Assembly: GCA_020199775.1 (NCBI GenBank)
Contig: JAIVJZ010000004.1
Span: 186,001-250,000 of the forward strand
DNA from: Acidobacteriota bacterium
Lineage (GTDB): Bacteria > Acidobacteriota > Blastocatellia > Pyrinomonadales > Pyrinomonadaceae
Reading direction: 5' to 3'
DNA: 64,000 nt
Shown: in pieces, positions 1 to 64,000 of the stretch
Numbering within the stretch: position 1 is the stretch's first letter
How the letters are laid out: the number at the start of each line of letters is the position of its first letter
Notes under the pieces: generated by a model
What the model was told of the DNA's origin: nothing
Databases searched by the model: none
Seen by the model: only the letters and a program-made list of their open reading frames with translations
Made by a program: the position numbers and the translations under genes

Positions 1-552
1 GACGAACTCGACCTGCTCGCGCGCACCGGCACGCACGTCCTGCATTGTCCCTCGTCGAATCTCAAACTCGGTTCGGGCATCGCTCCCATCGTCGAGATGC
101 TCGCGCGCGGCGTCTCCGTCTCGCTCGGCGCGGACGGCGCGCCTTGCAATAACCGCCTCGACATGTTTACGGAAATGCGTACCGCCGCGCTGCTGCAAAA
201 GGCCACGCACGGCGCGGACGCGCTGCCTGCGCGTCGCATGCTGCGAATGGCGACGATTGACGGCGCGCGTGCGCTCGGACTTGAGCAAGAGACGGGGACG
301 CTGGAGGCGGGTAAGCGCGCCGATCTTATCGTCGTCGCGCTCGACCGCTTGCACCTGACGCCGCGCCCCGACATAGTTTCGGCCGTCGTCTACGCGGCCG
401 AGGCATCCGACGTGATGACGGTCGTCATAGACGGTCAAATCGTCATGCGCGACGGGGAACTGACGACCATGAACGAGCGGGAAGTGATCGATGAAGCAAG
501 CGAGCAAGCGAAACATTTATTTCAACGCGCGCGGCTCGACGGAGAGATTTGA
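1..552 (+). CDS. Amidohydrolase, MTA/SAH deaminase-like (3' part)
   Basis: The reading frame is open from base 1, so the gene starts upstream of the window and the ATG at 97 is internal. The visible 183 residues are the C-terminal part of a metal-dependent amidohydrolase barrel. [12 protein letters not shown] carries a metal-ligand His region, and [14 protein letters not shown] carries the conserved Asp. The end ([12 protein letters not shown]) is the usual composite beta domain of the family. The sequence style matches the 5-methylthioadenosine / S-adenosylhomocysteine deaminase group, which deaminates purine nucleosides in methionine salvage. Related deaminases such as guanine deaminase or TrzA-like chlorohydrolases cannot be excluded without the N-terminal HxH motif. 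Confidence 0.8.
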
Positions 553-902
553 CGACAAAAAGTTGTGCCAGCCCCCACGAAGTTTGTCGCTAATTGCCCG
601 CCGTCAGTTAACAGGGGCGACGCGCCTACAGTCTCAAAAGAGGACAGTTAGAGGCGAAAGTTACCCGCCGGTTTAGACGCTCGCGTTCAGGACGCGACGC
701 CGCATCAGGTTGTTACTCCACGCGTTCAGGCCGACGGGGCTCGCCGACGGCAAACCTTTACAACCGCGTACATCAACAGCCTATTCAATTTCTACTGTTT
801 TTCCTCCACCCGAGCTTAATTTTCGGATTCGGAGCACTCGGACGAAGCGAAACCGAAACAATTGAATTGTGAGTTTACCGGAGGAATATGCGGGTTCTCG
901 CC

Positions 903-1041
903 AAAAAAGCTGTGCCAGCTCGAATGGAGCGTAACCGGGGGGCGGTTCGGCGTCCGAGCTGGCACGGGCGGGCGTCTAAGTATCCGTTTCGGATGTTGCC
1001 TTGCGACTGACCGGCTTGTGGTAACCGGCTCATCCTAAACA
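903..1041 (-). ncRNA. Putative free-standing small RNA of about 139 nt
   Basis: Read on the minus strand, a canonical promoter (TTGACA, 16-base spacer, TATAAT) sits at 1075-1048 and predicts a start near 1041. About 80 bases further on, an 11-bp perfect inverted repeat (GTGCCAGCTCG at 965-955, its complement at 922-912) is followed by AGC and six Ts, a standard intrinsic terminator ending at 903. No ORF lies between. The RNA would fold into a GCCGG/CCGGU hairpin, a compact AUCCG-AAA-CGGAU hairpin and the terminator stem with a 32-base loop. I do not recognise a known family. A 6S-like RNA, an Acidobacteria-specific structured RNA or a trans-acting regulator are all possible. Confidence 0.6.
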
Positions 1042-1047
1042 GGTGGG

Positions 1048-1075
1048 ATTATACACGCCTTCACAAAACTGTCAA
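1048..1075 (-). promoter_or_regulatory. Sigma-70 promoter of the small RNA
   Basis: Minus-strand -35 TTGACA (1075-1070) and -10 TATAAT (1053-1048) are both perfect, with a 16-base spacer. The promoter fires leftward into the ORF-less interval that ends in a terminator. Confidence 0.65.
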
Positions 1076-1123
1076 CGCTTTTTTGTGACTAATCCGACAA
1101 AACTATTTAACAACGTGGCAAAG

Positions 1124-1153
1124 TTGACAGCAGACTCTGAGTCTCCCTATACT
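1124..1153 (+). promoter_or_regulatory. Sigma-70 promoter of tRNA-Phe
   Basis: TTGACA (1124-1129), 18-base spacer, TATACT (1148-1153). The predicted start near 1160 gives a 5' leader of about 24 bases before the tRNA. It is back-to-back with the small-RNA promoter. Confidence 0.65.
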
Positions 1154-1183
1154 TGCGCCCTTCATTGCAGAAGATGAAGTTGG

Positions 1184-1256
1184 GGCCAGGTAGCTCAGTT
1201 GGTAGAGCACCTGACTGAAAATCAGGGTGTCGGCGGTTCGATTCCGTCCCTGGCCA
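1184..1256 (+). tRNA. tRNA-Phe (anticodon GAA)
   Basis: The 73 bases fold into a full cloverleaf: acceptor GGCCAGG/CCUGGCC, D arm GCUC-AGUUGGUA-GAGC, anticodon stem CCUGA/UCAGG with loop CUGAAAA (anticodon GAA), variable GUGUC, T arm GGCGG-UUCGAUU-CCGUC, discriminator A. The CCA end is not encoded. The gene has its own promoter and terminator, so it is a monocistronic tRNA unit. Confidence 0.96.
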
Positions 1257-1276
1257 TCAATCGATGCAATAAGTTA

Positions 1277-1305
1277 CGGGCAGCCCCTCGGCTGCCCGTT
1301 TCTGC
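1277..1305 (+). terminator. Intrinsic terminator after tRNA-Phe
   Basis: Nine-base stem CGGGCAGCC / GGCTGCCCG with loop CCTC, followed by a T-rich tail (TTTCTGCTTT). Confidence 0.75.
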
Positions 1306-1370
1306 TTTGTGTGCCTATAGTGCGCCAACTCTAGCGAAAAGCGGATTAAAGATGAGTCAAGAAGACTTTC

Positions 1371-3176
1371 TTACGTGGTGATCTTTTTAGTTAGTAGGCG
1401 CGTAACGGTCGCCGTCAGACGCCCAGTGTCTTGTGGCTTGCGCAAAAAAGCATTGACGCCTGCGCGCAACGCGTCCCGCTCAATGTCGCTCGCCGACAAC
1501 ATAATGATCGGCGTGCGTCGCCGGTGTGGAAGTGCACGCGCACGCCGCGCAAGCTCTAAGCCTTCCTTGCCGGGTAAATGATTATCAAGGATGAGCAGGT
1601 GATAGCGCACTTTGCTTTCAATCTTGCGCATGGCCTCCGTCCCATCGGCACACAGTTCGACAGTCCAGCCTAATTCCTCTAAAGTTTCTTTCACGGCGTC
1701 AGCCACCGCCGGATAATCTTCAACGCAGAGAATATTGATGGTGCGTGCTTTACTGCGCGGGCGACGGCGACTCTTAGGATTAATGATGCTCTGCCTGCGC
1801 GTTTCGGGCGGGGTGCGCAAATAGGCGAGGTCTTTGTGTCGGCCTCCTTTGTCCAACATGGCGGCGAGTGTGCCGTGGTGTTGCGAACCGAGTAGGCGCG
1901 AGGCGCACGTGACGCTGCCCTCTCCATCGATCAGAGCGCGCCGCACGTATCTGGCTTCGAACGTGTGTACCCGCTCGTTGAGATTGAAGTTCGCCCAGAA
2001 ATCTACAACGCTGCGGACTCGTCTTTGTGATAGGGATGCGCGACGGTCAGACACAATACGGAGGGCACAGGCACGCAGACGCGAGATCGTTTCCATATCC
2101 TGCGTCTCTTTGAGCAAGTTATGTGCGCGCTCGTATGTTTCTAATAGTTCATACTCGTTGAGGCGGTCGGCGTGTTCCTCCATCAACGACAGCAAGGCGC
2201 GTCCGGCATCTTCGCCCGCCCCGGCTTGCTCCGCGAGGTCGGCGGAGCGTCTGAGCGTGTTGAGAGATTCAACGAAGTTGCCCAGCTTGGACAGCACACG
2301 GCCCTGCGTGGTCAGTGCTTCGGCTAACGCGCCTTGCTCGCCGCCTTTGGACAGCACGCGCACGGACTCGCGGATCGCGCTTTCGGCTGCGCGCAGTCTG
2401 CCCTGTTCCAGTAAGACGCGGGCGCGTGCTTCATCTATCTGCGCGACCGTTCCCCTATCTGCCAAGCTAACGAACAAGCTGCGCGCACGATTCAAGTGCT
2501 CATGAGCTTTTTCGTAATGCCCGATGGTGTAGAGTAGGAATCCTAAATTATTTTCCGCACGCGCCTTATAGCTAATATGACCTGCTTGCTCGAAGTGAAC
2601 GGATGCTGCTGTGTATTCGATGATGGCGCGGTCTGTGTAATCCGGTCGGTGCTCGGCTTTGCCTAAGAACATTAGAGTAAGGGCAAGCTCATTATGGAAC
2701 TTTCCTTTGAGGAAATGATTGCTGCTTTCTTGAAAGAACCCTGTCTCGTCCGTCAATATGCGCAACGAATCATTATAACGACCACTTAACGTTTCAACGA
2801 TTACAAGACGCAGTAATATCTTAGCCCGTAGCTCTTTCTCAACCACGTCATCTAGCCCCTTGAGTGCTTCCTGATAAACCACCCGCGCATCATCGTATGC
2901 TCCAACGCGGCGGTAGCAAAAACCGAGTTCGCTCCGTGCGGCGGCGACTCTGGCTGGCTCTCCTAATGCTCGGAAGCGGGTTATACTTTCGCTGATTAAG
3001 TCTTTGGACTTTTCTTGCGCTCCCTCAATCTGCCTGACGCTACCGAGATAGCCGGAGAGTGAACCGACGCGCAAAAGAACCTCCGCGGCTGTCAACTCGG
3101 ATAGTCCTTCAAGCGCGGGACTTAGACCGATGCCCTTCCATAATTCACCGAGGGCGTCGCGCGGACTCGTACTCAC
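1371..3176 (-). CDS. TPR protein with Fis-like HTH and C-terminal receiver domain (frameshifted N-terminus)
   Basis: The 601 residues fall into three parts. Residues about 1-380 are alpha-helical TPR-like repeats (LGFCYRRVGAYDDA, NNLGFLLYTIGHYEKA). Residues about 395-450 resemble a Fis-type DNA-binding segment. Residues about 478-597 are a response-regulator receiver with the acidic pair in CVEDY, the phospho-acceptor Asp in LLILDNHLPG, the Ser in MLSAS and the Lys in FLRKP. It probably takes phosphate from an unlinked kinase, since no histidine kinase is adjacent. The GTG start at 3176 is suspect: the preceding ORF ends GEYESAR and this one begins with RDALGELW after a few residues, which reads as one continuous TPR helix pair split by a frameshift. 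The real gene therefore probably starts at 3282. Confidence 0.75.
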   Translation of the reverse strand: MSTSPRDALGELWKGIGLSPALEGLSELTAAEVLLRVGSLSGYLGSVRQIEGAQEKSKDLISESITRFRALGEPARVAAARSELGFCYRRVGAYDDARVVYQEALKGLDDVVEKELRAKILLRLVIVETLSGRYNDSLRILTDETGFFQESSNHFLKGKFHNELALTLMFLGKAEHRPDYTDRAIIEYTAASVHFEQAGHISYKARAENNLGFLLYTIGHYEKAHEHLNRARSLFVSLADRGTVAQIDEARARVLLEQGRLRAAESAIRESVRVLSKGGEQGALAEALTTQGRVLSKLGNFVESLNTLRRSADLAEQAGAGEDAGRALLSLMEEHADRLNEYELLETYERAHNLLKETQDMETISRLRACALRIVSDRRASLSQRRVRSVVDFWANFNLNERVHTFEARYVRRALIDGEGSVTCASRLLGSQHHGTLAAMLDKGGRHKDLAYLRTPPETRRQSIINPKSRRRPRSKARTINILCVEDYPAVADAVKETLEELGWTVELCADGTEAMRKIESKVRYHLLILDNHLPGKEGLELARRARALPHRRRTPIIMLSASDIERDALRAGVNAFLRKPQDTGRLTATVTRLLTKKITT

Positions 3177-3282
3177 CCTTGTGCTCGAAATCCGCCGCTA
3201 TCTGGCATTGAAGCTGCGCCCGCTCGTCGCGGCTCAAAGCAGGGTTTTCTAACTGCTTCAACATTGTTTCGGCTAAAGTCAT
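3145..3282 (-). pseudogene. Detached N-terminal fragment of the TPR/receiver gene
   Basis: From the ATG at 3282 (MTLAETML) this frame gives 45 residues ending ...CQIAADFEHKGEYESARRPR and overlaps the 5' end of the 601-residue ORF in another frame. Its last good residues (GEYESAR) run directly into that ORF's RDALGELW, as expected if one gene carries a small indel in the GCGCGACGCC tract near 3155-3162. The ORF-track start at 3390 adds 36 residues with no protein-like character. A true mutation, a sequencing error or translational coupling are all possible. Confidence 0.6.
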
Positions 3283-3416
3283 GTGAGGACTCACTTTCTT
3301 TGTGTTTGCTGGGAAAGTTTCAGGCAGGCTAAAGTCGCGTCCTATCAACAGGATAGATCGCAAATCAAAACCAGTCGGGTCTGGTTTCACTAATTACCTC
3401 AAAAGGAAAAGAAGAG

Positions 3417-3641
3417 ATGAAAAGCTATCGAAGTGCTATCGCCGCATTGGTCTTGGCGCTCGTGTTCTCCACGTCTGCCTTCGGTGACGGCGTACTTCAT
3501 ACGGATAAAACCCCACCGCCACCACCACCGCAAGCAGACGGCGTACTTTGGACGGAAGGGGCATCCCTTACGCCGGAGGAAGAAGATACCCTGACAGAGA
3601 TTGCGCTCAGCGTGCTGCAAATTCTGATCCCGCTGCTCTAA
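3417..3641 (+). CDS. Small exported protein with paired DGVL motifs
   Basis: This 74-residue protein has a clear signal peptide (MKSYRSAIAALVLALVFSTSAFG) with cleavage likely after AFG. It is followed by a short mature chain in which DGVLHTD and DGVLWTE flank a poly-proline run, and it ends in a hydrophobic LQILIPLL. A purine-rich Shine-Dalgarno region (GGAAAAGAAGAG) precedes the ATG. It is divergent from the TPR/receiver gene, so the two may share a control region. I do not recognise the family. The mature part of about 50 residues could be a secreted peptide or a small envelope-associated factor. Confidence 0.65.
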   Translation: MKSYRSAIAALVLALVFSTSAFGDGVLHTDKTPPPPPPQADGVLWTEGASLTPEEEDTLTEIALSVLQILIPLL

Positions 3642-4200
3642 AAAGCCTGCGGAACAGTTCGGGCTAATTATCTGCTGCCGTGAGGCTCACTGGTGGCGCA
3701 ATCTACGTGTGTCCGGCGGGAATATACAACAATTGCGAAGCTCTGCGAGAAAATTTTGAGCAATCTGGTGATGACGAAATCATTAGCGGCTATTTCTCCT
3801 TTTTGGGTAGTCGCTTGATTCCTAATGTTAGCCAGCAAAGGACGCGTCCCGGTTGCCGGAGCGAAAACGAAAATGACGCCCCATGTATCTTCGGCTGCCG
3901 CCTTAATGAAGCGTCCGGCCTGTGTGGGTGAAAGAGCGTGCTTTCTTTACGCACCTGCTTGGGCAGATTAACGGCTTCCGCCGGATTGCGTGAGAGAGAA
4001 CCACCCGGCGCGTCAAGCGTTAGACGTTGATGATGGATTATCACCGCCAGCACGGGGTAGAAGCGCGCATTGCCAGAGTGGAGACACGAGGTGTCCGCAT
4101 TGAGGTGGTGCGGAGTGGGCGCAAACAGATTGTGTTGCAAAGATTACTTCGCGGCGCGAAAGTCCGTCAGTTCGATTGAGCACAAACTCGATAGTTTAAT
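3642..4200. other. Intergenic stretch, possibly degraded sequence
   Basis: No ORF here looks like a conserved protein. The ORF-track entries at 3680-3931 (+) and 3790-4140 (-) overlap each other and have atypical composition. The stretch is less GC-rich than its surroundings. A 49-codon ORF at 4030-4179 is listed separately because it has better protein character. Confidence 0.4.
4030..4179 (+). CDS. Possible 49-residue protein or gene remnant
   Basis: This frame is too short for the ORF track. It runs from ATGATG at 4030 to TGA at 4177-4179 and encodes a basic, beta-strand-like sequence (VETRGVRIEVVRSGRKQIV). There is no good ribosome binding site. It may be the tail of a decayed gene or chance coding. 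An in-frame stop lies at 4021, so it does not extend upstream. Confidence 0.2.
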   Translation: MMDYHRQHGVEARIARVETRGVRIEVVRSGRKQIVLQRLLRGAKVRQFD

Positions 4201-4821
4201 TCAACGCACTTTGTCAGATTCGTCCTTCACACGCGTATCTGTCGCCACCCAGTTTACTTCCCACGTCTTGCCTCCGTCATCCGAGAACGCCTGTTCAAAA
4301 TGGCATGAATTAGGAGTGATGTCCGAAATAATAAATCGGACAAAGATCGCCCGCCCGTTAAGCGATTCCTGCCCGTAGAATTCGCCGCGCCCGTTTTTGA
4401 ACTCGCCGAACACGGGTTCGGTCAGCGTGCCGCCGGCGCTGTTGGAAAAATTGAGGCTCCACTGGCGGGATTCAGGATTATATAGACGCAGCGACAAACC
4501 TTCGATGCGACCTGCCGCGCCATCGACCTCAAGCTCAACCAGATTGGCGCGACCGTTCCAAACCTTTCGAACGATGGTCGTGCCCTCGTATTCGACCCAG
4601 GTTGTGGAACCTGTCAAGGGGCGTAGGCGGCGCGACAACCGTGTTTTCCAAGTGCCGATCTCGAAATCGAAGTCGCGTTGTCCATCCCGTTTCGTGGGAA
4701 CGGGTTGAGGGCTTGTTCTCGATGTGTCCGAACTCTGCTGAGCGATCCCCTGAAGGGGGTACAGGGCGGCGACCAGGATGCACAATAAGAGATGTGTTCG
4801 AAAATGTTTGGGCGTGTTCAT
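4201..4821 (-). CDS. Exported hypothetical protein, DUF1579-like beta fold
   Basis: From ATG 4821 (preceded by GAGGAT at good spacing; the ORF-track start at 4848 is less likely) the protein has 206 residues. It has a signal peptide ending near LQGIAQQ, a Ser/Pro linker and a domain of about 150 residues with DFEIGTWKTRLSRR and repeated short strands (RGEFYGQE, FSDDGGKTWEVNW). This layout resembles secreted DUF1579-type proteins, which often appear singly in Acidobacteria-like genomes. The function is unknown. It lies upstream of no obvious partner and is separate from the hydrolase gene to its right. Confidence 0.6.
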   Translation of the reverse strand: MNTPKHFRTHLLLCILVAALYPLQGIAQQSSDTSRTSPQPVPTKRDGQRDFDFEIGTWKTRLSRRLRPLTGSTTWVEYEGTTIVRKVWNGRANLVELEVDGAAGRIEGLSLRLYNPESRQWSLNFSNSAGGTLTEPVFGEFKNGRGEFYGQESLNGRAIFVRFIISDITPNSCHFEQAFSDDGGKTWEVNWVATDTRVKDESDKVR

Positions 4822-4892
4822 AGTTGTATCCTCAAAATCCGTCTTCAAGCTTGCCGCCGCAGCGCGCTACTACACGGATGCATCCGTCGAGT

Positions 4893-5765
4893 TTATTTTG
4901 TTCCGACTAATTGCTTTCCGCGGAACGAGACGGTCGCGCCGGGTCTCATTTCGTAAAAATCAAGTTTCGTTTTTTTGAGTTCGGCGGCGAAGCCGTCCGT
5001 GTTTTGAGCGATGCCCGGAAAAGTTCCGAAGTGATGTGGAATGGCGAGACGTGCGCGCACGACTTGCGCGGCCTTCGCCGCCATGCGCGGCTCCATGCCG
5101 AAGTGCCCGCCGATGTTGAGCAGCGCGACATCTATCGCATAATTTTCGCCGATGGTTTCCATGTCCTTGAAATACGCCGTGTCGCCCGAATGATAAATCG
5201 TCAGGCCATTTTTGATGATGATGACAAAGCCTGCCGGATTACCACCGTAGGCGCGTTCAGGTTCATGCGCCCCGGCTTTGGGGTTGAAGACGCTGCTCGA
5301 ATGTACGGCCGGCGTCATGACGACTGTCACTTCGCCGTCGGCGATTTGAATTTCGCCGCCGATGCCCATGATGGCGTCGGTCTCGGCCTGCTTGGCCGGG
5401 AAGTCCGCCAGCTTCACCATATTTCCCGCCAACTCAGGATTGCTGATGAGCGCCGCGCCGGTGCGTCTGGCGATTTCGACAGCATCCCCGGTGTGGTCGC
5501 GGTGTCCGTGCGTGAGAAGGATGTAATCAACTTTGGTGATTGCTGCTAACGGGTCGCGGCCATCCTTAGCTTCCGGGTTGGAAGGATTCTTGATCCACGG
5601 ATCAATCAAGAGGACTTTGCCGTTGGGCGTCGTGATGGAAAAAGCCGAGTGCCCGTACCATTTTAATTTTGTTTCCTGCGCCGTCGCCCCGCCCACGAAG
5701 ACGGACAATAAGATGAGCAGGGCGACCGGTAGTTTCGTCATTGCCGTTTTGGGATTCGTCGCCAT
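4893..5765 (-). CDS. Exported metal-dependent hydrolase, UPF0173 family
   Basis: This 290-residue protein of the metallo-beta-lactamase fold begins with a signal peptide (LPVALLILLSVFVGGATAQ), then KWYGHSAFSI and LIDPW. The zinc-binding motif THGHRDHTGD (HxHxDH) follows, with a later His in TPAVHSS, YHSGDT with the bridging Asp, and IPHHFGTF near the end. This pattern is typical of UPF0173 (YtkL-like) hydrolases. Most members are cytoplasmic, so the signal peptide is a small departure and suggests a periplasmic enzyme. The substrate is unknown. Confidence 0.85.
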   Translation of the reverse strand: MATNPKTAMTKLPVALLILLSVFVGGATAQETKLKWYGHSAFSITTPNGKVLLIDPWIKNPSNPEAKDGRDPLAAITKVDYILLTHGHRDHTGDAVEIARRTGAALISNPELAGNMVKLADFPAKQAETDAIMGIGGEIQIADGEVTVVMTPAVHSSSVFNPKAGAHEPERAYGGNPAGFVIIIKNGLTIYHSGDTAYFKDMETIGENYAIDVALLNIGGHFGMEPRMAAKAAQVVRARLAIPHHFGTFPGIAQNTDGFAAELKKTKLDFYEMRPGATVSFRGKQLVGTK

Positions 5766-5858
5766 GACTCAAACTCACTCCTTTCACTTTAAGTGACCAA
5801 TTCCGTCCTCTTCAAAATAAATTTTACACATAATCGGAATGTCCACAAGAACCGATTT

Positions 5859-5887
5859 TAGACAAACCGGATAGGCCAATTTATAAT
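5859..5887 (+). promoter_or_regulatory. Promoter of the MocR regulator, near-leaderless
   Basis: TAGACA (5859-5864), 17-base spacer, TATAAT (5882-5887). The ATG at 5896 is only eight bases past the -10, so the transcript would have almost no leader. Two direct repeats, ACCGATT (5851) and ACCGGAT (5866), overlap the -35 and are a plausible self-binding site, since MocR proteins commonly bind direct repeats. Confidence 0.6.
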
Positions 5888-5895
5888 CACGGAAC

Positions 5896-7383
5896 ATGCC
5901 ATATCCGCCGTTTATCATGCTCGACGAAAAATCCGGCCTGCCGCTTTACCGTCAAATCTACGAAGCAATTCGCCGTGCGATCTTAAGCGGCAATTTGCGC
6001 CCGACCACGCCGCTTCCGGCGACTCGTCTGTTGTCCAAGGAGTTGGGAGTTTCGCGCATGACGGTCATCAACGCTTACGATCAACTTTTCGCCGAAGGTT
6101 ATCTCGAAGCGAAGACGGGCGCGGGAACTTTCGTCGCCGCGCATCTGCCCGAAGAGTTCTTGCAAACTTCTGGCTTCGAGCGTCGGGAACATCAAGCAGG
6201 CCCTTCGACGCGCAAGGTGAAATTGTCAGATTACGGAGAGAATTTGGCGCAAAACAGCGACAGCATTTTGCGGCATCACGGCACAAGCGAGCTTGTGCCG
6301 TTTCAGCACGGGGTGCCGGGGGTTGAGGAATTTCCGTTCGCCGCGTGGGCGAAAATCGCGCAGAGATGGCAGAAGAAACCGCCCCCGTTAATTCTCAGCT
6401 ACGGAGACTCGGTCGGCTTTCAGCCTTTGCGTGAGGCGATTGCCGTGCATCTTGCGGCGGCGCGCGGCGTGCTTTGCCGGGTGGAACAGATCATCATCAC
6501 CAACGGAACGCAACAGGCGCTTGATTTAATCGGCAGAATCTTTCTGACAAAAACAACTGACGTTTATATTGAAGACCCCAGCTACCACGGAGCGCGCGAT
6601 ATATTTGCGGCGACGGGCGCGCGTCTCGTCCCCGTGCCGATTGACGAAGAGGGTTTCGATTTGCGAACGGCGCGAAAACGAAGCCGTAGAGCGCGACTCG
6701 CCTATGTCACGCCGTCGCATCAGTATCCGCTCGGCGTCACGATGAGTTTGGCGCGTCGTTTGAACTTACTCGAATGGGCGCGGGACAGAGACGCTTTCGT
6801 TATCGAGGATGATTACAACAGCGAATATCGTTACCGCGGGCGACCGCTCGCTTCGCTGCAAGGTCTTGACCGCGACGGGCGCGTGATCTACCTCGGCACG
6901 TTCAGTAAGACAATTTTCCCATCCCTCAGACTCGGCTATCTGGTTGTGCCGACGAATTTGATTGAAGTCTTTGCGGCGGCGCGCGCGCTCACCGATTTAC
7001 ATTCGCCTTCGATTGATCAGGCCGTTCTCGCCGAATTTATCGCCGAAAGACACTTCGCCAGACACATCCGACGAATGCGCGGAATTTACGAAGAACGGCA
7101 GCAAATTTTGGTTGAAGAGGTGCGCCAAAATCTCAAGGGGCTGTTGGAAGTTGCGCCCGCCGAAGCGGGCATGCACCTGATCGGCTGGCTTCCCCGTGGC
7201 ATCGACGACCGAGATGTCGGGCGTCGCGCGGCGGAAGCGAATCTGAAAATCGCGCCTCTTTCAGCTTACTGTATCGAGCAGAGATTACGCGGAGGATTGC
7301 TGCTCGGCTACACGGCTTTTAATGAAAAGCTGATCAGGCAAGGCGTGAAGAAATTAGGTCGGGTGCTAAATGAAATTATTTAG
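5896..7383 (+). CDS. MocR/PdxR-family transcription regulator
   Basis: This 495-residue fusion has an N-terminal GntR winged helix (PLYRQIYEAIRRAILSG, LGVSRMTVINAYDQLFAEGYL, residues about 10-80) and a full fold-type I aminotransferase domain (about 130-490). The PLP lysine is K338 in FSKTIFPS, and the phosphate/ring contacts include YVTPSHQYP and EDDYNSEYR. Family members sense PLP, or PLP adducts with amines or amino acids, and activate PLP synthesis, GABA or taurine genes. No such target lies next to it; the flanking genes are a UPF0173 hydrolase and an SRPBCC protein. The regulated gene is therefore unknown. The length is normal for the family. Confidence 0.92.
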   Translation: MPYPPFIMLDEKSGLPLYRQIYEAIRRAILSGNLRPTTPLPATRLLSKELGVSRMTVINAYDQLFAEGYLEAKTGAGTFVAAHLPEEFLQTSGFERREHQAGPSTRKVKLSDYGENLAQNSDSILRHHGTSELVPFQHGVPGVEEFPFAAWAKIAQRWQKKPPPLILSYGDSVGFQPLREAIAVHLAAARGVLCRVEQIIITNGTQQALDLIGRIFLTKTTDVYIEDPSYHGARDIFAATGARLVPVPIDEEGFDLRTARKRSRRARLAYVTPSHQYPLGVTMSLARRLNLLEWARDRDAFVIEDDYNSEYRYRGRPLASLQGLDRDGRVIYLGTFSKTIFPSLRLGYLVVPTNLIEVFAAARALTDLHSPSIDQAVLAEFIAERHFARHIRRMRGIYEERQQILVEEVRQNLKGLLEVAPAEAGMHLIGWLPRGIDDRDVGRRAAEANLKIAPLSAYCIEQRLRGGLLLGYTAFNEKLIRQGVKKLGRVLNEII

Positions 7384-7427
7384 ACGGACGCGAATGAAAG
7401 CGTGAGCGCGGCGAAAAGTTAATCCGG

Positions 7428-7904
7428 TCAATTCTTCCCGTCGGCGTCAGGAGCATGATCCGCTGAGAGATTCAAGGCGATGTTGTGTTCAAGAAATGCT
7501 TTCAGTCCGCTCAGCAAAAACGCAAAACCACCTTGCGAACCAATCGCTTTTCGCACGACTTCATCGCCCTCTCCAGCAAAGCCCGATTCCGTAATCGTAA
7601 CGAATGTTGTGTTGTCCGCGCGCGGAGCAAAAAGCCATTCGACCGTCGTCGGGTTGCCGCCGGATGATGACCATTCGACGAGTATTCGCTTATTCGCTTC
7701 GATTGCTTTCACGTTGACCTCTGCCGACACGCCGAACATTTCCCAATCCCAACGAATGCGCTTGCCTGCTTCAAGCCGCCCGCTGCCCTTCGTGAACCAG
7801 AATTTGGACGTGACGGCAGGGTCGATAAAAGCCTCGAACACCTCGGCAACCGGTCTGCGAATAAGCATTTGCGTTTTCACAAACGGCATCTGTGTGATCT
7901 CCAT
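7428..7904 (-). CDS. SRPBCC (AHSA1-like) domain protein
   Basis: The true start is ATG 7904 (MEITQMPFVK), preceded by GGGAGG; the longer ORF to 8144 is a shadow of the esterase gene. The 158 residues show the START/AHSA1 pattern: an N-terminal strand, RRPVAEVFEAFIDP, the W-rich KFWFTKGSG and a C-terminal helix (GFAFLLSGLKAFLEHN). Such proteins form a helix-grip cavity for a hydrophobic ligand or act as Hsp90 co-chaperone homologues; the ligand cannot be told from sequence. It lies 52 bases after the esterase gene on the same strand, so the two are probably co-transcribed. Confidence 0.85.
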   Translation of the reverse strand: MEITQMPFVKTQMLIRRPVAEVFEAFIDPAVTSKFWFTKGSGRLEAGKRIRWDWEMFGVSAEVNVKAIEANKRILVEWSSSGGNPTTVEWLFAPRADNTTFVTITESGFAGEGDEVVRKAIGSQGGFAFLLSGLKAFLEHNIALNLSADHAPDADGKN

Positions 7905-7956
7905 CAATCCCTCCCACGCCCTTAAACGGGTACTCGGACGGCGACGAACCTCTCTA

Positions 7957-8802
7957 CTACTTCTTCGCCTCAGGCTTGAACACCACGCGGAAAGCTCTAA
8001 GCGCGGCCGGGTGATAAATCGTCGAATGTTTCTCGTCAGGCATCTTCTCGTAATGCCAGCGGATACCGCGAGGCGCGTTCTTGCCGAGGACTGTCGCGAG
8101 CCGCTGCGTGGCATCGGCGATCCCGCTCTCGCCGCTGATGGCAAAATACAGAGTCTTCTTCAAATCCAGACGAGCCGCAAGCCGCTTGGCCGCCTCGTTG
8201 ACCAGTTTTTGATTGTTCCACCAGAGGCTCGGATCAAAGCTGATATAAGTATCGAACAGATCGGGTTCGAGGAAAAAAGTCTCCAACACGAATAACCCGG
8301 CGAGTGATTCGCCCACAATCGCCGTCTCGCCGGTCGTGCGGTAGCGGCCCTTCACCTGCGGCATCAACTCATCGCGAAAGAATCGCCTGAACGCGCCGGA
8401 GCCGCCCACGCGCGGCGCGATCTTTTTATCCTCCTCGCTTTCGGTGGGGCCGGTCATGTCGCGCCGTCGCTGAGTGTTCTCAACCCCGACCAGCAAGAAC
8501 GGCCGCATCGTCGCGTTGCCCACCGAGACCTGCACCAGACCGGCCACGTGCAGGAAGTCCTCGGCGATGCCGCCATCCGGCATGTAGAGTACGGGCAGGC
8601 GCGCGCCGGGAGACTCTGCATAGCCGGGCGGCAGGTAGACGTTGATGCGCCGCGTTTCGCTCAGAATCTTTGAATCGATTGTGAAGGTCTCTCCGATAAC
8701 CAGCGGCGCCGCCTGATCAAATTCGCTCGCCCGCACACTTAATATCGGGAAGAGGAGACCGCAAAGAAAAAGAGCCACTGGAACCCCACGAAATTTAATC
8801 AC
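7957..8802 (-). CDS. Exported esterase, enterochelin-esterase-like alpha/beta hydrolase
   Basis: A signal peptide (VALFLCGLLFPILSVRAS) precedes an esterase domain of 281 residues in total. YLPPGYAESPGARLPVLYMPDGG is the usual family opening. The nucleophile Ser is in VGESLAG, an acidic residue lies in the ISGESGIAD region and the His is in DEKHSTIYHPAAL. The family (PF00756) covers siderophore esterases, feruloyl esterases and S-formylglutathione hydrolase-like enzymes. Without siderophore genes nearby the natural ester is unknown. It is the first gene of a two-gene minus-strand unit with the SRPBCC gene. Confidence 0.85.
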   Translation of the reverse strand: MIKFRGVPVALFLCGLLFPILSVRASEFDQAAPLVIGETFTIDSKILSETRRINVYLPPGYAESPGARLPVLYMPDGGIAEDFLHVAGLVQVSVGNATMRPFLLVGVENTQRRRDMTGPTESEEDKKIAPRVGGSGAFRRFFRDELMPQVKGRYRTTGETAIVGESLAGLFVLETFFLEPDLFDTYISFDPSLWWNNQKLVNEAAKRLAARLDLKKTLYFAISGESGIADATQRLATVLGKNAPRGIRWHYEKMPDEKHSTIYHPAALRAFRVVFKPEAKK

Positions 8803-9276
8803 GCCATTATCTCCTGCATAGCTGCAAATCGTCTTAAACCTCTAACGTTAGTAAACCCACGCCGGATACAAACGATCACTTTCGGGGTCAAACTCCTGTG
8901 CCTATTTACTACAAAACTTTATCTTAAAATAGCGCCGTCGCAAGTGCCATTTACGACTGGCCGGTGTGTACCAATTTATCGTCGGAATGGCCGCTTCCGG
9001 CTCTCTCAGGCGGAGTGGTCTTGTCTGATATTATGAAAGTGGCACTTGAACTCGCCTTAATTTGATTTAATCTAAGACCCTATCAGGCGCGGGCGTGCGC
9101 GCCGCCTGATTTCAGGACGAGAAAAAGTCGAAGGAGATTTCAACTTATGTCGGCGATGGCGTGAAGAAGTTGTTGAGCGCCGGGTTACTTGGGCGAGATG
9201 AAGTTTCCATGTTGAATAATCAGAAGATGAATTCTTGAATAGGGTGATTCGCAAAAATAGCTTAACTGACGCGCCA
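8803..9276. other. Intergenic stretch with two inverted repeats
   Basis: No convincing gene is seen. CAAGTGCCA (8941) and TGGCACTTG (9040) form a 9-bp inverted repeat about 90 bases apart, with partial similarity extending outward to TTAA on both sides. A second inverted repeat, ATCAGGCG/CGCCTGAT, lies at about 9081-9110. GGAG at 9132 precedes only a five-codon frame. Confidence 0.4.
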
Positions 9277-10272
9277 ATGCATCGAAGGGAAGTGACAAAG
9301 CTTAATCCGAACCGCAGCCCGGTTTTATTGATTGCGGCGTTCGCGGCGATCTATATTTTTTGGGGCTCGACGTATCTCGCCATCAAATACGCAATTGAAA
9401 CTCTGCCGCCGTTTCTGATGGCGGGCGCGAGGTTCGTGTTGGCAGGTTCGATCCTGATAGCGTGGGCGCGGTTTTCCAAAGACTACGAACCACCTCAGCC
9501 CGCGCACTGGCGAACGAGTATGATTGTCGGAACGCTTTTGCTTCTCGGCGGCAATGGCGGCGTGGTTTTTGCCGAGCGCCATCTCACATCGAGCCTTGCC
9601 GCGCTACTTGTCGCGACCGAACCTTTCTGGATCGTGCTCTTAAGCTGGCTGTGGCTGAAAGGCGCACGTCCGAATTGGAAAGTCGCGCTCGGGTTGGCAG
9701 TCGGGTTTTTCGGCGTCTGGCTGTTGATTAGCGGGCAGGATACAGGGGCCGCGGCACAATCCGGTTCGGCGCAGCTTTTCGGCACGATTGCCGTTATCGC
9801 CGCGGCTCTTTCGTGGGCGACCGGCTCGCTTTACGGGCTTCGCATGCCCGTACCGAAATCTTCGTTTTTGACGGCGGGGATGCAGATGTTTTCGGGCGGC
9901 TCGATTTTGCTTCTCGTGAGTTTAATCGCGGGCGAATGGTCAAGTTTTAATATCTCCGAAGTTTCAAGCAACTCTTGGTTAGGGCTTCTTTATTTAATCG
10001 TTTTCGGTTCGCTGATCGCCTTCACAGCTTACAGTTGGCTGCTGAAAAACACGCAGCCGGCGATGGTCGCGACTTATGCGTACGTTAATCCGATTATTGC
10101 CGTCTTCCTGGGCTGGTTAATCGCGGGCGAATCTTTTACGGGACAGATGCTGATCGGGGCGGGCGTGATTGTCGGTTCGGTTGCGTTGATAACTTCTAAT
10201 AGTGAAGACAAAGAGACGCGGGATTTGGACATTGAAACAAGTAAATGCCCAAATTTTTCAACTTCGCCTTAG
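9277..10272 (+). CDS. EamA-family (DMT superfamily) transporter, YedA-like
   Basis: A ten-helix membrane protein with two EamA repeats. The first opens with IYIFWGSTYLAIKYAIETLPPFLMAGARF and the second covers about residues 160-310 (WATGSLYGLRM, AYSWLLKNTQPAMVATYAYVNPIIAVFLGW). Family members export amino acids, purines or other metabolites in exchange for protons, and the substrate here is unknown. The ORF track begins at a TTG (9235). ATG 9277 or GTG 9295 (with GGGA just upstream) are better starts. The C-terminus carries a charged tail (NSEDKETRDLDIETSKC) beyond the last helix. Confidence 0.88.
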   Translation: MHRREVTKLNPNRSPVLLIAAFAAIYIFWGSTYLAIKYAIETLPPFLMAGARFVLAGSILIAWARFSKDYEPPQPAHWRTSMIVGTLLLLGGNGGVVFAERHLTSSLAALLVATEPFWIVLLSWLWLKGARPNWKVALGLAVGFFGVWLLISGQDTGAAAQSGSAQLFGTIAVIAAALSWATGSLYGLRMPVPKSSFLTAGMQMFSGGSILLLVSLIAGEWSSFNISEVSSNSWLGLLYLIVFGSLIAFTAYSWLLKNTQPAMVATYAYVNPIIAVFLGWLIAGESFTGQMLIGAGVIVGSVALITSNSEDKETRDLDIETSKCPNFSTSP

Positions 10273-10382
10273 CAAGACGAGATACAACTTCTACGCAAGC
10301 CTTTTGGCATGATCCGGTGCGGATTAGTTTATTGGATGTTTATGAGTTGAAAACTCTGAAAGATTCTGCCGGAGCGAATACT

Positions 10383-11003
10383 ATGACCATACTACAATCA
10401 AAGAAAGCGTTCTTCGTTTTGCTCATTTTGTTTTGCGGCAGCTATTCGATGAATGCCCAAAATCCAACTGAGTCTGAGCTTCGCGGCGTGAGCTTGAAGC
10501 CGGTTCGCTCGGACGCTGGAGGGGAGTCGAATAATTTATCCGGCGCTTCCAATTCATCGCCAAACACCGGCAATTCATTGTCGAACAACGCGCCGCAAAC
10601 TTCCGATTCTGAAATGACGAAAGTGCGACGGGCGATAGATGCCGGAAACGCTGTCTGGGTGGAGGCGTGGGCCAAGGGGGACGCGACGATGCTTCTTGAC
10701 ACGTTCACGGCGGACGGAAAAGAACTGGTCGCGGGCGGCAAAGTCTTTAAAGGTCGCAAACAAATTCTCGCCTTGATGAGCGATACGATGAGTAAGCGCG
10801 GAGGGAAAGCGAAACTCACAGTTACTACGACGGACGTGTGGCTCGATTTAAATACCGCTTACGAAACGGGCACGGCGGTTTATGAGTTTACGGTTGACGG
10901 ACGGCCACAAACATTGGAGCGGCGATATTTTACCATTTGGAAAAGGCAGTCGAACCGCGGAGTGTGGAAAATCTACGCTAACACGGGCGTCGCCAAACAG
11001 TGA
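10383..11003 (+). CDS. Exported NTF2-like (SnoaL/DUF4440) protein
   Basis: The start at ATG 10383 gives 206 residues; the ORF-track start at 10245 lies inside the transporter gene. A signal peptide (AFFVLLILFCGSYSMNAQ) is followed by an Asn/Ser-rich linker of about 60 residues, then a cone-shaped NTF2-like domain: VRRAIDAGNAVWVEAWAKGD, LDTFTADGKEL, FKGRKQILALM, ERRYFTIWKR. This matches the DUF4440 group, small proteins often of unknown ligand. The low-complexity linker suggests it is tethered or surface-exposed after export. Confidence 0.8.
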   Translation: MTILQSKKAFFVLLILFCGSYSMNAQNPTESELRGVSLKPVRSDAGGESNNLSGASNSSPNTGNSLSNNAPQTSDSEMTKVRRAIDAGNAVWVEAWAKGDATMLLDTFTADGKELVAGGKVFKGRKQILALMSDTMSKRGGKAKLTVTTTDVWLDLNTAYETGTAVYEFTVDGRPQTLERRYFTIWKRQSNRGVWKIYANTGVAKQ

Positions 11004-11160
11004 ATGAGCTTTTCCTGACACGAGTAATGACGGCCAAAACAAACTCCGCAACACGACCGGCAAATCTTGCTTATTAGACGAGCAGGCGGTCGTACTCGTC
11101 TTTGACCACCCGCTATTTCCGCGCGACTTCGACGCGGACGCACACGGCCGGGATGTGGAT

Positions 11161-11166
11161 TATAAT
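11161..11166 (+). promoter_or_regulatory. TATAAT box six bases before an ATG
   Basis: A perfect -10 hexamer ends at 11166 and the RNase D-like gene starts at 11172. No good -35 is seen. If it is used, the transcript would be leaderless. Confidence 0.4.
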
Positions 11167-11171
11167 GTTGG

Positions 11172-12119
11172 ATGCTCGACTTTAGCATCAAACATATCGG
11201 CAACCCGCGGGAACTCGACACCCTCGTCGCCCGGCTGGCCTCGGCTCCTGCTCTCGCGCTCGACATCGAGACTGTCAACTGGTGGGATCGACAGGTCGAG
11301 CGGGTCTCCCTCATCCAACTGGCCTTCCGCGAAGGCGGCCGGCTGCGCGTCGCGGTCATCGACGCACTCGCCGAATTCTCGCTCGCTCCTCTCCAACCAA
11401 GCCTCGAATTGAACCCGGTGGTGAAAGCAATTCACAACGCGGCCTACGACGCGGTGCGTCTCTCGCGCCACTACCGTATCCACACCTCCCCGATCCACGA
11501 CACGATGCTGGCGGCGCGGCGCGGCGGCGAGAAACGTTATTCACTGCAAGCGCAGGTGCGGGCACACCTCGGGGTAGGGCTCGACAAAAGCGAACAGCGC
11601 GGCGATTGGGCTCGTCGGCCGCTCACCCACAAGCAATTGCGTTACGCCGCGCTGGACGCGGCCTGTACCCTGTTGCTCTACGAGAACCAGATAGCGAGGG
11701 GGTTGTCCGCAAGTTATCAACTGCGGGAGGTGTCGCCGTCAACCCAAACATCGCTGCCCTTGGGTGACGCGGAGCATCCCGCCGCCGGTCTCGTCGAAAT
11801 ACCAAAAGTTGCCGGTGCGAAAGCCCCGGCGGCGGGGGGATTGAATACGCCCGCCGCGGCTTTGCTCGGCGTAGTGACCGAATTAAACGGGCGTTACAGT
11901 CCCGAACGTCTCGCCGTTTCCGCGGGTAGTGAGCGGGTGGGATTAGCCGGCTGGATCATTGATCGGGTGTTGGGTCGGGAGGCGGATATAGATGAGGACA
12001 CCGCAAAACTCGGAATAGCCGAACTCCTCGAACGGGGGCTCATCAGTCTCAACGCGGCGCGCCGGTTAGAAGCGACCGAGTCGGGTCTGCGTCTGTGGAC
12101 TCAACAAAAGCCGGGGTGA
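11172..12119 (+). CDS. RNase D-like DEDDy 3'-5' exonuclease
   Basis: A 315-residue protein. Residues about 5-190 are a DnaQ-fold exonuclease with the DEDDy set: ALDIETVNWW (Exo I), AIHNAAYDAVRL (Exo II) and LRYAALDAACTLLLYE (Exo III with the Tyr). RNase D trims tRNA and other stable RNA 3' ends. The C-terminal 100 residues (LNGRYSPERLAVSAGSERV, LGIAELLERGLI) do not show an HRDC domain and look more like a small winged-helix or RQC-like module. It is therefore an RNase D relative rather than canonical Rnd. No Shine-Dalgarno is evident. Confidence 0.82.
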   Translation: MLDFSIKHIGNPRELDTLVARLASAPALALDIETVNWWDRQVERVSLIQLAFREGGRLRVAVIDALAEFSLAPLQPSLELNPVVKAIHNAAYDAVRLSRHYRIHTSPIHDTMLAARRGGEKRYSLQAQVRAHLGVGLDKSEQRGDWARRPLTHKQLRYAALDAACTLLLYENQIARGLSASYQLREVSPSTQTSLPLGDAEHPAAGLVEIPKVAGAKAPAAGGLNTPAAALLGVVTELNGRYSPERLAVSAGSERVGLAGWIIDRVLGREADIDEDTAKLGIAELLERGLISLNAARRLEATESGLRLWTQQKPG

Positions 12120-12241
12120 TACGACCCCGCCCGATCATGTTCGTCGACATCCCCGTCCGTGCCTGTTCGTTTTGACGTCGTGTGCTCAAGCTCGATTCCA
12201 ACCCGCACCGGCAATGTGTATCCGAACTTGAGATAAAATGA

Positions 12242-12269
12242 GGAGGCGTCGATCCGATTCGACGCCTCC
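12242..12269. terminator. Hairpin between convergent genes
   Basis: Perfect 11-bp stem GGAGGCGTCGA / TCGACGCCTCC with a six-base loop. The minus-strand exit (TCATTTTATC) is moderately T-rich, so it best fits termination of the DUF4214 gene and may serve both strands. Confidence 0.5.
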
Positions 12270-12317
12270 CGGTGATTTCAGCTGACGCTGAACAGTCGCA
12301 TTCGCTCCCTCAACAAT

Positions 12318-14054
12318 TTACGGTTGGCCGAAACGGTTGCGGTATTCGAAGGAGTGGAGGAAGCCGAAGATCAGCGTGCGGTAGTCGCCCGTCTGGACGT
12401 TCGGCGCACCGTTGGTCAGCACGTTCACCCACGCTTCAAAGCCGGCCTGTTCGGGGTCGCGGCGCAGGTAGCCGAAGTACTGCATGGCGACGAACCCGCG
12501 ATAGAAGAAACGCGTCTGCACTTCCTGACTCTCGATGAAGGCGCGCAACGTCTGCGCCGCAGTCTTCGTGCCGCTGCTCATCCCGGCGACGAGTTGCGCG
12601 CGATTGGCGAGCGTGACGTTCGCGGTTCTCTCCAACTTGCCGACGAACGCCTCGGCGTTGGCCGCGCCCGTCAACCCGTTGTAGAGGGTGTTGAACTCCG
12701 GCCGCGCCATGAACTCGGTGATGAAGGCGTTCTTGCTCGCTTCCAACTCGGCGGCGTTTTGCGGCATGCCGAGGCGAGCCATGTCGGGCATGAACTCCGC
12801 GTAGCGCGGCATGCGGCCGAGCGCGGCGTCGTAGAGGCGGTAGACGAAGTAGCCGCGCCCGCTGAATTCGGGCGAGCGGTAGAAGCCCGAAGAGATTTGC
12901 ACGCGGTCGCAGTCGGGGTTCGTCGAACCGTAGCCGTTGTTCGGGCACTTGGCGAGCACGCCGAGCCACGCGTCGAGTCCGCCCTGTTCGGGCGCGCGGT
13001 TGAGGAAGTCGAGATATTGCTGGCGCACGAAGAAGTTGCCGTCTTCGAGCGGGTTGGCCGCCGGGGCAATCGCGCCGAACACGCCCGCCAAGATGGTCGC
13101 GCCCGTCGTGTTGTTGACGACGGCGACGGTCGTGCCGTTGGCGACGGCGGGGACACTGTTGCCGTCGTTCGTGTTCAATTCAAGTTCGCCACGGAAGAAA
13201 GAGTTGAGGACGATCTGGCCGATGCTGACGTTGTTGACCAGCACTCTGAACGTCGTCCCCGCGGGCAAGTTCACGTCTTGAATTTCGACGTTCAGACGGC
13301 GGCCGTCCGGGCGTCGGCGGAAATCAGCGTGGCCTTGCGGCATCATGCCGCTGATGGCCGCACCCGCGAGCGGGATGCGGACGCGGACTTCACCGCCGGG
13401 GCCGGGCGTCGGCATGGGCGTCGGGCTCGGCGTCGGGCCGGGCGTCGGCAGCGACTGCGAGAACGTGCCCGCGATAATGGTCGTCCCCGTGCGATCCGAG
13501 ATGACGATGCCCGTGCCGTTGACGACGGGCGGGGTCGTCTGCCCGTGGTCGGTTCTTAGTTCGATCTCGCCTTTGAGCGAGTCGATCACGATCTGGCCGA
13601 CGCGCACGTTGTCCACGAGCACGTTCAGCACGGTGCCGTCCGGCAAATTCACGTTCTCGATCCTGATTCTCAAGCGACGGCTGCCCTCGGCCTCGCGTCG
13701 AAATTCCGCTTCGCCGCGAGGCGTTGCGCCGTTGAGACTCGCGCCGACGAGCCGAATTTCCATTCTCGCTTCCAAACCTTGACCGGGAGAAGGACTCGGA
13801 GAAGGACTCGGCGACGGACTCGGCGATGCCGTGGGGCTGGGTGAAGGCGACGGCGTGGCCGACGGCGACGGGCTCGGAGTAGCCGTCGGACTCGGCGTGG
13901 GCGTCGCTTGCGGCGGGCTGATGAACGCGCCGCCACCAATGTTACCGGCGTAAGCCGGGGAACTATTCAGGACGAACAGGGTGAGAAGAAGAATGATCCC
14001 CGCCGCGCCCCTCCGCAAATTAAATGACTGTATGTTGCCTTTCAGAAAACTCAT
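12318..14054 (-). CDS. Exported DUF4214 protein with two tandem beta domains and Pro-Ser linker
   Basis: The 578-residue secreted protein has a signal peptide (LLLTLFVLNSSPAYA), then about 45 residues of Pro-Ser-Thr repeats (ATPSPSPS). Two homologous beta domains of about 105 residues follow: the first has LVGASLNGATPRGEAEFRR and VNLPDGTVLNVLVDN, the second LAGAAISGMMPQGHADFRR and VNLPAGTTFRVLVNN. The C-terminal 220 residues contain DUF4214 repeats (FVRQQYLDFLNRAPEQGGLDAW, YFGYLRRDPEQAGFEAWVN). DUF4214 is found in S-layer, phycobilisome-linker-like and extracellular proteins. The linker and exported domains suggest a cell-surface or matrix role, but the exact function is unknown. Confidence 0.82.
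   Translation of the reverse strand: MSFLKGNIQSFNLRRGAAGIILLLTLFVLNSSPAYAGNIGGGAFISPPQATPTPSPTATPSPSPSATPSPSPSPTASPSPSPSPSPSPSPGQGLEARMEIRLVGASLNGATPRGEAEFRREAEGSRRLRIRIENVNLPDGTVLNVLVDNVRVGQIVIDSLKGEIELRTDHGQTTPPVVNGTGIVISDRTGTTIIAGTFSQSLPTPGPTPSPTPMPTPGPGGEVRVRIPLAGAAISGMMPQGHADFRRRPDGRRLNVEIQDVNLPAGTTFRVLVNNVSIGQIVLNSFFRGELELNTNDGNSVPAVANGTTVAVVNNTTGATILAGVFGAIAPAANPLEDGNFFVRQQYLDFLNRAPEQGGLDAWLGVLAKCPNNGYGSTNPDCDRVQISSGFYRSPEFSGRGYFVYRLYDAALGRMPRYAEFMPDMARLGMPQNAAELEASKNAFITEFMARPEFNTLYNGLTGAANAEAFVGKLERTANVTLANRAQLVAGMSSGTKTAAQTLRAFIESQEVQTRFFYRGFVAMQYFGYLRRDPEQAGFEAWVNVLTNGAPNVQTGDYRTLIFGFLHSFEYRNRFGQP
13785..13905. repeat. Low-complexity GA/CT-rich repeat encoding the Pro-Ser linker
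   Basis: Degenerate tandem copies of a 12-base unit (like GGAGAAGGACTC and GGCGACGGACTC) encode the PSPS linker of the DUF4214 protein. Such tracts vary readily in length. Confidence 0.6.
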
Positions 14055-14286
14055 TTCTTTTTCCCTTCAACTACAAAAAATCGCGCCCCTTGATGCGCCC
14101 TGTGACATGAACTTTGCGAGCCGCCCTTGACCGAACAAACTGCGCCCGCCATTTACCACGCACACGGCTCATTACAACCGCCGTGCCAGTTCGGCAAAAC
14201 CTTGGAAAACGCGATGTCCGGGGCAAAAAACGCGTGCGTGCCGCTTCCGAACCGGCGACGAAAACTGTTTCGGACGATAAAAAGTG

Positions 14287-14378
14287 ATACTTGATTCGCA
14301 CAACTTCGCAGGCGACACGGCTTGACGCAGGTTTAGCCGCATAAACACGGGTTTTTCTCGAAACTGCGAATCAAGTAT
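14287..14378. repeat. Perfect 14-bp inverted repeat, 64-base spacer
   Basis: ATACTTGATTCGCA at 14287-14300 is matched by its exact complement at 14365-14378. Short extra pairing (TTCG/CGAA) continues inside. It could be a structured RNA stem, a pair of protein-binding half-sites or the ends of a very small mobile element. Confidence 0.55.
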
Positions 14379-14572
14379 GCGATGCGAAAGAGGTATACAG
14401 TTTTGTGGGCTGATTTGAGGGCGTCGAGATGCCTTCGGAATTGTTTTTTCGGATGAAATATCGGCGTCGGAGGCCGTGAAAGTCCGTTTTACCGGGGCTT
14501 TATCAAAATCTCGAAAAAGCCGTCGATGACACAGTCAAGGCACGGAGCCGGAAATGTCGCGTTCATTATAGC

Positions 14573-14588
14573 TGGCATGATTGTTGCA
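14573..14588 (+). promoter_or_regulatory. Sigma-54-like promoter upstream of the subtilase
   Basis: TGGCATGATTGTTGCA matches the -24/-12 consensus TGGCAC-N5-TTGCA with one mismatch and the exact GG-to-GC spacing. The predicted start near 14600 lies about 170 bases before the subtilase ATG. Confidence 0.5.
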
Positions 14589-14771
14589 CTATGGTAAATG
14601 CGTAAGTTAAGCGGAAGATGGCATTAAAATCGCTGTTTGAGGGAAGTTTGTAGCAACGTTTCCATGCTCCGAGTCCTCAAACCTTGCGCCATCCGGTTCA
14701 ATCTTTTGCAGGCTAATATTCCCCTTTGTCGTTCGTGCGAAAAGAGTTTTCAAGCCATTCTCCATACTGAA

Positions 14772-16844
14772 ATGAAAAGAAATAACCATTCCGCCAGCAA
14801 AAGTTTTATCGCCCTTTTCGTCCTCGCGTCGCTGTGCCTCGGCAACTTCGGCGGGCTGACGGCGCGCGGGCAATTTTTGCCGGGCGGAAAGGGCGCTCAG
14901 TCGGCCGGGAAATCCGGTTCTCTGGCGACCAAAAACAAAGTCGCGGCCACGCCCCCGGCGAAATACGGCGCGCGACTCGATAAACTCTCGCCCGATCTGG
15001 CGCAACAGTTAATCCGTTCGGTTAATCGCAAGAAAATCTTTCGCGTCATCTGCCGCTTGAACGCCCCGGCCGGGAGCGGCGTCGAGGCCATCTATACGCG
15101 GCCGCGCGTGCGCGTCAATTACGCTTTCCAGAATTCCAGCATCGTGAGCGCGGAGATGCCCGCGACCGACGTGTTTGAGTTGACGAGGTTCGCGGAAATT
15201 TCCTACATCACGCCCGACCGAGAGGTGCGCACGCTCGGCCACGTCTCCGCGACGACCGGCGCAGACCTCGTGCGCGCACAGGCGACCGGCGGGCTCGACG
15301 GGACGGGCATCGGCATCGCCGTGCTCGATTCGGGCATCAAGCGCAGCCACAAATCTTTCCGCGACGGGCGCACCGACGACAGCGACGTGCGCATTGTGGC
15401 CGAAGGGGATTTCGTCGACTACGGCAACGCCTCCGACCAGTACGGGCACGGCACGCACGTCGCCTCGCTCGCGGGCGGCAACGGCCGCATCGCCAACGCC
15501 GCTTACGTCGGCATCGCGCCGAACGCGAACATCGTCAACCTGCGCGTGTTGGACAACGAGGGGCGCGGCTCGGTCTCGTCCGTGTTGCGCGCGCTCGACT
15601 GGGTGATGACGAATCGCGCGCTCTACAACATCCGTGTCGTCAACCTGAGCCTCGGCATGCCCGCCGTCGATTCATACCGGAACGACCCGGTCTGTCTCGC
15701 GGTGCGTCGTCTGGTTGACGCAGGAATAGTGGTGGTCGCCGCGGCGGGCAACAACGGCAAGACCGACGACGGGCAAAAAGTTTACGGTCAGATTCACTCG
15801 CCCGGCATCGAGCCTTCGGCGATCACCGTCGGGGCGACGAACACCTTCGGCACGAACGAGCGCGGCGACGACGCGGTCGCCTCTTACAGTTCGCGCGGCC
15901 CGACGCGCGGCAGCTACATCGACGCGGCGAACGTCCGTCATTTCGACAATCTGCTGAAGCCCGAACTCGTCGCGCCCGGCAACAAGTTGGTCGGCGCGCA
16001 GGCCGAAGGGGAATGCCCTGAAGACGTGGACGATTGCGGCGCGAAGAATTTCCTGCTCACGCGTAACCCGCAGATGGAGGCGGGCGTGAGCACGGACGAC
16101 AGCCGCGCGATGATGTTCATGAGCGGCACTTCGATGGCTGCCCCGCAGGTGGCCGGAGCGGCCGCGCTGCTCCTGCAAGTCAACCCGCATCTCACGCCGA
16201 ACATGATCAAAACGATCCTGATGTACACGGCGCAGCCGCTCAAAGGCTTCAACATGTTCGAGCAGGGCGCGGGCGGGCTTAACATCGAGGGCGCGGTCAG
16301 GCTCGCCAAACTCGTCCGCCGCGACATCACGAGCGGCACGCCGCTCGGCACGCCCCTGCTCACCGGCGCGCCCCCCACGCCGCGCACCACCATCGCCGGG
16401 CATGCGTTCGACTGGGCGCAAGGCGTCGTCCTCAACTACACCTTCGCCACCGGGCTCGACCTCATCACCGATTACCAACGCATCTACGACCTCGGCGTGA
16501 TCATGAGCGACGGCGTCATCATGAGTGACGGCGTGATCATGAGCGACACCGTCCTCATGCGGAATCCCGCCTTCCTCAGCGACGGCGTGATCATGAGCGA
16601 CCACATCCTGACGAGCGACGGCCGGATGCTCGGCAGCGGCACGCGCTACGTCGCGGTCGGCGTGATCATGAGCGACGGCGTGATCATCAGCGACGGGGTG
16701 CTGCGCGACGACGGCGTGATCATGAGCGACGGCGTGATCATGAGCGACGTGCTGCTGAAGTCTCTGGCGACGATGGCCGACGGAGACCGCACGAGTTATG
16801 CGCCCGTGGTGGTCGATACCGGCGAGGACTATCGAGGCTATTGA
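14772..16844 (+). CDS. Secreted S8 subtilisin-like protease with C-terminal GVIMSD repeats
   Basis: The start at ATG 14772 (MKRNNHSASK) gives 690 residues with a signal peptide; the ORF-track start lies upstream. Residues about 70-160 look like an inhibitor-type propeptide. The catalytic domain has Asp186 (VLDSGIKRS), His226 (YGHGTHVAS) and Ser454 (SGTSMAAPQ), plus the Asn of AAAGNNG. Residues about 575-661 are a repeat array in which GVIMSD occurs seven times plus one GVIISD, ending before a short acidic tail. All catalytic residues are present, so it should be active outside the cytoplasm. The repeat region resembles no standard sorting domain I know and may form a beta-structured adhesion or anchoring element. 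A sigma-54-like site lies upstream. Confidence 0.9.
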   Translation: MKRNNHSASKSFIALFVLASLCLGNFGGLTARGQFLPGGKGAQSAGKSGSLATKNKVAATPPAKYGARLDKLSPDLAQQLIRSVNRKKIFRVICRLNAPAGSGVEAIYTRPRVRVNYAFQNSSIVSAEMPATDVFELTRFAEISYITPDREVRTLGHVSATTGADLVRAQATGGLDGTGIGIAVLDSGIKRSHKSFRDGRTDDSDVRIVAEGDFVDYGNASDQYGHGTHVASLAGGNGRIANAAYVGIAPNANIVNLRVLDNEGRGSVSSVLRALDWVMTNRALYNIRVVNLSLGMPAVDSYRNDPVCLAVRRLVDAGIVVVAAAGNNGKTDDGQKVYGQIHSPGIEPSAITVGATNTFGTNERGDDAVASYSSRGPTRGSYIDAANVRHFDNLLKPELVAPGNKLVGAQAEGECPEDVDDCGAKNFLLTRNPQMEAGVSTDDSRAMMFMSGTSMAAPQVAGAAALLLQVNPHLTPNMIKTILMYTAQPLKGFNMFEQGAGGLNIEGAVRLAKLVRRDITSGTPLGTPLLTGAPPTPRTTIAGHAFDWAQGVVLNYTFATGLDLITDYQRIYDLGVIMSDGVIMSDGVIMSDTVLMRNPAFLSDGVIMSDHILTSDGRMLGSGTRYVAVGVIMSDGVIISDGVLRDDGVIMSDGVIMSDVLLKSLATMADGDRTSYAPVVVDTGEDYRGY
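16494..16752 (+). repeat. Tandem 18-bp units encoding GVIMSD
   Basis: The unit GGCGTGATCATGAGCGAC recurs exactly or with one or two changes in three clusters (16494-16548, 16584-16602, 16659-16752). The clusters are separated by diverged units (TVLMRNPAFLSD, GVLRDD). Confidence 0.85.
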
Positions 16845-16919
16845 CGGCGCGTGCGGCATCACTCGCGCGAAAATGTTCTGCCATCTTGAACCCGTTCTCC
16901 GCTGGACACGTTTATTGCC

Positions 16920-17825
16920 ATGTCTCGAACGCCCGACTCCGCCCGCACAACGTCGCCTCGCCCGCACGCCTCGCCGGAAGGCGAACTTTCGTCGCCGCAA
17001 CTTCTCGCGCGCGGTCAGGAGGACGAAACTCTGAACTTTCTCGGCGCGAGTCCGGTGCAAAACGTCATCATGTCGAGCCTGATCCGCGACAACGGGTTTG
17101 AGCGAAAATTGAATCGGGGCGATTTTTACGTGTGCCGCGACGCGCGGGGCGAGACCACGGGCGTCGCTTTGATCGGGCATCACATCATCTTCGCGAGTCA
17201 ATGCGCCGAGGCTGTCGAGGCGTTTGCGCGCCGGGCGCGCGAGCAGCGCGACGCGCACGTCATTCTCGGCGAGCGCGAATCGGTCAAGCAATTCTGGTCT
17301 GGTTACGCGCGTGCGGGCGAGTCGCCGTTGCTGGTGCAGCGTGAATTACTGCTGGAACAGACGTGGCCGGTCGCGGTGCGCGAGTCCGTGCCGGAGTTGA
17401 GACCCGCGACGCTCGACGACTTGTCGCAGGTCGCCGCCGTACACGCGCGGTTGGCGTTTGAAGAGAGTTCGAGCAACCCGCTGGAGGTTGACCCGGAAGG
17501 TTTTCTCACGCGGTTGGCGCGCCGCATCGAGGCGGGGCGCATCTGGGTGTGGATCAAAGACGGACGTCTGATCTTCAAGACAGACATTTGTTCCGCGACG
17601 CCGGAAGTGATCTACCTCGAAGGCTTATACGTGAATCCCGAAGAGCGGGGCAAGGGCTACGGGGTGCGCTGCCTGTCGCAATTGAGCCGCGAGTTGTTGT
17701 TGCGCGCGCGGTCGCTTTGTTTGCTCGTCAACGAGCAGAACGAACCGGCGCAGGCCCTCTACCGCCGTGCGGGTTACAAACTGCACAGCCACTACGACAC
17801 CATCTATCTCCCGCCCAAGATTTGA
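16920..17825 (+). CDS. DUF4081 plus GNAT N-acetyltransferase
   Basis: This 301-residue protein carries an N-terminal DUF4081-like region (residues about 25-150, with LNFLGASPVQNVIMSSLI) and a GNAT domain (about 160-300). The acetyl-CoA pyrophosphate loop is in VNPEERGKGYG, and the C-terminal strand carries NEPAQALYRRAGY. This domain order occurs in a defined group of acetyltransferases whose substrate is not known. It follows the subtilase gene by 75 bases on the same strand and may be co-transcribed. It is not the small GNAT (MdnD type) of microviridin clusters, being larger and separated from the precursor by the TPR gene. Confidence 0.85.
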   Translation: MSRTPDSARTTSPRPHASPEGELSSPQLLARGQEDETLNFLGASPVQNVIMSSLIRDNGFERKLNRGDFYVCRDARGETTGVALIGHHIIFASQCAEAVEAFARRAREQRDAHVILGERESVKQFWSGYARAGESPLLVQRELLLEQTWPVAVRESVPELRPATLDDLSQVAAVHARLAFEESSSNPLEVDPEGFLTRLARRIEAGRIWVWIKDGRLIFKTDICSATPEVIYLEGLYVNPEERGKGYGVRCLSQLSRELLLRARSLCLLVNEQNEPAQALYRRAGYKLHSHYDTIYLPPKI

Positions 17826-18032
17826 AGCGCACCAGTCTTGTCTCTCCCGCGTCGGAACTTGTAATTTGTGATTTAGCAACGCAGCCACTATATTTAACTC
17901 CACAATCGGTCGGCATCCCTGAAGGGCTTTTCTTGCCTCTGTGTGGAAGAGAAGTGCGATGCCGGTCGCCGCGATGATTCGCGCGCGAATGGTATTTCGA
18001 GACGCGAAAATTCCTGTGGAGGCCGCCGGATA

Positions 18033-20863
18033 ATGAGCAAGGAGAATCAAGGGGGAGAGTCCGGCATCGCAAGTTTGAGCGAGGCGCGCGTGCGCGCGCA
18101 GGCCGCGCGCGGGTCGCTGGAACGCGAACTGGAAGACGTGCGCCTGCTGCTCGATCAGGGTCTCACTTCAGAGGTCTTGAAGCGGACGGCCTCGCTCATG
18201 CGCGCCTCGCGACAGGACGCGACGCTGCTCGGGCGCGCTCGCTGTTTGCTCTCGGCCGCGCTGGAGATGCAGGGGCGTTATCGCGAGTCGCTCGAAGCGG
18301 TGCGGCTGTACGAGCAGCCGGAGGAGCGCGCCAAGTGCGACCCCGTCTCTTCGATTTATCTCGGCGTCCAACTCGGTCTGGCCTACAACTACACGGGCGA
18401 TCACCCGAAGGCCATCGCGCTCCTGAACGCGACGCTGCGCGAAGCGACGGAGCACGGCGGCGGCGCGCAGGTCGGCTCGGTCTACGTCGCGCTCGCGCGC
18501 GTCTACCGCAACATCAACGAGTACACCATCGCGCGCGACCACGCGCAAAAGGCGCTCGAACATTTTCGCGGCACGGGCGACTGGCGCGGGCTGGCCGAAG
18601 CCAATTTCGGCATCGCGCTGGCGGAAGTTTACGAAGGCAACTACGAACCCGCGCTCGAACATTTCGGGCAGGCGTTGAAACTCGTCGGGGATCATCCCGC
18701 GCCTTACCTGCTCGGCAAAATCTACACGAACATGGCCGGGGTCTGCTGGTTTCTCAAGCGGCCGCACGACGGCATCAAATATTTAGAGACGGCGATCAGC
18801 TACTACGAGCGCACCGAGCACAAGGCCAACGCCGCCGACGGCTACAACAATCTCGGCATCCACCTCATCCTCGTCGGCGAATGGGATCGCGCGCAGGAAG
18901 CCCTAGAACGCGCCCTCACGCTCGCCTCCGAGACAGACAAGCGCGGCGAGCAGACGATGATCCTCGATTCGCTCGGCGAGTTGTTGATGCTGCGCGGCGA
19001 ACTGGAAGAGGCGGAGAAATATCTCGAACGCGCCGTCGAACTATCGCAGGAGCACGGCAACAAGTGGTACATCGGGCAAGCCCTGCGCACGCTCGGACGC
19101 TGCCACCTCGCGATGGGCCAGTTGGAACGCGCGCTCGCCGACGGGACGCGCGCGCTCGAATATGCCGGGCTTATCGGGGATCGTCAGGCCGTCTGCGACT
19201 CGCGCCTGTTGCTCGGAGAGATTTACCTGCGGCGCGGCGACCTCGTCCGGTGCGAAGAACAACTCAATCCGGTGTTGAGCGAGACGGCCGACACGTCCGC
19301 CGACTTCGCCGTGTCGGGCGAGGCGCAGCGTCTCCACGGCCTGCTCTCGCTCGCGCGGGGCGAACGCTTGCTCGCCGCGCAACACTTCGGGCGCAGCGTC
19401 TCCATCTACGAAATGCTCGGCGACCGCTACCGCAGCGCGCGCTCGCGCTACGACCTCGGACGCGCCTACGCCGCCGTGCAGCCCGAACGCGCCTATGAAT
19501 GTCTCGCGCGCGCCACGGAGACTTTTCGCGAACTCGGCGCACGGCTCGACATCACGCGCGCCGAAGAAGCCCTGAGCGCGCTCGCTCAACATTCCGTCGG
19601 CGACGACGCGCCCGCCGCGCTCCAACCGCGCTTCGACGACCTGACGCATTTAATCTTGCTGCGACTGACGGACGCCGTCGCCTCGCGCGAACTGCTCCTG
19701 CGCGAACTGGCCGCCGTCGTTAGTCAGGAGACGGGTGTGCGCCGGATTTTGATCGCCGAGACGGACGAAGAGGCGCGCGGCCGGGTCGTGGTGGCGCACG
19801 GCTGGACGGAGGACGAAGGCGGGGGACTGTTGGAGAAGTTGCATCGCGCGGAGGGCGCGGAAGAGACGAAGCGCGTCGCGGGCGAACATCAGGTCGAGAC
19901 CATCGAACTGCGCCCGACGAACGCGCCGCCCGCCACCTTGCTCGTGTCGCCGCCGGGGACGGCCGCGCTGCCGGGCGGCGTTTCGCTCGATCCGCTGCTA
20001 CGGATGGTCGAACTGGGTCTGGACGTTTGCGCGTTTCGCGAGCAGGCGCGCGAAGGTCTCGACGGCGCGGAGCAATCCACTCTCGCCAGCCAGAGTTTTA
20101 TGCCGGGCTTCATCCATTCGTCACCGGCCATGACGCGTCTGGTCGAAGAAGTACATAAAATACGTTCCTCCGACGTGACCGTGCTGGTCACGGGCGAGTC
20201 GGGGACGGGCAAGGAACTGGTCGCCCGCGCCATCCACGCGCTCTCGTCGCGCCGCGCCAAAGTCTTCGTCCCCTTCAACACGTGCGCATCATCGCCGCCA
20301 CCAACAGCGACCTCGAAGACATGGTGAAAGATGGCCGCTTCCGCGAGGATTTGTATTATCGTCTCAACGTCATTCGCCTGCGCGTGCCTCCGCTCAGGGA
20401 GCGTCGTTCGGAAATCCCGACGCTCGTCAATCACTACATCGGCCACTACGCGCAGAAGTTCAACCGCCGCGAAATCCGTATCACGCCGGAGACGATTGAC
20501 CTGCTGATGGTCTGCGACTGGCCGGGCAACATCCGTCAACTCGTCAACGAAATTCAACGCATCATGGCGCGCGCCGAAGACGGCACGTTGATCACGCCCG
20601 ATCATCTCTCGCCCGAACTCAAACGCACCTCCGCGCCCGTCTCCACGACGACCACGCACTTTGCCGCCTTCGGCGCGGCCGCGCAGCACGCGCCGGAAAC
20701 GCTCTCGCTGCCCGACGCCGTGGAAGACCTCGAACGCCGCATGATCGCCGACTCACTGCGCCGCCACAAAGGCAACATCTCACGCGCCGCACGCGAACTA
20801 GGCATCACGCGTCGCGGACTCCAACTAAAACTCGGACGCTACGCCATGAGCGCGACTTCCTGA
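18033..20863 (+). pseudogene. TPR-type sigma-54 activator, interrupted by an internal deletion
   Basis: From ATG 18033 (GGAGG upstream) the protein has about 520 residues of TPR repeats (AEANFGIALAEVYEGNYEPALEHF), a GAF-like segment (about 570-680) and the start of an AAA+ sigma-54-interaction domain with Walker A GESGTGKE. After FVPFNTCA the frame collapses and stops at 20327. The missing C-terminal part resumes in another frame at 20282: VRIIAATNSDLEDMV, FREDLYYRLNVI, WPGNIRQL and a Fis-type helix-turn-helix (GNISRAARELGITRRGLQ). About 80 residues expected between these points, including the GAFTGA loop and Walker B, are absent. Without them the protein could neither hydrolyse ATP normally nor contact sigma-54. 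Either the gene is dead, or the assembly collapsed a stretch bounded by ACGTGCGC. Confidence 0.82.
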
Positions 20864-20897
20864 GTTGAAAGTCTCTCGCCGGATCGCCGCCGTTTCA

Positions 20898-20926
20898 TTG
20901 ACCTTCCGCGCGCTTTGTATTAGAAC
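20898..20926 (+). promoter_or_regulatory. Candidate promoter of the graspetide locus
   Basis: TTGACC (20898-20903), 17-base spacer, TAGAAC (20921-20926), about 50 bases before the precursor ATG. The -35 is good and the -10 is moderate. Confidence 0.4.
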
Positions 20927-20975
20927 TACAGGCGTTTTCCCCGACCTCACTTTGACAGCATAAGGAGACCCCAGC

Positions 20976-21170
20976 ATGAAACAGCAAGATAAAGCCAACG
21001 CCGAAACCACCCGCAACGATAAGCCGGAAGGCAATGAAACCCCATTCTTCGCGCGTTTCCTAGAAGGACAACTCGACGAATCCAACTCGCGCGCGGCCAA
21101 CGACGAAGCCGTTTTCGCAACTCTGAAATACCCCTCCGACCGCGACGAAGATCCCCTGTATCACATCTAA
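20976..21170 (+). CDS. Microviridin-type graspetide precursor peptide
   Basis: This 64-residue peptide has both family hallmarks. The leader helix motif PFFARFLEGQ (residues 23-32) is the recognition element for the ATP-grasp ligases. The core contains TLKYPSD (49-55) followed by RDEDPLYHI. In microviridins, Thr and Ser are joined to acidic side chains as esters and Lys to an acidic side chain as an amide, giving a tricyclic serine-protease inhibitor. By position, T49-D55 ester, S54-D57 ester and K51-E58 amide are expected. Departures from the usual TxKYPSDWEE are Arg at the Trp position and Asp for the first Glu. A strong AAGGAG lies eight bases before the ATG. Two ligase genes follow on the same strand. 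Confidence 0.93.
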   Translation: MKQQDKANAETTRNDKPEGNETPFFARFLEGQLDESNSRAANDEAVFATLKYPSDRDEDPLYHI

Positions 21171-21303
21171 GCGGCTAGAGAGCAGGCGCGATTTTTGAAC
21201 CCCGAAATTCATAGAGGCCGGGGCGCGCTCCCGGCATGCAAACATCCCGTCCGAGACGAACATTAAACCACTGCGCGCTTGCGCGAGTGCGCCGCAACAA
21301 CTG

Positions 21304-21333
21304 TTAAGGACATCCCGCGTGGGATGTCCTTAA
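21304..21333. promoter_or_regulatory. Perfect hairpin between precursor and ligase genes
   Basis: TTAAGGACATCCC / GGGATGTCCTTAA form a 13-bp perfect stem with loop GCGT. There is no U-tract, so it is more likely an RNA processing, stability or attenuation element than a full terminator. It could keep precursor mRNA in excess over ligase mRNA. Confidence 0.55.
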
Positions 21334-21378
21334 CGCATGTCCTGAAACTCACCAAGCCCGACCCGACATACTATTCGT

Positions 21379-22359
21379 ATGGCGACCAAGCCGGAGCGGG
21401 ACACCGTCCTGCTGCTCACGCACAGCGGCGACTACTACACGGTGGATCGCGTCGCCGAAGCCCTCGCGCGTCGCGGCGCGAAAACTTTCCGCTTCGACAC
21501 GGATCGCTTCCCGCGCGAAGTGCGCCTCGCCGCGCGTCTCTCCGGCGCGGGCAATTACACCATCGAAGACGGCGCGGCGACGTGCGACGCGCGGGCGGTG
21601 CGCGCCGTCTGGGCGCGTAAGATTTGGCCGCCCGTGTTGGACGAACATCTCGACCCGAAGTTTCGGCAGATGTGCCTGCGCGAGAGCGTCGCCGCCCTCC
21701 ACGGATTCTTCGACGGGCTGCACGCGGCGCGCTGGGTCAACGACCGCGCGCGTGAAGACGAAGCCGGGAACAAACTCCGGCAACTGCGCCTCGCCGCCGA
21801 AGCGGGCTTGGCGATACCGCGCACGCTCCTGACGAACGACGCGGAACAGGCGCGGGAGTTCTTTCGCGAAAACGACGGCGCGCTCGTGGCGAAATTGCTC
21901 ACGGCCGTCTCCGTCAGCATGGGCGCGGATTCGGACTTCGTCTATACGAACAAAGTCGGCGCGGGCGACCTCGAAGACGCGGCCGGGCTGCGCCACAGCC
22001 CGATGGTGTTTCAGGAGCACATCCCGAAATCGCTCGAACTGCGCGTCGCCTACGTCGCCGGGAAATTCTTCGTCGGCGCGCTGGACGCGAGCCGCACCGT
22101 CGGCGGACAAATTGATTGGCGACGCGCCGCGCCCGGCGAATGCCGCTGGCAGCGAGACGAGATTCCGGCGGAACTCGCCGCGCAACTCACGACCCTGATG
22201 CGCCGCCTGCAACTCGTCTACGGCGCGATAGACATTATCCGCACGCCCGCAGGCCGACACGTCTTTCTCGAAGTCAACCCCGGCGGCGAATGGGGCATGC
22301 TCGAACGCGATCTAGACTTCCCCATCTCGGAAGCCATCGCCGACGCTCTCCTCGTCTGA
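21379..22359 (+). CDS. MdnB/MvdC-like ATP-grasp ligase (graspetide maturation)
   Basis: This 326-residue ATP-grasp enzyme opens with VLLLTHSGDYYTVDRVAEAL, has the central AGNKLRQLRLAAEAGL and ends with the metal-binding FLEVNPGGEWGMLE. These are the features I associate with MdnB/MvdC, which in cyanobacterial microviridin pathways forms the Lys-to-acid amide after the esters are made. MdnC/MvdD assignment cannot be fully excluded by eye. No clear Shine-Dalgarno precedes ATG 21379. The gene is 208 bases after the precursor and five bases before the second ligase, implying coupled translation of the pair. Confidence 0.9.
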   Translation: MATKPERDTVLLLTHSGDYYTVDRVAEALARRGAKTFRFDTDRFPREVRLAARLSGAGNYTIEDGAATCDARAVRAVWARKIWPPVLDEHLDPKFRQMCLRESVAALHGFFDGLHAARWVNDRAREDEAGNKLRQLRLAAEAGLAIPRTLLTNDAEQAREFFRENDGALVAKLLTAVSVSMGADSDFVYTNKVGAGDLEDAAGLRHSPMVFQEHIPKSLELRVAYVAGKFFVGALDASRTVGGQIDWRRAAPGECRWQRDEIPAELAAQLTTLMRRLQLVYGAIDIIRTPAGRHVFLEVNPGGEWGMLERDLDFPISEAIADALLV

Positions 22360-22364
22360 AATTT

Positions 22365-23354
22365 ATGACCGTCCTCATCATCACCCACAGCGACGACAAC
22401 GAGAGCGTCGCGCTCGTCGCCGATTCCATCAGGAAACGCGGCGGCAACTCGTTTCGCTTCGACACCGACAAATTCCCGACCGAGGTTCAACTCGTCGCAC
22501 ACTACGGCGAAACTCACGAGAGATTTTCGCTCGCCGACGGCGGCGAGACGCTCGACCTGCGCGACGTGTCGGCCGTCTGGCATCGCCGCCTGAACGTCGC
22601 GGGGCGGCTGCCCGGCGAGATGGACGCCCAACTCCGCCGCGCCGCGCTCGGCGAATCGCGCGCGACCATCATGGGGATGCTCGCGAGTCTGAGGGTGTTT
22701 CGGATGGACGCCGAGCAGTCGATTCGTCGCGCCGAAAATAAGCAGTTGCAAATTCAGATGGCGCGCGAGTCGGGACTGGACACGCCGCGCACGCTCATCA
22801 CCAACGACCCCGAAGCCGTGCGCGCCTTCGCACGCACCTGCGAGCGTGGCATGATCACGAAGATGCTCTCATCCTTTGCGATCTACGAAGACGGCGCGGA
22901 AAAAGTAGTCTTCACCAACCCGGTTGCGGCCGAAGATTTGAACGATCTCGACGGGCTGCGTCTCTGCCCGATGGCTTTCCAGGAACAGGTGTCGAAGCAT
23001 TTGGAACTGCGCGTCACCATCGTCGGCCGTCGCGTGTTGGCCGCCGCCATTGACTCGCAGGCGTCCGCGCGCGCCGCGCACGATTGGAGGCGCGACGGCG
23101 TGCGGTTGATCGACGCGTGGCAACCCTACACGCTGCCGCCCGCGGTGGAAGAAAAACTGTTGAGCTTGATGGATTACTTCGAGTTGAACTACGGCGCGGC
23201 CGATCTTATCGTGACGCCCGAAGGCCGACACGTCTTTCTCGAAGTCAACCCCTCCGGCGAATTCTTCTGGCTCGAAAGGCATCCGGGGCTGCCCATCTCG
23301 GAAGCCATCGCCGACGTGCTGCTCGGCCTCTCGGAGCGTAGGGGTAAGGGGTAA
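22365..23354 (+). CDS. MdnC/MvdD-like ATP-grasp ligase (graspetide maturation)
   Basis: The true start is ATG 22365 (MTVLIITHSDDNESVALV); the ORF-track extension to 22116 lies within the preceding ligase gene. The 329 residues include FRFDTDKFPTEV, VSAVWHRRLNV, ENKQLQIQMARESGL, VFTNPVAAEDL and FLEVNPSGEFFWLE, a pattern like MdnC/MvdD. That enzyme makes the two side-chain esters first, after binding the PFFARFLE leader helix. The last residues (ERRGKG) are encoded by the GGGTAAA heptad repeat that follows. The gene forms a two-ligase pair with the MdnB-like gene. Confidence 0.9.
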   Translation: MTVLIITHSDDNESVALVADSIRKRGGNSFRFDTDKFPTEVQLVAHYGETHERFSLADGGETLDLRDVSAVWHRRLNVAGRLPGEMDAQLRRAALGESRATIMGMLASLRVFRMDAEQSIRRAENKQLQIQMARESGLDTPRTLITNDPEAVRAFARTCERGMITKMLSSFAIYEDGAEKVVFTNPVAAEDLNDLDGLRLCPMAFQEQVSKHLELRVTIVGRRVLAAAIDSQASARAAHDWRRDGVRLIDAWQPYTLPPAVEEKLLSLMDYFELNYGAADLIVTPEGRHVFLEVNPSGEFFWLERHPGLPISEAIADVLLGLSERRGKG

Positions 23355-23432
23355 AGGGAAAAGGGTAAAGGGAAGTCAGAGAGCACTCAGGCTTTCCCCC
23401 TTACCCTTTTCCCCTTACCCTTTACCCTTCCC
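23338..23432. repeat. Heptad hairpin (GGGTAAA type) at convergent gene ends
   Basis: Degenerate GGGTAAA/GGGGTAA copies at 23340-23374 are mirrored by CCCTTAC/CCCTTTA copies at 23394-23430. The left arm encodes the end of the MdnC-like ligase and the right arm supplies the end of the exonuclease gene. It could terminate both transcripts. Confidence 0.75.
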
Positions 23433-23979
23433 GCGTATTCTCCGCCAGCATGTTGCAGAAGAGCGCGCCCTGTTCGACGGCGTCTTCGAGGGCTTTGTGC
23501 GTGTGCGGCAGGTCGTCGAACCAGTGCTTCGGCATGTTTGCTTTGACGACGTGGCGAAAATCTTTTTTGAGCATCGCCATCGCATAGGATTTGATGTCGA
23601 GGCCGACGAACGAGAACGGGCTCTCGCCCGCGAACTTGTGCAGATACCACTGCACGAACATGTAATCGAAGACGACCGGGTAGGCGACGAAGACGGGGTG
23701 GCCGGGCAGCGCCTTGAGCCACGCGAAGTAGTTTTTCATGGCCTCCGCGGGCGACTGCAACTCTTCACGGCAGGCCGCCCAAGCCTCCGGCTGCGTCTGC
23801 CACCAGGCCATCGTTTCGGGGTGGCCGCTCGCGCCGGGGAGCGTTTCGAGGTTGGCGGTGAACGTGCCGACGAGCGTCTTGTCGGCGAGGTAGGCGGCGG
23901 AGCCGAAACTGAGCATGGAATGAGGGCCGGGGATCGGCCCGTCGGTTTCCACGTCGGTGCTCACGTAAATTTCCTTCAT
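23422..23979 (-). CDS. DEDDh 3'-5' exonuclease domain protein
   Basis: This 185-residue DnaQ-fold protein has the first acidic pair in [11 protein letters not shown], a second in [13 protein letters not shown] and the final [11 protein letters not shown] (His and Asp of DEDDh). It resembles stand-alone DnaQ-like 3'-5' exonucleases rather than the long polymerase epsilon subunits. AAGGAT precedes the ATG. It converges on the graspetide operon, and the two share the heptad hairpin between them, whose right arm gives the terminal EG-stop. A role in nucleic acid trimming or repair is likely but unproved. Confidence 0.8.
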
Positions 23980-24062
23980 CTTTTTATCCTTGAGGCAAAC
24001 AAAATAACAAACCGAAATGGCGCGCGTCGCCGCGCCGGGACGTTAGCGGCTGAAGATAAACT

Positions 24063-24097
24063 AAGAGACGGCAGCACTCCGGTTGCGGCCGTCTCTT
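24063..24097 (-). terminator. Terminator of the ATP-grasp gene
   Basis: Ten-base stem AAGAGACGGC / GCCGTCTCTT with a 15-base loop. On the minus strand it is followed by AGTTTATCTTC. It lies about 40 bases after the stop at 24136. Confidence 0.6.
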
Positions 24098-24135
24098 TCC
24101 CGAATCATGCAAAGCTGTCAATTAAAGTCCGGCGG

Positions 24136-25383
24136 TTAAACTTCGGGCGTCGGCTTCTTGGTGCGCGGCGTGGCGGATTTCGACGCGCTCTTGCGCGGGG
24201 CGGCGGATTTCGGCGTTCTGGCTGAAGCCGCGCGCGGAGTTTTGGCCGTGGCGTCGGGCGACGCTTCCGTCTCGCCGCTCCGGCCGAGAATGCCGGAGAC
24301 GGCGTTGGCCGCGCCCTCGACGAGGTCTGAGACGCCTGCCGCGATGTCGGCCGCAATCTCGCGTCCCGACTCAGGAATGATCGCGGAGACGGACTGCTGC
24401 GCGGCGGACGCGACCGCCGACATCGCCTGCGTCGCCGTCTCGATGGGGCGCGGGTTGAGCATCGCGTCCCAGCGATAACGAACTTCGGTCTGCGGCTCGG
24501 CGAGGCGTTTGAAGACGAGGTTGACGACCGTGTCGGTCACCCAGTTGTGATAGAACTCGCCGACCGATGCGAGTTCGGCGTCGGGCGCGGGGTTCATGAA
24601 ATCAATCGCGTAGGGGATGCCATCCTTGATGGCAAACTCGACGGTGTTGATGTCGTAGCCGAGCGCGCGGCAGAGCGTGCGCACGTCGTTCGTGATGCGC
24701 TCGGCCAGTGCGGCCGAGAGATAATTCGGGTCTTGGATGTACTGCTCGCCGGACAGGTACGGCTTGCGCGGGTCGTAGGGCATGATCATCACTTCTTCCT
24801 GCCCGATGCAGTAGCAGCGCACGAACTGGTCGAAGGCGACGAATTCCTGAAGCGTCATGCAGAGCGTGCCCGTCGTGTCGTAAATCTGCCACAGTTCCTC
24901 AATCGAGTTGACGCGCGAGACGTTCTTCCAGCCGCCGCCGTCGAAGGGCTTGATGATGGCGGGCATGCCGACGTAGCCCACGATGCCCTGCCAGTCGAGC
25001 GGGAATTCGAGGTTGCGCAAAGACTCGCTCGTGATGCCTTCGATGTAGTCTTTCTGCGGCAGCAGGGCGGTCTTCGGGATGGCGACGCCGAGTTTGACGG
25101 CCAACGAGTAGTTGAAGAATTTATCGTCCGCCGACCACCAGAAGGGGTTGTTGATGATCTGCGTGCCTTCGAGCGCGGCGCGCTTGAGGAAGGCGCGGTA
25201 GAAGGGCACTTCGTGCGAGATGCGGTCGATAATGATGTCGTAGCGGCGTCCCTCGTCGAGCCGGACGCCGCCGACTTCGACGTACTCGGCGACCACTTCG
25301 CCCGCGCCGCGCTCGTTAATCCGGTCAATCAATGCCTGCGGAAAAGTCTTCTCGCGGCCGACTAAAATACCAACAGTCTTCAC
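24136..25383 (-). CDS. ATP-grasp protein (RimK/glutathione-synthetase-like) with basic Ala/Lys/Pro tail
   Basis: The start is a GTG at 25383 with AAAGGAT upstream. Residues about 1-310 form an ATP-grasp fold: MPAIIKPFDGGGWKNV (ATP lysine and Gly loop), LQEFVAFDQFVRCY, VEFAIKDGIPYAIDFMNPAPD (metal site). The last 45 residues are Ala/Lys/Pro/Ser-rich (TPRAASARTPKSAAPRKSAS), like a histone-H1-type tail, which would bind DNA, RNA or another polyanion. It is the third ATP-grasp gene within 4 kb, but it is on the opposite strand and not of the MdnB/C type. The substrate is unknown. Its promoter is divergent from that of the exported gene to the right. Confidence 0.8.
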   Translation of the reverse strand: MKTVGILVGREKTFPQALIDRINERGAGEVVAEYVEVGGVRLDEGRRYDIIIDRISHEVPFYRAFLKRAALEGTQIINNPFWWSADDKFFNYSLAVKLGVAIPKTALLPQKDYIEGITSESLRNLEFPLDWQGIVGYVGMPAIIKPFDGGGWKNVSRVNSIEELWQIYDTTGTLCMTLQEFVAFDQFVRCYCIGQEEVMIMPYDPRKPYLSGEQYIQDPNYLSAALAERITNDVRTLCRALGYDINTVEFAIKDGIPYAIDFMNPAPDAELASVGEFYHNWVTDTVVNLVFKRLAEPQTEVRYRWDAMLNPRPIETATQAMSAVASAAQQSVSAIIPESGREIAADIAAGVSDLVEGAANAVSGILGRSGETEASPDATAKTPRAASARTPKSAAPRKSASKSATPRTKKPTPEV

Positions 25384-25690
25384 GTTTTTAATATCCTTTC
25401 AAAATATGGAGAATGACGGGCGGCGGGCGGGAGACGCGAACCGTCACCGTCGCCTGTCGCCGATTTCGCGCTTATGAAAACCGTGCACTCTACATGCCCC
25501 GTCGCCGTGTTGTCAATGCGAGGCGGCGGGCATCCGTCCGGTGGGTTTCCGGCATCAATATGTGTGTTTGACGTGAACACTGGCGTGGACGCCCGACGCC
25601 CGACGGCTTCTATGTTACAATTCGCGGCTTGATTTTCCGTCCTTCACTCCCGAAGGTTTTTAGCTAACAGTTTTTAAGGAGACGTTACCG
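25384..25690. promoter_or_regulatory. Divergent promoter region
   Basis: Leftward: TTGACA (25516-25511), 18-base spacer, TAGAGT (25492-25487) for the ATP-grasp gene. Rightward: an extended -10 TGTTACAAT (25611-25619) about 70 bases before the exported gene, with a weak -35. Nothing else is apparent. Confidence 0.5.
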
Positions 25691-26596
25691 GTGTTGCGAC
25701 GCTTTCATTTACTCGCGCTGGCGCTGATGTTGTTCGGCGCGGCCGGACTCTCGCGCCCCACGTTCGCGCAAACCCCACAACCGCCTCAAACCACTCAACC
25801 CGCCGTCCCGACCCCGACGCCGGAGTTGAAGGTTGATAAAAAGATTCAACCCGTCACCGGCAAGGACGCCGCGCCGACGGCCGAGCAGGTCGCCGAGACG
25901 GTGATCATCGTCTACGGCGGCGGCGGCGGGCGCGACACGCTCAAGCAGATCAGGCGCAACGGAGTCGAGCGCGGGAAGGTGACGCGCACGGCGAACGACG
26001 GGCGCGTCGAGGAGTTGAGTTACGAGCAGCGTTTCGTGCGCGGCGAGACGGCGGGCAAAGACAAGATTCGCGTGGATCAGAAGATGCCCACGATGGAATA
26101 TGCCCTCGTCTTCAACGAGGGGCGCATCTGGGGCATCATCAACGGCACGGCCTTTACGCCGAAGCAGGACGTGACCGCGGAATTTCTCTCGCAGTCGCAA
26201 CACGGCATCGACGCGCTGCTGCGTTACAAAGAGAACAATTCGACCGTCGCCTTCGTCGGCAAAGAGAAGTTGAAGGGTCTCGACCTCTGGGTGATCGATC
26301 TGACGGACAAGGATAAGAGCCGTACGCGCTACTACATCAGCGCGAACCCCGACATCCGTAAGACCGCGCGCGTCCTCTGGCTCGAATACGAGGAGACGCC
26401 GCCCGACGCCACCGCGCCGAGCAAGTATCGACGCACGTTCCACGACTATCGCTATTCGCAGAACACGCTCGTCCCGTACCGCTCCGTCCTCTACAGGGAC
26501 GATAAACAGGTGCAGGAGGCGCGCGTGCAGACCGTCACCTACGGCGTCAAGATGGACGAGAGTTTCTTCCAGAACCCGGAAGCGGCGGCCAATTGA
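25691..26596 (+). CDS. Exported hypothetical protein, LolA-like fold possible
   Basis: The start is a GTG at 25691 with AAGGAG upstream. The 301 residues begin with a signal peptide (LALALMLFGAAGLSRPTFAQ), then a Pro/Gln/Thr linker (TPQPPQTTQPAVPTPTP). The beta-rich domain of about 230 residues includes YGGGGGRDTLKQIRRNGVERG, FNEGRIWGIINGTAF and LKGLDLWVIDLTDKDKSRTRYYI. The last resembles the substrate-cavity strands of LolA/LolB-like outer-membrane lipoprotein carriers, but I cannot assign it firmly. It is a single-gene unit with its own terminator. Confidence 0.65.
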   Translation: MLRRFHLLALALMLFGAAGLSRPTFAQTPQPPQTTQPAVPTPTPELKVDKKIQPVTGKDAAPTAEQVAETVIIVYGGGGGRDTLKQIRRNGVERGKVTRTANDGRVEELSYEQRFVRGETAGKDKIRVDQKMPTMEYALVFNEGRIWGIINGTAFTPKQDVTAEFLSQSQHGIDALLRYKENNSTVAFVGKEKLKGLDLWVIDLTDKDKSRTRYYISANPDIRKTARVLWLEYEETPPDATAPSKYRRTFHDYRYSQNTLVPYRSVLYRDDKQVQEARVQTVTYGVKMDESFFQNPEAAAN

Positions 26597-26640
26597 AAGT
26601 CGCGCGTCTTAGTCGGGCACGAAGTCTTAAACGTTACCGC

Positions 26641-26679
26641 GAGAGGCCGAAACCGGGTGTTTCGGCCTCTCTCTTTTTT
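26641..26679 (+). terminator. Strong intrinsic terminator
   Basis: Perfect 13-bp stem GAGAGGCCGAAAC / GTTTCGGCCTCTC with a five-base loop, then TCTTTTTT. Confidence 0.9.
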
Positions 26680-26704
26680 GCCGCCCGCGCAAAAGTTGAC
26701 GCTG

Positions 26705-26741
26705 TAGATTTAGACTTGCCGCTGTGTTAGTATCCCGCCGC
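26705..26741 (+). promoter_or_regulatory. Promoter-like element shared by fbp and tkt (copy 1)
   Basis: GTGTTAGTATCCCGCCGC (26724-26741) recurs exactly at 28838-28855 upstream of tkt. It contains an extended -10 (TGTTAGTAT). A TAGA-starting hexamer lies 17 bases upstream in both copies. Confidence 0.5.
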
Positions 26742-26795
26742 CTTCGCCGTCCCTGACAACGTGAAAACACTCCGCCGCAGTTAAGGAGCAGCACC

Positions 26796-28742
26796 TTGCC
26801 CGGCCTTCAATCTTCCGAGGACTCCACCCTACTTCACGCGCTCTCACAGAACTACCCGACGGCCGACGCCGCGCTGGCCGAAGCCGCCGCCCTGCACGCC
26901 GCGCTGTCTCTGCCGAAAGGCGTCGTCCACGTCGTCAGCGACGTGCACGGCGAGTATAAAAAACTTCGCCACATCATCAACAACGCTTCCGGCAGTCTGC
27001 GCTCGCTCGTCGCTAAACTTTTCGACGGCAAGTTGGACGAAGCGGAGCAGCAGGAGTTGCTCGCCGTCCTCTATTACCCGCGCGAGTTGATGGAGCACCT
27101 GCACGGCCGCATGAACGACCGGGAGGCGCGGCGCGAGTGGGTGCGTCGGGTGCTCCGCAGCCAATTCGAGATCGTGCGCGAACTGTCGCGCTCGTGTCGT
27201 CACCGGCGGGTGAGCGCCCTGATGCCCGTCGAGTACGCCGAACTGTTCGAGGAACTGCGCGACGAACCGTCGAGCAGGCGCGGCCACGCTTACGTAAACG
27301 CGATGATCGACGCGCTCGCCGCGCACAATAAGGATTTGCCGGCCGTGCGCGCCGCCTCGCGTCTGGTGCGCAACCTGTCCGTGTCGGAGATCATCGTGGC
27401 GGGCGACCTCGGCGACCGCGGCCCGCGCATCGACAAGGTGATCGATTACCTGTCGGAGCAGCCGAACGTCTCGTTCACTTGGGGCAATCACGACGTGCTG
27501 TGGATGGGCGCGTGTCTGGGGCAGGAAGCCCTGATCGCGACGGTGCTGCGCGTCTCGCTGCGCTACCGCCGCCTCTCGCAACTCGAAGAGGGCTACGGGC
27601 TGATCATCACGCCGCTCGAACGGCTGGCGCGCGCCGTCTACGCGGACGACCCCTGCGAGCGTTTCAAAGCGAAGGGCACGGGGTTGCGCGACGATCTGCT
27701 GATGGCGCGGATGCAGAAGGCGATTGCCGTCATCCAGTTCAAACTCGAAGGGCAGACGATCCGCCGTCATCCCGCATGGGACATGGAGCGGCGCAACCTG
27801 TTGCACCGGATTGACGCGAAGAATCACACCGTCGAAATCGACGGCCGCACGCACCCGCTGCTCGACGCGCACCTGCCCACCCTCGACCCGTCAGACCCGT
27901 ATGCGCTCTCAGGCGAAGAGCGCGCGTGCATGGATCGCCTGCGGCAGTCGTTCATTTCGAGTTCGCGCCTGTGGGAGCAGATGTCTTACGTCACGCGGCG
28001 CGGCTCGACGTGGTTGAGACGCGATCAGGCTTTGATCTTCCATGGGTGCGTGCCGGTGGACGAGCGCGGCGAATTTGTGTCGCTCGCCGTGGACGGGCGC
28101 GAGTGCGCGGGGCGCGAGTTGTTCGACGCGCTCGACGCGGTGGTGCGCCGCGCGATGAACGCGGGCGCGGAGACGGTGGGCGACGAGGCCGATTGGCTCT
28201 GGTATCTCTGGACGGGCGCGCGCTCGCCGCTCTTCGGCAAAGACCGCATGGCGACTTTCGAAAACTATTTCGTCGAGAATAAAGAGGCGCGCAAGGAACA
28301 CAAGAACCCTTATTTCAAGTTGATTCACGGGGCGGATTTCTGTCGCCGCGTGGCCGCGGATTTCGGCATCGACGAGGACGCCTTGATCGTCAACGGTCAC
28401 GTGCCCGTCAAGGTTGAGCGGGGCGAAGAGCCTTTGAAGGACGGCGGGAATGCGGTCACGATTGACGGCGCGTTTTCCGAAGCATATGGCGACCGGGGTT
28501 ACACGCTCATCATCGCGCCGGAGCGCGTCGCGCTGGCCGAGCATCATCACTTCGAATCGATCTCCGACGCGATCACGGCCGGGGCGGACATCGTGCCGAA
28601 GGTCTCGACCATTCGCGCGCACGAACGCCCGCGCCTCGTCGCCGATACGGAGGAGGGCGCGAGTATCCGCCGCCGCGTCGGCGCGCTCGAACGGCTCATT
28701 CTCGCCTACGAGCGCGGCGAGTTGTTGGAAAAGCAAAAGTGA
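26796..28742 (+). CDS. fbp: Fructose-1,6-bisphosphatase, class III
   Basis: This 648-residue enzyme begins at a TTG with AAGGAG upstream. The metallophosphoesterase signatures VVSDVHGEY (residues about 46-54), VAGDLGDRGPRIDKV, WGNHDVLWMG and the later VNGHVPVK are those of the large class III FBPase known first from Firmicutes. It hydrolyses fructose-1,6-bisphosphate to fructose-6-phosphate, feeding gluconeogenesis and the pentose phosphate pathway. It opens the sugar-phosphate gene block, with tkt 385 bases downstream under a related promoter element. The length and motifs are complete. Confidence 0.92.
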   Translation: MPGLQSSEDSTLLHALSQNYPTADAALAEAAALHAALSLPKGVVHVVSDVHGEYKKLRHIINNASGSLRSLVAKLFDGKLDEAEQQELLAVLYYPRELMEHLHGRMNDREARREWVRRVLRSQFEIVRELSRSCRHRRVSALMPVEYAELFEELRDEPSSRRGHAYVNAMIDALAAHNKDLPAVRAASRLVRNLSVSEIIVAGDLGDRGPRIDKVIDYLSEQPNVSFTWGNHDVLWMGACLGQEALIATVLRVSLRYRRLSQLEEGYGLIITPLERLARAVYADDPCERFKAKGTGLRDDLLMARMQKAIAVIQFKLEGQTIRRHPAWDMERRNLLHRIDAKNHTVEIDGRTHPLLDAHLPTLDPSDPYALSGEERACMDRLRQSFISSSRLWEQMSYVTRRGSTWLRRDQALIFHGCVPVDERGEFVSLAVDGRECAGRELFDALDAVVRRAMNAGAETVGDEADWLWYLWTGARSPLFGKDRMATFENYFVENKEARKEHKNPYFKLIHGADFCRRVAADFGIDEDALIVNGHVPVKVERGEEPLKDGGNAVTIDGAFSEAYGDRGYTLIIAPERVALAEHHHFESISDAITAGADIVPKVSTIRAHERPRLVADTEEGASIRRRVGALERLILAYERGELLEKQK

Positions 28743-29127
28743 GGGCTGAGGCCGCGTGACGTGGCGGCGAGAGTCGAAGAAGTTCGGAGGCGTTGATCGT
28801 CGCGGGCGCGGAAGGCAATAGACGTTTATTCGAGAACGTGTTAGTATCCCGCCGCTTCATTCGGACGACAACAAAGCCTTTTTCGCGTCCTGCTCTTTCA
28901 TCCTGATTTCGCATCCTGATTTCGGGTCGGGCTTTCTGCCCGCACTGGCCTCGGCGGTCTCCAATTTCGATCTCTGATAACAATCTTCGATCATACGTGA
29001 GTTCGTCTGGTGAACACGCACGAGTAAACGTTCTTTTCCGCTTACGACTGCTACAACTTCGTGCGTTTGCGCCTCTTCCCTCGCGAAGGACAGACGGTAG
29101 AACAAATCTGCAAGGAGTCAGCAACTA
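28743..29127. other. Intergenic region before tkt
   Basis: No real gene is seen; the minus-strand ORFs here are not protein-like. The region contains the second copy of the 18-bp promoter-like element and a long leader. AAGGAG lies just before the tkt ATG. Confidence 0.6.
28819..28855 (+). promoter_or_regulatory. Promoter-like element shared by fbp and tkt (copy 2)
   Basis: TAGACG (28819-28824), 17-base spacer, TAGTAT (28842-28847) preceded by TGT, within the 18-base identity with the fbp upstream region. It predicts a 5' leader of about 270 bases for tkt. Confidence 0.5.
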
Positions 29128-31263
29128 ATGGAAGCAACGGCCGCCGGCCTCAAGCCCGCCGAACTCGATAACCTCTGCGTCAACACGATCCGCACGCTCT
29201 CGATGGACGCCGTGCAGGCGGCCAACTCAGGCCATCCCGGCACGCCGATGGCGATGGCTCCGGTCGCCTACCTGCTTTGGAACGAGATCATGCGCTTCGA
29301 CCCGGAAGACCCCATCTGGCCGAACCGCGACCGCTTCGTGCTCTCGATGGGTCACGCCTCGATGCTGCTCTACTCGATGCTGCACCTGACGGGCGTCAAG
29401 GCCGTCAACGCGAAGTATGAGACGACGGGCAAGCCTTCGGTCGAACTCGAAGACATCAAGAACTTTCGCCAGCTCGACAGCCGTTGCCCCGGCCACCCGG
29501 AATATCGTTGGACTTCCGGCATCGAGACGACCACCGGGCCGCTCGGGCAGGGCATCGCGACGAGCGTCGGCATGGCTATCGCCTCGAAGTGGCAGGCGGC
29601 CTACTTCAACCGCCCCGGCTTCGAGATGTTCGACTACAACGTCTACGCCCTGTGCGGCGACGGCTGCATGATGGAAGGCATCTCGCACGAGGCGGCGTCG
29701 CTCGCCGCCCACCTCAAACTCGATAACCTCTGCTGGATTTACGACAACAACAAGATCACGATTGAGGGCCACACCTCGTGGGCGTTTTCCGAAGACGTGG
29801 CGACGCGCTTCATCGGCTACGGCTGGAACGTCACGCGCGTCGGCGACGCCAACGACCTCGAAACTTTGAAACGCGCCTTCGCCGTCGCGCGCAAAGAAAC
29901 CGACCGCCCGACGCTCGTCATCGTCGATAGCCACATCGCGTGGGGCGCGCCCAACAAACAGGACACGCACGCCGCGCACGGCGAGCCGCTCGGCGAAGAA
30001 GAGATCAAACTGACGAAGCGCAACTACGGCTGGCCGGAAGACGAGAAATTTTTAGTGCCCAATGAGGTGCGCGATCACTTCAACAGCGGCATCGGCGCGC
30101 GGGGCAAACAGGCGCGCGACGAGTGGTTCGCCAGAGTCGAAGCGTATCGCAAAGAGTACCCGGAGTTGGCCGACCAACTCGTCAGGATGCAGAAGCGCGA
30201 ACTGCCCGAAGGTTGGGACAGAGACATCCCCGTCTTCCCGGCCGACGCGAAAGGCATGGCCGGGCGCGACGCTTCGGGCAAAGTCCTGAACGCCGTCGCG
30301 CAGAACGTGCCGTGGTTCATCGGCGGCGCGGCCGACCTCGCGCCCTCCACGAAGACGCGCCTCACGTTTGCAGGCGCGGGCGATTTCACGGCCGACGACG
30401 ATTCCGAGAAGGGGCGCTGGTACGGCGGGCGCAACTTCCACTTCGGCATCCGTGAGCACGAGATGTCGGCCGTCCTGAACGGCCTCTCGCTTTCGAAGAT
30501 TCGCCCCTACGGTTCGGGCTTCATGATCTTCTCCGACTATTCGCGCCCCGCGATCCGGCTCTCGGCGATCATGGAAATCCCGACCATCCACATCTTCACG
30601 CACGACTCCATCGGCGTCGGCGAAGACGGCCCCACGCACCAGCCCATCGAACAACTCGCCTCTCTGCGCGCCATCCCCGGCCTCATCGTGATGCGTCCAG
30701 GCGACGCCAACGAGATCGCGGAGGCGTGGCGCGTCGTGATGCAACTGAGGCACGAACCGGCCGTGATGGTCTTGAGCCGTCAGGCGATGCCGACGCTCGA
30801 CCGCACGCGTTACGCGAGCGCGGAAGGCGTCAGACGCGGCGGGTACGTGCTCGCGGACAACGCGACCGACGGCGGCCAGCCCGAAGTGATCCTGATCGGC
30901 ACGGGCACGGAGGTTTCGCTCTGCGTCGAGGCTTATGAAAAACTCGCGGCCGAGGGCGTCAAGGCGCGCGTCGTAAGCCTGCCCTCATGGGAAATCTTCG
31001 AGCATCAGGACGAGGCTTATAAGGAGAGCGTGCTGCCGTCGCCGGTCAGGGCGCGCGTCGCCGTGGAGCAGGCGGGCACGTTCGGCTGGCGTCGCTACGT
31101 GAACAGCAACGACGCCATCGTCGGCATGAAGACCTTCGGCGCGAGCGCGCCGCTCAAAGAGTTGACCAAGAAATTCGGCTTCACCGTCGAAAACGTGTTG
31201 GACACGGCGAGACGTGAAATGGATAAGTACAGAGGCCAGAGGTCAGAGGTTAGAGGTCAGTAA
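29128..31263 (+). CDS. tkt: Transketolase
   Basis: This 711-residue thiamine-diphosphate enzyme moves two-carbon units between ketoses and aldoses in the non-oxidative pentose phosphate pathway. It shows the usual domain order: ThDP-binding N-terminal part (NSGHPGTPMAMAP, LCGDGCMMEGISHEAASLA), pyrimidine domain (FHFGIREHEMSAVLNG, DSIGVGEDGPTHQPIEQL) and C-terminal domain (VEQAGTFGWRRYV). The final residues RGQRSEVRGQ are encoded by the AGAGGTC heptad repeat and extend past the normal end. It is followed by tal-pgi in the same direction. Confidence 0.95.
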   Translation: MEATAAGLKPAELDNLCVNTIRTLSMDAVQAANSGHPGTPMAMAPVAYLLWNEIMRFDPEDPIWPNRDRFVLSMGHASMLLYSMLHLTGVKAVNAKYETTGKPSVELEDIKNFRQLDSRCPGHPEYRWTSGIETTTGPLGQGIATSVGMAIASKWQAAYFNRPGFEMFDYNVYALCGDGCMMEGISHEAASLAAHLKLDNLCWIYDNNKITIEGHTSWAFSEDVATRFIGYGWNVTRVGDANDLETLKRAFAVARKETDRPTLVIVDSHIAWGAPNKQDTHAAHGEPLGEEEIKLTKRNYGWPEDEKFLVPNEVRDHFNSGIGARGKQARDEWFARVEAYRKEYPELADQLVRMQKRELPEGWDRDIPVFPADAKGMAGRDASGKVLNAVAQNVPWFIGGAADLAPSTKTRLTFAGAGDFTADDDSEKGRWYGGRNFHFGIREHEMSAVLNGLSLSKIRPYGSGFMIFSDYSRPAIRLSAIMEIPTIHIFTHDSIGVGEDGPTHQPIEQLASLRAIPGLIVMRPGDANEIAEAWRVVMQLRHEPAVMVLSRQAMPTLDRTRYASAEGVRRGGYVLADNATDGGQPEVILIGTGTEVSLCVEAYEKLAAEGVKARVVSLPSWEIFEHQDEAYKESVLPSPVRARVAVEQAGTFGWRRYVNSNDAIVGMKTFGASAPLKELTKKFGFTVENVLDTARREMDKYRGQRSEVRGQ

Positions 31264-31364
31264 AAAAATAAAGGCGAGGAAATGAGTAGCCGGTCAGCGG
31301 CCGCCGGGCAGCGGACAGTGTAAACTAATCTTTACTAACCTCTGGCCTCTAACCTCTGACCTCT
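31231..31364. repeat. Heptad hairpin (AGAGGTC type) between tkt and tal-pgi
   Basis: AGAGGYY copies at 31231-31260 are mirrored by their complements at 31335-31364, with about 75 bases between. The left arm is the 3' coding end of tkt. The right arm ends just before the tal-pgi ribosome binding site. Confidence 0.8.
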
Positions 31365-31383
31365 GCGACGAAGGAGCAACGTG

Positions 31384-34251
31384 ATGAGTAATACTCTGGT
31401 TGAAATCATGAAGACCGGCCAGTCCATCTGGTACGACAACATCCGGCGGGCGATGCTCGCGAGCGGCGACCTCCAGAAGAAGATCGAGGAGGATGATCTG
31501 CGCGGCGTCACCTCCAACCCGACCATTTTCGAGAAGGCCATCACCGGCTCGAACGACTACGACGAGCAACTGCGCGCGCTCGTCGAGGCCGGCAAAAGCG
31601 TCTCCGAGATTTACGAAGACCTCGTGGTCGAAGACATCGGCCGCGCGGCCGACATCCTGAAACCCGTCTACGACAAGACCGACGGCGTGGACGGCTACAT
31701 CAGTCTCGAAGTCAACCCCGGCTTCGCCTACAAGACGCAGGAGACGATTGAAGAGGCCGACCGCCTGTTCAAACGCCTCGGCCGCAAAAACGTGATGATC
31801 AAGATTCCGGCGGCGCAGGAGGGCTTGCCAGCCATCGAAGAGTCGATCTATCGCGGCATCAACGTCAACGTCACGATGATCTTCTCGATTGAGAATTACG
31901 AGCAGGTGGCCGAAGCCTTCATCCGTGGGCTCGAACGCCGCGCTGCCGAAGGCAAGCCGGTGGATCATATCGCGTCGGTGGCGAGCTTCTTCGTCTCGCG
32001 CGTGGACACGGCGATTGACACAGACCTCGAATACAAAGCGCGCCACGCCGCGACGCCCGAAGAGCGCGCCCGGCTCGAAGGTTTAATGGGGCGCGCGGCT
32101 ATCGCCAATGCCAAGCTCGCCTACGCCAAGTACAAAGAGATATTTCACGGCGCACGCTTCAGTGCGTTGAAGGCCAAAGGCGCGCAGGCGCAGCGTCAGT
32201 TGTGGGCTTCGACGGGCACGAAGAATCCGAAGTATTCGGAAGTCCTGTACGTGGACAACTTGATCGGGCCGGAGACGGTGAACACCGTGCCGCCCGCCAC
32301 CTACACGGCCATTCGCGAGAAGGGCAAGGTCGCGCTCACGCTCGAAGAGGGCTTGGACGAGTGCCGCGCGCTGGTGCGGGAACTGGGCGAGATCGGCATC
32401 GACCTGAAAGCCGTCACCGAGAAGTTGCAGAAGGACGGGCTGAGTTCATTCGTCACCTCGTTCGACACGCTGGCCGAGTCCATCGAGTCGAAGCGCGCCG
32501 CGTTCCTGTCGGGCATCAACGAAAGGTTGACGGCAACGTTGGGAAAGTATAGTGAGGCGGTCGCGGGGGCGATCAAGGAAGCGGACAAGGGCGACGTGAT
32601 GCGCCGCATCTGGCGCAAAGACGCCGCGCTCTGGAGGTCGGACGAGGCGCACCAGAAGATCATCAAGCACGCGCTCGGCTGGCTGACCGTGCCCGACATG
32701 ATGATCGGCGTCGAAGACGACCTCGTGCAGTTCGCGGATCGCATCCGCAACGTGCGCGAGTTCAAGCATGTGATGGTGTGCGGCATGGGCGGCTCGTCGC
32801 TCTGCCCGGAAGTGCTGCGGCAGACGTTCGGCAAGCAGGAGGGCTACCCCGAACTGCTCGTCCTCGACTCGACCGACCCGGACGCCTTCTCCGACATCGC
32901 CGACAAAATCGACATCACCAAATGTCTCTTCATCATCTCGTCGAAATCGGGCACGACGACCGAGCCGCTCGTCTTCTACAAATACTGGTACGATCAAGTG
33001 GGCAAGCGGAAGGAAAACCCCGGCGAATGCTTCGTCGCCGTGACAGACCCCGGCACGCTGATGGAGCAGATGGCGACGCAAGACAAGTTCAAACGCATCT
33101 TCCTCAACCCGGCCGACATCGGCGGGCGTTACTCCGCGCTCTCCTACTTCGGCATGGTTCCCGCCGCGCTGATGGGCTTAGACGTGCGGAAGTTGCTCGA
33201 CCGCGCCGAACGCGTCGTGCATGCGTGCGCGTCGGTCGTGCCCGCGGCGGAGAATCCGGGCGCGCGCCTCGGCGCGATCCTCGGCGAGTGTGCGAAGGCG
33301 GGGCGCGACAAGTTGACCATCAGCACCGATCCACGGATCACTTCGTTCGGCCTCTGGGTCGAGCAACTGCTGGCCGAGAGCACGGGCAAGGACGGGAAGG
33401 GCATCGTGCCCGTCGCGGGCGAACCGCTCGGCGCGCCTTCCGTCTACGGCGACGACCGCCTGTTCGTCCACATCAGCGTCGAGAAGATCGAGAGCGAGAC
33501 GGAGGCCAAGTTGAAGGCTCTGGAAGCGGCCGGTCATCCGGTCGTCTACCGCACGCTGACAGACCTCTATGATCTGGGCGAGGAGTTTTTCCTGTGGGAG
33601 ATCGCGACGGCGTTCGCGGGCTGGCGGCTCGGCATCAACCCCTTCGACCAGCCGAACGTGCAGGAGTCGAAGGACGCGACGAAGGAACTGCTCGAAACTT
33701 TCGCGCGCGACGGCAAGCTGCCCGAACAGGACGTGCTCGCCACCGACGGCATGCTCACCATCTACGCCGACGACGAGACGCGCGCCGCGCTTCCCAACGA
33801 ATCGGTCGGCGCGGCCATCGCCGCGCACCTCGCGCGCGCGGGCGCGGGCGACTACATCGCCATGCTCGACTACTTCGAGGAGACGCCCGAATACGAGCGG
33901 CTCGTGCAGGCGATCCGCACGCACCTGCGCGACACGACGCGCTGCGCCACGACGACCGGCTACGGGCCGCGCTTCCTGCACTCCACGGGGCAGTTGCACA
34001 AAGGCGGCTCGGCGGCGGGCGTCTTCATGCAACTCACCGCGCCCGACATCAAAGATTTACCGATACCGGGGCAGCCCTACACTTTCAGCGCTTTGAAACA
34101 GGCGCAGGCGCTCGGCGATTTTCGTTCTCTCGCTTCGCGCGGGCGACGCGCCGTCCGGGTCGATCTCGGCGCGGACGTGCAAGCCGGACTCAACCGTCTA
34201 CAGGAGTTGATCGGCCAAGCCCTTCCACGCTCCGGCGCGACGGGAGCCTAA
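31384..34251 (+). CDS. Bifunctional transaldolase / glucose-6-phosphate isomerase
   Basis: This fusion has 955 residues from ATG 31384; the ORF track starts at a GTG three bases earlier. Residues about 1-370 are transaldolase (VTSNPTIFEKAI, the Schiff-base lysine region NVMIKIPAAQEGL, VTMIFSIENY). Residues about 400-950 are phosphoglucose isomerase (VCGMGGSSLCPEVL, IISSKSGTTTEPLVFY, FGLWVEQLLAESTGKDGKG). The single chain links fructose-6-phosphate handling by transaldolase to isomerisation to glucose-6-phosphate, the substrate of Zwf downstream. Such Tal-Pgi fusions are known in Actinobacteria, Cyanobacteria and Acidobacteria-like genomes. GAAGGAG provides the ribosome binding site. Confidence 0.95.
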   Translation: MSNTLVEIMKTGQSIWYDNIRRAMLASGDLQKKIEEDDLRGVTSNPTIFEKAITGSNDYDEQLRALVEAGKSVSEIYEDLVVEDIGRAADILKPVYDKTDGVDGYISLEVNPGFAYKTQETIEEADRLFKRLGRKNVMIKIPAAQEGLPAIEESIYRGINVNVTMIFSIENYEQVAEAFIRGLERRAAEGKPVDHIASVASFFVSRVDTAIDTDLEYKARHAATPEERARLEGLMGRAAIANAKLAYAKYKEIFHGARFSALKAKGAQAQRQLWASTGTKNPKYSEVLYVDNLIGPETVNTVPPATYTAIREKGKVALTLEEGLDECRALVRELGEIGIDLKAVTEKLQKDGLSSFVTSFDTLAESIESKRAAFLSGINERLTATLGKYSEAVAGAIKEADKGDVMRRIWRKDAALWRSDEAHQKIIKHALGWLTVPDMMIGVEDDLVQFADRIRNVREFKHVMVCGMGGSSLCPEVLRQTFGKQEGYPELLVLDSTDPDAFSDIADKIDITKCLFIISSKSGTTTEPLVFYKYWYDQVGKRKENPGECFVAVTDPGTLMEQMATQDKFKRIFLNPADIGGRYSALSYFGMVPAALMGLDVRKLLDRAERVVHACASVVPAAENPGARLGAILGECAKAGRDKLTISTDPRITSFGLWVEQLLAESTGKDGKGIVPVAGEPLGAPSVYGDDRLFVHISVEKIESETEAKLKALEAAGHPVVYRTLTDLYDLGEEFFLWEIATAFAGWRLGINPFDQPNVQESKDATKELLETFARDGKLPEQDVLATDGMLTIYADDETRAALPNESVGAAIAAHLARAGAGDYIAMLDYFEETPEYERLVQAIRTHLRDTTRCATTTGYGPRFLHSTGQLHKGGSAAGVFMQLTAPDIKDLPIPGQPYTFSALKQAQALGDFRSLASRGRRAVRVDLGADVQAGLNRLQELIGQALPRSGATGA

Positions 34252-34263
34252 ACAGAAACGATG

Positions 34264-34336
34264 AAGGATGAACGCGGAACGATGAACTGACATCGGTTTT
34301 TTCCACTTCATCGTTCAGCGTTCCGCGTTCATCCTT
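34264..34336. repeat. Heptad hairpin (AACGATG type) between tal-pgi and gnd
   Basis: The left arm (34264-34286) and right arm (34307-34336) are complementary, but the right arm has exactly one extra seven-base unit. The repeat unit is AACGATG/AACGCGG. Confidence 0.85.
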
Positions 34337-34356
34337 TAATTGAGTGAGGAAATCTT

Positions 34357-35808
34357 ATGTCAACACCTGAACAGAGTAGTAAGACGGCGAAGATCGGCAT
34401 GATCGGGTTGGGCGTGATGGGCGAGAATCTGGCACGCAACATCGAGCGCAACGGGTACTCCATCGCCGTCTGGAATCGCGAGCCGAAGAAAGTTGACGAG
34501 TTTGTCGGGCAGCTGGTAGGCCATGAAGTGATCGGCGCGCACACCCCCGAAGAATTTGTGAAATCGCTCGAACGCCCGCGCAAGGCGATCCTGCTCGTCA
34601 AGGCGGGCGACCCCGTTGACTGGACGGTCAACCAGATCAAGCCTTTCCTCGAAGAGGGCGACATCATCATCGACGGCGGCAACTCTTATTTCATGGACAC
34701 CGAGCGGCGCGAGAAGTCTCTCAAGGCCGAGGGCTTCAACTTCATCGGGTCGGGCGTCTCCGGCGGCGAGAAGGGCGCGCTGTGGGGGCCGTCTCTGATG
34801 CCCGGCGGCGACCGCGCGGCTTACGAGCAGATTCGCCCGATCTGGGAAGCCATCGCGGCGAAAGTTGACGACGGCCCGTGCGTCACCTACATCGGGCCGG
34901 GCGGCGCGGGTCACTTCGTCAAGATGGTGCATAACGGCATCGAGTACGGCGACATGCAACTCATCGCCGAAGCCTACGATTTGATGCGCACCGTTCTCGG
35001 CATGTCGGCCACGGAGATGGCCGACGTGTTCGACGAGTGGAACCGGGGCGACCTCGAATCGTTCCTCATCGAAATCACGGCGCAGATTTTGCGCGTGAAG
35101 GATGAGGAGACCGGCCAGCCCCTCGTCGATCTCGTGCTCGACAAGGCGGGGCAGAAGGGCACGGGCAAGTGGACTTCCGACATCGCGCTCGACCTCGGCA
35201 TCGTCACCCCGACGATTGACGCGGCCGTGGACACGCGCAATTTGTCGTCGCGCAAAGAGGAACGCGTCGAGGCGTCGAAGCAGATCAAGGGGCCGGAGCG
35301 CGCCGCGTTCTCAGGCGACCGCCGCGAGATGATTCAGGCCATCCACGACGCGCTCTACGCTTCGAAGATTTGCTCCTACGCGCAGGGCATGAACCTCATC
35401 CGCGCCGGATCAAACGCCTACCAGTGGAACATAGACCTCGGCGAGTGCGCCCGCATCTGGAAAGGCGGCTGCATCATCCGCGCCCAGTTCCTCGACAAGA
35501 TCAAGGGGGCTTACCAAAGCCGCGCCGACTTGCCGAACCTGCTGCTCGACCCCGACTTCAACGCGTTCGTCGAACAGTCGCAGCCCAACTGGCGTCGGGC
35601 GGTCTCGACCGCCATCCAGAGCGGCGTCGCCGTGCCGGGCATGTCCGCCAGCATCGGCTACTTCGACACCTATCGCACCGCCAACCTGCCGCTCAACCTG
35701 ACGCAGGCGCAACGCGACTTCTTCGGCTCGCACACCTACGAGCGAACCGACAGACCCGGCCAACCCGCCGTCCACACGGAATGGGAAGAGATGCTCAAGA
35801 AAGGATGA
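34357..35808 (+). CDS. gnd: 6-phosphogluconate dehydrogenase, decarboxylating
   Basis: This 483-residue enzyme oxidises 6-phosphogluconate to ribulose-5-phosphate, CO2 and NADPH. The Rossmann motif IGLGVMGENLARNI with NREPKK follows near the N-terminus. The substrate-binding SGVSGGEKGALWGPSLMPGG and the catalytic Lys in GGAGHFVKMVHNGIEYGDMQ are present, then the all-helical domain with GTGKWTSDIALDLG and a normal C-terminal dimer tail. It is third in the sugar block, between tal-pgi and zwf, with heptad hairpins on both sides. The stop codon falls at the first repeat unit of the downstream hairpin. Confidence 0.96.
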   Translation: MSTPEQSSKTAKIGMIGLGVMGENLARNIERNGYSIAVWNREPKKVDEFVGQLVGHEVIGAHTPEEFVKSLERPRKAILLVKAGDPVDWTVNQIKPFLEEGDIIIDGGNSYFMDTERREKSLKAEGFNFIGSGVSGGEKGALWGPSLMPGGDRAAYEQIRPIWEAIAAKVDDGPCVTYIGPGGAGHFVKMVHNGIEYGDMQLIAEAYDLMRTVLGMSATEMADVFDEWNRGDLESFLIEITAQILRVKDEETGQPLVDLVLDKAGQKGTGKWTSDIALDLGIVTPTIDAAVDTRNLSSRKEERVEASKQIKGPERAAFSGDRREMIQAIHDALYASKICSYAQGMNLIRAGSNAYQWNIDLGECARIWKGGCIIRAQFLDKIKGAYQSRADLPNLLLDPDFNAFVEQSQPNWRRAVSTAIQSGVAVPGMSASIGYFDTYRTANLPLNLTQAQRDFFGSHTYERTDRPGQPAVHTEWEEMLKKG

Positions 35809-35889
35809 ACGATGAACGCGGAACGATGAACGATGAACTGAAAACAAGTTGTCTTGAGTTCATCGTTCATCGTTCCGCATTCATCGTTA
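35801..35889. repeat. Heptad hairpin (AACGATG type) between gnd and zwf
   Basis: Arms at about 35808-35839 and 35857-35888 pair over some 31 bases with one mismatch, around a loop of about 17 bases. It uses the same unit as the hairpin before gnd. The gnd stop lies in its first unit. Confidence 0.85.
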
Positions 35890-35896
35890 TTTTGTT

Positions 35897-37447
35897 ATGT
35901 CTGCAACAGTCATGGAAAACCCGCTGCGCGCGGGCGTGCGCCTTGAACGGACGGCCGAGCCGTGCGTGGTCGTCATCTTCGGCGCGACCGGCGATCTGAC
36001 GAAGCGCAAACTCGTGCCCGCGCTCTATCGTCTCGTGCAGGAGCGGCTCGTGCCCGCCGAGTTCGCCATCGTCGGAGCGGCGCGCACGGAGTTGAGCAGC
36101 GAAGAGTTTCGCGCCAACATGAAAGAGGCGGTCGCGCAGTTTTCCGAGGCCAAGACGGTGGACGAAGAGGTGTGGGAATCCTTCGCGCAAGGTTTGCACT
36201 ACCTGAAAGTCGATATCGGCACGAGCGCGGACTACGTGAATCTCGTCGCGAAACTCGACCAGATCGACCGGGAGCGGGGCACGCAGGGCAACCGGGTGTT
36301 TTACCTCTCCACCGCGCCCACGCTCTACGCCGAAGCCGTCCGGCAACTCGGGCAATCGGGCTTGGCGAAGCCGAAAGAGGGGCAGAAGGGCTGGGTGCGC
36401 GTCATCATCGAGAAGCCTTTCGGCTCAGACCTCGCCAGCGCGCAAGCCCTCAACCGCGACATCCATCAACATCTCGACGAGTCGCAGATTTATCGCATCG
36501 ATCACTATCTCGGCAAAGAGACGGTGCAAAACCTGCTCGTCTTCCGCTTCGCCAACGGCATCTACGAGCCGCTCTGGAATCGCCAGTACATCGACCACGT
36601 CCAGATCACGAACGCCGAGACGGTGGGCGTCGAGGGGCGCGGCGGTTACTACGAGAAGGCGGGCGTGGTGCGCGACATGTTGCAGAACCACGTCTTTCAG
36701 GTGCTCTCGCTCGTCGCGATGGAGCCGCCCGCGAGCCTCAACTCCGAATCGGTGCGCGACGAGAAGATCAAGGCGATGACCGCCGTGCGCCCGTTCACGC
36801 CGGAGCGCATCCGTGCGGAGTGCGTGCGCGGCCAGTACGGCGCGGGGTCGATTAACGGCAAGCAGGTTCCCGGCTACCGCGAAGAAGAGGGCGTCGCGCC
36901 CGATTCGGCAACCGAGACCTTCGCCATGCTCACGATGTATTTCGACAACTGGCGTTGGTCGGGCGTGCCCTTCTACATCCGTTCGGGCAAGCGTCTGGCG
37001 AAGCGCGTCACCGAGATCGCGATCCAGTTCAAAGACGCTCCGCACAAACTCTTCGGCTCCGAGATGATGGAGCAGATGACGCCGAACCAACTCATCATCC
37101 GCGTCCAGCCCGACGAGGGCATCACGATGCGCGTCGCGGCCAAAGTGCCCGGACAGGTCACGCGCATCCGCGACGTGAACATGGACTTCCGCTACGGCGC
37201 GTCCTTCGGCGTCCAACTCGCAGAAGCCTACGAGCGGCTCCTGCTCGATTGCATCCTCGGCGATCCGACGCTGTACGCGCGCACCGACATGACCGAGCGC
37301 GGTTGGGAGATCGTCATGCCCATCCTCGAAGAGTGGGCGTCCACGAAGGCGGAAGCCCCGTTCCCCAACTACGAAGCCGGGACGTGGGGGCCGCAGGCCA
37401 CGCACGATCTCCTGGAGCAAGCCGGACGCCGCTGGCGCAGACCGTAA
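35897..37447 (+). CDS. zwf: Glucose-6-phosphate 1-dehydrogenase
   Basis: This 516-residue enzyme catalyses the first step of the oxidative pentose phosphate pathway, making NADPH and 6-phosphogluconolactone. The nucleotide motif IFGATGDLTKRKLVPALYRL lies near residue 30. VIIEKPFGSDL and the active-site RIDHYLGKE are intact, and the C-terminal domain has RSGKRLAKRVTEI. The ATG at 35897 is within eight bases of the hairpin, so the 5' leader or ribosome access may be shaped by it. It is directly followed by its assembly factor gene opcA. Confidence 0.96.
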   Translation: MSATVMENPLRAGVRLERTAEPCVVVIFGATGDLTKRKLVPALYRLVQERLVPAEFAIVGAARTELSSEEFRANMKEAVAQFSEAKTVDEEVWESFAQGLHYLKVDIGTSADYVNLVAKLDQIDRERGTQGNRVFYLSTAPTLYAEAVRQLGQSGLAKPKEGQKGWVRVIIEKPFGSDLASAQALNRDIHQHLDESQIYRIDHYLGKETVQNLLVFRFANGIYEPLWNRQYIDHVQITNAETVGVEGRGGYYEKAGVVRDMLQNHVFQVLSLVAMEPPASLNSESVRDEKIKAMTAVRPFTPERIRAECVRGQYGAGSINGKQVPGYREEEGVAPDSATETFAMLTMYFDNWRWSGVPFYIRSGKRLAKRVTEIAIQFKDAPHKLFGSEMMEQMTPNQLIIRVQPDEGITMRVAAKVPGQVTRIRDVNMDFRYGASFGVQLAEAYERLLLDCILGDPTLYARTDMTERGWEIVMPILEEWASTKAEAPFPNYEAGTWGPQATHDLLEQAGRRWRRP

Positions 37448-37452
37448 AGGCA

Positions 37453-37531
37453 GTGAATCGTGAATCGTGAATCGTAAATAGTTAAAACCAGCTTCTTATC
37501 TATTCACGATTTACGATTCACGATTCACGAA
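37453..37531. repeat. Heptad hairpin (GTGAATC type) between zwf and opcA
   Basis: Tandem GTGAATC copies at 37453-37481 face complementary copies at 37500-37531, with an 18-base loop. The unit differs from those at the gnd hairpins. Confidence 0.85.
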
Positions 37532-37540
37532 TTTCAAATT

Positions 37541-38695
37541 ATGAGTTCAGAAATTCAACCGAGTGCCGCCGCGAACGCGCCGCAGGGAATTGACGTGGGG
37601 CGTCTGGAAAAAGAGTTGGCGGCCAACTGGCGAAACGCCGGGGACGGGGCGGAGTCGAGCGTGACGCGCGTGTGCGTGTTGAACCTGATCATCTACGCCG
37701 CGCCCGGAGAGGATCGCGCGAAGATGGACGAGTTGCTCGACGTGGTGACGGAGCACGCGCCGGGTCGCACGCTCGTGCTCATCGCAGATCGCGGTGCGGC
37801 GGAGGCAAGGCTTGAGGCCCACGTCTCCACCCGCTGCCAGACAGCGAGCAGGGGCGCGGCGAAACAGGTGTGCGGCGAACAGGTGACGATTGAGGCGGGC
37901 GGCGCGGCGGTTGACACGGCGGCGAGCGCGATTGAGCCTCTGGTCGTGCCGGACGTGCCGGTCTTCCTCTGGTGGAAGGACATCCCGCACGAGGAAGATA
38001 AGCTGTTCAACCGTCTCGTCGAATTGTCGGATCGCGTCGTCATCGATTCGCTCGTGTTCGACCGCCCGCACGAAGACCTGAAGCGGCTGGCGCAGATCAT
38101 CGGCGCGCGACGGCAGTACATGCTGGCGAGCGACTTGAACTGGGGGCGTCTGACCTCGTGGCGCAATTTGATCGCGAGCTTCTGGGATGTGGCCGACTAC
38201 CGCCCGCACCTCGACGCGATTGACGAGGTGCTCGTCGAATACGATCCGCCCGACGTGGCGTCCGGCCAGATCGCCGCGCACGCCCTGTTGCTCGTCGGTT
38301 GGCTGGCGGCGGAGTTGAAGTGGCAACCGACGGGCGATTTCGTGCGGGAAGAAAACAACTCGCGCTGGGTGTTGCTGTCGGGCGAGCGGAAGATCAACGT
38401 CGAGTTTCGCCCGGCGGCCGACCGGCAGGGCTGCGACGGCCTGATCGCCACGCTCACGCTCAAGACGAGCGCGACGGGCGCGGAGTTTTACGTCGGGATA
38501 AACGAAGGATGGACAAAGCTTGAAACCTCGGCCAGGATCGGCGACGCACGCGCCGTCGGGCGCGTCGTCTCTTACGAGGCGAAGTCCGAGGGCGAGCGGC
38601 TCAGCCGCGAACTCAGCATGCTCTCGCGCGATGAAGTTTACGAGCGGGCGGTCGCATCCGTCGGGCAGTTGATCGAAGCCTTACAGAAAAGTTAG
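37541..38695 (+). CDS. opcA: Glucose-6-phosphate dehydrogenase assembly protein OpcA
   Basis: This 384-residue protein is of the OpcA family, which in cyanobacteria and actinobacteria binds G6PD and promotes its active oligomer, often under redox control. It has the family's Rossmann-like half (VLNLIIYAAPGEDRAKMDELL, VPDVPVFLWWKDIPHEEDKLFNRL, VIDSLVFDRPHEDLKRL) and a C-terminal beta half. The position directly after zwf supports the role. Cysteines are few (for example CVLNL, RCQTASRG, QVCGEQ), so any thioredoxin regulation is uncertain. Confidence 0.92.
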   Translation: MSSEIQPSAAANAPQGIDVGRLEKELAANWRNAGDGAESSVTRVCVLNLIIYAAPGEDRAKMDELLDVVTEHAPGRTLVLIADRGAAEARLEAHVSTRCQTASRGAAKQVCGEQVTIEAGGAAVDTAASAIEPLVVPDVPVFLWWKDIPHEEDKLFNRLVELSDRVVIDSLVFDRPHEDLKRLAQIIGARRQYMLASDLNWGRLTSWRNLIASFWDVADYRPHLDAIDEVLVEYDPPDVASGQIAAHALLLVGWLAAELKWQPTGDFVREENNSRWVLLSGERKINVEFRPAADRQGCDGLIATLTLKTSATGAEFYVGINEGWTKLETSARIGDARAVGRVVSYEAKSEGERLSRELSMLSRDEVYERAVASVGQLIEALQKS

Positions 38696-38725
38696 TCGAA
38701 TCTGAAATAAATAGTTTCCAAAGAT

Positions 38726-39703
38726 ATGATACTGGCCGGAGACATCGGGGGGACGAAAACGAACGTCGCCATCTTTGAGCAGGAAAAACTCGGTAAGCCG
38801 CTCGCGCAACGGAGTTTTCCGAGCGGCAAGTACGACTCGCTCGAATCCATCATCTCGGAATTCGTCGCCGAGCATCAACCGCAATTGACGCACGCCTGCT
38901 TCGGCATCGCCGGGCCGGTCAAGGACGGGCAGGTCAAGACGCCTAATCTCAAGTGGGATGTCAACGGGCAGGCTCTCGCCCGGACGCTCAACCTCGAACG
39001 CGTCGGCCTGATCAACGATCTCGAAGCGACGGCCTACGGCATCGAGGGCTTGGGCGCGGCGCAACTGCACGTGCTCAACGAAGGTCAGGCGGAGAGCGGC
39101 GGACACCGCGCGCTCATCGCCGCCGGGACGGGGCTCGGCATGGCCGGGCTGTTCCACGACGGCCGGCGCTATCGCCCCATCGCCTCCGAAGGCGGCCACA
39201 TCGATTACGCCCCGCGCACGGCCATCGAACACGAACTGCTGAATTACCTGCGCGGCAAAATCGGCGGGCGCGTCAGCTACGAACGCGTGCTCTCCGGGCC
39301 GGGGCTGTTCAACGTCTACAGTTTCCTGCGCGATCACAAGTACGGCGAAGAACCCGACTGGCTGGCCGAAGAGATCAAATCGGGCGACAATTCGGCCGCC
39401 GTCTCGCAGGCCGGACTGGCGGAGAAGTCCGAACTGGCCGTCAAAGCCCTCAACCTTTTCACGGACATCTACGGCGCGATGGCGGGCAACCTCGCTTTGA
39501 TCCTGAAAGCGACGGGCGGCGTCTACGTCGGCGGCGGCATCGCGCCGAAGCTCATCGAGAAATTGAAAGACGGCACGTTCATGCGGGCGTTCACGGACAA
39601 GGGCCGCATGTCCGCGCTCGTCTCCAACATCCCCGTGCACGTCATCCTCGACGACAAGACCGCGCTCTACGGCGCGGCGCGCTGCGCCCTCGAACAGTCT
39701 TAA
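38726..39703 (+). CDS. glk: Glucokinase
   Basis: This 325-residue ROK-independent glucokinase (PF02685) phosphorylates glucose with ATP to give glucose-6-phosphate for Zwf. The phosphate-binding DIGGTKTNVAIF at the N-terminus, GIAGPVKDGQVKTPNLKW, INDLEATAYGI with the catalytic Asp, and ATGGVYVGGGIAPK near the end are all present. It lies 30 bases after opcA and 27 bases before pgl with no hairpin between, so opcA-glk-pgl are likely one transcript. Confidence 0.94.
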   Translation: MILAGDIGGTKTNVAIFEQEKLGKPLAQRSFPSGKYDSLESIISEFVAEHQPQLTHACFGIAGPVKDGQVKTPNLKWDVNGQALARTLNLERVGLINDLEATAYGIEGLGAAQLHVLNEGQAESGGHRALIAAGTGLGMAGLFHDGRRYRPIASEGGHIDYAPRTAIEHELLNYLRGKIGGRVSYERVLSGPGLFNVYSFLRDHKYGEEPDWLAEEIKSGDNSAAVSQAGLAEKSELAVKALNLFTDIYGAMAGNLALILKATGGVYVGGGIAPKLIEKLKDGTFMRAFTDKGRMSALVSNIPVHVILDDKTALYGAARCALEQS

Positions 39704-39730
39704 ACCCGACTTTCAGAACTTCATAACCTT

Positions 39731-40498
39731 ATGCCAGCCGACGACCGTGCGACTCCGGCTATTCAAATCTTCGCGGACGCGAATGAAGTGGCGCGCGCAG
39801 CCGCCCTCCGCTTCGTCGAACTAGGCCGCGCATCCGTCGAGGCGCGCGGGCGTTTCAGCGTCGCCCTCGCCGGAGGCTCGACGCCGAAGCGCGTCTACGA
39901 ACTGCTCGCGGGCGAAGATTTCGGCGCGGGGCTCGACTGGTCGAACGTCCACGTCTTTTTCGGCGACGAGCGGTGCGTCCCGCCCGACGACGCCGACAGC
40001 AATTACCGCATGGCGAACGAGGCTCTGCTGTCCCGCGTCGCGCTGCCGGAAGAGAACGTTCACCGCATGCGCGGCGAGGGCGACGCGGTCGCCAACGCGC
40101 GCCTCTACGAAGACGAACTGCGCGGCTTCTTCGGCGAGGGCGCGGCGTGGCCTGATCTCGACCTCGTCATGCTCGGCATGGGCGACGACGGCCATACCGC
40201 GTCGCTCTTTCCCGGCACGCACGCGCTCGACGCGCGGGCGGCCTGGGTCACGGCCAACTGGGTCGAAAAGTTCGACACCTATCGCGTCACCCTGACCGCG
40301 CCCGCCATCAGCCACGCGCGCCATATCATGTTCATCGTCACGGGCGCGGGTAAGGCCGAGCGTTTGCAGGAAGTCATCCACGGCGCGCACGACCCGCACC
40401 GCCTCCCTTCGCAACTCATCCGCCCGCCCGCGGGCGCGCTCGCGTGGTTTCTCGACGAAGCCGCCGCGGCGAAACTCTCAGGAAAGGATGAGGGATGA
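39731..40498 (+). CDS. pgl: 6-phosphogluconolactonase
   Basis: This 255-residue NagB/Pgl-fold enzyme hydrolyses 6-phosphogluconolactone to 6-phosphogluconate, between the Zwf and Gnd steps. The phosphate-binding ALAGGSTPKRVYELL, the VFFGDERCVPPDDADSNYRMA signature and LGMGDDGHTASLFPG are characteristic of DevB/SOL-type lactonases. The C-terminus (AKLSGKDEG) runs into the GGATGA-type heptad repeat, which supplies the last codons and stop. It completes the oxidative branch in this block. Confidence 0.95.
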   Translation: MPADDRATPAIQIFADANEVARAAALRFVELGRASVEARGRFSVALAGGSTPKRVYELLAGEDFGAGLDWSNVHVFFGDERCVPPDDADSNYRMANEALLSRVALPEENVHRMRGEGDAVANARLYEDELRGFFGEGAAWPDLDLVMLGMGDDGHTASLFPGTHALDARAAWVTANWVEKFDTYRVTLTAPAISHARHIMFIVTGAGKAERLQEVIHGAHDPHRLPSQLIRPPAGALAWFLDEAAAAKLSGKDEG

Positions 40499-40641
40499 AG
40501 AAGAAACGATGAACGCGGAACGATGAACGATGAAGTGAAAAGATTGATTCATTGATTCATCGGTTCATTGAATCAATGAAGAAATGGATCAATGAGTCAA
40601 TATTTCTTCAGTTCATCGTTCATCGTTCATCGTTCATCCTT
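40483..40641. repeat. Nested heptad hairpins between pgl and rpiB
   Basis: An outer pair of AACGATG-type copies (40483-40540 with 40607-40641) encloses an inner ATTGATTC/AATCAATG palindromic tract (40543-40604). The left end encodes the end of pgl. The right end abuts the rpiB start, with a short T-run between. Confidence 0.8.
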
Positions 40642-40649
40642 ATTTTTTT

Positions 40650-41102
40650 ATGACCCCAAGACGAGTCGCCATCGGCAGCGATCATGCCGGTTATGAAAGT
40701 AAGGAGTCGGCGAAGCGAGAGATCGCCGCGCTCGGCATCGAGGTTGACGACAAGGGCACAGATAGTCTGGCGAGCGTCGATTACCCGGACTTCGGCGCGG
40801 CGGTCGGCCGTGCGGTGGCGTCGGGCGAGGTCGAGCGCGGGGTGGTCATCTGCGGCTCCGGCATCGGCATCTCCATCGCAGCCAACAAAGTGCCGGGCGT
40901 GCGCGCCGCGCTCTGCTGGAACGAGGAGACCGCGCGCCTCGCACGCCAGCACAACGACGCCAACGTGCTCTGCATCGGCGCGCGCTTCATCGAACCCGAA
41001 CTCGCGGCGCGCATGATTCGCACTTTTCTTGAGACCGGCTTCGACGGCGGGCGGCATCAGGAGCGCGTCGAAAAGTTGTCGCAGTTGGACGAGGCGCGCT
41101 AG
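40650..41102 (+). CDS. rpiB: Ribose-5-phosphate isomerase B
   Basis: This 150-residue RpiB/LacAB-fold isomerase interconverts ribulose-5-phosphate (the Gnd product) and ribose-5-phosphate. The N-terminal IGSDHAGYESK, the active-site GVVICGSGIGISIAANKVPGVRAAL (Cys as catalytic base) and RQHNDANVLCIGARF are complete, and the length is typical. No clear Shine-Dalgarno is seen because the ATG lies directly after the hairpin and T-run. It closes the pentose phosphate genes, with a glycosidase gene following after another hairpin. Confidence 0.95.
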   Translation: MTPRRVAIGSDHAGYESKESAKREIAALGIEVDDKGTDSLASVDYPDFGAAVGRAVASGEVERGVVICGSGIGISIAANKVPGVRAALCWNEETARLARQHNDANVLCIGARFIEPELAARMIRTFLETGFDGGRHQERVEKLSQLDEAR

Positions 41103-41156
41103 AGACGCGGAGCCGTCACCCACAGTAGATTTGACGTTTATTCGCACACAAGAATT

Positions 41157-41246
41157 TCACGCAAAGGCGCAAAGGCGCAAAGCAAGACACTAAGAAAAAT
41201 CATTATAACTTCGTGCCTTCCTTTGCGCCTTTGCGCCTTTGCGTGA
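41157..41246. repeat. Perfect 26-bp inverted repeat of CGCAAAGG units
   Basis: The arm at 41157-41182 is exactly complementary to 41221-41246, with 38 bases between. Each arm is a tandem of AAAGGCGC. The same unit reappears at 57497-57573. Confidence 0.95.
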
Positions 41247-41288
41247 GACTATTTTACAAATTCTTTCTCAGCCATCAGTCAAAATCCC

Positions 41289-43964
<2,676 letters not shown>

Positions 43965-43997
43965 AGTTGACTTAACGCGAAGTTAAAGAGGCGAAGG

Positions 43998-44041
43998 AGG
44001 CGAGGGGCGCGGAAAGTAGATACTTTCCGCGCCCCTCGCCT
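43998..44041. terminator. Perfect 21-bp inverted repeat between convergent genes
   Basis: AGGCGAGGGGCGCGG... at 43998-44018 is fully complementary to 44021-44041 around GA. There is no T-run. It is probably a transcript end or roadblock for both the glucosidase and cyclase genes. Confidence 0.6.
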
Positions 44042-44105
44042 CTAGACAAGCCTTCAATTCGCGTTCCCGGCGGTAAACAATTCCTCTCGCGGCTCTGATG
44101 ACAAC

Positions 44106-46205
44106 TCACACGGTCGCCTGCGATTCGGCCTTTTTGGCCGCCGCCGCGCCCGGCTTCCGCGTGTTCTTCTTCACCGTGAAAACCTCCGTGCTCTGATTCT
44201 TGCCTTTCACTTTCACGTCGCCGAGCGGCTGCGTTTCGTAATCAATCCCGAGCAGCGCGGCGGTCGAGTCGCTGATCAGAATCGGGACGCCCTTGTCTTT
44301 GGTCGTCGATTCGAGCCGCGCCGAGAGGTTCACGGTGTCGCCGATGATGGTGTATTCGAGTCGGCCTTCCGCGCCCACCACGCCGCACGTCGCCTCGCCC
44401 GTGTGGACGCCGACGCCGATGGCGATCTGCGGCCGGTCTTTGGTCTTCCATTCCTCGTTGATGCGCTCGACCTCGGCCAGCATCTCCAGCCCGCACGCCA
44501 CGGCCGCGCGCGCTTCGAGTTTCTGCCCGCGGTCGATGGGCGCGCCGAAGACGATCATCAGGCCGTCGCCGATGAACTTGTTGATGTGGCCGCCGTAGGA
44601 GGTGACGATGCGGTGCATGCGGCTGAAATACTCGTTCAACCATTCGACGACCACGGCCGAGTCAACCGACTCGGAGAGGGTGGTGAAACCGCGTATGTCC
44701 GTGAAGATGAGCGTCACGATGCGCCGCTCGCCCGCGATGGACAGATCGCCGCGCTGTTGCCAGAGCGTGTCGGCCACTTCGGGCGAGACGCACTTCGAGA
44801 AGATGTCCATGATGGCCGCGCGTTCGGCCTCCGTCGCGTCGCGCACCGCGCGCTCGTGCGCGTAGCGCAGCAGGAAGCCCGAAGGCGCGAGCATGCCGAG
44901 GATGCCCAGTTCCGCGCTCGCCAGCGGGAGGATCACCCCATGCACGTTGAACGCCCACGAAGAGATCGCGAGCGTCGCCGCCGCGACGACCACCGTCACC
45001 AGAAATCCCCACATCGCGCGCAGCCAGAAGATCGCCAGCGCGACCATCACGATAGGGAGCAGCAGCATCAACAACTGTTTCCGATAAGACGGGCGTACGA
45101 GGTATTTGCCCTTTAGTATTGTCGCCAGAATATTGGCGTGGACTTCGATACCCGGCATCAACTTCGGCTGTGTCGGCAGGTTCTTGTCGAACAGTTGCAG
45201 GAGCGGGCGCACCACCTGTTTGGGCAGATAGTAAGGTGTGGTGAAGAGATCGGGCGCGTCGTTGTTGGTCGCGCCGATGAGCACGATGCGGTCGCGGAAG
45301 AGATCGTCCGAGAGTTGCGGGCGATCCGCGCAATTGAGGTTCGGGACGGAGTCGCGTCGAAAATCCTCGCACAAAATGGCCCTGGCCGAGACGCGCGTGA
45401 AGGCCGGCGAACGCCCGCGAAAGTCAACCTGTAAGTTGAGATCGTTGCGCAGCGGCAGCGTGATCTCGCCGAGCGTCAATTTGTTCTGGCCGGGGACGGC
45501 TTCGAGCGTCTGCTCTGTGAAACCGCGCGCGATCTGTGTGGCGAAACTGAACCCCTCCTCGACAGTCCCGTCGGGTCTGGAAACGACGCGCGAGAGTTGG
45601 CCGATGCGCACGAAGCGGTCGCTTTCGTGCGGGAGGTCTACGAAGCCGACGAGGTAGGCGTTGTCGGCGAACATCGGCAGCGGTTTGATCGAGGACGACC
45701 CGCCCGCTTCGAGTTTCTGCGCGAGCACGACGTTCCCGGCGTTCGCGAGCGACTCCGCCATCTTCTGATCCGCCGCCTTGTCCTCGGCCGAGATGCCGCC
45801 CGCTTCGCTCAAATAAATGTCCAGCCCGACCGTATTCGCGCCGCCCTGCGCGGCGCGGTCGATCAGGCGCGCGTACCAACTGCGCGGCCACTTTTGCAGG
45901 CGCACGTTCGACTCTTTGATCGATTCCTCGTCAACCTCGATGAGCGTGATCGGCTCGCTCAAGCCGCGCCCGCGCAGTTCCGGCTGGCGCACGTCGCGCA
46001 GTTGGAACAGCACGTCGAGCGCGGAGTCTTCCATGCCGGTCATGTAACCGTAAGGGCGCGTCGCGTACGTCCCGGCGCGGTCTTCGATGGGCTTGAGGCC
46101 GAGGGCGAGCAAACCCCAGATGACGAGCGTCAAAAGGATGGTGAACACCCAGTACCAGCGACGCAGGAGATAGGGCGCGAAGGAAAGGTTTTTGAAAATA
46201 GACAT
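44106..46205 (-). CDS. CHASE2-domain adenylate/guanylate cyclase (class III)
   Basis: This 699-residue membrane cyclase has one N-terminal helix (WVFTILLTLVIWGLLALGL), then a periplasmic CHASE2 sensor (about 50-375) containing DRIVLIGATNNDAPDLFTTPYY. Three transmembrane helices follow (about 385-450), then a class III cyclase domain (about 490-665). The metal Asps are in TLIFTDIRGFTTLSE and FIGDGLMIVFG, with the transition-state region in YTIIGDTVNLSARLES. The Lys in INKFIGDG favours ATP, so cAMP is the likely product. The C-terminal tail is Ala/Lys-rich. It stands alone between convergent and divergent neighbours, so its signal and targets are unknown. Confidence 0.92.
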   Translation of the reverse strand: MSIFKNLSFAPYLLRRWYWVFTILLTLVIWGLLALGLKPIEDRAGTYATRPYGYMTGMEDSALDVLFQLRDVRQPELRGRGLSEPITLIEVDEESIKESNVRLQKWPRSWYARLIDRAAQGGANTVGLDIYLSEAGGISAEDKAADQKMAESLANAGNVVLAQKLEAGGSSSIKPLPMFADNAYLVGFVDLPHESDRFVRIGQLSRVVSRPDGTVEEGFSFATQIARGFTEQTLEAVPGQNKLTLGEITLPLRNDLNLQVDFRGRSPAFTRVSARAILCEDFRRDSVPNLNCADRPQLSDDLFRDRIVLIGATNNDAPDLFTTPYYLPKQVVRPLLQLFDKNLPTQPKLMPGIEVHANILATILKGKYLVRPSYRKQLLMLLLPIVMVALAIFWLRAMWGFLVTVVVAAATLAISSWAFNVHGVILPLASAELGILGMLAPSGFLLRYAHERAVRDATEAERAAIMDIFSKCVSPEVADTLWQQRGDLSIAGERRIVTLIFTDIRGFTTLSESVDSAVVVEWLNEYFSRMHRIVTSYGGHINKFIGDGLMIVFGAPIDRGQKLEARAAVACGLEMLAEVERINEEWKTKDRPQIAIGVGVHTGEATCGVVGAEGRLEYTIIGDTVNLSARLESTTKDKGVPILISDSTAALLGIDYETQPLGDVKVKGKNQSTEVFTVKKNTRKPGAAAAKKAESQATV

Positions 46206-46352
46206 GGGGGTGGCGGCGGCCGTCGTTGCGGGTCGGGGGTCAAGCTGACAGTGTCAAACGATACGGACGAGCGCGTGCGATTGTAACGCCGGCCGGAGGG
46301 CCGGTCAATCTTCTTAAGCCGTCCGCGTGAGGCGCGCGGGCGACCGCACGCC

Positions 46353-46386
46353 TAATCTTGACTAAAAAGTAAGGTATCCGTATAAT
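46353..46386 (+). promoter_or_regulatory. rrf2-suf promoter with overlapping IscR-like palindrome
   Basis: TTGACT (46358-46363), 17-base spacer, TATAAT (46381-46386). The stretch TCTTGACTAAAAAGTAAGG with GGTAT closely follows the type-1 IscR pattern (YYGACT-RWWWY-AGTCRRSTAT), one base shorter in the middle. It covers the -35 and spacer, which fits repression by the gene's own product. Confidence 0.6.
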
Positions 46387-46427
46387 CTCTCCGTAACTTG
46401 GTAATTGCTGATGTTGGAGCGGTTTAC

Positions 46428-46907
46428 ATGAAAGTCTCCGCACAGGAAGAATATGGACTGCGCTGCCTCTTGCAACTCGCGCCGCTCGGCGAGGGCGAGT
46501 ATCTGACGCTGACGCAGATCGCCGAGAGAGAGGGAATTTCGGCGGCGAACGCGGGCAAGTTGCTCTGGATTTTGAACAAGGCCGGGCTGGTGACTTCGAT
46601 ACGCGGCACGAAGGGCGGCTACCGTCTGGCGCGCGCGGCTTCCGAGATTCACCTGGACGAAATCATCAAGGTGCTCGACGAGGACGTGCTGGCGAGCCAT
46701 TGCAACAGCTACACGGGCGTCCTCGACGCCTGCGTCCACACGGGCAACTGCGGTATCCGCCCCGTGATCGTCGGCCTGCACGACGTGGTGCAGCGGGCGA
46801 TGGCGAGCATCACGCTGGCGCAGCTGTTGGGCACGGAGTCGAACGTCGAGACGACCTTGCACCAGATAAGCTCGCTGTCAGGTCAAACGACGCACAGGCG
46901 TGCGTGA
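46428..46907 (+). CDS. Rrf2-family (IscR-like) regulator of the suf operon
   Basis: The start at ATG 46428 (GGAG upstream) gives 159 residues; the ORF-track start is 30 bases earlier. The winged helix (LTLTQIAEREGISAANAGKLLWILNKAGLV, GTKGGYRLAR) is typical of Rrf2. Cys92, Cys102 and Cys108 (HC-x9-C-x5-C) are placed like the Fe-S cluster ligands of IscR, though the first gap is wider than in IscR (C-x5-C-x5-C). It lies 65 bases before sufB in the same direction, so it most likely senses Fe-S status and controls the operon. An IscR-like palindrome overlaps its promoter. Confidence 0.9.
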   Translation: MKVSAQEEYGLRCLLQLAPLGEGEYLTLTQIAEREGISAANAGKLLWILNKAGLVTSIRGTKGGYRLARAASEIHLDEIIKVLDEDVLASHCNSYTGVLDACVHTGNCGIRPVIVGLHDVVQRAMASITLAQLLGTESNVETTLHQISSLSGQTTHRRA

Positions 46908-46972
46908 AGCGACGGGGCGAAACTCCGTCGGAATAGATTTCAGGCTTAAGGGTTGTTGAAGAAGAGACAAAG

Positions 46973-48409
<1,437 letters not shown>

Positions 48410-48416
48410 ATTTAAG

Positions 48417-48546
48417 GCCGTGAATCGTGAATCGTTCAAGAACTGTAAATCGTGAATCGTCAATCGTAAATAGAAAAAACCTGTTCTTCTCTATTCACGA
48501 TTGACGATTCACGATACACGGCTTTTTACGATTCACGATTCACGGC
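48417..48546. repeat. Double heptad hairpin (GTGAATC type) between sufB and sufC
   Basis: The outer arms (48417-48435 with 48528-48546) pair perfectly over 19 bases. The inner arms (about 48449-48473 with 48491-48515) pair over 25 bases with one mismatch. The unit is the same as between zwf and opcA, 11 kb away. Confidence 0.9.
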
Positions 48547-48564
48547 TCTCCGAAGGAGAGCATA

Positions 48565-49341
48565 GTGTTAGAGATTCGTGATTTACATGCGAGGGTCGAG
48601 GGCAAGGACATCCTGCGGGGCGTGAGCCTGACGGTGAAGCGGGGCGAAGTGCATGCCATCATGGGGCCGAACGGCTCCGGGAAATCGACGCTGGCGAAGG
48701 TGCTGGCGGGGCATCCGTCTTACGAAGTGACGGGCGGCGAGGTTTTGTTCGACGGGAAAAATCTGCTCGAACTCGAACCCGACGAGCGCGCCCGCGACGG
48801 CATTTTCCTCGCCTTTCAATACCCCGTGGAAATTCCGGGCGTGTCGAACGCGCAATTCCTGCGGCTCGCCTACAACGAAAAGCGCAAGCACCTCGGCGAG
48901 GAAGAACTCGACCCGCTTGAGTTTAAAGACCTGCTGAAAGAGCGCGCGCAGATCGTCGAGATGGACGCCGCTCTGATGTCGCGTTCGGTCAACGAAGGCT
49001 TCTCCGGCGGCGAGAAGAAGCGCAACGAGATTTTGCAGATGGCCGTGCTCGAACCGAAGCTCGCCGTGCTCGACGAGACCGATTCCGGCCTCGACATCGA
49101 CGCGCTGCGCATCGTCTCCGAAGGCGTCAACAAACTGCGCCACGCCGACAACGCCATCGTGCTCGTCACGCACTACCAACGCCTGCTCAACTACATCGTG
49201 CCCGACTACGTTCACGTGCTTTACAAGGGGCGTATCGTGCGCTCCGGCGGCAAAGAGCTTGCGCTCGCGCTCGAAGAGAAGGGCTACGACTGGATTAAAG
49301 ACGAGGCGGCGGAAGGCCAACCGTCCGCGGTCGGCGCGTAG
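48565..49341 (+). CDS. sufC: Fe-S assembly ATPase SufC
   Basis: This 258-residue ABC-type ATPase energises the SufBCD scaffold. It starts at GTG 48565 after AAGGAG. Walker A is GPNGSGKST, the Q-loop FQYPVEIPG is the SufC form, the signature is FSGGEKKR, Walker B is [12 protein letters not shown] and the H-loop is VLVTHYQR. It is 45 bases upstream of sufD with no hairpin, in contrast to the junctions on either side of the sufCD pair. Confidence 0.97.
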
Positions 49342-49386
49342 CGCGCGCGGGCTGACAAGATTGACGGCGAGAAAGTTTCCAAGAGG

Positions 49387-50727
49387 ATGATGGTACAAGC
49401 GACGACAGAGAAGAGTTCCTACAGGACTGCGTTCGACGCGATGCAGTCGGCCGACGAGCACGCCTTGCCCGCGTGGGTGCTGCGCCTGCGCGAGACGGCG
49501 ATGGAGCGTTTCGAGCACATCGGCTTTCCGACGACGGACGTTGAAGACTGGAAGTACACGAACACCGGCGCAATCGCGAAGGGCGCATTCGCGCCGGTCG
49601 CGGCGGGCGCGGGTGAAGAGTTGAGCGCGGGCGACGTGGGCGCTTTCCTCGCTCCCGAAGCGTCGAGCCGTCTGGTCTTCGTCAACGGGATTTACCGCGC
49701 GGAGTTTTCCGCGACCGAAAATTTACCGGCGGGCGTGGTCGTCGCGGATTTCGCGGAAGCCTTCGCGGGCGAGCACGAATCCGTGCTGCGCTCGTATCTC
49801 GCGCGGCCGAGCGACCCGGAGACTGACGGTTTCAACGCCCTCAACGCCGCGTTCCTGCGCGAAGGCGCGCTCGTCTACCTGCCCAAAGGCGCGCAGGCGA
49901 CTCGGCCGATTCAACTGCTGTTTCTCTCCGCCCCGGCGGCGCAAGCGGCGGCCGTCTTCCCGCGCGTGCTCGTCGTCGCCGAACGCGAAAGCGCGGCGAC
50001 GATCATCGAGAGTTACGCGTCGGCGGCGGGTGAGTCTCGCTCGTTCACGAACGCGGTGGTCGAAGTCTTCGTCGGGGAAAACGCGCGGGTGATGCATTAC
50101 AAAGTTCAGCGCGAGAGCGAGGCGGCGTTTCACATCGCCACGACGAATGCGAAACTCGAACGAAGCGGCGTCTATGACTTGACGACAATCACGCTCGGCG
50201 CGCAGCTTTCGCGTCACGGCATCGGCGTCCGGCTCGCGCACGAAGGCGCGGAGTGTTGGGTTGACGGCCTCTACCTCGTCGGCACGGGGCAGCACGCCGA
50301 CACGCACTCGCTGATCGATCACTCCAGCCCGCGCTGCGCCAGCCACCAACTTTACAAAGGCATCCTCGACGGCAAATCGCGCGCCGTCTTCAACGGCAAG
50401 GTGTTCGTCCACCGCGACGCGCAGCAGACGGACGCGCAACAGTCGAACAAGAATCTCCTGCTCTCGAACGAAGCGCGCGTTGACACCAAGCCGCAGTTGG
50501 AGATTTACGCGGACGACGTGAAGTGCGCGCACGGGGCGACCGTCGGGCAACTCGAAGAGGAGGAGTTGTTCTACCTCGTCAGTCGTGGTCTGCACACAGA
50601 CCTCGCGCGCAACCTGCTGACCTACGGGTTCGCGGAGGAGTTGGTCGAGAAGATCAGGATCGAGTCGATCAAGCAGCAGTTGGACGAAGCTATCCTGAAC
50701 CGCCTGCATGCGCGGCTCGAAGTATGA
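49387..50727 (+). CDS. sufD: Fe-S assembly protein SufD
   Basis: This 446-residue SufB paralogue forms the heterodimeric beta-helix with SufB. The N-terminal helical region carries FPTTDVEDWKYTNTGAIAKG. The core begins with FNALNAAFLREGALVYLPKGA, and the C-terminal helices contain CAHGATVGQLEEEELFYLVSRGL, whose His and adjacent Cys lie at the SufB-SufD interface in known structures. A TTTCAAG-type heptad hairpin follows, before sufS. Confidence 0.95.
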   Translation: MMVQATTEKSSYRTAFDAMQSADEHALPAWVLRLRETAMERFEHIGFPTTDVEDWKYTNTGAIAKGAFAPVAAGAGEELSAGDVGAFLAPEASSRLVFVNGIYRAEFSATENLPAGVVVADFAEAFAGEHESVLRSYLARPSDPETDGFNALNAAFLREGALVYLPKGAQATRPIQLLFLSAPAAQAAAVFPRVLVVAERESAATIIESYASAAGESRSFTNAVVEVFVGENARVMHYKVQRESEAAFHIATTNAKLERSGVYDLTTITLGAQLSRHGIGVRLAHEGAECWVDGLYLVGTGQHADTHSLIDHSSPRCASHQLYKGILDGKSRAVFNGKVFVHRDAQQTDAQQSNKNLLLSNEARVDTKPQLEIYADDVKCAHGATVGQLEEEELFYLVSRGLHTDLARNLLTYGFAEELVEKIRIESIKQQLDEAILNRLHARLEV

Positions 50728-50732
50728 GTAAT

Positions 50733-50812
50733 AGTTTCAAGTTTCAGGTTTCAGGTTTCAAGTCTGAAAAGCACTTCCTTCTTTAACTTGAAACTTGAAA
50801 CTGGTTGAAATT
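50733..50812. repeat. Heptad hairpin (TTTCAAG type) between sufD and sufS
   Basis: TTTCAAG/TTTCAGG copies at 50733-50763 face complementary copies at 50786-50812 around a loop of about 22 bases, ending right before the sufS ATG. Confidence 0.85.
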
Positions 50813-50814
50813 TT

Positions 50815-52086
50815 ATGATCGCAACAGAGACATCTACATCGGGTGAGAGACAAGCAGGGGACACGGCGGCGTGGGACGTGGCGCGCGTGCGCGAAGATTT
50901 TCCGGTGCTCGGCCAGACGGTCAACGGCAAGCCGCTCGTCTATCTCGACAACGCGGCTTCTTCGCAAGTGCCGCAGGTCGTGATTGATCGCGGCGGCCGT
51001 TACCTGCGCGAAGAGCATTCCAACATCCACCGCGGCGTGCATTATTTGAGCCAGCGCGCGACGACCGCCTACGAGGGCGCGCGCGAGAAGGTGCGCCGCT
51101 TCATCAACGCGCGCGAGTCGCGCGAATGCATCTTCGTGCGCGGCTGTACGGAGGGCATCAACCTCGTCATGCACGGCTACGGGCGCAAGTTTGTCACTGC
51201 CGGCGACGAGATCATCGTGTCGGCGATGGAGCATCACGCGAACATCGTTCCGTGGCAGATGCTCTGCGAAGAGAAGGGCGCGACCTTGCGCGTCATCCCG
51301 ATGAACGACGCGGGCGAACTGTTGCTCGACGAGTATGAGGCGTTGTTGAACGAGCGGACGAAACTCGTCGCCGTGATGCACGTCTCGAACGCGCTCGGCA
51401 CGATCAACCCGATCAAGGAGATCGTCGCGCGCGCGCACAAGCAGGGCGTGCCCGTGCTCGTGGACGGGGCGCAGGGCGCGCCGCACCTTTCCATCGATGT
51501 GCAGGATTTGGACGCGGATTTCTACATCATCTCCGGCCACAAGATGTTTGCGCCGACGGGCAGCGGCGTCGTCTACGGCAAGGCCGAACTGCTGGAGCGG
51601 ATGAACCCTTTCCTCGGCGGCGGCGACATGATCCGCACCGTCACGTTTGAAAAGACCACTTACGCGGGGCTGCCGAACAAGTTCGAGGCGGGCACGCCCG
51701 CCATCGCCTCGCAGATCGGACTCGGCGCGGCGATTGATTATTTGAACGGCATTGACCGCGCCGCCGCCCACGCTTACGAACACGAGTTGCTCGCCTATGC
51801 GACCGAAAAGCTCTCGGAGATCGAAGGCGTCCGCATCGTTGGCACGGCGCGCGAGAAGGTGGGCGCGCTCTCGTTCATCATCGAAGACGTGCACCCGCAC
51901 GACGTGGGGACGATTCTGGATCAGGAAGGCATCGCCATCCGCGCCGGTCATCACTGCGCGCAGCCGGTGATGAAGCGTTTCAACGTCCCGGCGACGGCGC
52001 GTGCCTCCTTCGCTTTCTACAACACGAAGGAAGAGATCGACACGCTCGCGTCAGCGGTGCAGAAAGTGATCGAGGTGTTTAGCTAA
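50815..52086 (+). CDS. sufS: Cysteine desulfurase SufS
   Basis: This 423-residue PLP enzyme of the SufS (group II) type takes sulfur from cysteine for cluster assembly. FPVLGQTVNGKPLVYLDNAAS opens the fold, the PLP lysine is in ISGHKMFAPTGSGVVYG, the structural MEHHANIVPWQ is present, and the catalytic Cys lies in IRAGHHCAQPVMKRF on the short rigid loop typical of SufS. It is immediately followed by sufU (one base between), its usual partner in genomes without SufE. Confidence 0.96.
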   Translation: MIATETSTSGERQAGDTAAWDVARVREDFPVLGQTVNGKPLVYLDNAASSQVPQVVIDRGGRYLREEHSNIHRGVHYLSQRATTAYEGAREKVRRFINARESRECIFVRGCTEGINLVMHGYGRKFVTAGDEIIVSAMEHHANIVPWQMLCEEKGATLRVIPMNDAGELLLDEYEALLNERTKLVAVMHVSNALGTINPIKEIVARAHKQGVPVLVDGAQGAPHLSIDVQDLDADFYIISGHKMFAPTGSGVVYGKAELLERMNPFLGGGDMIRTVTFEKTTYAGLPNKFEAGTPAIASQIGLGAAIDYLNGIDRAAAHAYEHELLAYATEKLSEIEGVRIVGTAREKVGALSFIIEDVHPHDVGTILDQEGIAIRAGHHCAQPVMKRFNVPATARASFAFYNTKEEIDTLASAVQKVIEVFS

Positions 52087-52087
52087 A

Positions 52088-52576
52088 GTGTCGGAACTGA
52101 GCGAACTCTACCAACAGGTCATCCTCGACCACAACAAGAAGCCGCGCAACTTCCGTAAGTTGGAGACGGCCAATCGCCACGCCGACGGCTTCAACCCGCT
52201 CTGCGGCGACCAACTGACCGTCTACATGCAACTCGAAGACGACCGCATCGCGGACGTGAGCTTTGAAGGTTCGGGCTGCGCCATCTCGAAGGCGTCGGCG
52301 AGCATGATGACGCAGAGCGTGAAGGGCAAGACGCGCGAAGAAGTCGAGACGCTCTTCAGCGAATTTCACCGGATGGTGACGGGCGAACTCGACGAAGAGG
52401 CGACGCCGAACAACCTCGGACGTCTGACGATCTTCGCGGGCGTGCGCGAGTTTCCCGCGCGCGTCAAATGCGCGAGCCTCTCCTGGCACACGCTCCACGC
52501 CGCGCTCGCCGGGGAAGACACCACGACGACGGAGAACCTGGGGCCTGACATCACCTCCGATCAAGTTTCCGCCTGA
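52088..52576 (+). CDS. sufU: Sulfur-transfer protein SufU
   Basis: This 162-residue zinc-binding sulfurtransferase accepts persulfide from SufS. It starts at GTG 52088, one base after the sufS stop, so translation is coupled. The three conserved cysteines lie in NPLCGDQL, GSGCAISKAS and VKCASLSW. Asp in CGDQL supplies the fourth zinc ligand. It is the last suf gene; a strong terminator follows. Confidence 0.95.
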   Translation: MSELSELYQQVILDHNKKPRNFRKLETANRHADGFNPLCGDQLTVYMQLEDDRIADVSFEGSGCAISKASASMMTQSVKGKTREEVETLFSEFHRMVTGELDEEATPNNLGRLTIFAGVREFPARVKCASLSWHTLHAALAGEDTTTTENLGPDITSDQVSA

Positions 52577-52610
52577 GAAAGATCAAAAGAGGAAGCTAGG
52601 GGGCAAATTT

Positions 52611-52633
52611 CAAATCTCACATTTGAGATTCAG
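52611..52633. repeat. Short AATCTCA/TTTGAGATT inverted repeat
   Basis: AATCTCA and TGAGATT form a small hairpin around CATT just after sufU. In unit and placement it looks like a minimal member of the heptad-hairpin group. Confidence 0.4.
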
Positions 52634-52650
52634 AATGATTTTCTCGAAAG

Positions 52651-52681
52651 AGACGGCCGACGCGGTCGTCTTTTTCTTTTC
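52651..52681 (+). terminator. Terminator of the suf operon
   Basis: Eight-pair stem AGACGGCC / GGTCGTCT (one G-U) with loop GACGC, then TTTTCTTTT. Confidence 0.85.
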
Positions 52682-52744
52682 GCCCGCACGTGTTGGCAAA
52701 GGCGGCCGAATCCGTCCATAATGGCGCAACGAAGGAGTCCCCTT

Positions 52745-53860
52745 GTGAAGATCGCATCTATCGAACTGCGTGAAATTCGCCTGCCGCTCATACATTTTTT
52801 CGAGACCAGTTTCGGGCGCACCACCGAGCGCAGAATCCTGCTCGTGCGCGTCGTCGACACGGAAGGCACGGAAGGCTGGGGCGAATGCACCGCCGGCGAA
52901 GGGCCTTTCTATAGCGAAGAGTGGACGGAGAGCGCGTGGTCTGTGATCAAACAATACCTCGCGCCGATGACTGTCGGGCGCGGGGTCGAACGCGCATCGG
53001 CGGTGTCCGCCCTGATGCGCCCGGTGCGCGGCCATCGCATGGCGAAGGCCGCCATCGAGACGGCGTGCTGGGACATCGAAGCGCGCCGCGCCGGTATGCC
53101 GCTCTGGCAGTTGCTCGGCGGCGCGCGCGCAGAGATCGCGTGCGGCGTCTCCATCGGCATACAGGACACGCCCGAAGCGTTGCTGGATAAGATCGGGCGC
53201 GAGTTGGGCGCGGGCTACCAGCGCATCAAGATCAAGATCAAGCCGGGTTGGGACGCAGGGATAGTCGAACGCGTGCGCGCCGAGTTTCCCGGCATACAGT
53301 TGATGGTTGACGCCAACTCGGCCTACACGCTCGACGACGCTCCGCTGTTCAGGCAGATGGACGAGTACCAATTGATGATGGTCGAGCAGCCGTTGGCCTA
53401 CGACGACATGGTTGACCACGCGCGTTTGCAGGAACAGACCCGGACGCCCATCTGTCTGGACGAGTCGATTCGTTCGGGCGAGGACGCGCGCAAGGCGATT
53501 GAGATGGGCGCGTGCCGCATCGTCAACGTCAAACTGGGGCGCGTCGGCGGCCACGGCGAGGCGCAGCAGGTCGAGCGCATTTGTCGCGAGAAAAATGTGC
53601 CGGTGTGGTGTGGCGGCATGTTGGAGTCAGGCATCGGGCGCGCACACAACATCGCGATGGCGACGCTCGCGGGCTTCACGCTGCCCGGCGATGTCTCGGC
53701 GAGCGCGCGCTACTGGGAAGAGGAGATCATCGAGCCGCCCGTCACCGTCTCGGCGCGCGGAACCATCGTCGCCCCCGCCGCGCCCGGCATCGGCTTCGAG
53801 ATCAAACATCAAAGGATTGACAGTCTGACCGTGAGGAAAGAGAGTTACACGGCGGATTGA
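52745..53860 (+). CDS. Enolase-superfamily enzyme, MenC / N-succinylamino-acid racemase type
   Basis: The start is best placed at GTG 52745, because the AAGGAG lies between it and the ATG at 52721; this gives 371 residues. The capping domain opens [22 protein letters not shown]. The barrel carries KIKIKPGWD (the KxK catalytic lysine), the metal ligands in VDANSAY, VEQPL and CLDESI, and the second catalytic lysine in [10 protein letters not shown]. This set defines o-succinylbenzoate synthases of the NSAR-like subgroup. Enzymes of this subgroup make menaquinone precursor, racemise N-acyl amino acids, or do both. No other men gene is nearby, and an M20 amidohydrolase follows, so racemase use is plausible. 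Confidence 0.88.
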
Positions 53861-53905
53861 TCACGGCGGGTCGAGTGGTTTAACGCGGAAGGCTAATGAG
53901 AGAGT

Positions 53906-55078
53906 ATGGCGTCTGAGTTGAAACAAAGTGAGGCGAACGCGCTCGGAGAGTATTTTGCGGGGCGCGAGGGCGAACTGTTGTCGTTCGTGCGCGCGCTGGT
54001 GGAAATCGAATCTCCGTCCGGCGATCTGGAAGGCAACGCCGCGGCCGTCTCGCTGCTGGCGGAGGCGGCGCGAAACCTCGGAGTCGATACGGAAGTCACG
54101 CTTGAGTCCGACAGAGTGTACGGAGCGCACCTGCGGATTCGCGCCTTCGGCGGCCGGGACGCGGACGCGGCGGCGACGCTGATTCTGGGGCACACGGACA
54201 CCGTTCACCCGCGCGGCTCGATTGACGCGCGGCCGTGGCGCGAGGAAGACGGGCGCATCTACGCCCCCGGCATCTTCGACATGAAGGCCAACTGCGCGCT
54301 CGCGCTCGAATCCCTGCGCGCGTGCGCGACGCTCGGCTTGCGCCCGAAGAATCCGGTCGTCATCCTGCTGACGTGCGACGAGGAAGTGGGGAGCCAGAGC
54401 GGCCGCGCGCTCGTGGAAGCGGAGGCGCGGCGCGCGGCGCACGTGCTCGTCTTTGAACCCTCCGCGCCGGGCGGGCGCGCGAAGACCGCGCGCAAGGGCA
54501 CGAGTTCTTACACGGTGCGCGCCACGGGACGCGCCGCGCACGCGGGGCTTGACCCGGAGAAGGGCGCGAGCGCGATTCTTGAAATCGCGCGACAGATCGA
54601 GCGGCTGCACACGCTCGGCGACGCGGCGCGCGGCGTGACCGTCAACGCGGGCGTCGTGTCGGGCGGGACGCGCGCCAACGTCGTCGCGGCCGAAGCGCGG
54701 ACGGAAGTTGACGTGCGTTTCAGCACGATGGACGACGCGTTGCGGACGGAAGAGACGATCTTGAATTTGCGCCCGTTCGACGAGCGCGTCCGCCTCTCGG
54801 TGGAGGGCGGCATCAATCGCCCGCCGCTCGAAAGGAGCGCGGCGGTCGTCGCGCTCTACGAGCATGCGCGGCGCGTCGCTTCGATTCTGGAGTTCGAGTT
54901 GGGCGAGACGAGCGTCGGCGGCGCGTCCGACGGTAACTTCGCGGCGGCGGTCGGCGCGACCGTCCTCGACGGGTTAGGAATCGAAGGCGACGGCGCACAC
55001 GCGGCGCACGAACACATCAACCGGGGCGACATCGCGCGGCGCGGCGCGTTGCTGGCCGGTCTGCTCGTCACCCTGTAA
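53906..55078 (+). CDS. M20-family metallopeptidase (CPG2/ArgE-like)
   Basis: This 390-residue di-zinc amidohydrolase has its metal ligands in ILGHTDTVHPRG, APGIFDMKANCA and LTCDEEVGSQ (with the general-base Glu). The dimerisation lid domain is at about 185-300 (GRAAHAGLDPEKGASAILE), and the final His is in HAAHEHINRGD. Enzymes of this group remove N-acyl groups or C-terminal glutamate. It follows the NSAR-like gene by 45 bases, and the pair could act in sequence on N-acyl amino acids (racemise, then deacylate). That link is inference. Confidence 0.88.
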   Translation: MASELKQSEANALGEYFAGREGELLSFVRALVEIESPSGDLEGNAAAVSLLAEAARNLGVDTEVTLESDRVYGAHLRIRAFGGRDADAAATLILGHTDTVHPRGSIDARPWREEDGRIYAPGIFDMKANCALALESLRACATLGLRPKNPVVILLTCDEEVGSQSGRALVEAEARRAAHVLVFEPSAPGGRAKTARKGTSSYTVRATGRAAHAGLDPEKGASAILEIARQIERLHTLGDAARGVTVNAGVVSGGTRANVVAAEARTEVDVRFSTMDDALRTEETILNLRPFDERVRLSVEGGINRPPLERSAAVVALYEHARRVASILEFELGETSVGGASDGNFAAAVGATVLDGLGIEGDGAHAAHEHINRGDIARRGALLAGLLVTL

Positions 55079-55170
55079 GCGTGGAGAGTCGCGTCCGCGC
55101 GCGTGAAAGTCGCTTGAGCATGGGTTGCGAAAGGCCGTCTGTGCCGGTTGCCTGTTTCGGAAGGTAGTCT

Positions 55171-55641
55171 ATGCGAATCGTCGAGGCGACATCGCGCGGG
55201 GAGTGGGAACTGGCGCGCGAACTTTTCGGGGAGTATGCGGCGTCGCTCGGCGTTGATCTGGGCTTTCAAAATTTCGACGAAGAGGTCAAACATTTGCCCG
55301 GCGATTACGCGCCGCCGGACGGTTGTTTGCTGTTGGCCGCGGACGATGCGGCGGCGGCGGCGGCGGGCTGCGTGGCCTTGCGGAAATTTGCGGAAGGCGT
55401 CTGCGAGATGAAGCGTCTCTACGTGAGGCGGCAGTTTCGCGGGCGGCGTCTGGGGCAGACGCTGGCCGAGGCCGTCATCGCGCGCGGGCGCGGGCTCGGC
55501 TACGAACGCATGCTGCTCGACACGCTCCCGACGATGCGCGAAGCAATCGCGCTCTACGCTTCGCTCGGCTTCCGCCCCGTCGAGCCTTATCGCTACAATC
55601 CGGTCGCCGGGACGCTTTTTATGGAGTTGAAGCTCAATTGA
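55171..55641 (+). CDS. GNAT-family N-acetyltransferase
   Basis: A 156-residue single GNAT domain with [31 protein letters not shown] (acetyl-CoA loop [10 protein letters not shown]) and [30 protein letters not shown] precedes the ATG. It resembles small amino-acid or phosphinothricin-type acetyltransferases, and the C-terminal [13 protein letters not shown] pattern is common in these. The substrate cannot be set from sequence. It lies 32 bases upstream of the gamma-glutamyltransferase gene and follows the M20 gene, so it may belong to the same amino-acid/peptide unit. Confidence 0.88.
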
Positions 55642-55673
55642 TTTCCACACGCCACCAGAGAGGATCAAGATTC

Positions 55674-57431
55674 ATGTCCGCAATTCGCAGCGCAGTCTTT
55701 TTTCTGCTCGCATTTTTGTTCGTCAACGCGCCTTTGTCGCAGTTGCGGCGTCCGGGCGCGGCGCGTCCCGGTGTCGCGGTTGCGGCCTCTCGCGAGCCGG
55801 TGCGCGCGGCGCGCGGGATGGTCGCCTCGACAAATAAACTCGCGTCCGAAGTGGGCGTGGACATTTTGAAGCGCGGCGGGAACGCCGTTGACGCGGCCAT
55901 CGCCGTGGCCTTCGCGCTCGCCGTGACCTACCCGGCGGCGGGAAACCTCGGCGGCGGCGGCTTCATGTTGATCCGCCGGCGCGACGGGCGCATGACCGCG
56001 ATTGATTATCGCGAGATGGCTCCGCAGGCGGCGACGCGCAACGTCTATCTCGACCCGCAGGGTAACTTGATCGAAGGCGAAGGCTCGTCCACCATCGGCT
56101 ACCGTGCGGCGGGCGTCCCCGGCACGGTCGCGGGGATGGAACTCGCGCTCAGGAAATACGGGTCGGGTCGTTTGACGTGGGCGCAGTTGGCCGAACCGGC
56201 GCGGCTTCTGGCGGCGAACGGTTTCACGGTCAGCCATCTCTTCGCACGATCTTTGCGCGGCAGCAACGAACTGCTCGGACGCTACGCCGACAGCAAACGC
56301 ATCTTCCTGAACGGCGGCCGCTACTTCAACGAAGGCGACACGCTGCGCCAGCCGGAACTCGCGGCGACCTTCGCGCGCCTGCAACGCGGCGGGGCGCGCG
56401 AGTTTTACGAAGGCGAGACGGCGCGGCTCATCGCCGAAGACATGCGGCGCAACAAGGGTTTGATGACGCTTGAGGATTTGCGCGGCTACGAGGCAAAGGA
56501 GCGCGTGCCCCTGCGCTCGACTTACCGTGGTTACGGGGTGATCTCGATGCCGCCGCCGTCCTCGGGCGGGGCGGTGCTCATCGAGATGCTCAACATCCTC
56601 GAAGGCTACGACCTGCGCGGCATGAACTGGGCCTCGTCGGAGAAATATCATCTCGTGACGGAGGCGATGCGGCGCGCGTTCGCCGACCGCGCCGAGTACA
56701 TGGGCGATGCGGATTTCGTCAAAGTTCCCATCGACGGTTTGATCGATAAGAAGTATGCGGAGCGACTGCGCGCGAGCATCAACCTCGAACGCGCCTCGAC
56801 GAGCGCGGAGGTGCGCGCCGGACGACCCGCCGGTTACGAGTCGGAAGAGACGACGCACTTCACGGTGGTTGACGCAGAGGGCAACGCCGTGTCGAACACT
56901 TACACTTTGAACCTCGGCTACGGCTCCGGCGTCACGGCGCGCGGCACGGGCATCCTGTTGAATAACGAGATGGACGACTTCGCCGCGAAGCCCGGCACGC
57001 CGAACGCCTTCGGGCTCATTCAAGGCGAGCGCAACGCGGTCGCGCCGCGCAAGCGCCCGCTGTCGGCGATGACGCCCACCTTCGTCCTGCGCAAAGACGG
57101 CACGCTCTGGTTCACCATCGGCACGCCGGGCGGCCCCACCATCATCAACACCGTGCTGCAAGCGATCATCAATATCGTGGATCACGACATGGATATCCAG
57201 GAGGCCATCGACTCGCCGCGCATTCATCATCAATGGCTGCCCGACCAGATCGTCCACGAGCCGTACGGCCTCTCGGCCGACACGCAACGCGCGCTCACGG
57301 CGCGCGGGCACACGCTCGTCGCGCGGCCGCGCTACATGGGCGACGCGCACGGCATCATGATCGAAGAGAAGACCGGCGTGCGCCTCGGCGCGAGCGACTC
57401 GCGGAACGAAGGCGCGGCCGTCGGTTATTGA
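55674..57431 (+). CDS. ggt: Gamma-glutamyltransferase
   Basis: The true start is ATG 55674 (GAGAGGAT upstream); the ORF-track extension overlaps the GNAT gene. The 585-residue precursor has a signal sequence (AVFFLLAFLFVNAPLSQL), the large-subunit GMVASTNKLASEVGVDILKRGGNAVDAA, and the autocleavage/catalytic Thr393 in EETTHFTVVD, where the small subunit begins. GTPGGPTIINTVLQ forms the oxyanion region. It is periplasmic or secreted, cleaves gamma-glutamyl bonds such as glutathione, and self-processes at Thr393. Confidence 0.95.
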   Translation: MSAIRSAVFFLLAFLFVNAPLSQLRRPGAARPGVAVAASREPVRAARGMVASTNKLASEVGVDILKRGGNAVDAAIAVAFALAVTYPAAGNLGGGGFMLIRRRDGRMTAIDYREMAPQAATRNVYLDPQGNLIEGEGSSTIGYRAAGVPGTVAGMELALRKYGSGRLTWAQLAEPARLLAANGFTVSHLFARSLRGSNELLGRYADSKRIFLNGGRYFNEGDTLRQPELAATFARLQRGGAREFYEGETARLIAEDMRRNKGLMTLEDLRGYEAKERVPLRSTYRGYGVISMPPPSSGGAVLIEMLNILEGYDLRGMNWASSEKYHLVTEAMRRAFADRAEYMGDADFVKVPIDGLIDKKYAERLRASINLERASTSAEVRAGRPAGYESEETTHFTVVDAEGNAVSNTYTLNLGYGSGVTARGTGILLNNEMDDFAAKPGTPNAFGLIQGERNAVAPRKRPLSAMTPTFVLRKDGTLWFTIGTPGGPTIINTVLQAIINIVDHDMDIQEAIDSPRIHHQWLPDQIVHEPYGLSADTQRALTARGHTLVARPRYMGDAHGIMIEEKTGVRLGASDSRNEGAAVGY

Positions 57432-57496
57432 AAGGTAAGCGGCCTTTGACGAGCCGTTGACGGCTTCGGTTGTGAATAGTAAGTTGAAAACTTCTT

Positions 57497-57573
57497 CTTT
57501 GCGCCTTCGCGCCTTTGCGTGAGACTGATGCTTGGTAAAGAATAACCTCGCGCAAAGGCGCGAAGGCGCAAAG
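57497..57573. repeat. Perfect 23-bp inverted repeat of CGCAAAGG units
   Basis: 57497-57519 is exactly complementary to 57551-57573. The unit matches the repeat at 41157-41246, 16 kb away, but with the arm order reversed. Confidence 0.92.
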
Positions 57574-57613
57574 GGAAGCAGGTTGATGATTTTTGAAATA
57601 GTTTTTGGGTTAA

Positions 57614-59320
<1,707 letters not shown>

Positions 59321-59340
59321 TGCGGCCGCGCGCGGGTCAG

Positions 59341-59387
59341 AAAAACTCCGGCCGTCGTCTCGTCGAAAGACGACGGCCGGAGTTTTT
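59341..59387. terminator. Bidirectional terminator
   Basis: Perfect 19-bp inverted repeat (AAAAACTCCGGCCGTCGTC and complement) with a nine-base loop. The A-run and T-run at the ends serve both the aminopeptidase (+) and fusion-permease (-) genes. Confidence 0.9.
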
Positions 59388-59416
59388 CTTGTTAAGACAA
59401 AGATTCGGCGCGGCGG

Positions 59417-61642
59417 TTATTCGTAGCTGAGCGCGTCCACGGCATCCTGCCGCGCGGCGCGCAGGGCGGGGTAGAGCGCGCCGATGCTGCCGCCCACCAC
59501 GCCGATGAGCAGCGAAATCAAAACCCAACGCGGCTCGATCTCGACGCTCAGATTGCTGACGCGCATCAGCGCGAAACGCGCCGCGAAGGTCAGCGCGAGC
59601 CCGAGCACGACGCCGAGGATGCTGACCAGCAACGCCTCCTGCTCGATCACCCACGCGATCATCGTGTTCGACATGCCGAGCGACTTGAGGATGCCGATCT
59701 GGCGCGTGCGCTCCGTGACGGTCGTGTACATGGCGAGCAGGATGACGAGCATGCTGATCGCCGCGGCGATGGCGACGACGACGTTGATGAAGACGTTCAG
59801 CGCGGGCACGCCCGTCGCGTAGAGTTCCGGCAGGTCGCGCGTGAAGATGATCTGATCTTCGGGGAACGCCTGATGAATGCGCTCGGCCACGGCGTCTTGC
59901 TCCTCGGGGCGCGCGGCGGCGACGAGGATGCTCGTGCAACTCGCCGGGCTGCCCACCTGTTCCTGCATCGTGGCGAGCGGGATTTTGATGCGCGCGCCGC
60001 CGGGCGGTTCGTAGATGCCGACGATGCGAAACGGGCGGTCGTAGAGATCGATTGTGTCGCCGACGCGCGCCTTGCGCTGTTCGATCCAGATGGCATCGAC
60101 GATAGCCGCGTCGCCGCTTTGGGGGAGCGGCGCGCCTTCGATCATCCGTACCCCGGAGAGTTGTGAATAGGAGTCGAAATCGACCCCGTCGATGAGGCGG
60201 ACGCCGAAGCCGCTGTCGCTGCTGGCGGTGGTCTGACCGAGCGGCACGGCGGCGCGCACGCCCTCGACGCGCGCCACCTCGCCCGCGTGCGCGGCGGGCA
60301 TGGCGAACGGTTGCGACCCGCTCAGCCCGACCGTACCCGAAGCGCGCAGCATGATCTCCGCGCCCACTCCGGCCTCGCGCCGCCCGCGCTCGCGCAAAAC
60401 CCCGTGCGCCAGACCGACCGTAAAGACGACGAGCAACACGCCGACGGCGATGCCTGAGACGCTCACCAGCGTGCGCGCCGGGCGGTGTGCGATGTTTGAG
60501 AGTACGAGATTGTCCATAGCTTTTTGTAAACGCGGGTGGCGTTCGATGATGCGGCGCGCGATTGCCGGGACGGCGCCGGTGGCGAGCATGGCGAGGCCGA
60601 TGCCCGTCCAGAAAATCATTCCGGCCTTGCGCACGATGGCGAGCGTGATGCCCGTCGCCGTGGCGAAACCGAGAGTACGCAGGATGACTTCGGTGCCGCC
60701 TTCGTAGACGCCGATGGTCGCGGGCACGAAGCCGAACACGAAGTTGATCACCTTCGTCAGAGACTCGATGACGTAAGGCGCGTCGAAACCGGGGCGGAAG
60801 CCGAGCAGGCGCAGCGTCACGTAAACTTCGAGGACGCTCGACACATGGGCGGCGAGATCGAAGGCGACGATGAGGAAGAACGAGCCGCGTCGATGACGGT
60901 AAAACTCGTAGATGTTGGATTCGAGTTCGTTGATGTGCGCGCGGCGACGGGCGAGCGCGCGCGGCTCGAATCCGCGCGCGGCGAGACGTTCGAGAACCCA
61001 AGTCAGAGGCATCACGCGGCGCGCGGCGGCCAGCCCCACGACGAGCAGAGACAGCATCGCGACGGCGGCGATGAGGAGCAGCGTGTAGTGCGCGGCGTCG
61101 GGCAAATTGTAGGACGCAAGCATGACGCACGCGCCGCTCATGATGAAGAGGGCGACCGAGAGGTTGTAGAGCAGGTTGTCGACGACGAGCGCCTGCACGC
61201 CCGTGACGAGCGGGACGCGTTTGCGCAGGAGCGCGGCCTTCGTCGCCTCGCCGAGAATCGGCCCCGTGAAAGTGAGAAATGAAATCGCCTCGCCGCTCAG
61301 GCGCGTGGTGAAAGCCTGCCACAGATTGAAACGCCGGTGGCCGGGCGGCACGGCGACATACATCGGGACGGCGCGGAAGAAATGGCGCGAGCCGCTGATG
61401 CCGAGCAGGACGAAAAAGCCGAGGCCGATGCGCGCGAGCGTGTCGAAGATCGACTGCACGCCCACGTGGTTGACGACGTAGACGAGCAGCGCGAGGCCGA
61501 GCAGGAAGGCCACGAGTTGCACGCCCACGACGCGGCGGCGGCGGCGACTTTTACGCCCGGCGGCCTGAGCTGCGCGCTCGCCCGCCGCTTCACCCGCGTC
61601 CAACACGGCGGCGTCTCCGGCTTTTTCTTCGAGCGAGATCAA
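59417..61642 (-). CDS. Fusion of LPG-synthase-like membrane domain with MacB/FtsX-type ABC permease
   Basis: The 741-residue protein has two halves. Residues about 38-370 are a UPF0104/lysylphosphatidylglycerol-synthase-type multi-helix domain (TTRLSGEAISFLTFTGPILGE, FGFVPATIGVYEGG). Residues about 383-741 are a full ABC permease of the MacB/LolC type: an N-terminal helix (ARTLVSVSGIAVGVLLVVF), a periplasmic domain and three C-terminal helices with VTERTRQIGILKSLGMSNTMI. The junction reads LQKAMDNLVLSNIAHRP, and MDNLVLSN is where such permeases normally start, so two genes appear joined in frame. The start overlaps the upstream stop by ATGA. Its ATPase partner is not in the window. The N-terminal half could handle a lipid-linked substrate. 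Confidence 0.85.
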   Translation of the reverse strand: MISLEEKAGDAAVLDAGEAAGERAAQAAGRKSRRRRRVVGVQLVAFLLGLALLVYVVNHVGVQSIFDTLARIGLGFFVLLGISGSRHFFRAVPMYVAVPPGHRRFNLWQAFTTRLSGEAISFLTFTGPILGEATKAALLRKRVPLVTGVQALVVDNLLYNLSVALFIMSGACVMLASYNLPDAAHYTLLLIAAVAMLSLLVVGLAAARRVMPLTWVLERLAARGFEPRALARRRAHINELESNIYEFYRHRRGSFFLIVAFDLAAHVSSVLEVYVTLRLLGFRPGFDAPYVIESLTKVINFVFGFVPATIGVYEGGTEVILRTLGFATATGITLAIVRKAGMIFWTGIGLAMLATGAVPAIARRIIERHPRLQKAMDNLVLSNIAHRPARTLVSVSGIAVGVLLVVFTVGLAHGVLRERGRREAGVGAEIMLRASGTVGLSGSQPFAMPAAHAGEVARVEGVRAAVPLGQTTASSDSGFGVRLIDGVDFDSYSQLSGVRMIEGAPLPQSGDAAIVDAIWIEQRKARVGDTIDLYDRPFRIVGIYEPPGGARIKIPLATMQEQVGSPASCTSILVAAARPEEQDAVAERIHQAFPEDQIIFTRDLPELYATGVPALNVFINVVVAIAAAISMLVILLAMYTTVTERTRQIGILKSLGMSNTMIAWVIEQEALLVSILGVVLGLALTFAARFALMRVSNLSVEIEPRWVLISLLIGVVGGSIGALYPALRAARQDAVDALSYE

Positions 61643-64000
61643 GGCGAGACCTCCGCTCCGGTTCTCGCGCCCTTCGGCGTCGCCGCCGCGCCTACCACGG
61701 GACGCGCCGGAAGTTTCTGTTGCGGGTCGAACAGTTCGTTGATGATGCGGCCGGGATAGGGGCGCGGCCGGTCGCCGTATTTCACGGGCGCAATTTGCGC
61801 GGCCGGCAGTTGGTTGGTGAGGGCTAAGATCGTCGGCACGAAGCTCAAACTATCATACGGCTCGCGCACGACCAACGCGCGGGGGATGCGTGTGGCCGCG
61901 CCGCCCGCGAGCATGAGGGTCGCGTGCGTGGAGACGCGGAAGAAGGAGCCGTGGTTGCCGCCGGGGTTGAAGCCGCGCACGTCGAAGTTCCAATGATCGT
62001 TGGCGAGGACGAGCATGTCCGTTTCGACGAGCAGGCGTTGGCGGCGGCGAAAACGGCGGATGAGTTTCTCGTCGGCCGAGAGGCCGGGCACGTCCGCCTC
62101 CGTGGCCGGGGTCGCGTGCCGCCCGAAATGTTCCTGTAGGCCGACGAGGCCGTTCGAATAAGTCGTCAGGTGCAGCGCGCGCAACCATTCGAGATCGGTG
62201 TGCCAGCGGTCGAGCCAGTCTTCGCGCCGCTCGCCGGGGGGCAGGGAGAGCTTGGCGTCTTCCCACATCTTGAGGGGGAGTTCCGCGCGCCACTGCGCGC
62301 GCTCGTAGCGGATCGTGCCGCCGTGTTCCTGACGCAAATTTGCGACGGGCACGTAGCGCAGCCGCAGTTCGCCGTCGCGCTCGTGACGCGCGAGCACCAA
62401 CGCCTGCGCGTCTTCGCCGCGATAGAGCCAGACGGCCTCGTCGGCGCGAAAATCTTTCCCGTAGGCGTCGGTCAGGGCTTCGGCCGCGACGCGCGTGGCG
62501 ACGAAATCCACCGGGCGGCTGTCAACGCCGCTCTGCACGTTGTTGCGCGCACGCGCGCCGTGCAGCAGTGCGAGGTAATTGATGCGCGCGAAACTCCTGT
62601 TCATGTCGAGCGCACCGTCGGGCGCGAGCGCGAGCCCGCCCGGCGCGACGCCGACGGCATAGTTTCGCAATTCGGCGACGGTGTTCTGCTCGCCCATCGC
62701 GCCTTTGGCGATCATGTCGGGGATGTTGAGACGCGCCGCGTCGAAGTTTTCGCGTTTGAGCGAGAGGAGATTGGAGAGCGTCCGCGCGTATTCGGCGTAC
62801 TTGCGTTCGTCGGTCGCCCACGAATCGGCGCGCGCTTTTGCGCGGCGCGCTTCCTGATCGCGCCCTGCGTCCGCGTCGGCACGCGTCCACTCTTTCGGCT
62901 GCGCGGCGACGACGGCGCGTTCGCGTTCGACGAGGCGGCGAAGCGCGGCGAGTTCTTCCTGTAAGTTGGCGTGTAACTTCCGCCAGTCGGCGCGGTGGGC
63001 TTCGATGGTCTGGAAGAAGGCGTCGGTCGCGGCGCGTGCGAGCGTGGGCGAGAGTTTTTTGCCGCGCAACTCTTCGAGCAGGATGTGCAGGACGTTGAGG
63101 TCGCTGTGACGCAGGTGGACGGAGGCGCGTTCGTTGCCGTCGAAATCGACGAGCGCGGTGGGGTAGGCCGTGCTTTGGCCTTCGAGGTAGTAAGAATCCT
63201 CCGTGGTCGTCGTGATCAAAGGCACGAGCGGGTAGATGCTTTTGAGGGCGTAGTCGCTCAGGAGACGCCGCTTCGTGATGACGTGATGGCCGCCGCCCGC
63301 GCGGCTCGCCAGCAGTTTGACGAGGTTGAACCCCTGACTGTAGACGCGCTCGTCCGAGTTCGTCCCGTGATCGGAGACGAGGACGAGCGCGGTTTCGGCC
63401 GCCAGCGGCGTGGCTTCGATGGTCGTCCAGATGCGGCCGACGATCCGGTCGAGTTCCTGCAAGGCGACGAGTTGGGTCTCGCGGTCGCGGTTGTGATGGG
63501 CGGCGTGGTCAAACTCGGTCGTGTAAAAATCGAGATAACGGATGCGCGGGTCTTTCAACTTCTCCAACACTTCGCGCTCAAGTTGCTCCATCACGATGTT
63601 GCGCCCCTCAAACTCGACGAGCCACTCGTCGAACAACTCGCGCGGCGTGCGCGTCAGGACGCGGTTCTTGAGGCCGCGTTCGAGCGTCGTCCAGCGTGTG
63701 CCGCGCTGGTAGAGTTGGAAACTGATGTGCCGCTCGTCGTAAGGATAGGAGTCGACGAGCAGGGGGATGCCGAGTTCGTCGAGTAGTTCCGTGCCGGGCA
63801 TGTCCACGCGCACCTTGCCCGCCGTGCCGAGCCAAAAGGGGATGAAGTTGAGGTAGTCGTAGGAGTGCAGCGTGAGGCGGTCGAATTCGACGTTGCCCTT
63901 GATCTGCAAGTGCTGCCCGGTGTCTAAGAGCGACCACGAAGGCGCGGACAAGCTCACGCCGCGCACGTAAAAATTCGCCAGCCGCGTTCCGCGCTCGTAG
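61639..64000 (-). CDS. Alkaline-phosphatase-superfamily protein (5' part outside window)
   Basis: The minus-strand frame stays open past the ORF-track GTG at 63966 to the window edge (YERGTRLANFYVRG), so the N-terminus is missing. The 780-plus residues include phosphodiesterase/alkaline-phosphatase features: LDFYTTEFDHAAHHN (metal Asp/His), LVLVSDHGTNSD (metal Asp-His), GHHVITKRR and a far C-terminal HGSFFRVSTHATLML. The catalytic Thr/Ser region near the N-terminus may lie off the window. A long charged helical insert (about 320-400) is unusual. It overlaps the fusion-permease start by four bases, so the two are translationally coupled, perhaps acting on the same envelope lipid or glycan. Confidence 0.78.
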   Translation of the reverse strand, partial: YERGTRLANFYVRGVSLSAPSWSLLDTGQHLQIKGNVEFDRLTLHSYDYLNFIPFWLGTAGKVRVDMPGTELLDELGIPLLVDSYPYDERHISFQLYQRGTRWTTLERGLKNRVLTRTPRELFDEWLVEFEGRNIVMEQLEREVLEKLKDPRIRYLDFYTTEFDHAAHHNRDRETQLVALQELDRIVGRIWTTIEATPLAAETALVLVSDHGTNSDERVYSQGFNLVKLLASRAGGGHHVITKRRLLSDYALKSIYPLVPLITTTTEDSYYLEGQSTAYPTALVDFDGNERASVHLRHSDLNVLHILLEELRGKKLSPTLARAATDAFFQTIEAHRADWRKLHANLQEELAALRRLVERERAVVAAQPKEWTRADADAGRDQEARRAKARADSWATDERKYAEYARTLSNLLSLKRENFDAARLNIPDMIAKGAMGEQNTVAELRNYAVGVAPGGLALAPDGALDMNRSFARINYLALLHGARARNNVQSGVDSRPVDFVATRVAAEALTDAYGKDFRADEAVWLYRGEDAQALVLARHERDGELRLRYVPVANLRQEHGGTIRYERAQWRAELPLKMWEDAKLSLPPGERREDWLDRWHTDLEWLRALHLTTYSNGLVGLQEHFGRHATPATEADVPGLSADEKLIRRFRRRQRLLVETDMLVLANDHWNFDVRGFNPGGNHGSFFRVSTHATLMLAGGAATRIPRALVVREPYDSLSFVPTILALTNQLPAAQIAPVKYGDRPRPYPGRIINELFDPQQKLPARPVVGAAATPKGARTGAEVSP

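Follow-up and report, generated by a model that had tools for sequence, protein, structure and literature searches.

The closest known parallel to the RNA described here is the B11 or 6C RNA of mycobacteria, in which C-rich loops repress translation by pairing with ribosome binding sites (PMC10470900). The 6C/B11 RNAs of Actinobacteria resemble the present RNA in being free-standing and in carrying a C-rich hairpin loop. Within Acidobacteria, Acido-1 (RF01686) and Acido-Lenti-1 (RF01687) have been reported as candidate non-coding RNAs (PMC2864571), while 6S RNA offers a further comparison, being likewise single-copy, small and structured. For Pyrinomonadaceae, Acidobacteriota that are abundant in soil, the open-licence literature yielded no work on regulation by small RNAs, and open-licence papers on small RNAs of Acidobacteria contain no description of this RNA.

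The window, a stretch of 64,000 nucleotides from a Pyrinomonadaceae genome, contains a small RNA gene on the minus strand with a predicted 5′ end at ~1041, a predicted 3′ end at ~903 and a length of ~138 nt. Coordinates of the gene, its elements and its divergent neighbour are shown in Table 1. The first-pass annotation had reported a TTGACA-16-TATAAT promoter, which lies exactly where it was placed and, when both strands are scanned, is the sole perfect consensus promoter in the window. The terminator that it described, an 11-bp stem followed by six T, was also located: GUGCCAGCUCG pairs with CGAGCUGGCAC over 11 bp, or 12 counting a further G-U, and is followed by AGC and the six T. DNA similarity to two same-genus genomes covers positions 1307-903 and ends at this terminator. 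The folding energy of the RNA is -53.8 kcal/mol, for which z = -3.7 relative to 200 dinucleotide shuffles, one of them folding equally well. The region had been described as free of open reading frames, a claim that needs amendment in that an ATG at 1033 starts a 52-codon frame reading through the terminator; it holds in the sense that no frame is conserved among homologues, as a stop ends it after 17 codons in a homologue from the same genus, and the longest fully internal ORF of the homologues has a median of 9.5 codons. A small protein gene was ruled out because the ORF is not conserved. Further downstream, the minus strand at 563-600 reads GTGGGGGCTGGCACAACTTTTT, which is similar to the 3′ end of the RNA itself, GCTGGCACAGCTTTTTT, and includes a G5 run, a potential partner for the C-rich loop of the RNA. 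This segment is not conserved at two same-genus loci, where no DNA similarity was found past 903.

Table 1. Positions in the window of the small RNA gene, its elements and the adjacent tRNA gene
Feature	Position	Strand	Supporting observation
Small RNA gene	903..1041	-	Covariance model R1 match at 899-1041, 136 bits; DNA conservation with sister genomes stops at 903
-35 element TTGACA	1070..1075	-	TTGAC[A/T/G] in 69/74 homologues
-10 element TATAAT	1048..1053	-	TATAAT in 67/74 and 16-nt spacer in 68/74 homologues
5′ domain, three-way junction with two hairpins (second with GCAA loop)	991..1035	-	Hairpins covary
Single-stranded CCCGCC (CC[C/U]GCC in most relatives)	967..972	-	Conserved in homologues
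3′ hairpin with 12-bp basal stem, acting as terminator	912..965	-	Paired in 99.1% of cells (77 sequences)
C-rich apical loop, CCCCC in the window, candidate seed	938..942	-	C-rich in 74/74 homologues
Terminal U run (six T)	903..908	-	U-rich tail in most homologues
tRNA-Phe(GAA), divergent neighbour	1184..1256	+	Same divergent position in 58/68 scorable homologues

BLAST searches of 60 relatives revealed homologues in ~20 genomes of Pyrinomonadaceae; the numerous weak matches of the DNA searches, at E values of 0.01-10, were taken as chance. An alignment of 18 homologues displays a mean column identity of 70%, with double changes at 12 of the 27 predicted pairs. Covariance model R1 produced full-length matches in 75 of 119 Pyrinomonadaceae genomes and none in 43 other genomes of the class, while model R2, restricted to the 3′ domain, matched 16 of 396 genomes across the phylum, every one a member of Pyrinomonadaceae. 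When 84,980 species were scanned with a pattern, all 47 hits fell in Acidobacteriota, and those whose title names a family are mostly Pyrinomonadaceae. The predicted RNAs have a median length of ~130 nt. Nearly all genomes with the RNA carry one copy, two being found among the 119 in G016 alone (L067 and L074), and one apparently negative genome (G064) does carry a divergent copy. The RNA is absent from part of one genus, and is thus dispensable there.

The secondary structure was evaluated over 77 aligned matches, comprising 76 homologues and one antisense artefact. The latter, an R1 match (L093:554-696, E value of 0.003), lies opposite a true homologue, where the model picks up the hairpin in antisense, and was dropped from the later alignment. 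Over the 77 sequences 93.5% of cells are paired, compared with 80.4% for shuffles and no more than 39% for slid controls, and covariation in the stems exceeds that of all shuffles and all slid controls. The promoter is preserved as well: among 74 distinct homologues, 12 of 12 consensus bases are present in 47 and 11 of 12 in 21, and 68 have 10-12 consensus bases at exactly 16-nt spacing, several of the poorly matching promoters being truncated by contig ends. Promoters and terminators do arise by chance at a low rate, and the pair seen here might have met in an intergenic region that holds no gene. Such a coincidence, to which we assign next to no probability, is refuted by the comparative data, since a promoter that is the only perfect one in the window is conserved together with the RNA and its stems across the family. 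On this comparative evidence the gene is real, and family-wide conservation of RNA, promoter and stems, with compensatory changes, supports the first-pass annotation in its proposal of an unassigned small RNA gene that has a promoter and a terminator of its own.

The 5′ domain is closed by GGAUG (1035-1031), which pairs with CAUCC (995-991), and this pairing is kept in relatives. The closing helix is part of the minimum-energy fold of 33 of the 37 homologues examined, although for the window sequence itself an alternative fold is slightly better. The internal hairpin AUCCG-AAA-CGGAU, pointed out previously, competes with the closing helix and is broken in a same-genus homologue, L046, which reads CGUAU. 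Conservation of the stems in relatives, on which the first-pass annotation had staked its proposal, thus extends to the terminator stem and not to the AUCCG hairpin. The three-way junction belongs to the lineage of the window; another lineage has a simple hairpin as its 5′ domain, with the segments ACCUUCC and ACCUGCC after it. The CCCGCC motif that follows the 5′ domain was invariant in the first 18 homologues and is nearly invariant in 74. The 3′ hairpin comprises, in order, the 12-bp basal stem, a conserved internal loop, a short apical stem and the apical loop. Double compensatory changes occur in 9 of the 12 basal pairs over 77 sequences, and the 3′ domain as a whole displays double changes at 14 of 19 pairs. 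The internal loop (GCCG / CGC[U/A]AC) is strongly conserved, and the stems around the apical loop vary freely. In all 74 homologues the apical loop lacks G and contains at least two C; it reads CCCCC in 40 of them, the other forms being UCCCC, CCCUC, ACCCC, UCCUC, UCUUC, ACCUC, CCAUC and UCCAC.

A cmscan of positions 850..1150 against all 4227 Rfam families, at E values up to 10, gave no match, and at the gathering threshold the whole window contained tRNA-Phe at 1184-1256 (+) alone. None of 20 divergent homologues matched Rfam at the gathering threshold, and neither the window nor these homologues matched RF01686 or RF01687. ARAGORN detected tRNA-Phe alone at the homologue loci, with no tmRNA. 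The Rfam search suggested by the first-pass annotation therefore assigns the RNA to no family and, with ARAGORN, agrees with its view that this is not tmRNA, RNase P RNA or SRP RNA. The size and single copy of the RNA would be compatible with a divergent member of a housekeeping class (6S, SRP, tmRNA or RNase P) or of another Rfam family. We consider this very improbable, as both the window and its divergent homologues failed to match and the architecture of the 3′ hairpin is unlike those classes. In particular, a divergent 6S RNA was ruled out because the 6S gene of this genome is elsewhere: RF00013 has its sole match in the genome at C11:335819-336010, with 52.2 bits, above the cut-off, and 6S RNA differs from the present RNA in architecture. 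Across the genomes searched with the covariance models, the RNA family is restricted to Pyrinomonadaceae; it is new, having no Rfam entry.

The genomic neighbourhood is largely constant on one side of the gene and variable on the other. Of the 68 loci that contig ends leave intact, 58 have divergent tRNA-Phe, at 172-375 nt from the 3′ domain; upstream regions inspected in the other families of the class contain no homologue adjoining tRNA-Phe. In the window, a near-perfect plus-strand promoter, TTGACA-18-TATACT (11/12), precedes tRNA-Phe at 1124-1153; it and the RNA promoter point away from each other. Immediately upstream of the -35 element, positions 1080-1103 hold TTTGTC-N8-CACAAA, an imperfect inverted repeat accompanied by an A-tract. 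Many homologues retain this repeat, which could be either an UP element or an operator situated between the promoters of the RNA and tRNA-Phe. Beyond the tRNA gene, the minus strand at 1371-3176 encodes a protein of 601 aa in which Pfam recognises TPR repeats and, at the C terminus, a response-regulator receiver domain.

Downstream of the RNA, 22 loci, among them the window, have a convergent amidohydrolase gene (Pfam Amidohydro_1). Other loci have convergent genes for GroEL or RecA, identified by eye from translations, and 29 loci have a co-directional small lipoprotein gene, which mostly starts 14-38 nt past the hairpin. The lipoproteins (L078, L081, L084 and 26 other loci) are predicted to have 124-152 aa with repeated TPTPGIP motifs (TPGIP repeats), and have no Pfam match. 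The 29 loci with this one co-directional family so close behind the RNA suggest a cis-acting leader or attenuator of the downstream gene, and some minimum-energy folds pair C-rich segments with the GAGG of the lipoprotein gene. However, the downstream gene is convergent in the window and at the other amidohydrolase, GroEL or RecA loci, and part of one genus has the lipoprotein gene but lacks the RNA, a similar-looking gene there being directly divergent from tRNA-Phe. Moreover, in the lipoprotein lineage the C-rich linker pairs with the start region no better within a genome (mean of -9.29 kcal/mol) than with start sites of other genomes (-9.44 kcal/mol; permutation p = 0.66). Cis-regulation of the lipoprotein gene by pairing of the seed with its Shine-Dalgarno sequence was rejected accordingly, own pairs being no better than swapped ones. 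The leader reading is quite improbable and is disfavoured for the window. A dual role, in which the RNA would be a free trans regulator in most lineages and elsewhere also the 5′ leader of the lipoprotein gene, with read-through coupling both outputs, appears unlikely. Since the downstream genes differ by lineage, no one cis target accounts for retention of the RNA, and the same variation points to a small RNA that is autonomous and not a leader. Judged from sequence comparison, the RNA is autonomous, with its own promoter and intrinsic terminator, a conserved structure and no conserved ORF.

The best reading, which we hold with slightly better than even confidence, is regulation in trans by base-pairing through the C-rich unpaired segments. 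A strong promoter of sigma-70 type would produce the ~138-nt RNA, and its own 3′ hairpin would end the transcript. We infer that the RNA acts in trans: the unpaired CCCCC loop and single-stranded CCCGCC would base-pair with G-rich segments in a restricted group of mRNAs, probably close to their ribosome binding sites, and would lower translation of these targets. Hfq, which possibly assists pairing, is encoded in 24 of the 25 genomes searched, including this one (C20:151567-151749, E value of 1e-26). An apical loop that varies yet never admits G, while the surrounding stems change freely, is expected of a pairing seed. The RNA perhaps works like 6C/B11 RNA, although it lies outside the 6C family by membership tests. 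The two come from different phyla and the present RNA has no Rfam similarity to the 6C covariance model. Moreover, 6C RNA contains two stem-loops with C-rich loops, whereas the present RNA has one C-rich apical loop, confined to the 3′ hairpin and lacking from the 5′ hairpins, plus single-stranded CCCGCC.

A further difference from 6C/B11 is that a scan showed no enrichment of exact seed complements at start sites. GGCGGGC was found 3 times at starts against 5 upstream and GGGGGG once against twice, while GGAGG was enriched (79 against 6). The scan covered 622 predicted genes in 798 kb of the 5.9-Mb genome with simple gene and start prediction, and is thus a weak negative. A general anti-Shine-Dalgarno mimic was discarded on the lack of enrichment at these 622 start regions, and the best predicted target duplexes were set aside as doubtful, one start resembling an internal MGxDKA motif. 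If mRNA pairing occurs, the lack of enrichment implies that targets are few or that pairing is imperfect.

The same result would suit an RNA whose 3′ hairpin loops bind a protein and titrate or guide it, as 6S and CsrB-type RNAs do, without pairing to mRNA. Unpaired letters are conserved in the apical and internal loops of that hairpin, and the near-consensus promoter of invariant spacing is as for an abundant RNA. The conserved internal loop counts against plain seed pairing, which needs none. In contrast, this genome encodes 6S RNA at another locus, the present RNA lacks repeated binding motifs like those of CsrB, and a loop that varies within C, U and A but excludes G suits pairing better than a fixed protein site. 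Protein binding is a serious rival, to be regarded as possible if somewhat doubtful.

This RNA family is strongly supported and not in Rfam, and it comes with a ready covariance model, a clear gene boundary and few candidate functional loops. The family can be annotated now in Pyrinomonadaceae and checked in metatranscriptomes. The downstream neighbour switches between lineages, and the one in which the RNA precedes a lipoprotein gene allows a free small RNA to be compared, in a natural setting, with what may be an mRNA leader.

Follow-up and report, generated by a model that had tools for sequence, protein, structure and literature searches.

Does the microviridin-type precursor of this acidobacterial locus break the rule of its family, and, if one of its acids has been exchanged, which residues would close its rings? 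The question arose from an initial annotation of the window, that is, the whole stretch of 64,000 nucleotides analysed, in which the core peptide was read as a departure from the motif TxKYPSDWEE.

The precursor and its ligase pair

The open reading frame at 20976-21170 (+) codes for a protein of 64 amino acids, MKQQDKANAETTRNDKPEGNETPFFARFLEGQLDESNSRAANDEAVFATLKYPSDRDEDPLYHI, whose C-terminus reads T49-L-K-Y-P-S-D-R-D-E-D-P-L-Y-H-I64. Position 21117 belongs to the codon of A48 and the T49 codon occupies 21120-21122; the translation confirms the core sequence and numbering first given for it (T49, K51, S54, D55, R56, D57, E58 and D59). The protein matches Pfam family PF12559 (Inhibitor_I10; E-value 5.1e-9, 36.6 bits versus a cut-off of 21) and NCBIfam family NF033738 (microvirid_RiPP; E-value 2.1e-11, 44.4 bits versus 26). 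Since both matches exceed their cut-offs and two ATP-grasp ligases lie directly downstream, the family assignment is not a matter of chance. The leader contains at residues 23-32 (21042-21071, +) the helix motif PFFARFLEGQ, which corresponds to the PFFARFL-like leader of the microviridin-type (group 1) graspetides and to which a role in ligase docking is attributed (PMC7823629, PMC13039773). It is followed by one core, TLKYPSDRDE (T49-E58, 21120-21149, +), with no GG motif ahead of it, an arrangement that fits class I as defined in PMC13039773, and by a tail, D59-P-L-Y-H-I64 (21150-21167, +), that is predicted to be unlinked and differs in sequence and length among congeners.

An MvdC/MdnB-type ATP-grasp ligase, predicted to form the lactam, is encoded at 21379-22359 (+; TIGR04185, 436.8 bits versus 425; best PDB matches 5IG8 and 7M4S), and an MvdD/MdnC-type ligase, predicted to form the lactones, at 22365-23354 (+; TIGR04184, 484.3 bits versus 475; best PDB match 5IG9), both thresholds being equivalog cut-offs. 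As in group 1, the pair adjoins the precursor downstream on the same strand, and both enzymes align end to end with the solved MdnB, MdnC, AMdnB and CdnC. Residues K165 and D280 of the ATP/Mg site of AMdnC are needed for catalysis (PMC5934393), and their equivalents, the Lys of TKMLSS and the Asp of ADLIVTP, are kept in all 21 MvdD sequences aligned. The position of the published leader-contact residue N195 of MdnC is taken by Asp in the window's MvdD and in the other acidobacterial MvdD aligned, which counts against the standard reading. In the MvdD tree a branch supported at 100/99 sets the cyanobacterial sequences apart from the acidobacterial ones, whose internal order is poorly resolved, and in the MvdC tree the acidobacterial sequences group together (support 95/100). 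Among named genomes, a Pyrinomonadaceae MAG comes nearest, with an MvdD identity of 84%. Neither a C39 peptidase nor an ABC transporter was found among the 20 neighbouring open reading frames scanned (9235-38695), and no second precursor was found in the own genome with the NF033738 profile. Judged by its sequence, the locus is a genuine, intact and conserved class I microviridin-type cluster.

Other ligase homologues were observed in and outside the window. Close to the cluster, on the opposite strand, 24136-25383 (-) encodes an ATP-grasp-like protein (RimK/LysX-like, weak; 89% in a congener) with no Pfam match and an Ala/Lys-rich C-terminal tail. A third graspetide-type ligase homologue of the own genome lies away from the window (L075, G000 contig 43, 22778-23743), and no microviridin-type precursor match accompanies it. 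In another acidobacterial genome, G004, locus L038 (contig 24) combines the precursor TLKYPSDRDEIDQ with an MvdC-type ligase and no MvdD-type one within the 19 kb fetched; another cluster of that genome, L039, has both types.

The acid pair in Acidobacteriota and cyanobacteria

Precursors were collected in the own genome and its relatives, by scanning genome contigs, and in a cyanobacterial sample, and their cores were extracted with the pattern [TS]xKxP[ST]D and tabulated. The resulting 87 cores (20 from Acidobacteriota and 67 complete cyanobacterial ones) are related by descent, hence not independent draws, and comprise only cores that follow the pattern. TxKYPSDWEE does not stand as a family rule, since the published consensus, TX1KYPSDX2(D/E)(E/D), is looser, with any residue at X2 (PMC5934393), and within the set a literal WEE occurs in 3/87 cores and Trp at X2 in 17/87. 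TLKYPSDRDE satisfies that consensus, also in the form TX1K(Y)PSDX2(D/E)(E/D).

The initial annotation had called for an alignment with other precursors of the phylum. Once run, it placed Asp at the position of D57 in all 20 acidobacterial cores, versus 21 of the 67 cyanobacterial cores. The acid pair is DE in 17 and DD in three of the former, never EE or ED; among the latter it is ED in 39, DD in 12, DE in nine, EE in six and HE in one. TLKYPSDRDE itself accounts for seven of the 20 acidobacterial cores, across five genomes: the own genome, the two other genomes sampled from its genus (L003 and L004/L013), L005 (twice), and L009 and L011 (one each, both clusters of G004). The same core is, then, common in other clusters of the phylum, which the annotation had named as grounds for giving up its reading. 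Arg does stand where Trp was expected, and Asp where the first Glu was, but neither exchange is unusual, given Trp in only a minority of all cores and Asp in every acidobacterial one. The core is thus the norm of its lineage, not an exception, and the gene is largely ordinary, because the flagged residues are usual in the lineage and already work in a cyanobacterial relative.

Two observations concern the residues around the acid pair. All 17 cores of the set with Trp at X2 have Glu next, whereas non-Trp cores carrying either acid have Asp in 41/69 and Glu in 28/69, a difference that gives a Fisher value of 3e-6 with phylogeny ignored. Inspection of the conserved motifs by eye showed no MvdD residue that co-varies with Asp versus Glu, and we make no claim on such co-variation because clade and acid type are confounded.

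Microviridin-type clusters are rare in the phylum, a precursor match being found in two of 396 genomes drawn across it, but in each of the three genomes sampled from the genus. Judged by titles and abstracts, no paper in the open-access literature searched is evidently devoted to acidobacterial microviridins, which does not prove that none exists, and the literature looked through yielded no mass spectrometry on any of them.

Ring pattern and its alternatives

By atom count, the lactone ring of S54 is 14-membered with Asp and 15-membered with Glu. A precedent for the smaller ring is AMdnA of Anabaena PCC 7120, where the first lactones of the three cores use D51, D76 and D93, and the second ones E53, E78 and D95 (PMC5934393). 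Judged by residue numbering, D95 would occupy the position of D57 (SD-x-D spacing, two residues after D93). Mutation D95A abolishes just the second lactone of core M3, and D93A blocks both (PMC5934393). Because the effect of D95A is confined to that lactone, an Asp replacing the first Glu serves the Ser lactone there, with the canonical register kept; M3 is processed by AMdnC, an enzyme different from the window's MvdD type. On this precedent and the alignment of the 87 cores, the pairing of S54 with D57 and of K51 with E58, put forward in the initial annotation, is the likeliest prediction. The most likely product would be a class I tricyclic microviridin with esters T49-D55 and S54-D57, amide K51-E58 and Leu as P1, and we are highly confident that this Pyrinomonadaceae cluster is a standard two-ligase one with these three predicted rings and with D59 and the tail left free. 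All bonds of the window's peptide, as well as its activity, we infer by homology.

In the proposed model, the PFFARFL helix of the leader would recruit and activate the MvdD-type ligase, which would phosphorylate D55 and then D57. The T49-D55 ester would close first and the S54-D57 ester second, and the MvdC-type ligase would afterwards close the K51-E58 amide. A protease encoded elsewhere would cut off the leader, releasing a caged inhibitor of serine proteases, its P1 residue being Leu50 and D59 and the PLYHI tail remaining free.

Two other patterns have to be weighed. There is a slight chance that the cage is incomplete, with the T49-D55 ester and the K51-E58 amide closed and both S54 and D57 open. 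Bicyclic microviridins C and D lack the Ser ester (PMC7823629) and the major product of AMdnA core M1 gained just one lactone (PMC5934393); however, core M3, with its Asp, gained both (PMC5934393), and S54 together with an acid at the D57 position is kept in nearly all cores. Even less probable would be the register shifted by one that had been offered as an alternative to the S54-D57 pairing, with an S54-E58 ester, a K51-D59 amide and D57 free. A third acid, D59, does follow the pair and is kept in all three congeneric genomes, but its equivalent is Asp in only five of the 20 acidobacterial cores, other PSDRDE cores go on with Ile or Tyr, and AMdnA D95A shows that an Asp at the canonical position is in use. 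Moreover, MvdD is inert once the hydroxyl residue is displaced one place either way (PMC7823629, a review). It is the lack of a D59 equivalent in most related cores, together with this strictness of MvdD, that disfavours the shift. That the genus does use the third acid, for a lactam on D59 or a second lactone on E58 in a register unseen in characterised microviridins, is just as improbable.

The canonical three-ring pattern agrees with a core, TLKYPSDRDE, that is protein-identical across the three genomes sampled from the genus. Compared with the window, the eleven codons T49-D59 of the congeners carry one or two synonymous changes and none that is nonsynonymous, and the 48 leader codons about 21 nonsynonymous ones. 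Invariance of T49-D59 amid a diverged leader points to constraint over drift, although eleven codons are few. A decayed or non-functional cluster, its odd residues being products of drift, is scarcely credible. In its favour, the upstream regulator is broken in the assembly by a 229-bp deletion relative to a congener, but the precursor and both ligases are intact and above curated cut-offs, and the core protein is unchanged despite diverged DNA and leader.

Target, surroundings and known relatives

From Leu at P1, targets of the elastase, chymotrypsin or subtilisin type had been suggested, a guess that is reasonable and quite ordinary. Microviridins B and 1777, which have TLK with a P1-like Leu, inhibit elastase and chymotrypsin; F5L improves elastase inhibition by microviridin L, and Leu variants of microviridin J inhibit subtilisin as well (PMC7823629). 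As for leader removal, LEGQ in the leader resembles the LEEQ/LAEQ of class I precursors, the motif at which the M1-family protease NosP is proposed to cut (PMC13039773). Four Peptidase_M1 matches occur in the own genome, none of them in the window, and the leader protease may be encoded at a distance from the cluster.

Just upstream of the precursor lies a regulator gene with TPR and sigma-54-interaction domains (17943-20863), which, compared with the intact congener gene (L034, 16036-19152), is missing 229 bp inside the AAA+ domain and is split into two frames; the loss is either a real lesion or an assembly error. Further upstream, in the same orientation, a subtilase-family Peptidase_S8 gene (14637-16844; 85% in a congener, whose copy shows GVIISD-type repeats) encodes an enzyme that is in principle a conceivable target for a Leu-P1 inhibitor from a neighbouring gene. 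A GNAT acetyltransferase gene (16920-17825; 77% in a congener) precedes the precursor by about 3 kb. It was considered as a cluster member and rejected, since the entire flank is syntenic in the congener and conservation of the gene is no evidence of a link with the cluster.

Through this locus, a little-studied soil lineage gains microviridin-type clusters in which both ligases are intact. An apparent exception turns out to be a lineage norm, with Asp at the small-lactone position in all sampled acidobacterial cores, and the ligases of these bacteria form a natural set used to Asp that is possibly useful for protease inhibitor engineering. The understanding of the microviridin family is unchanged by the cluster.

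Among known systems, AMdnA/AMdnC of Anabaena sp. PCC 7120 (PMC5934393) shares with the window the PFFAR-type leader, TxKYPSD cores and an MdnC-type ligase, and its core M3 has Asp (D95), not Glu, serving the Ser lactone, as is predicted for the window's peptide. It differs in being cyanobacterial and of class II, with three cores per precursor versus one. The class I microviridins B, J, K and 1777 have the same single C-terminal TxKYPSD core, the same lack of a GG motif and the MvdC and MvdD pair, and B and 1777 also Leu at P1; however, they continue with Trp-Glu-Glu after PSD where the window has Arg-Asp-Glu followed by a longer tail, and in the window neither an acetyltransferase nor an ABC transporter gene directly adjoins the ligases. 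Eight acidobacterial loci of the same taxonomic class (L003, L005, L006, L007, L008, L009, L011 and L013) resemble it in their PSDxDE or PSDxDD cores, their PFFAR(F/Y)LE leaders and, where the contig allows, their MvdC and MvdD types, whereas loci of that class outside the genus mostly have two to four cores per precursor and the window has one.
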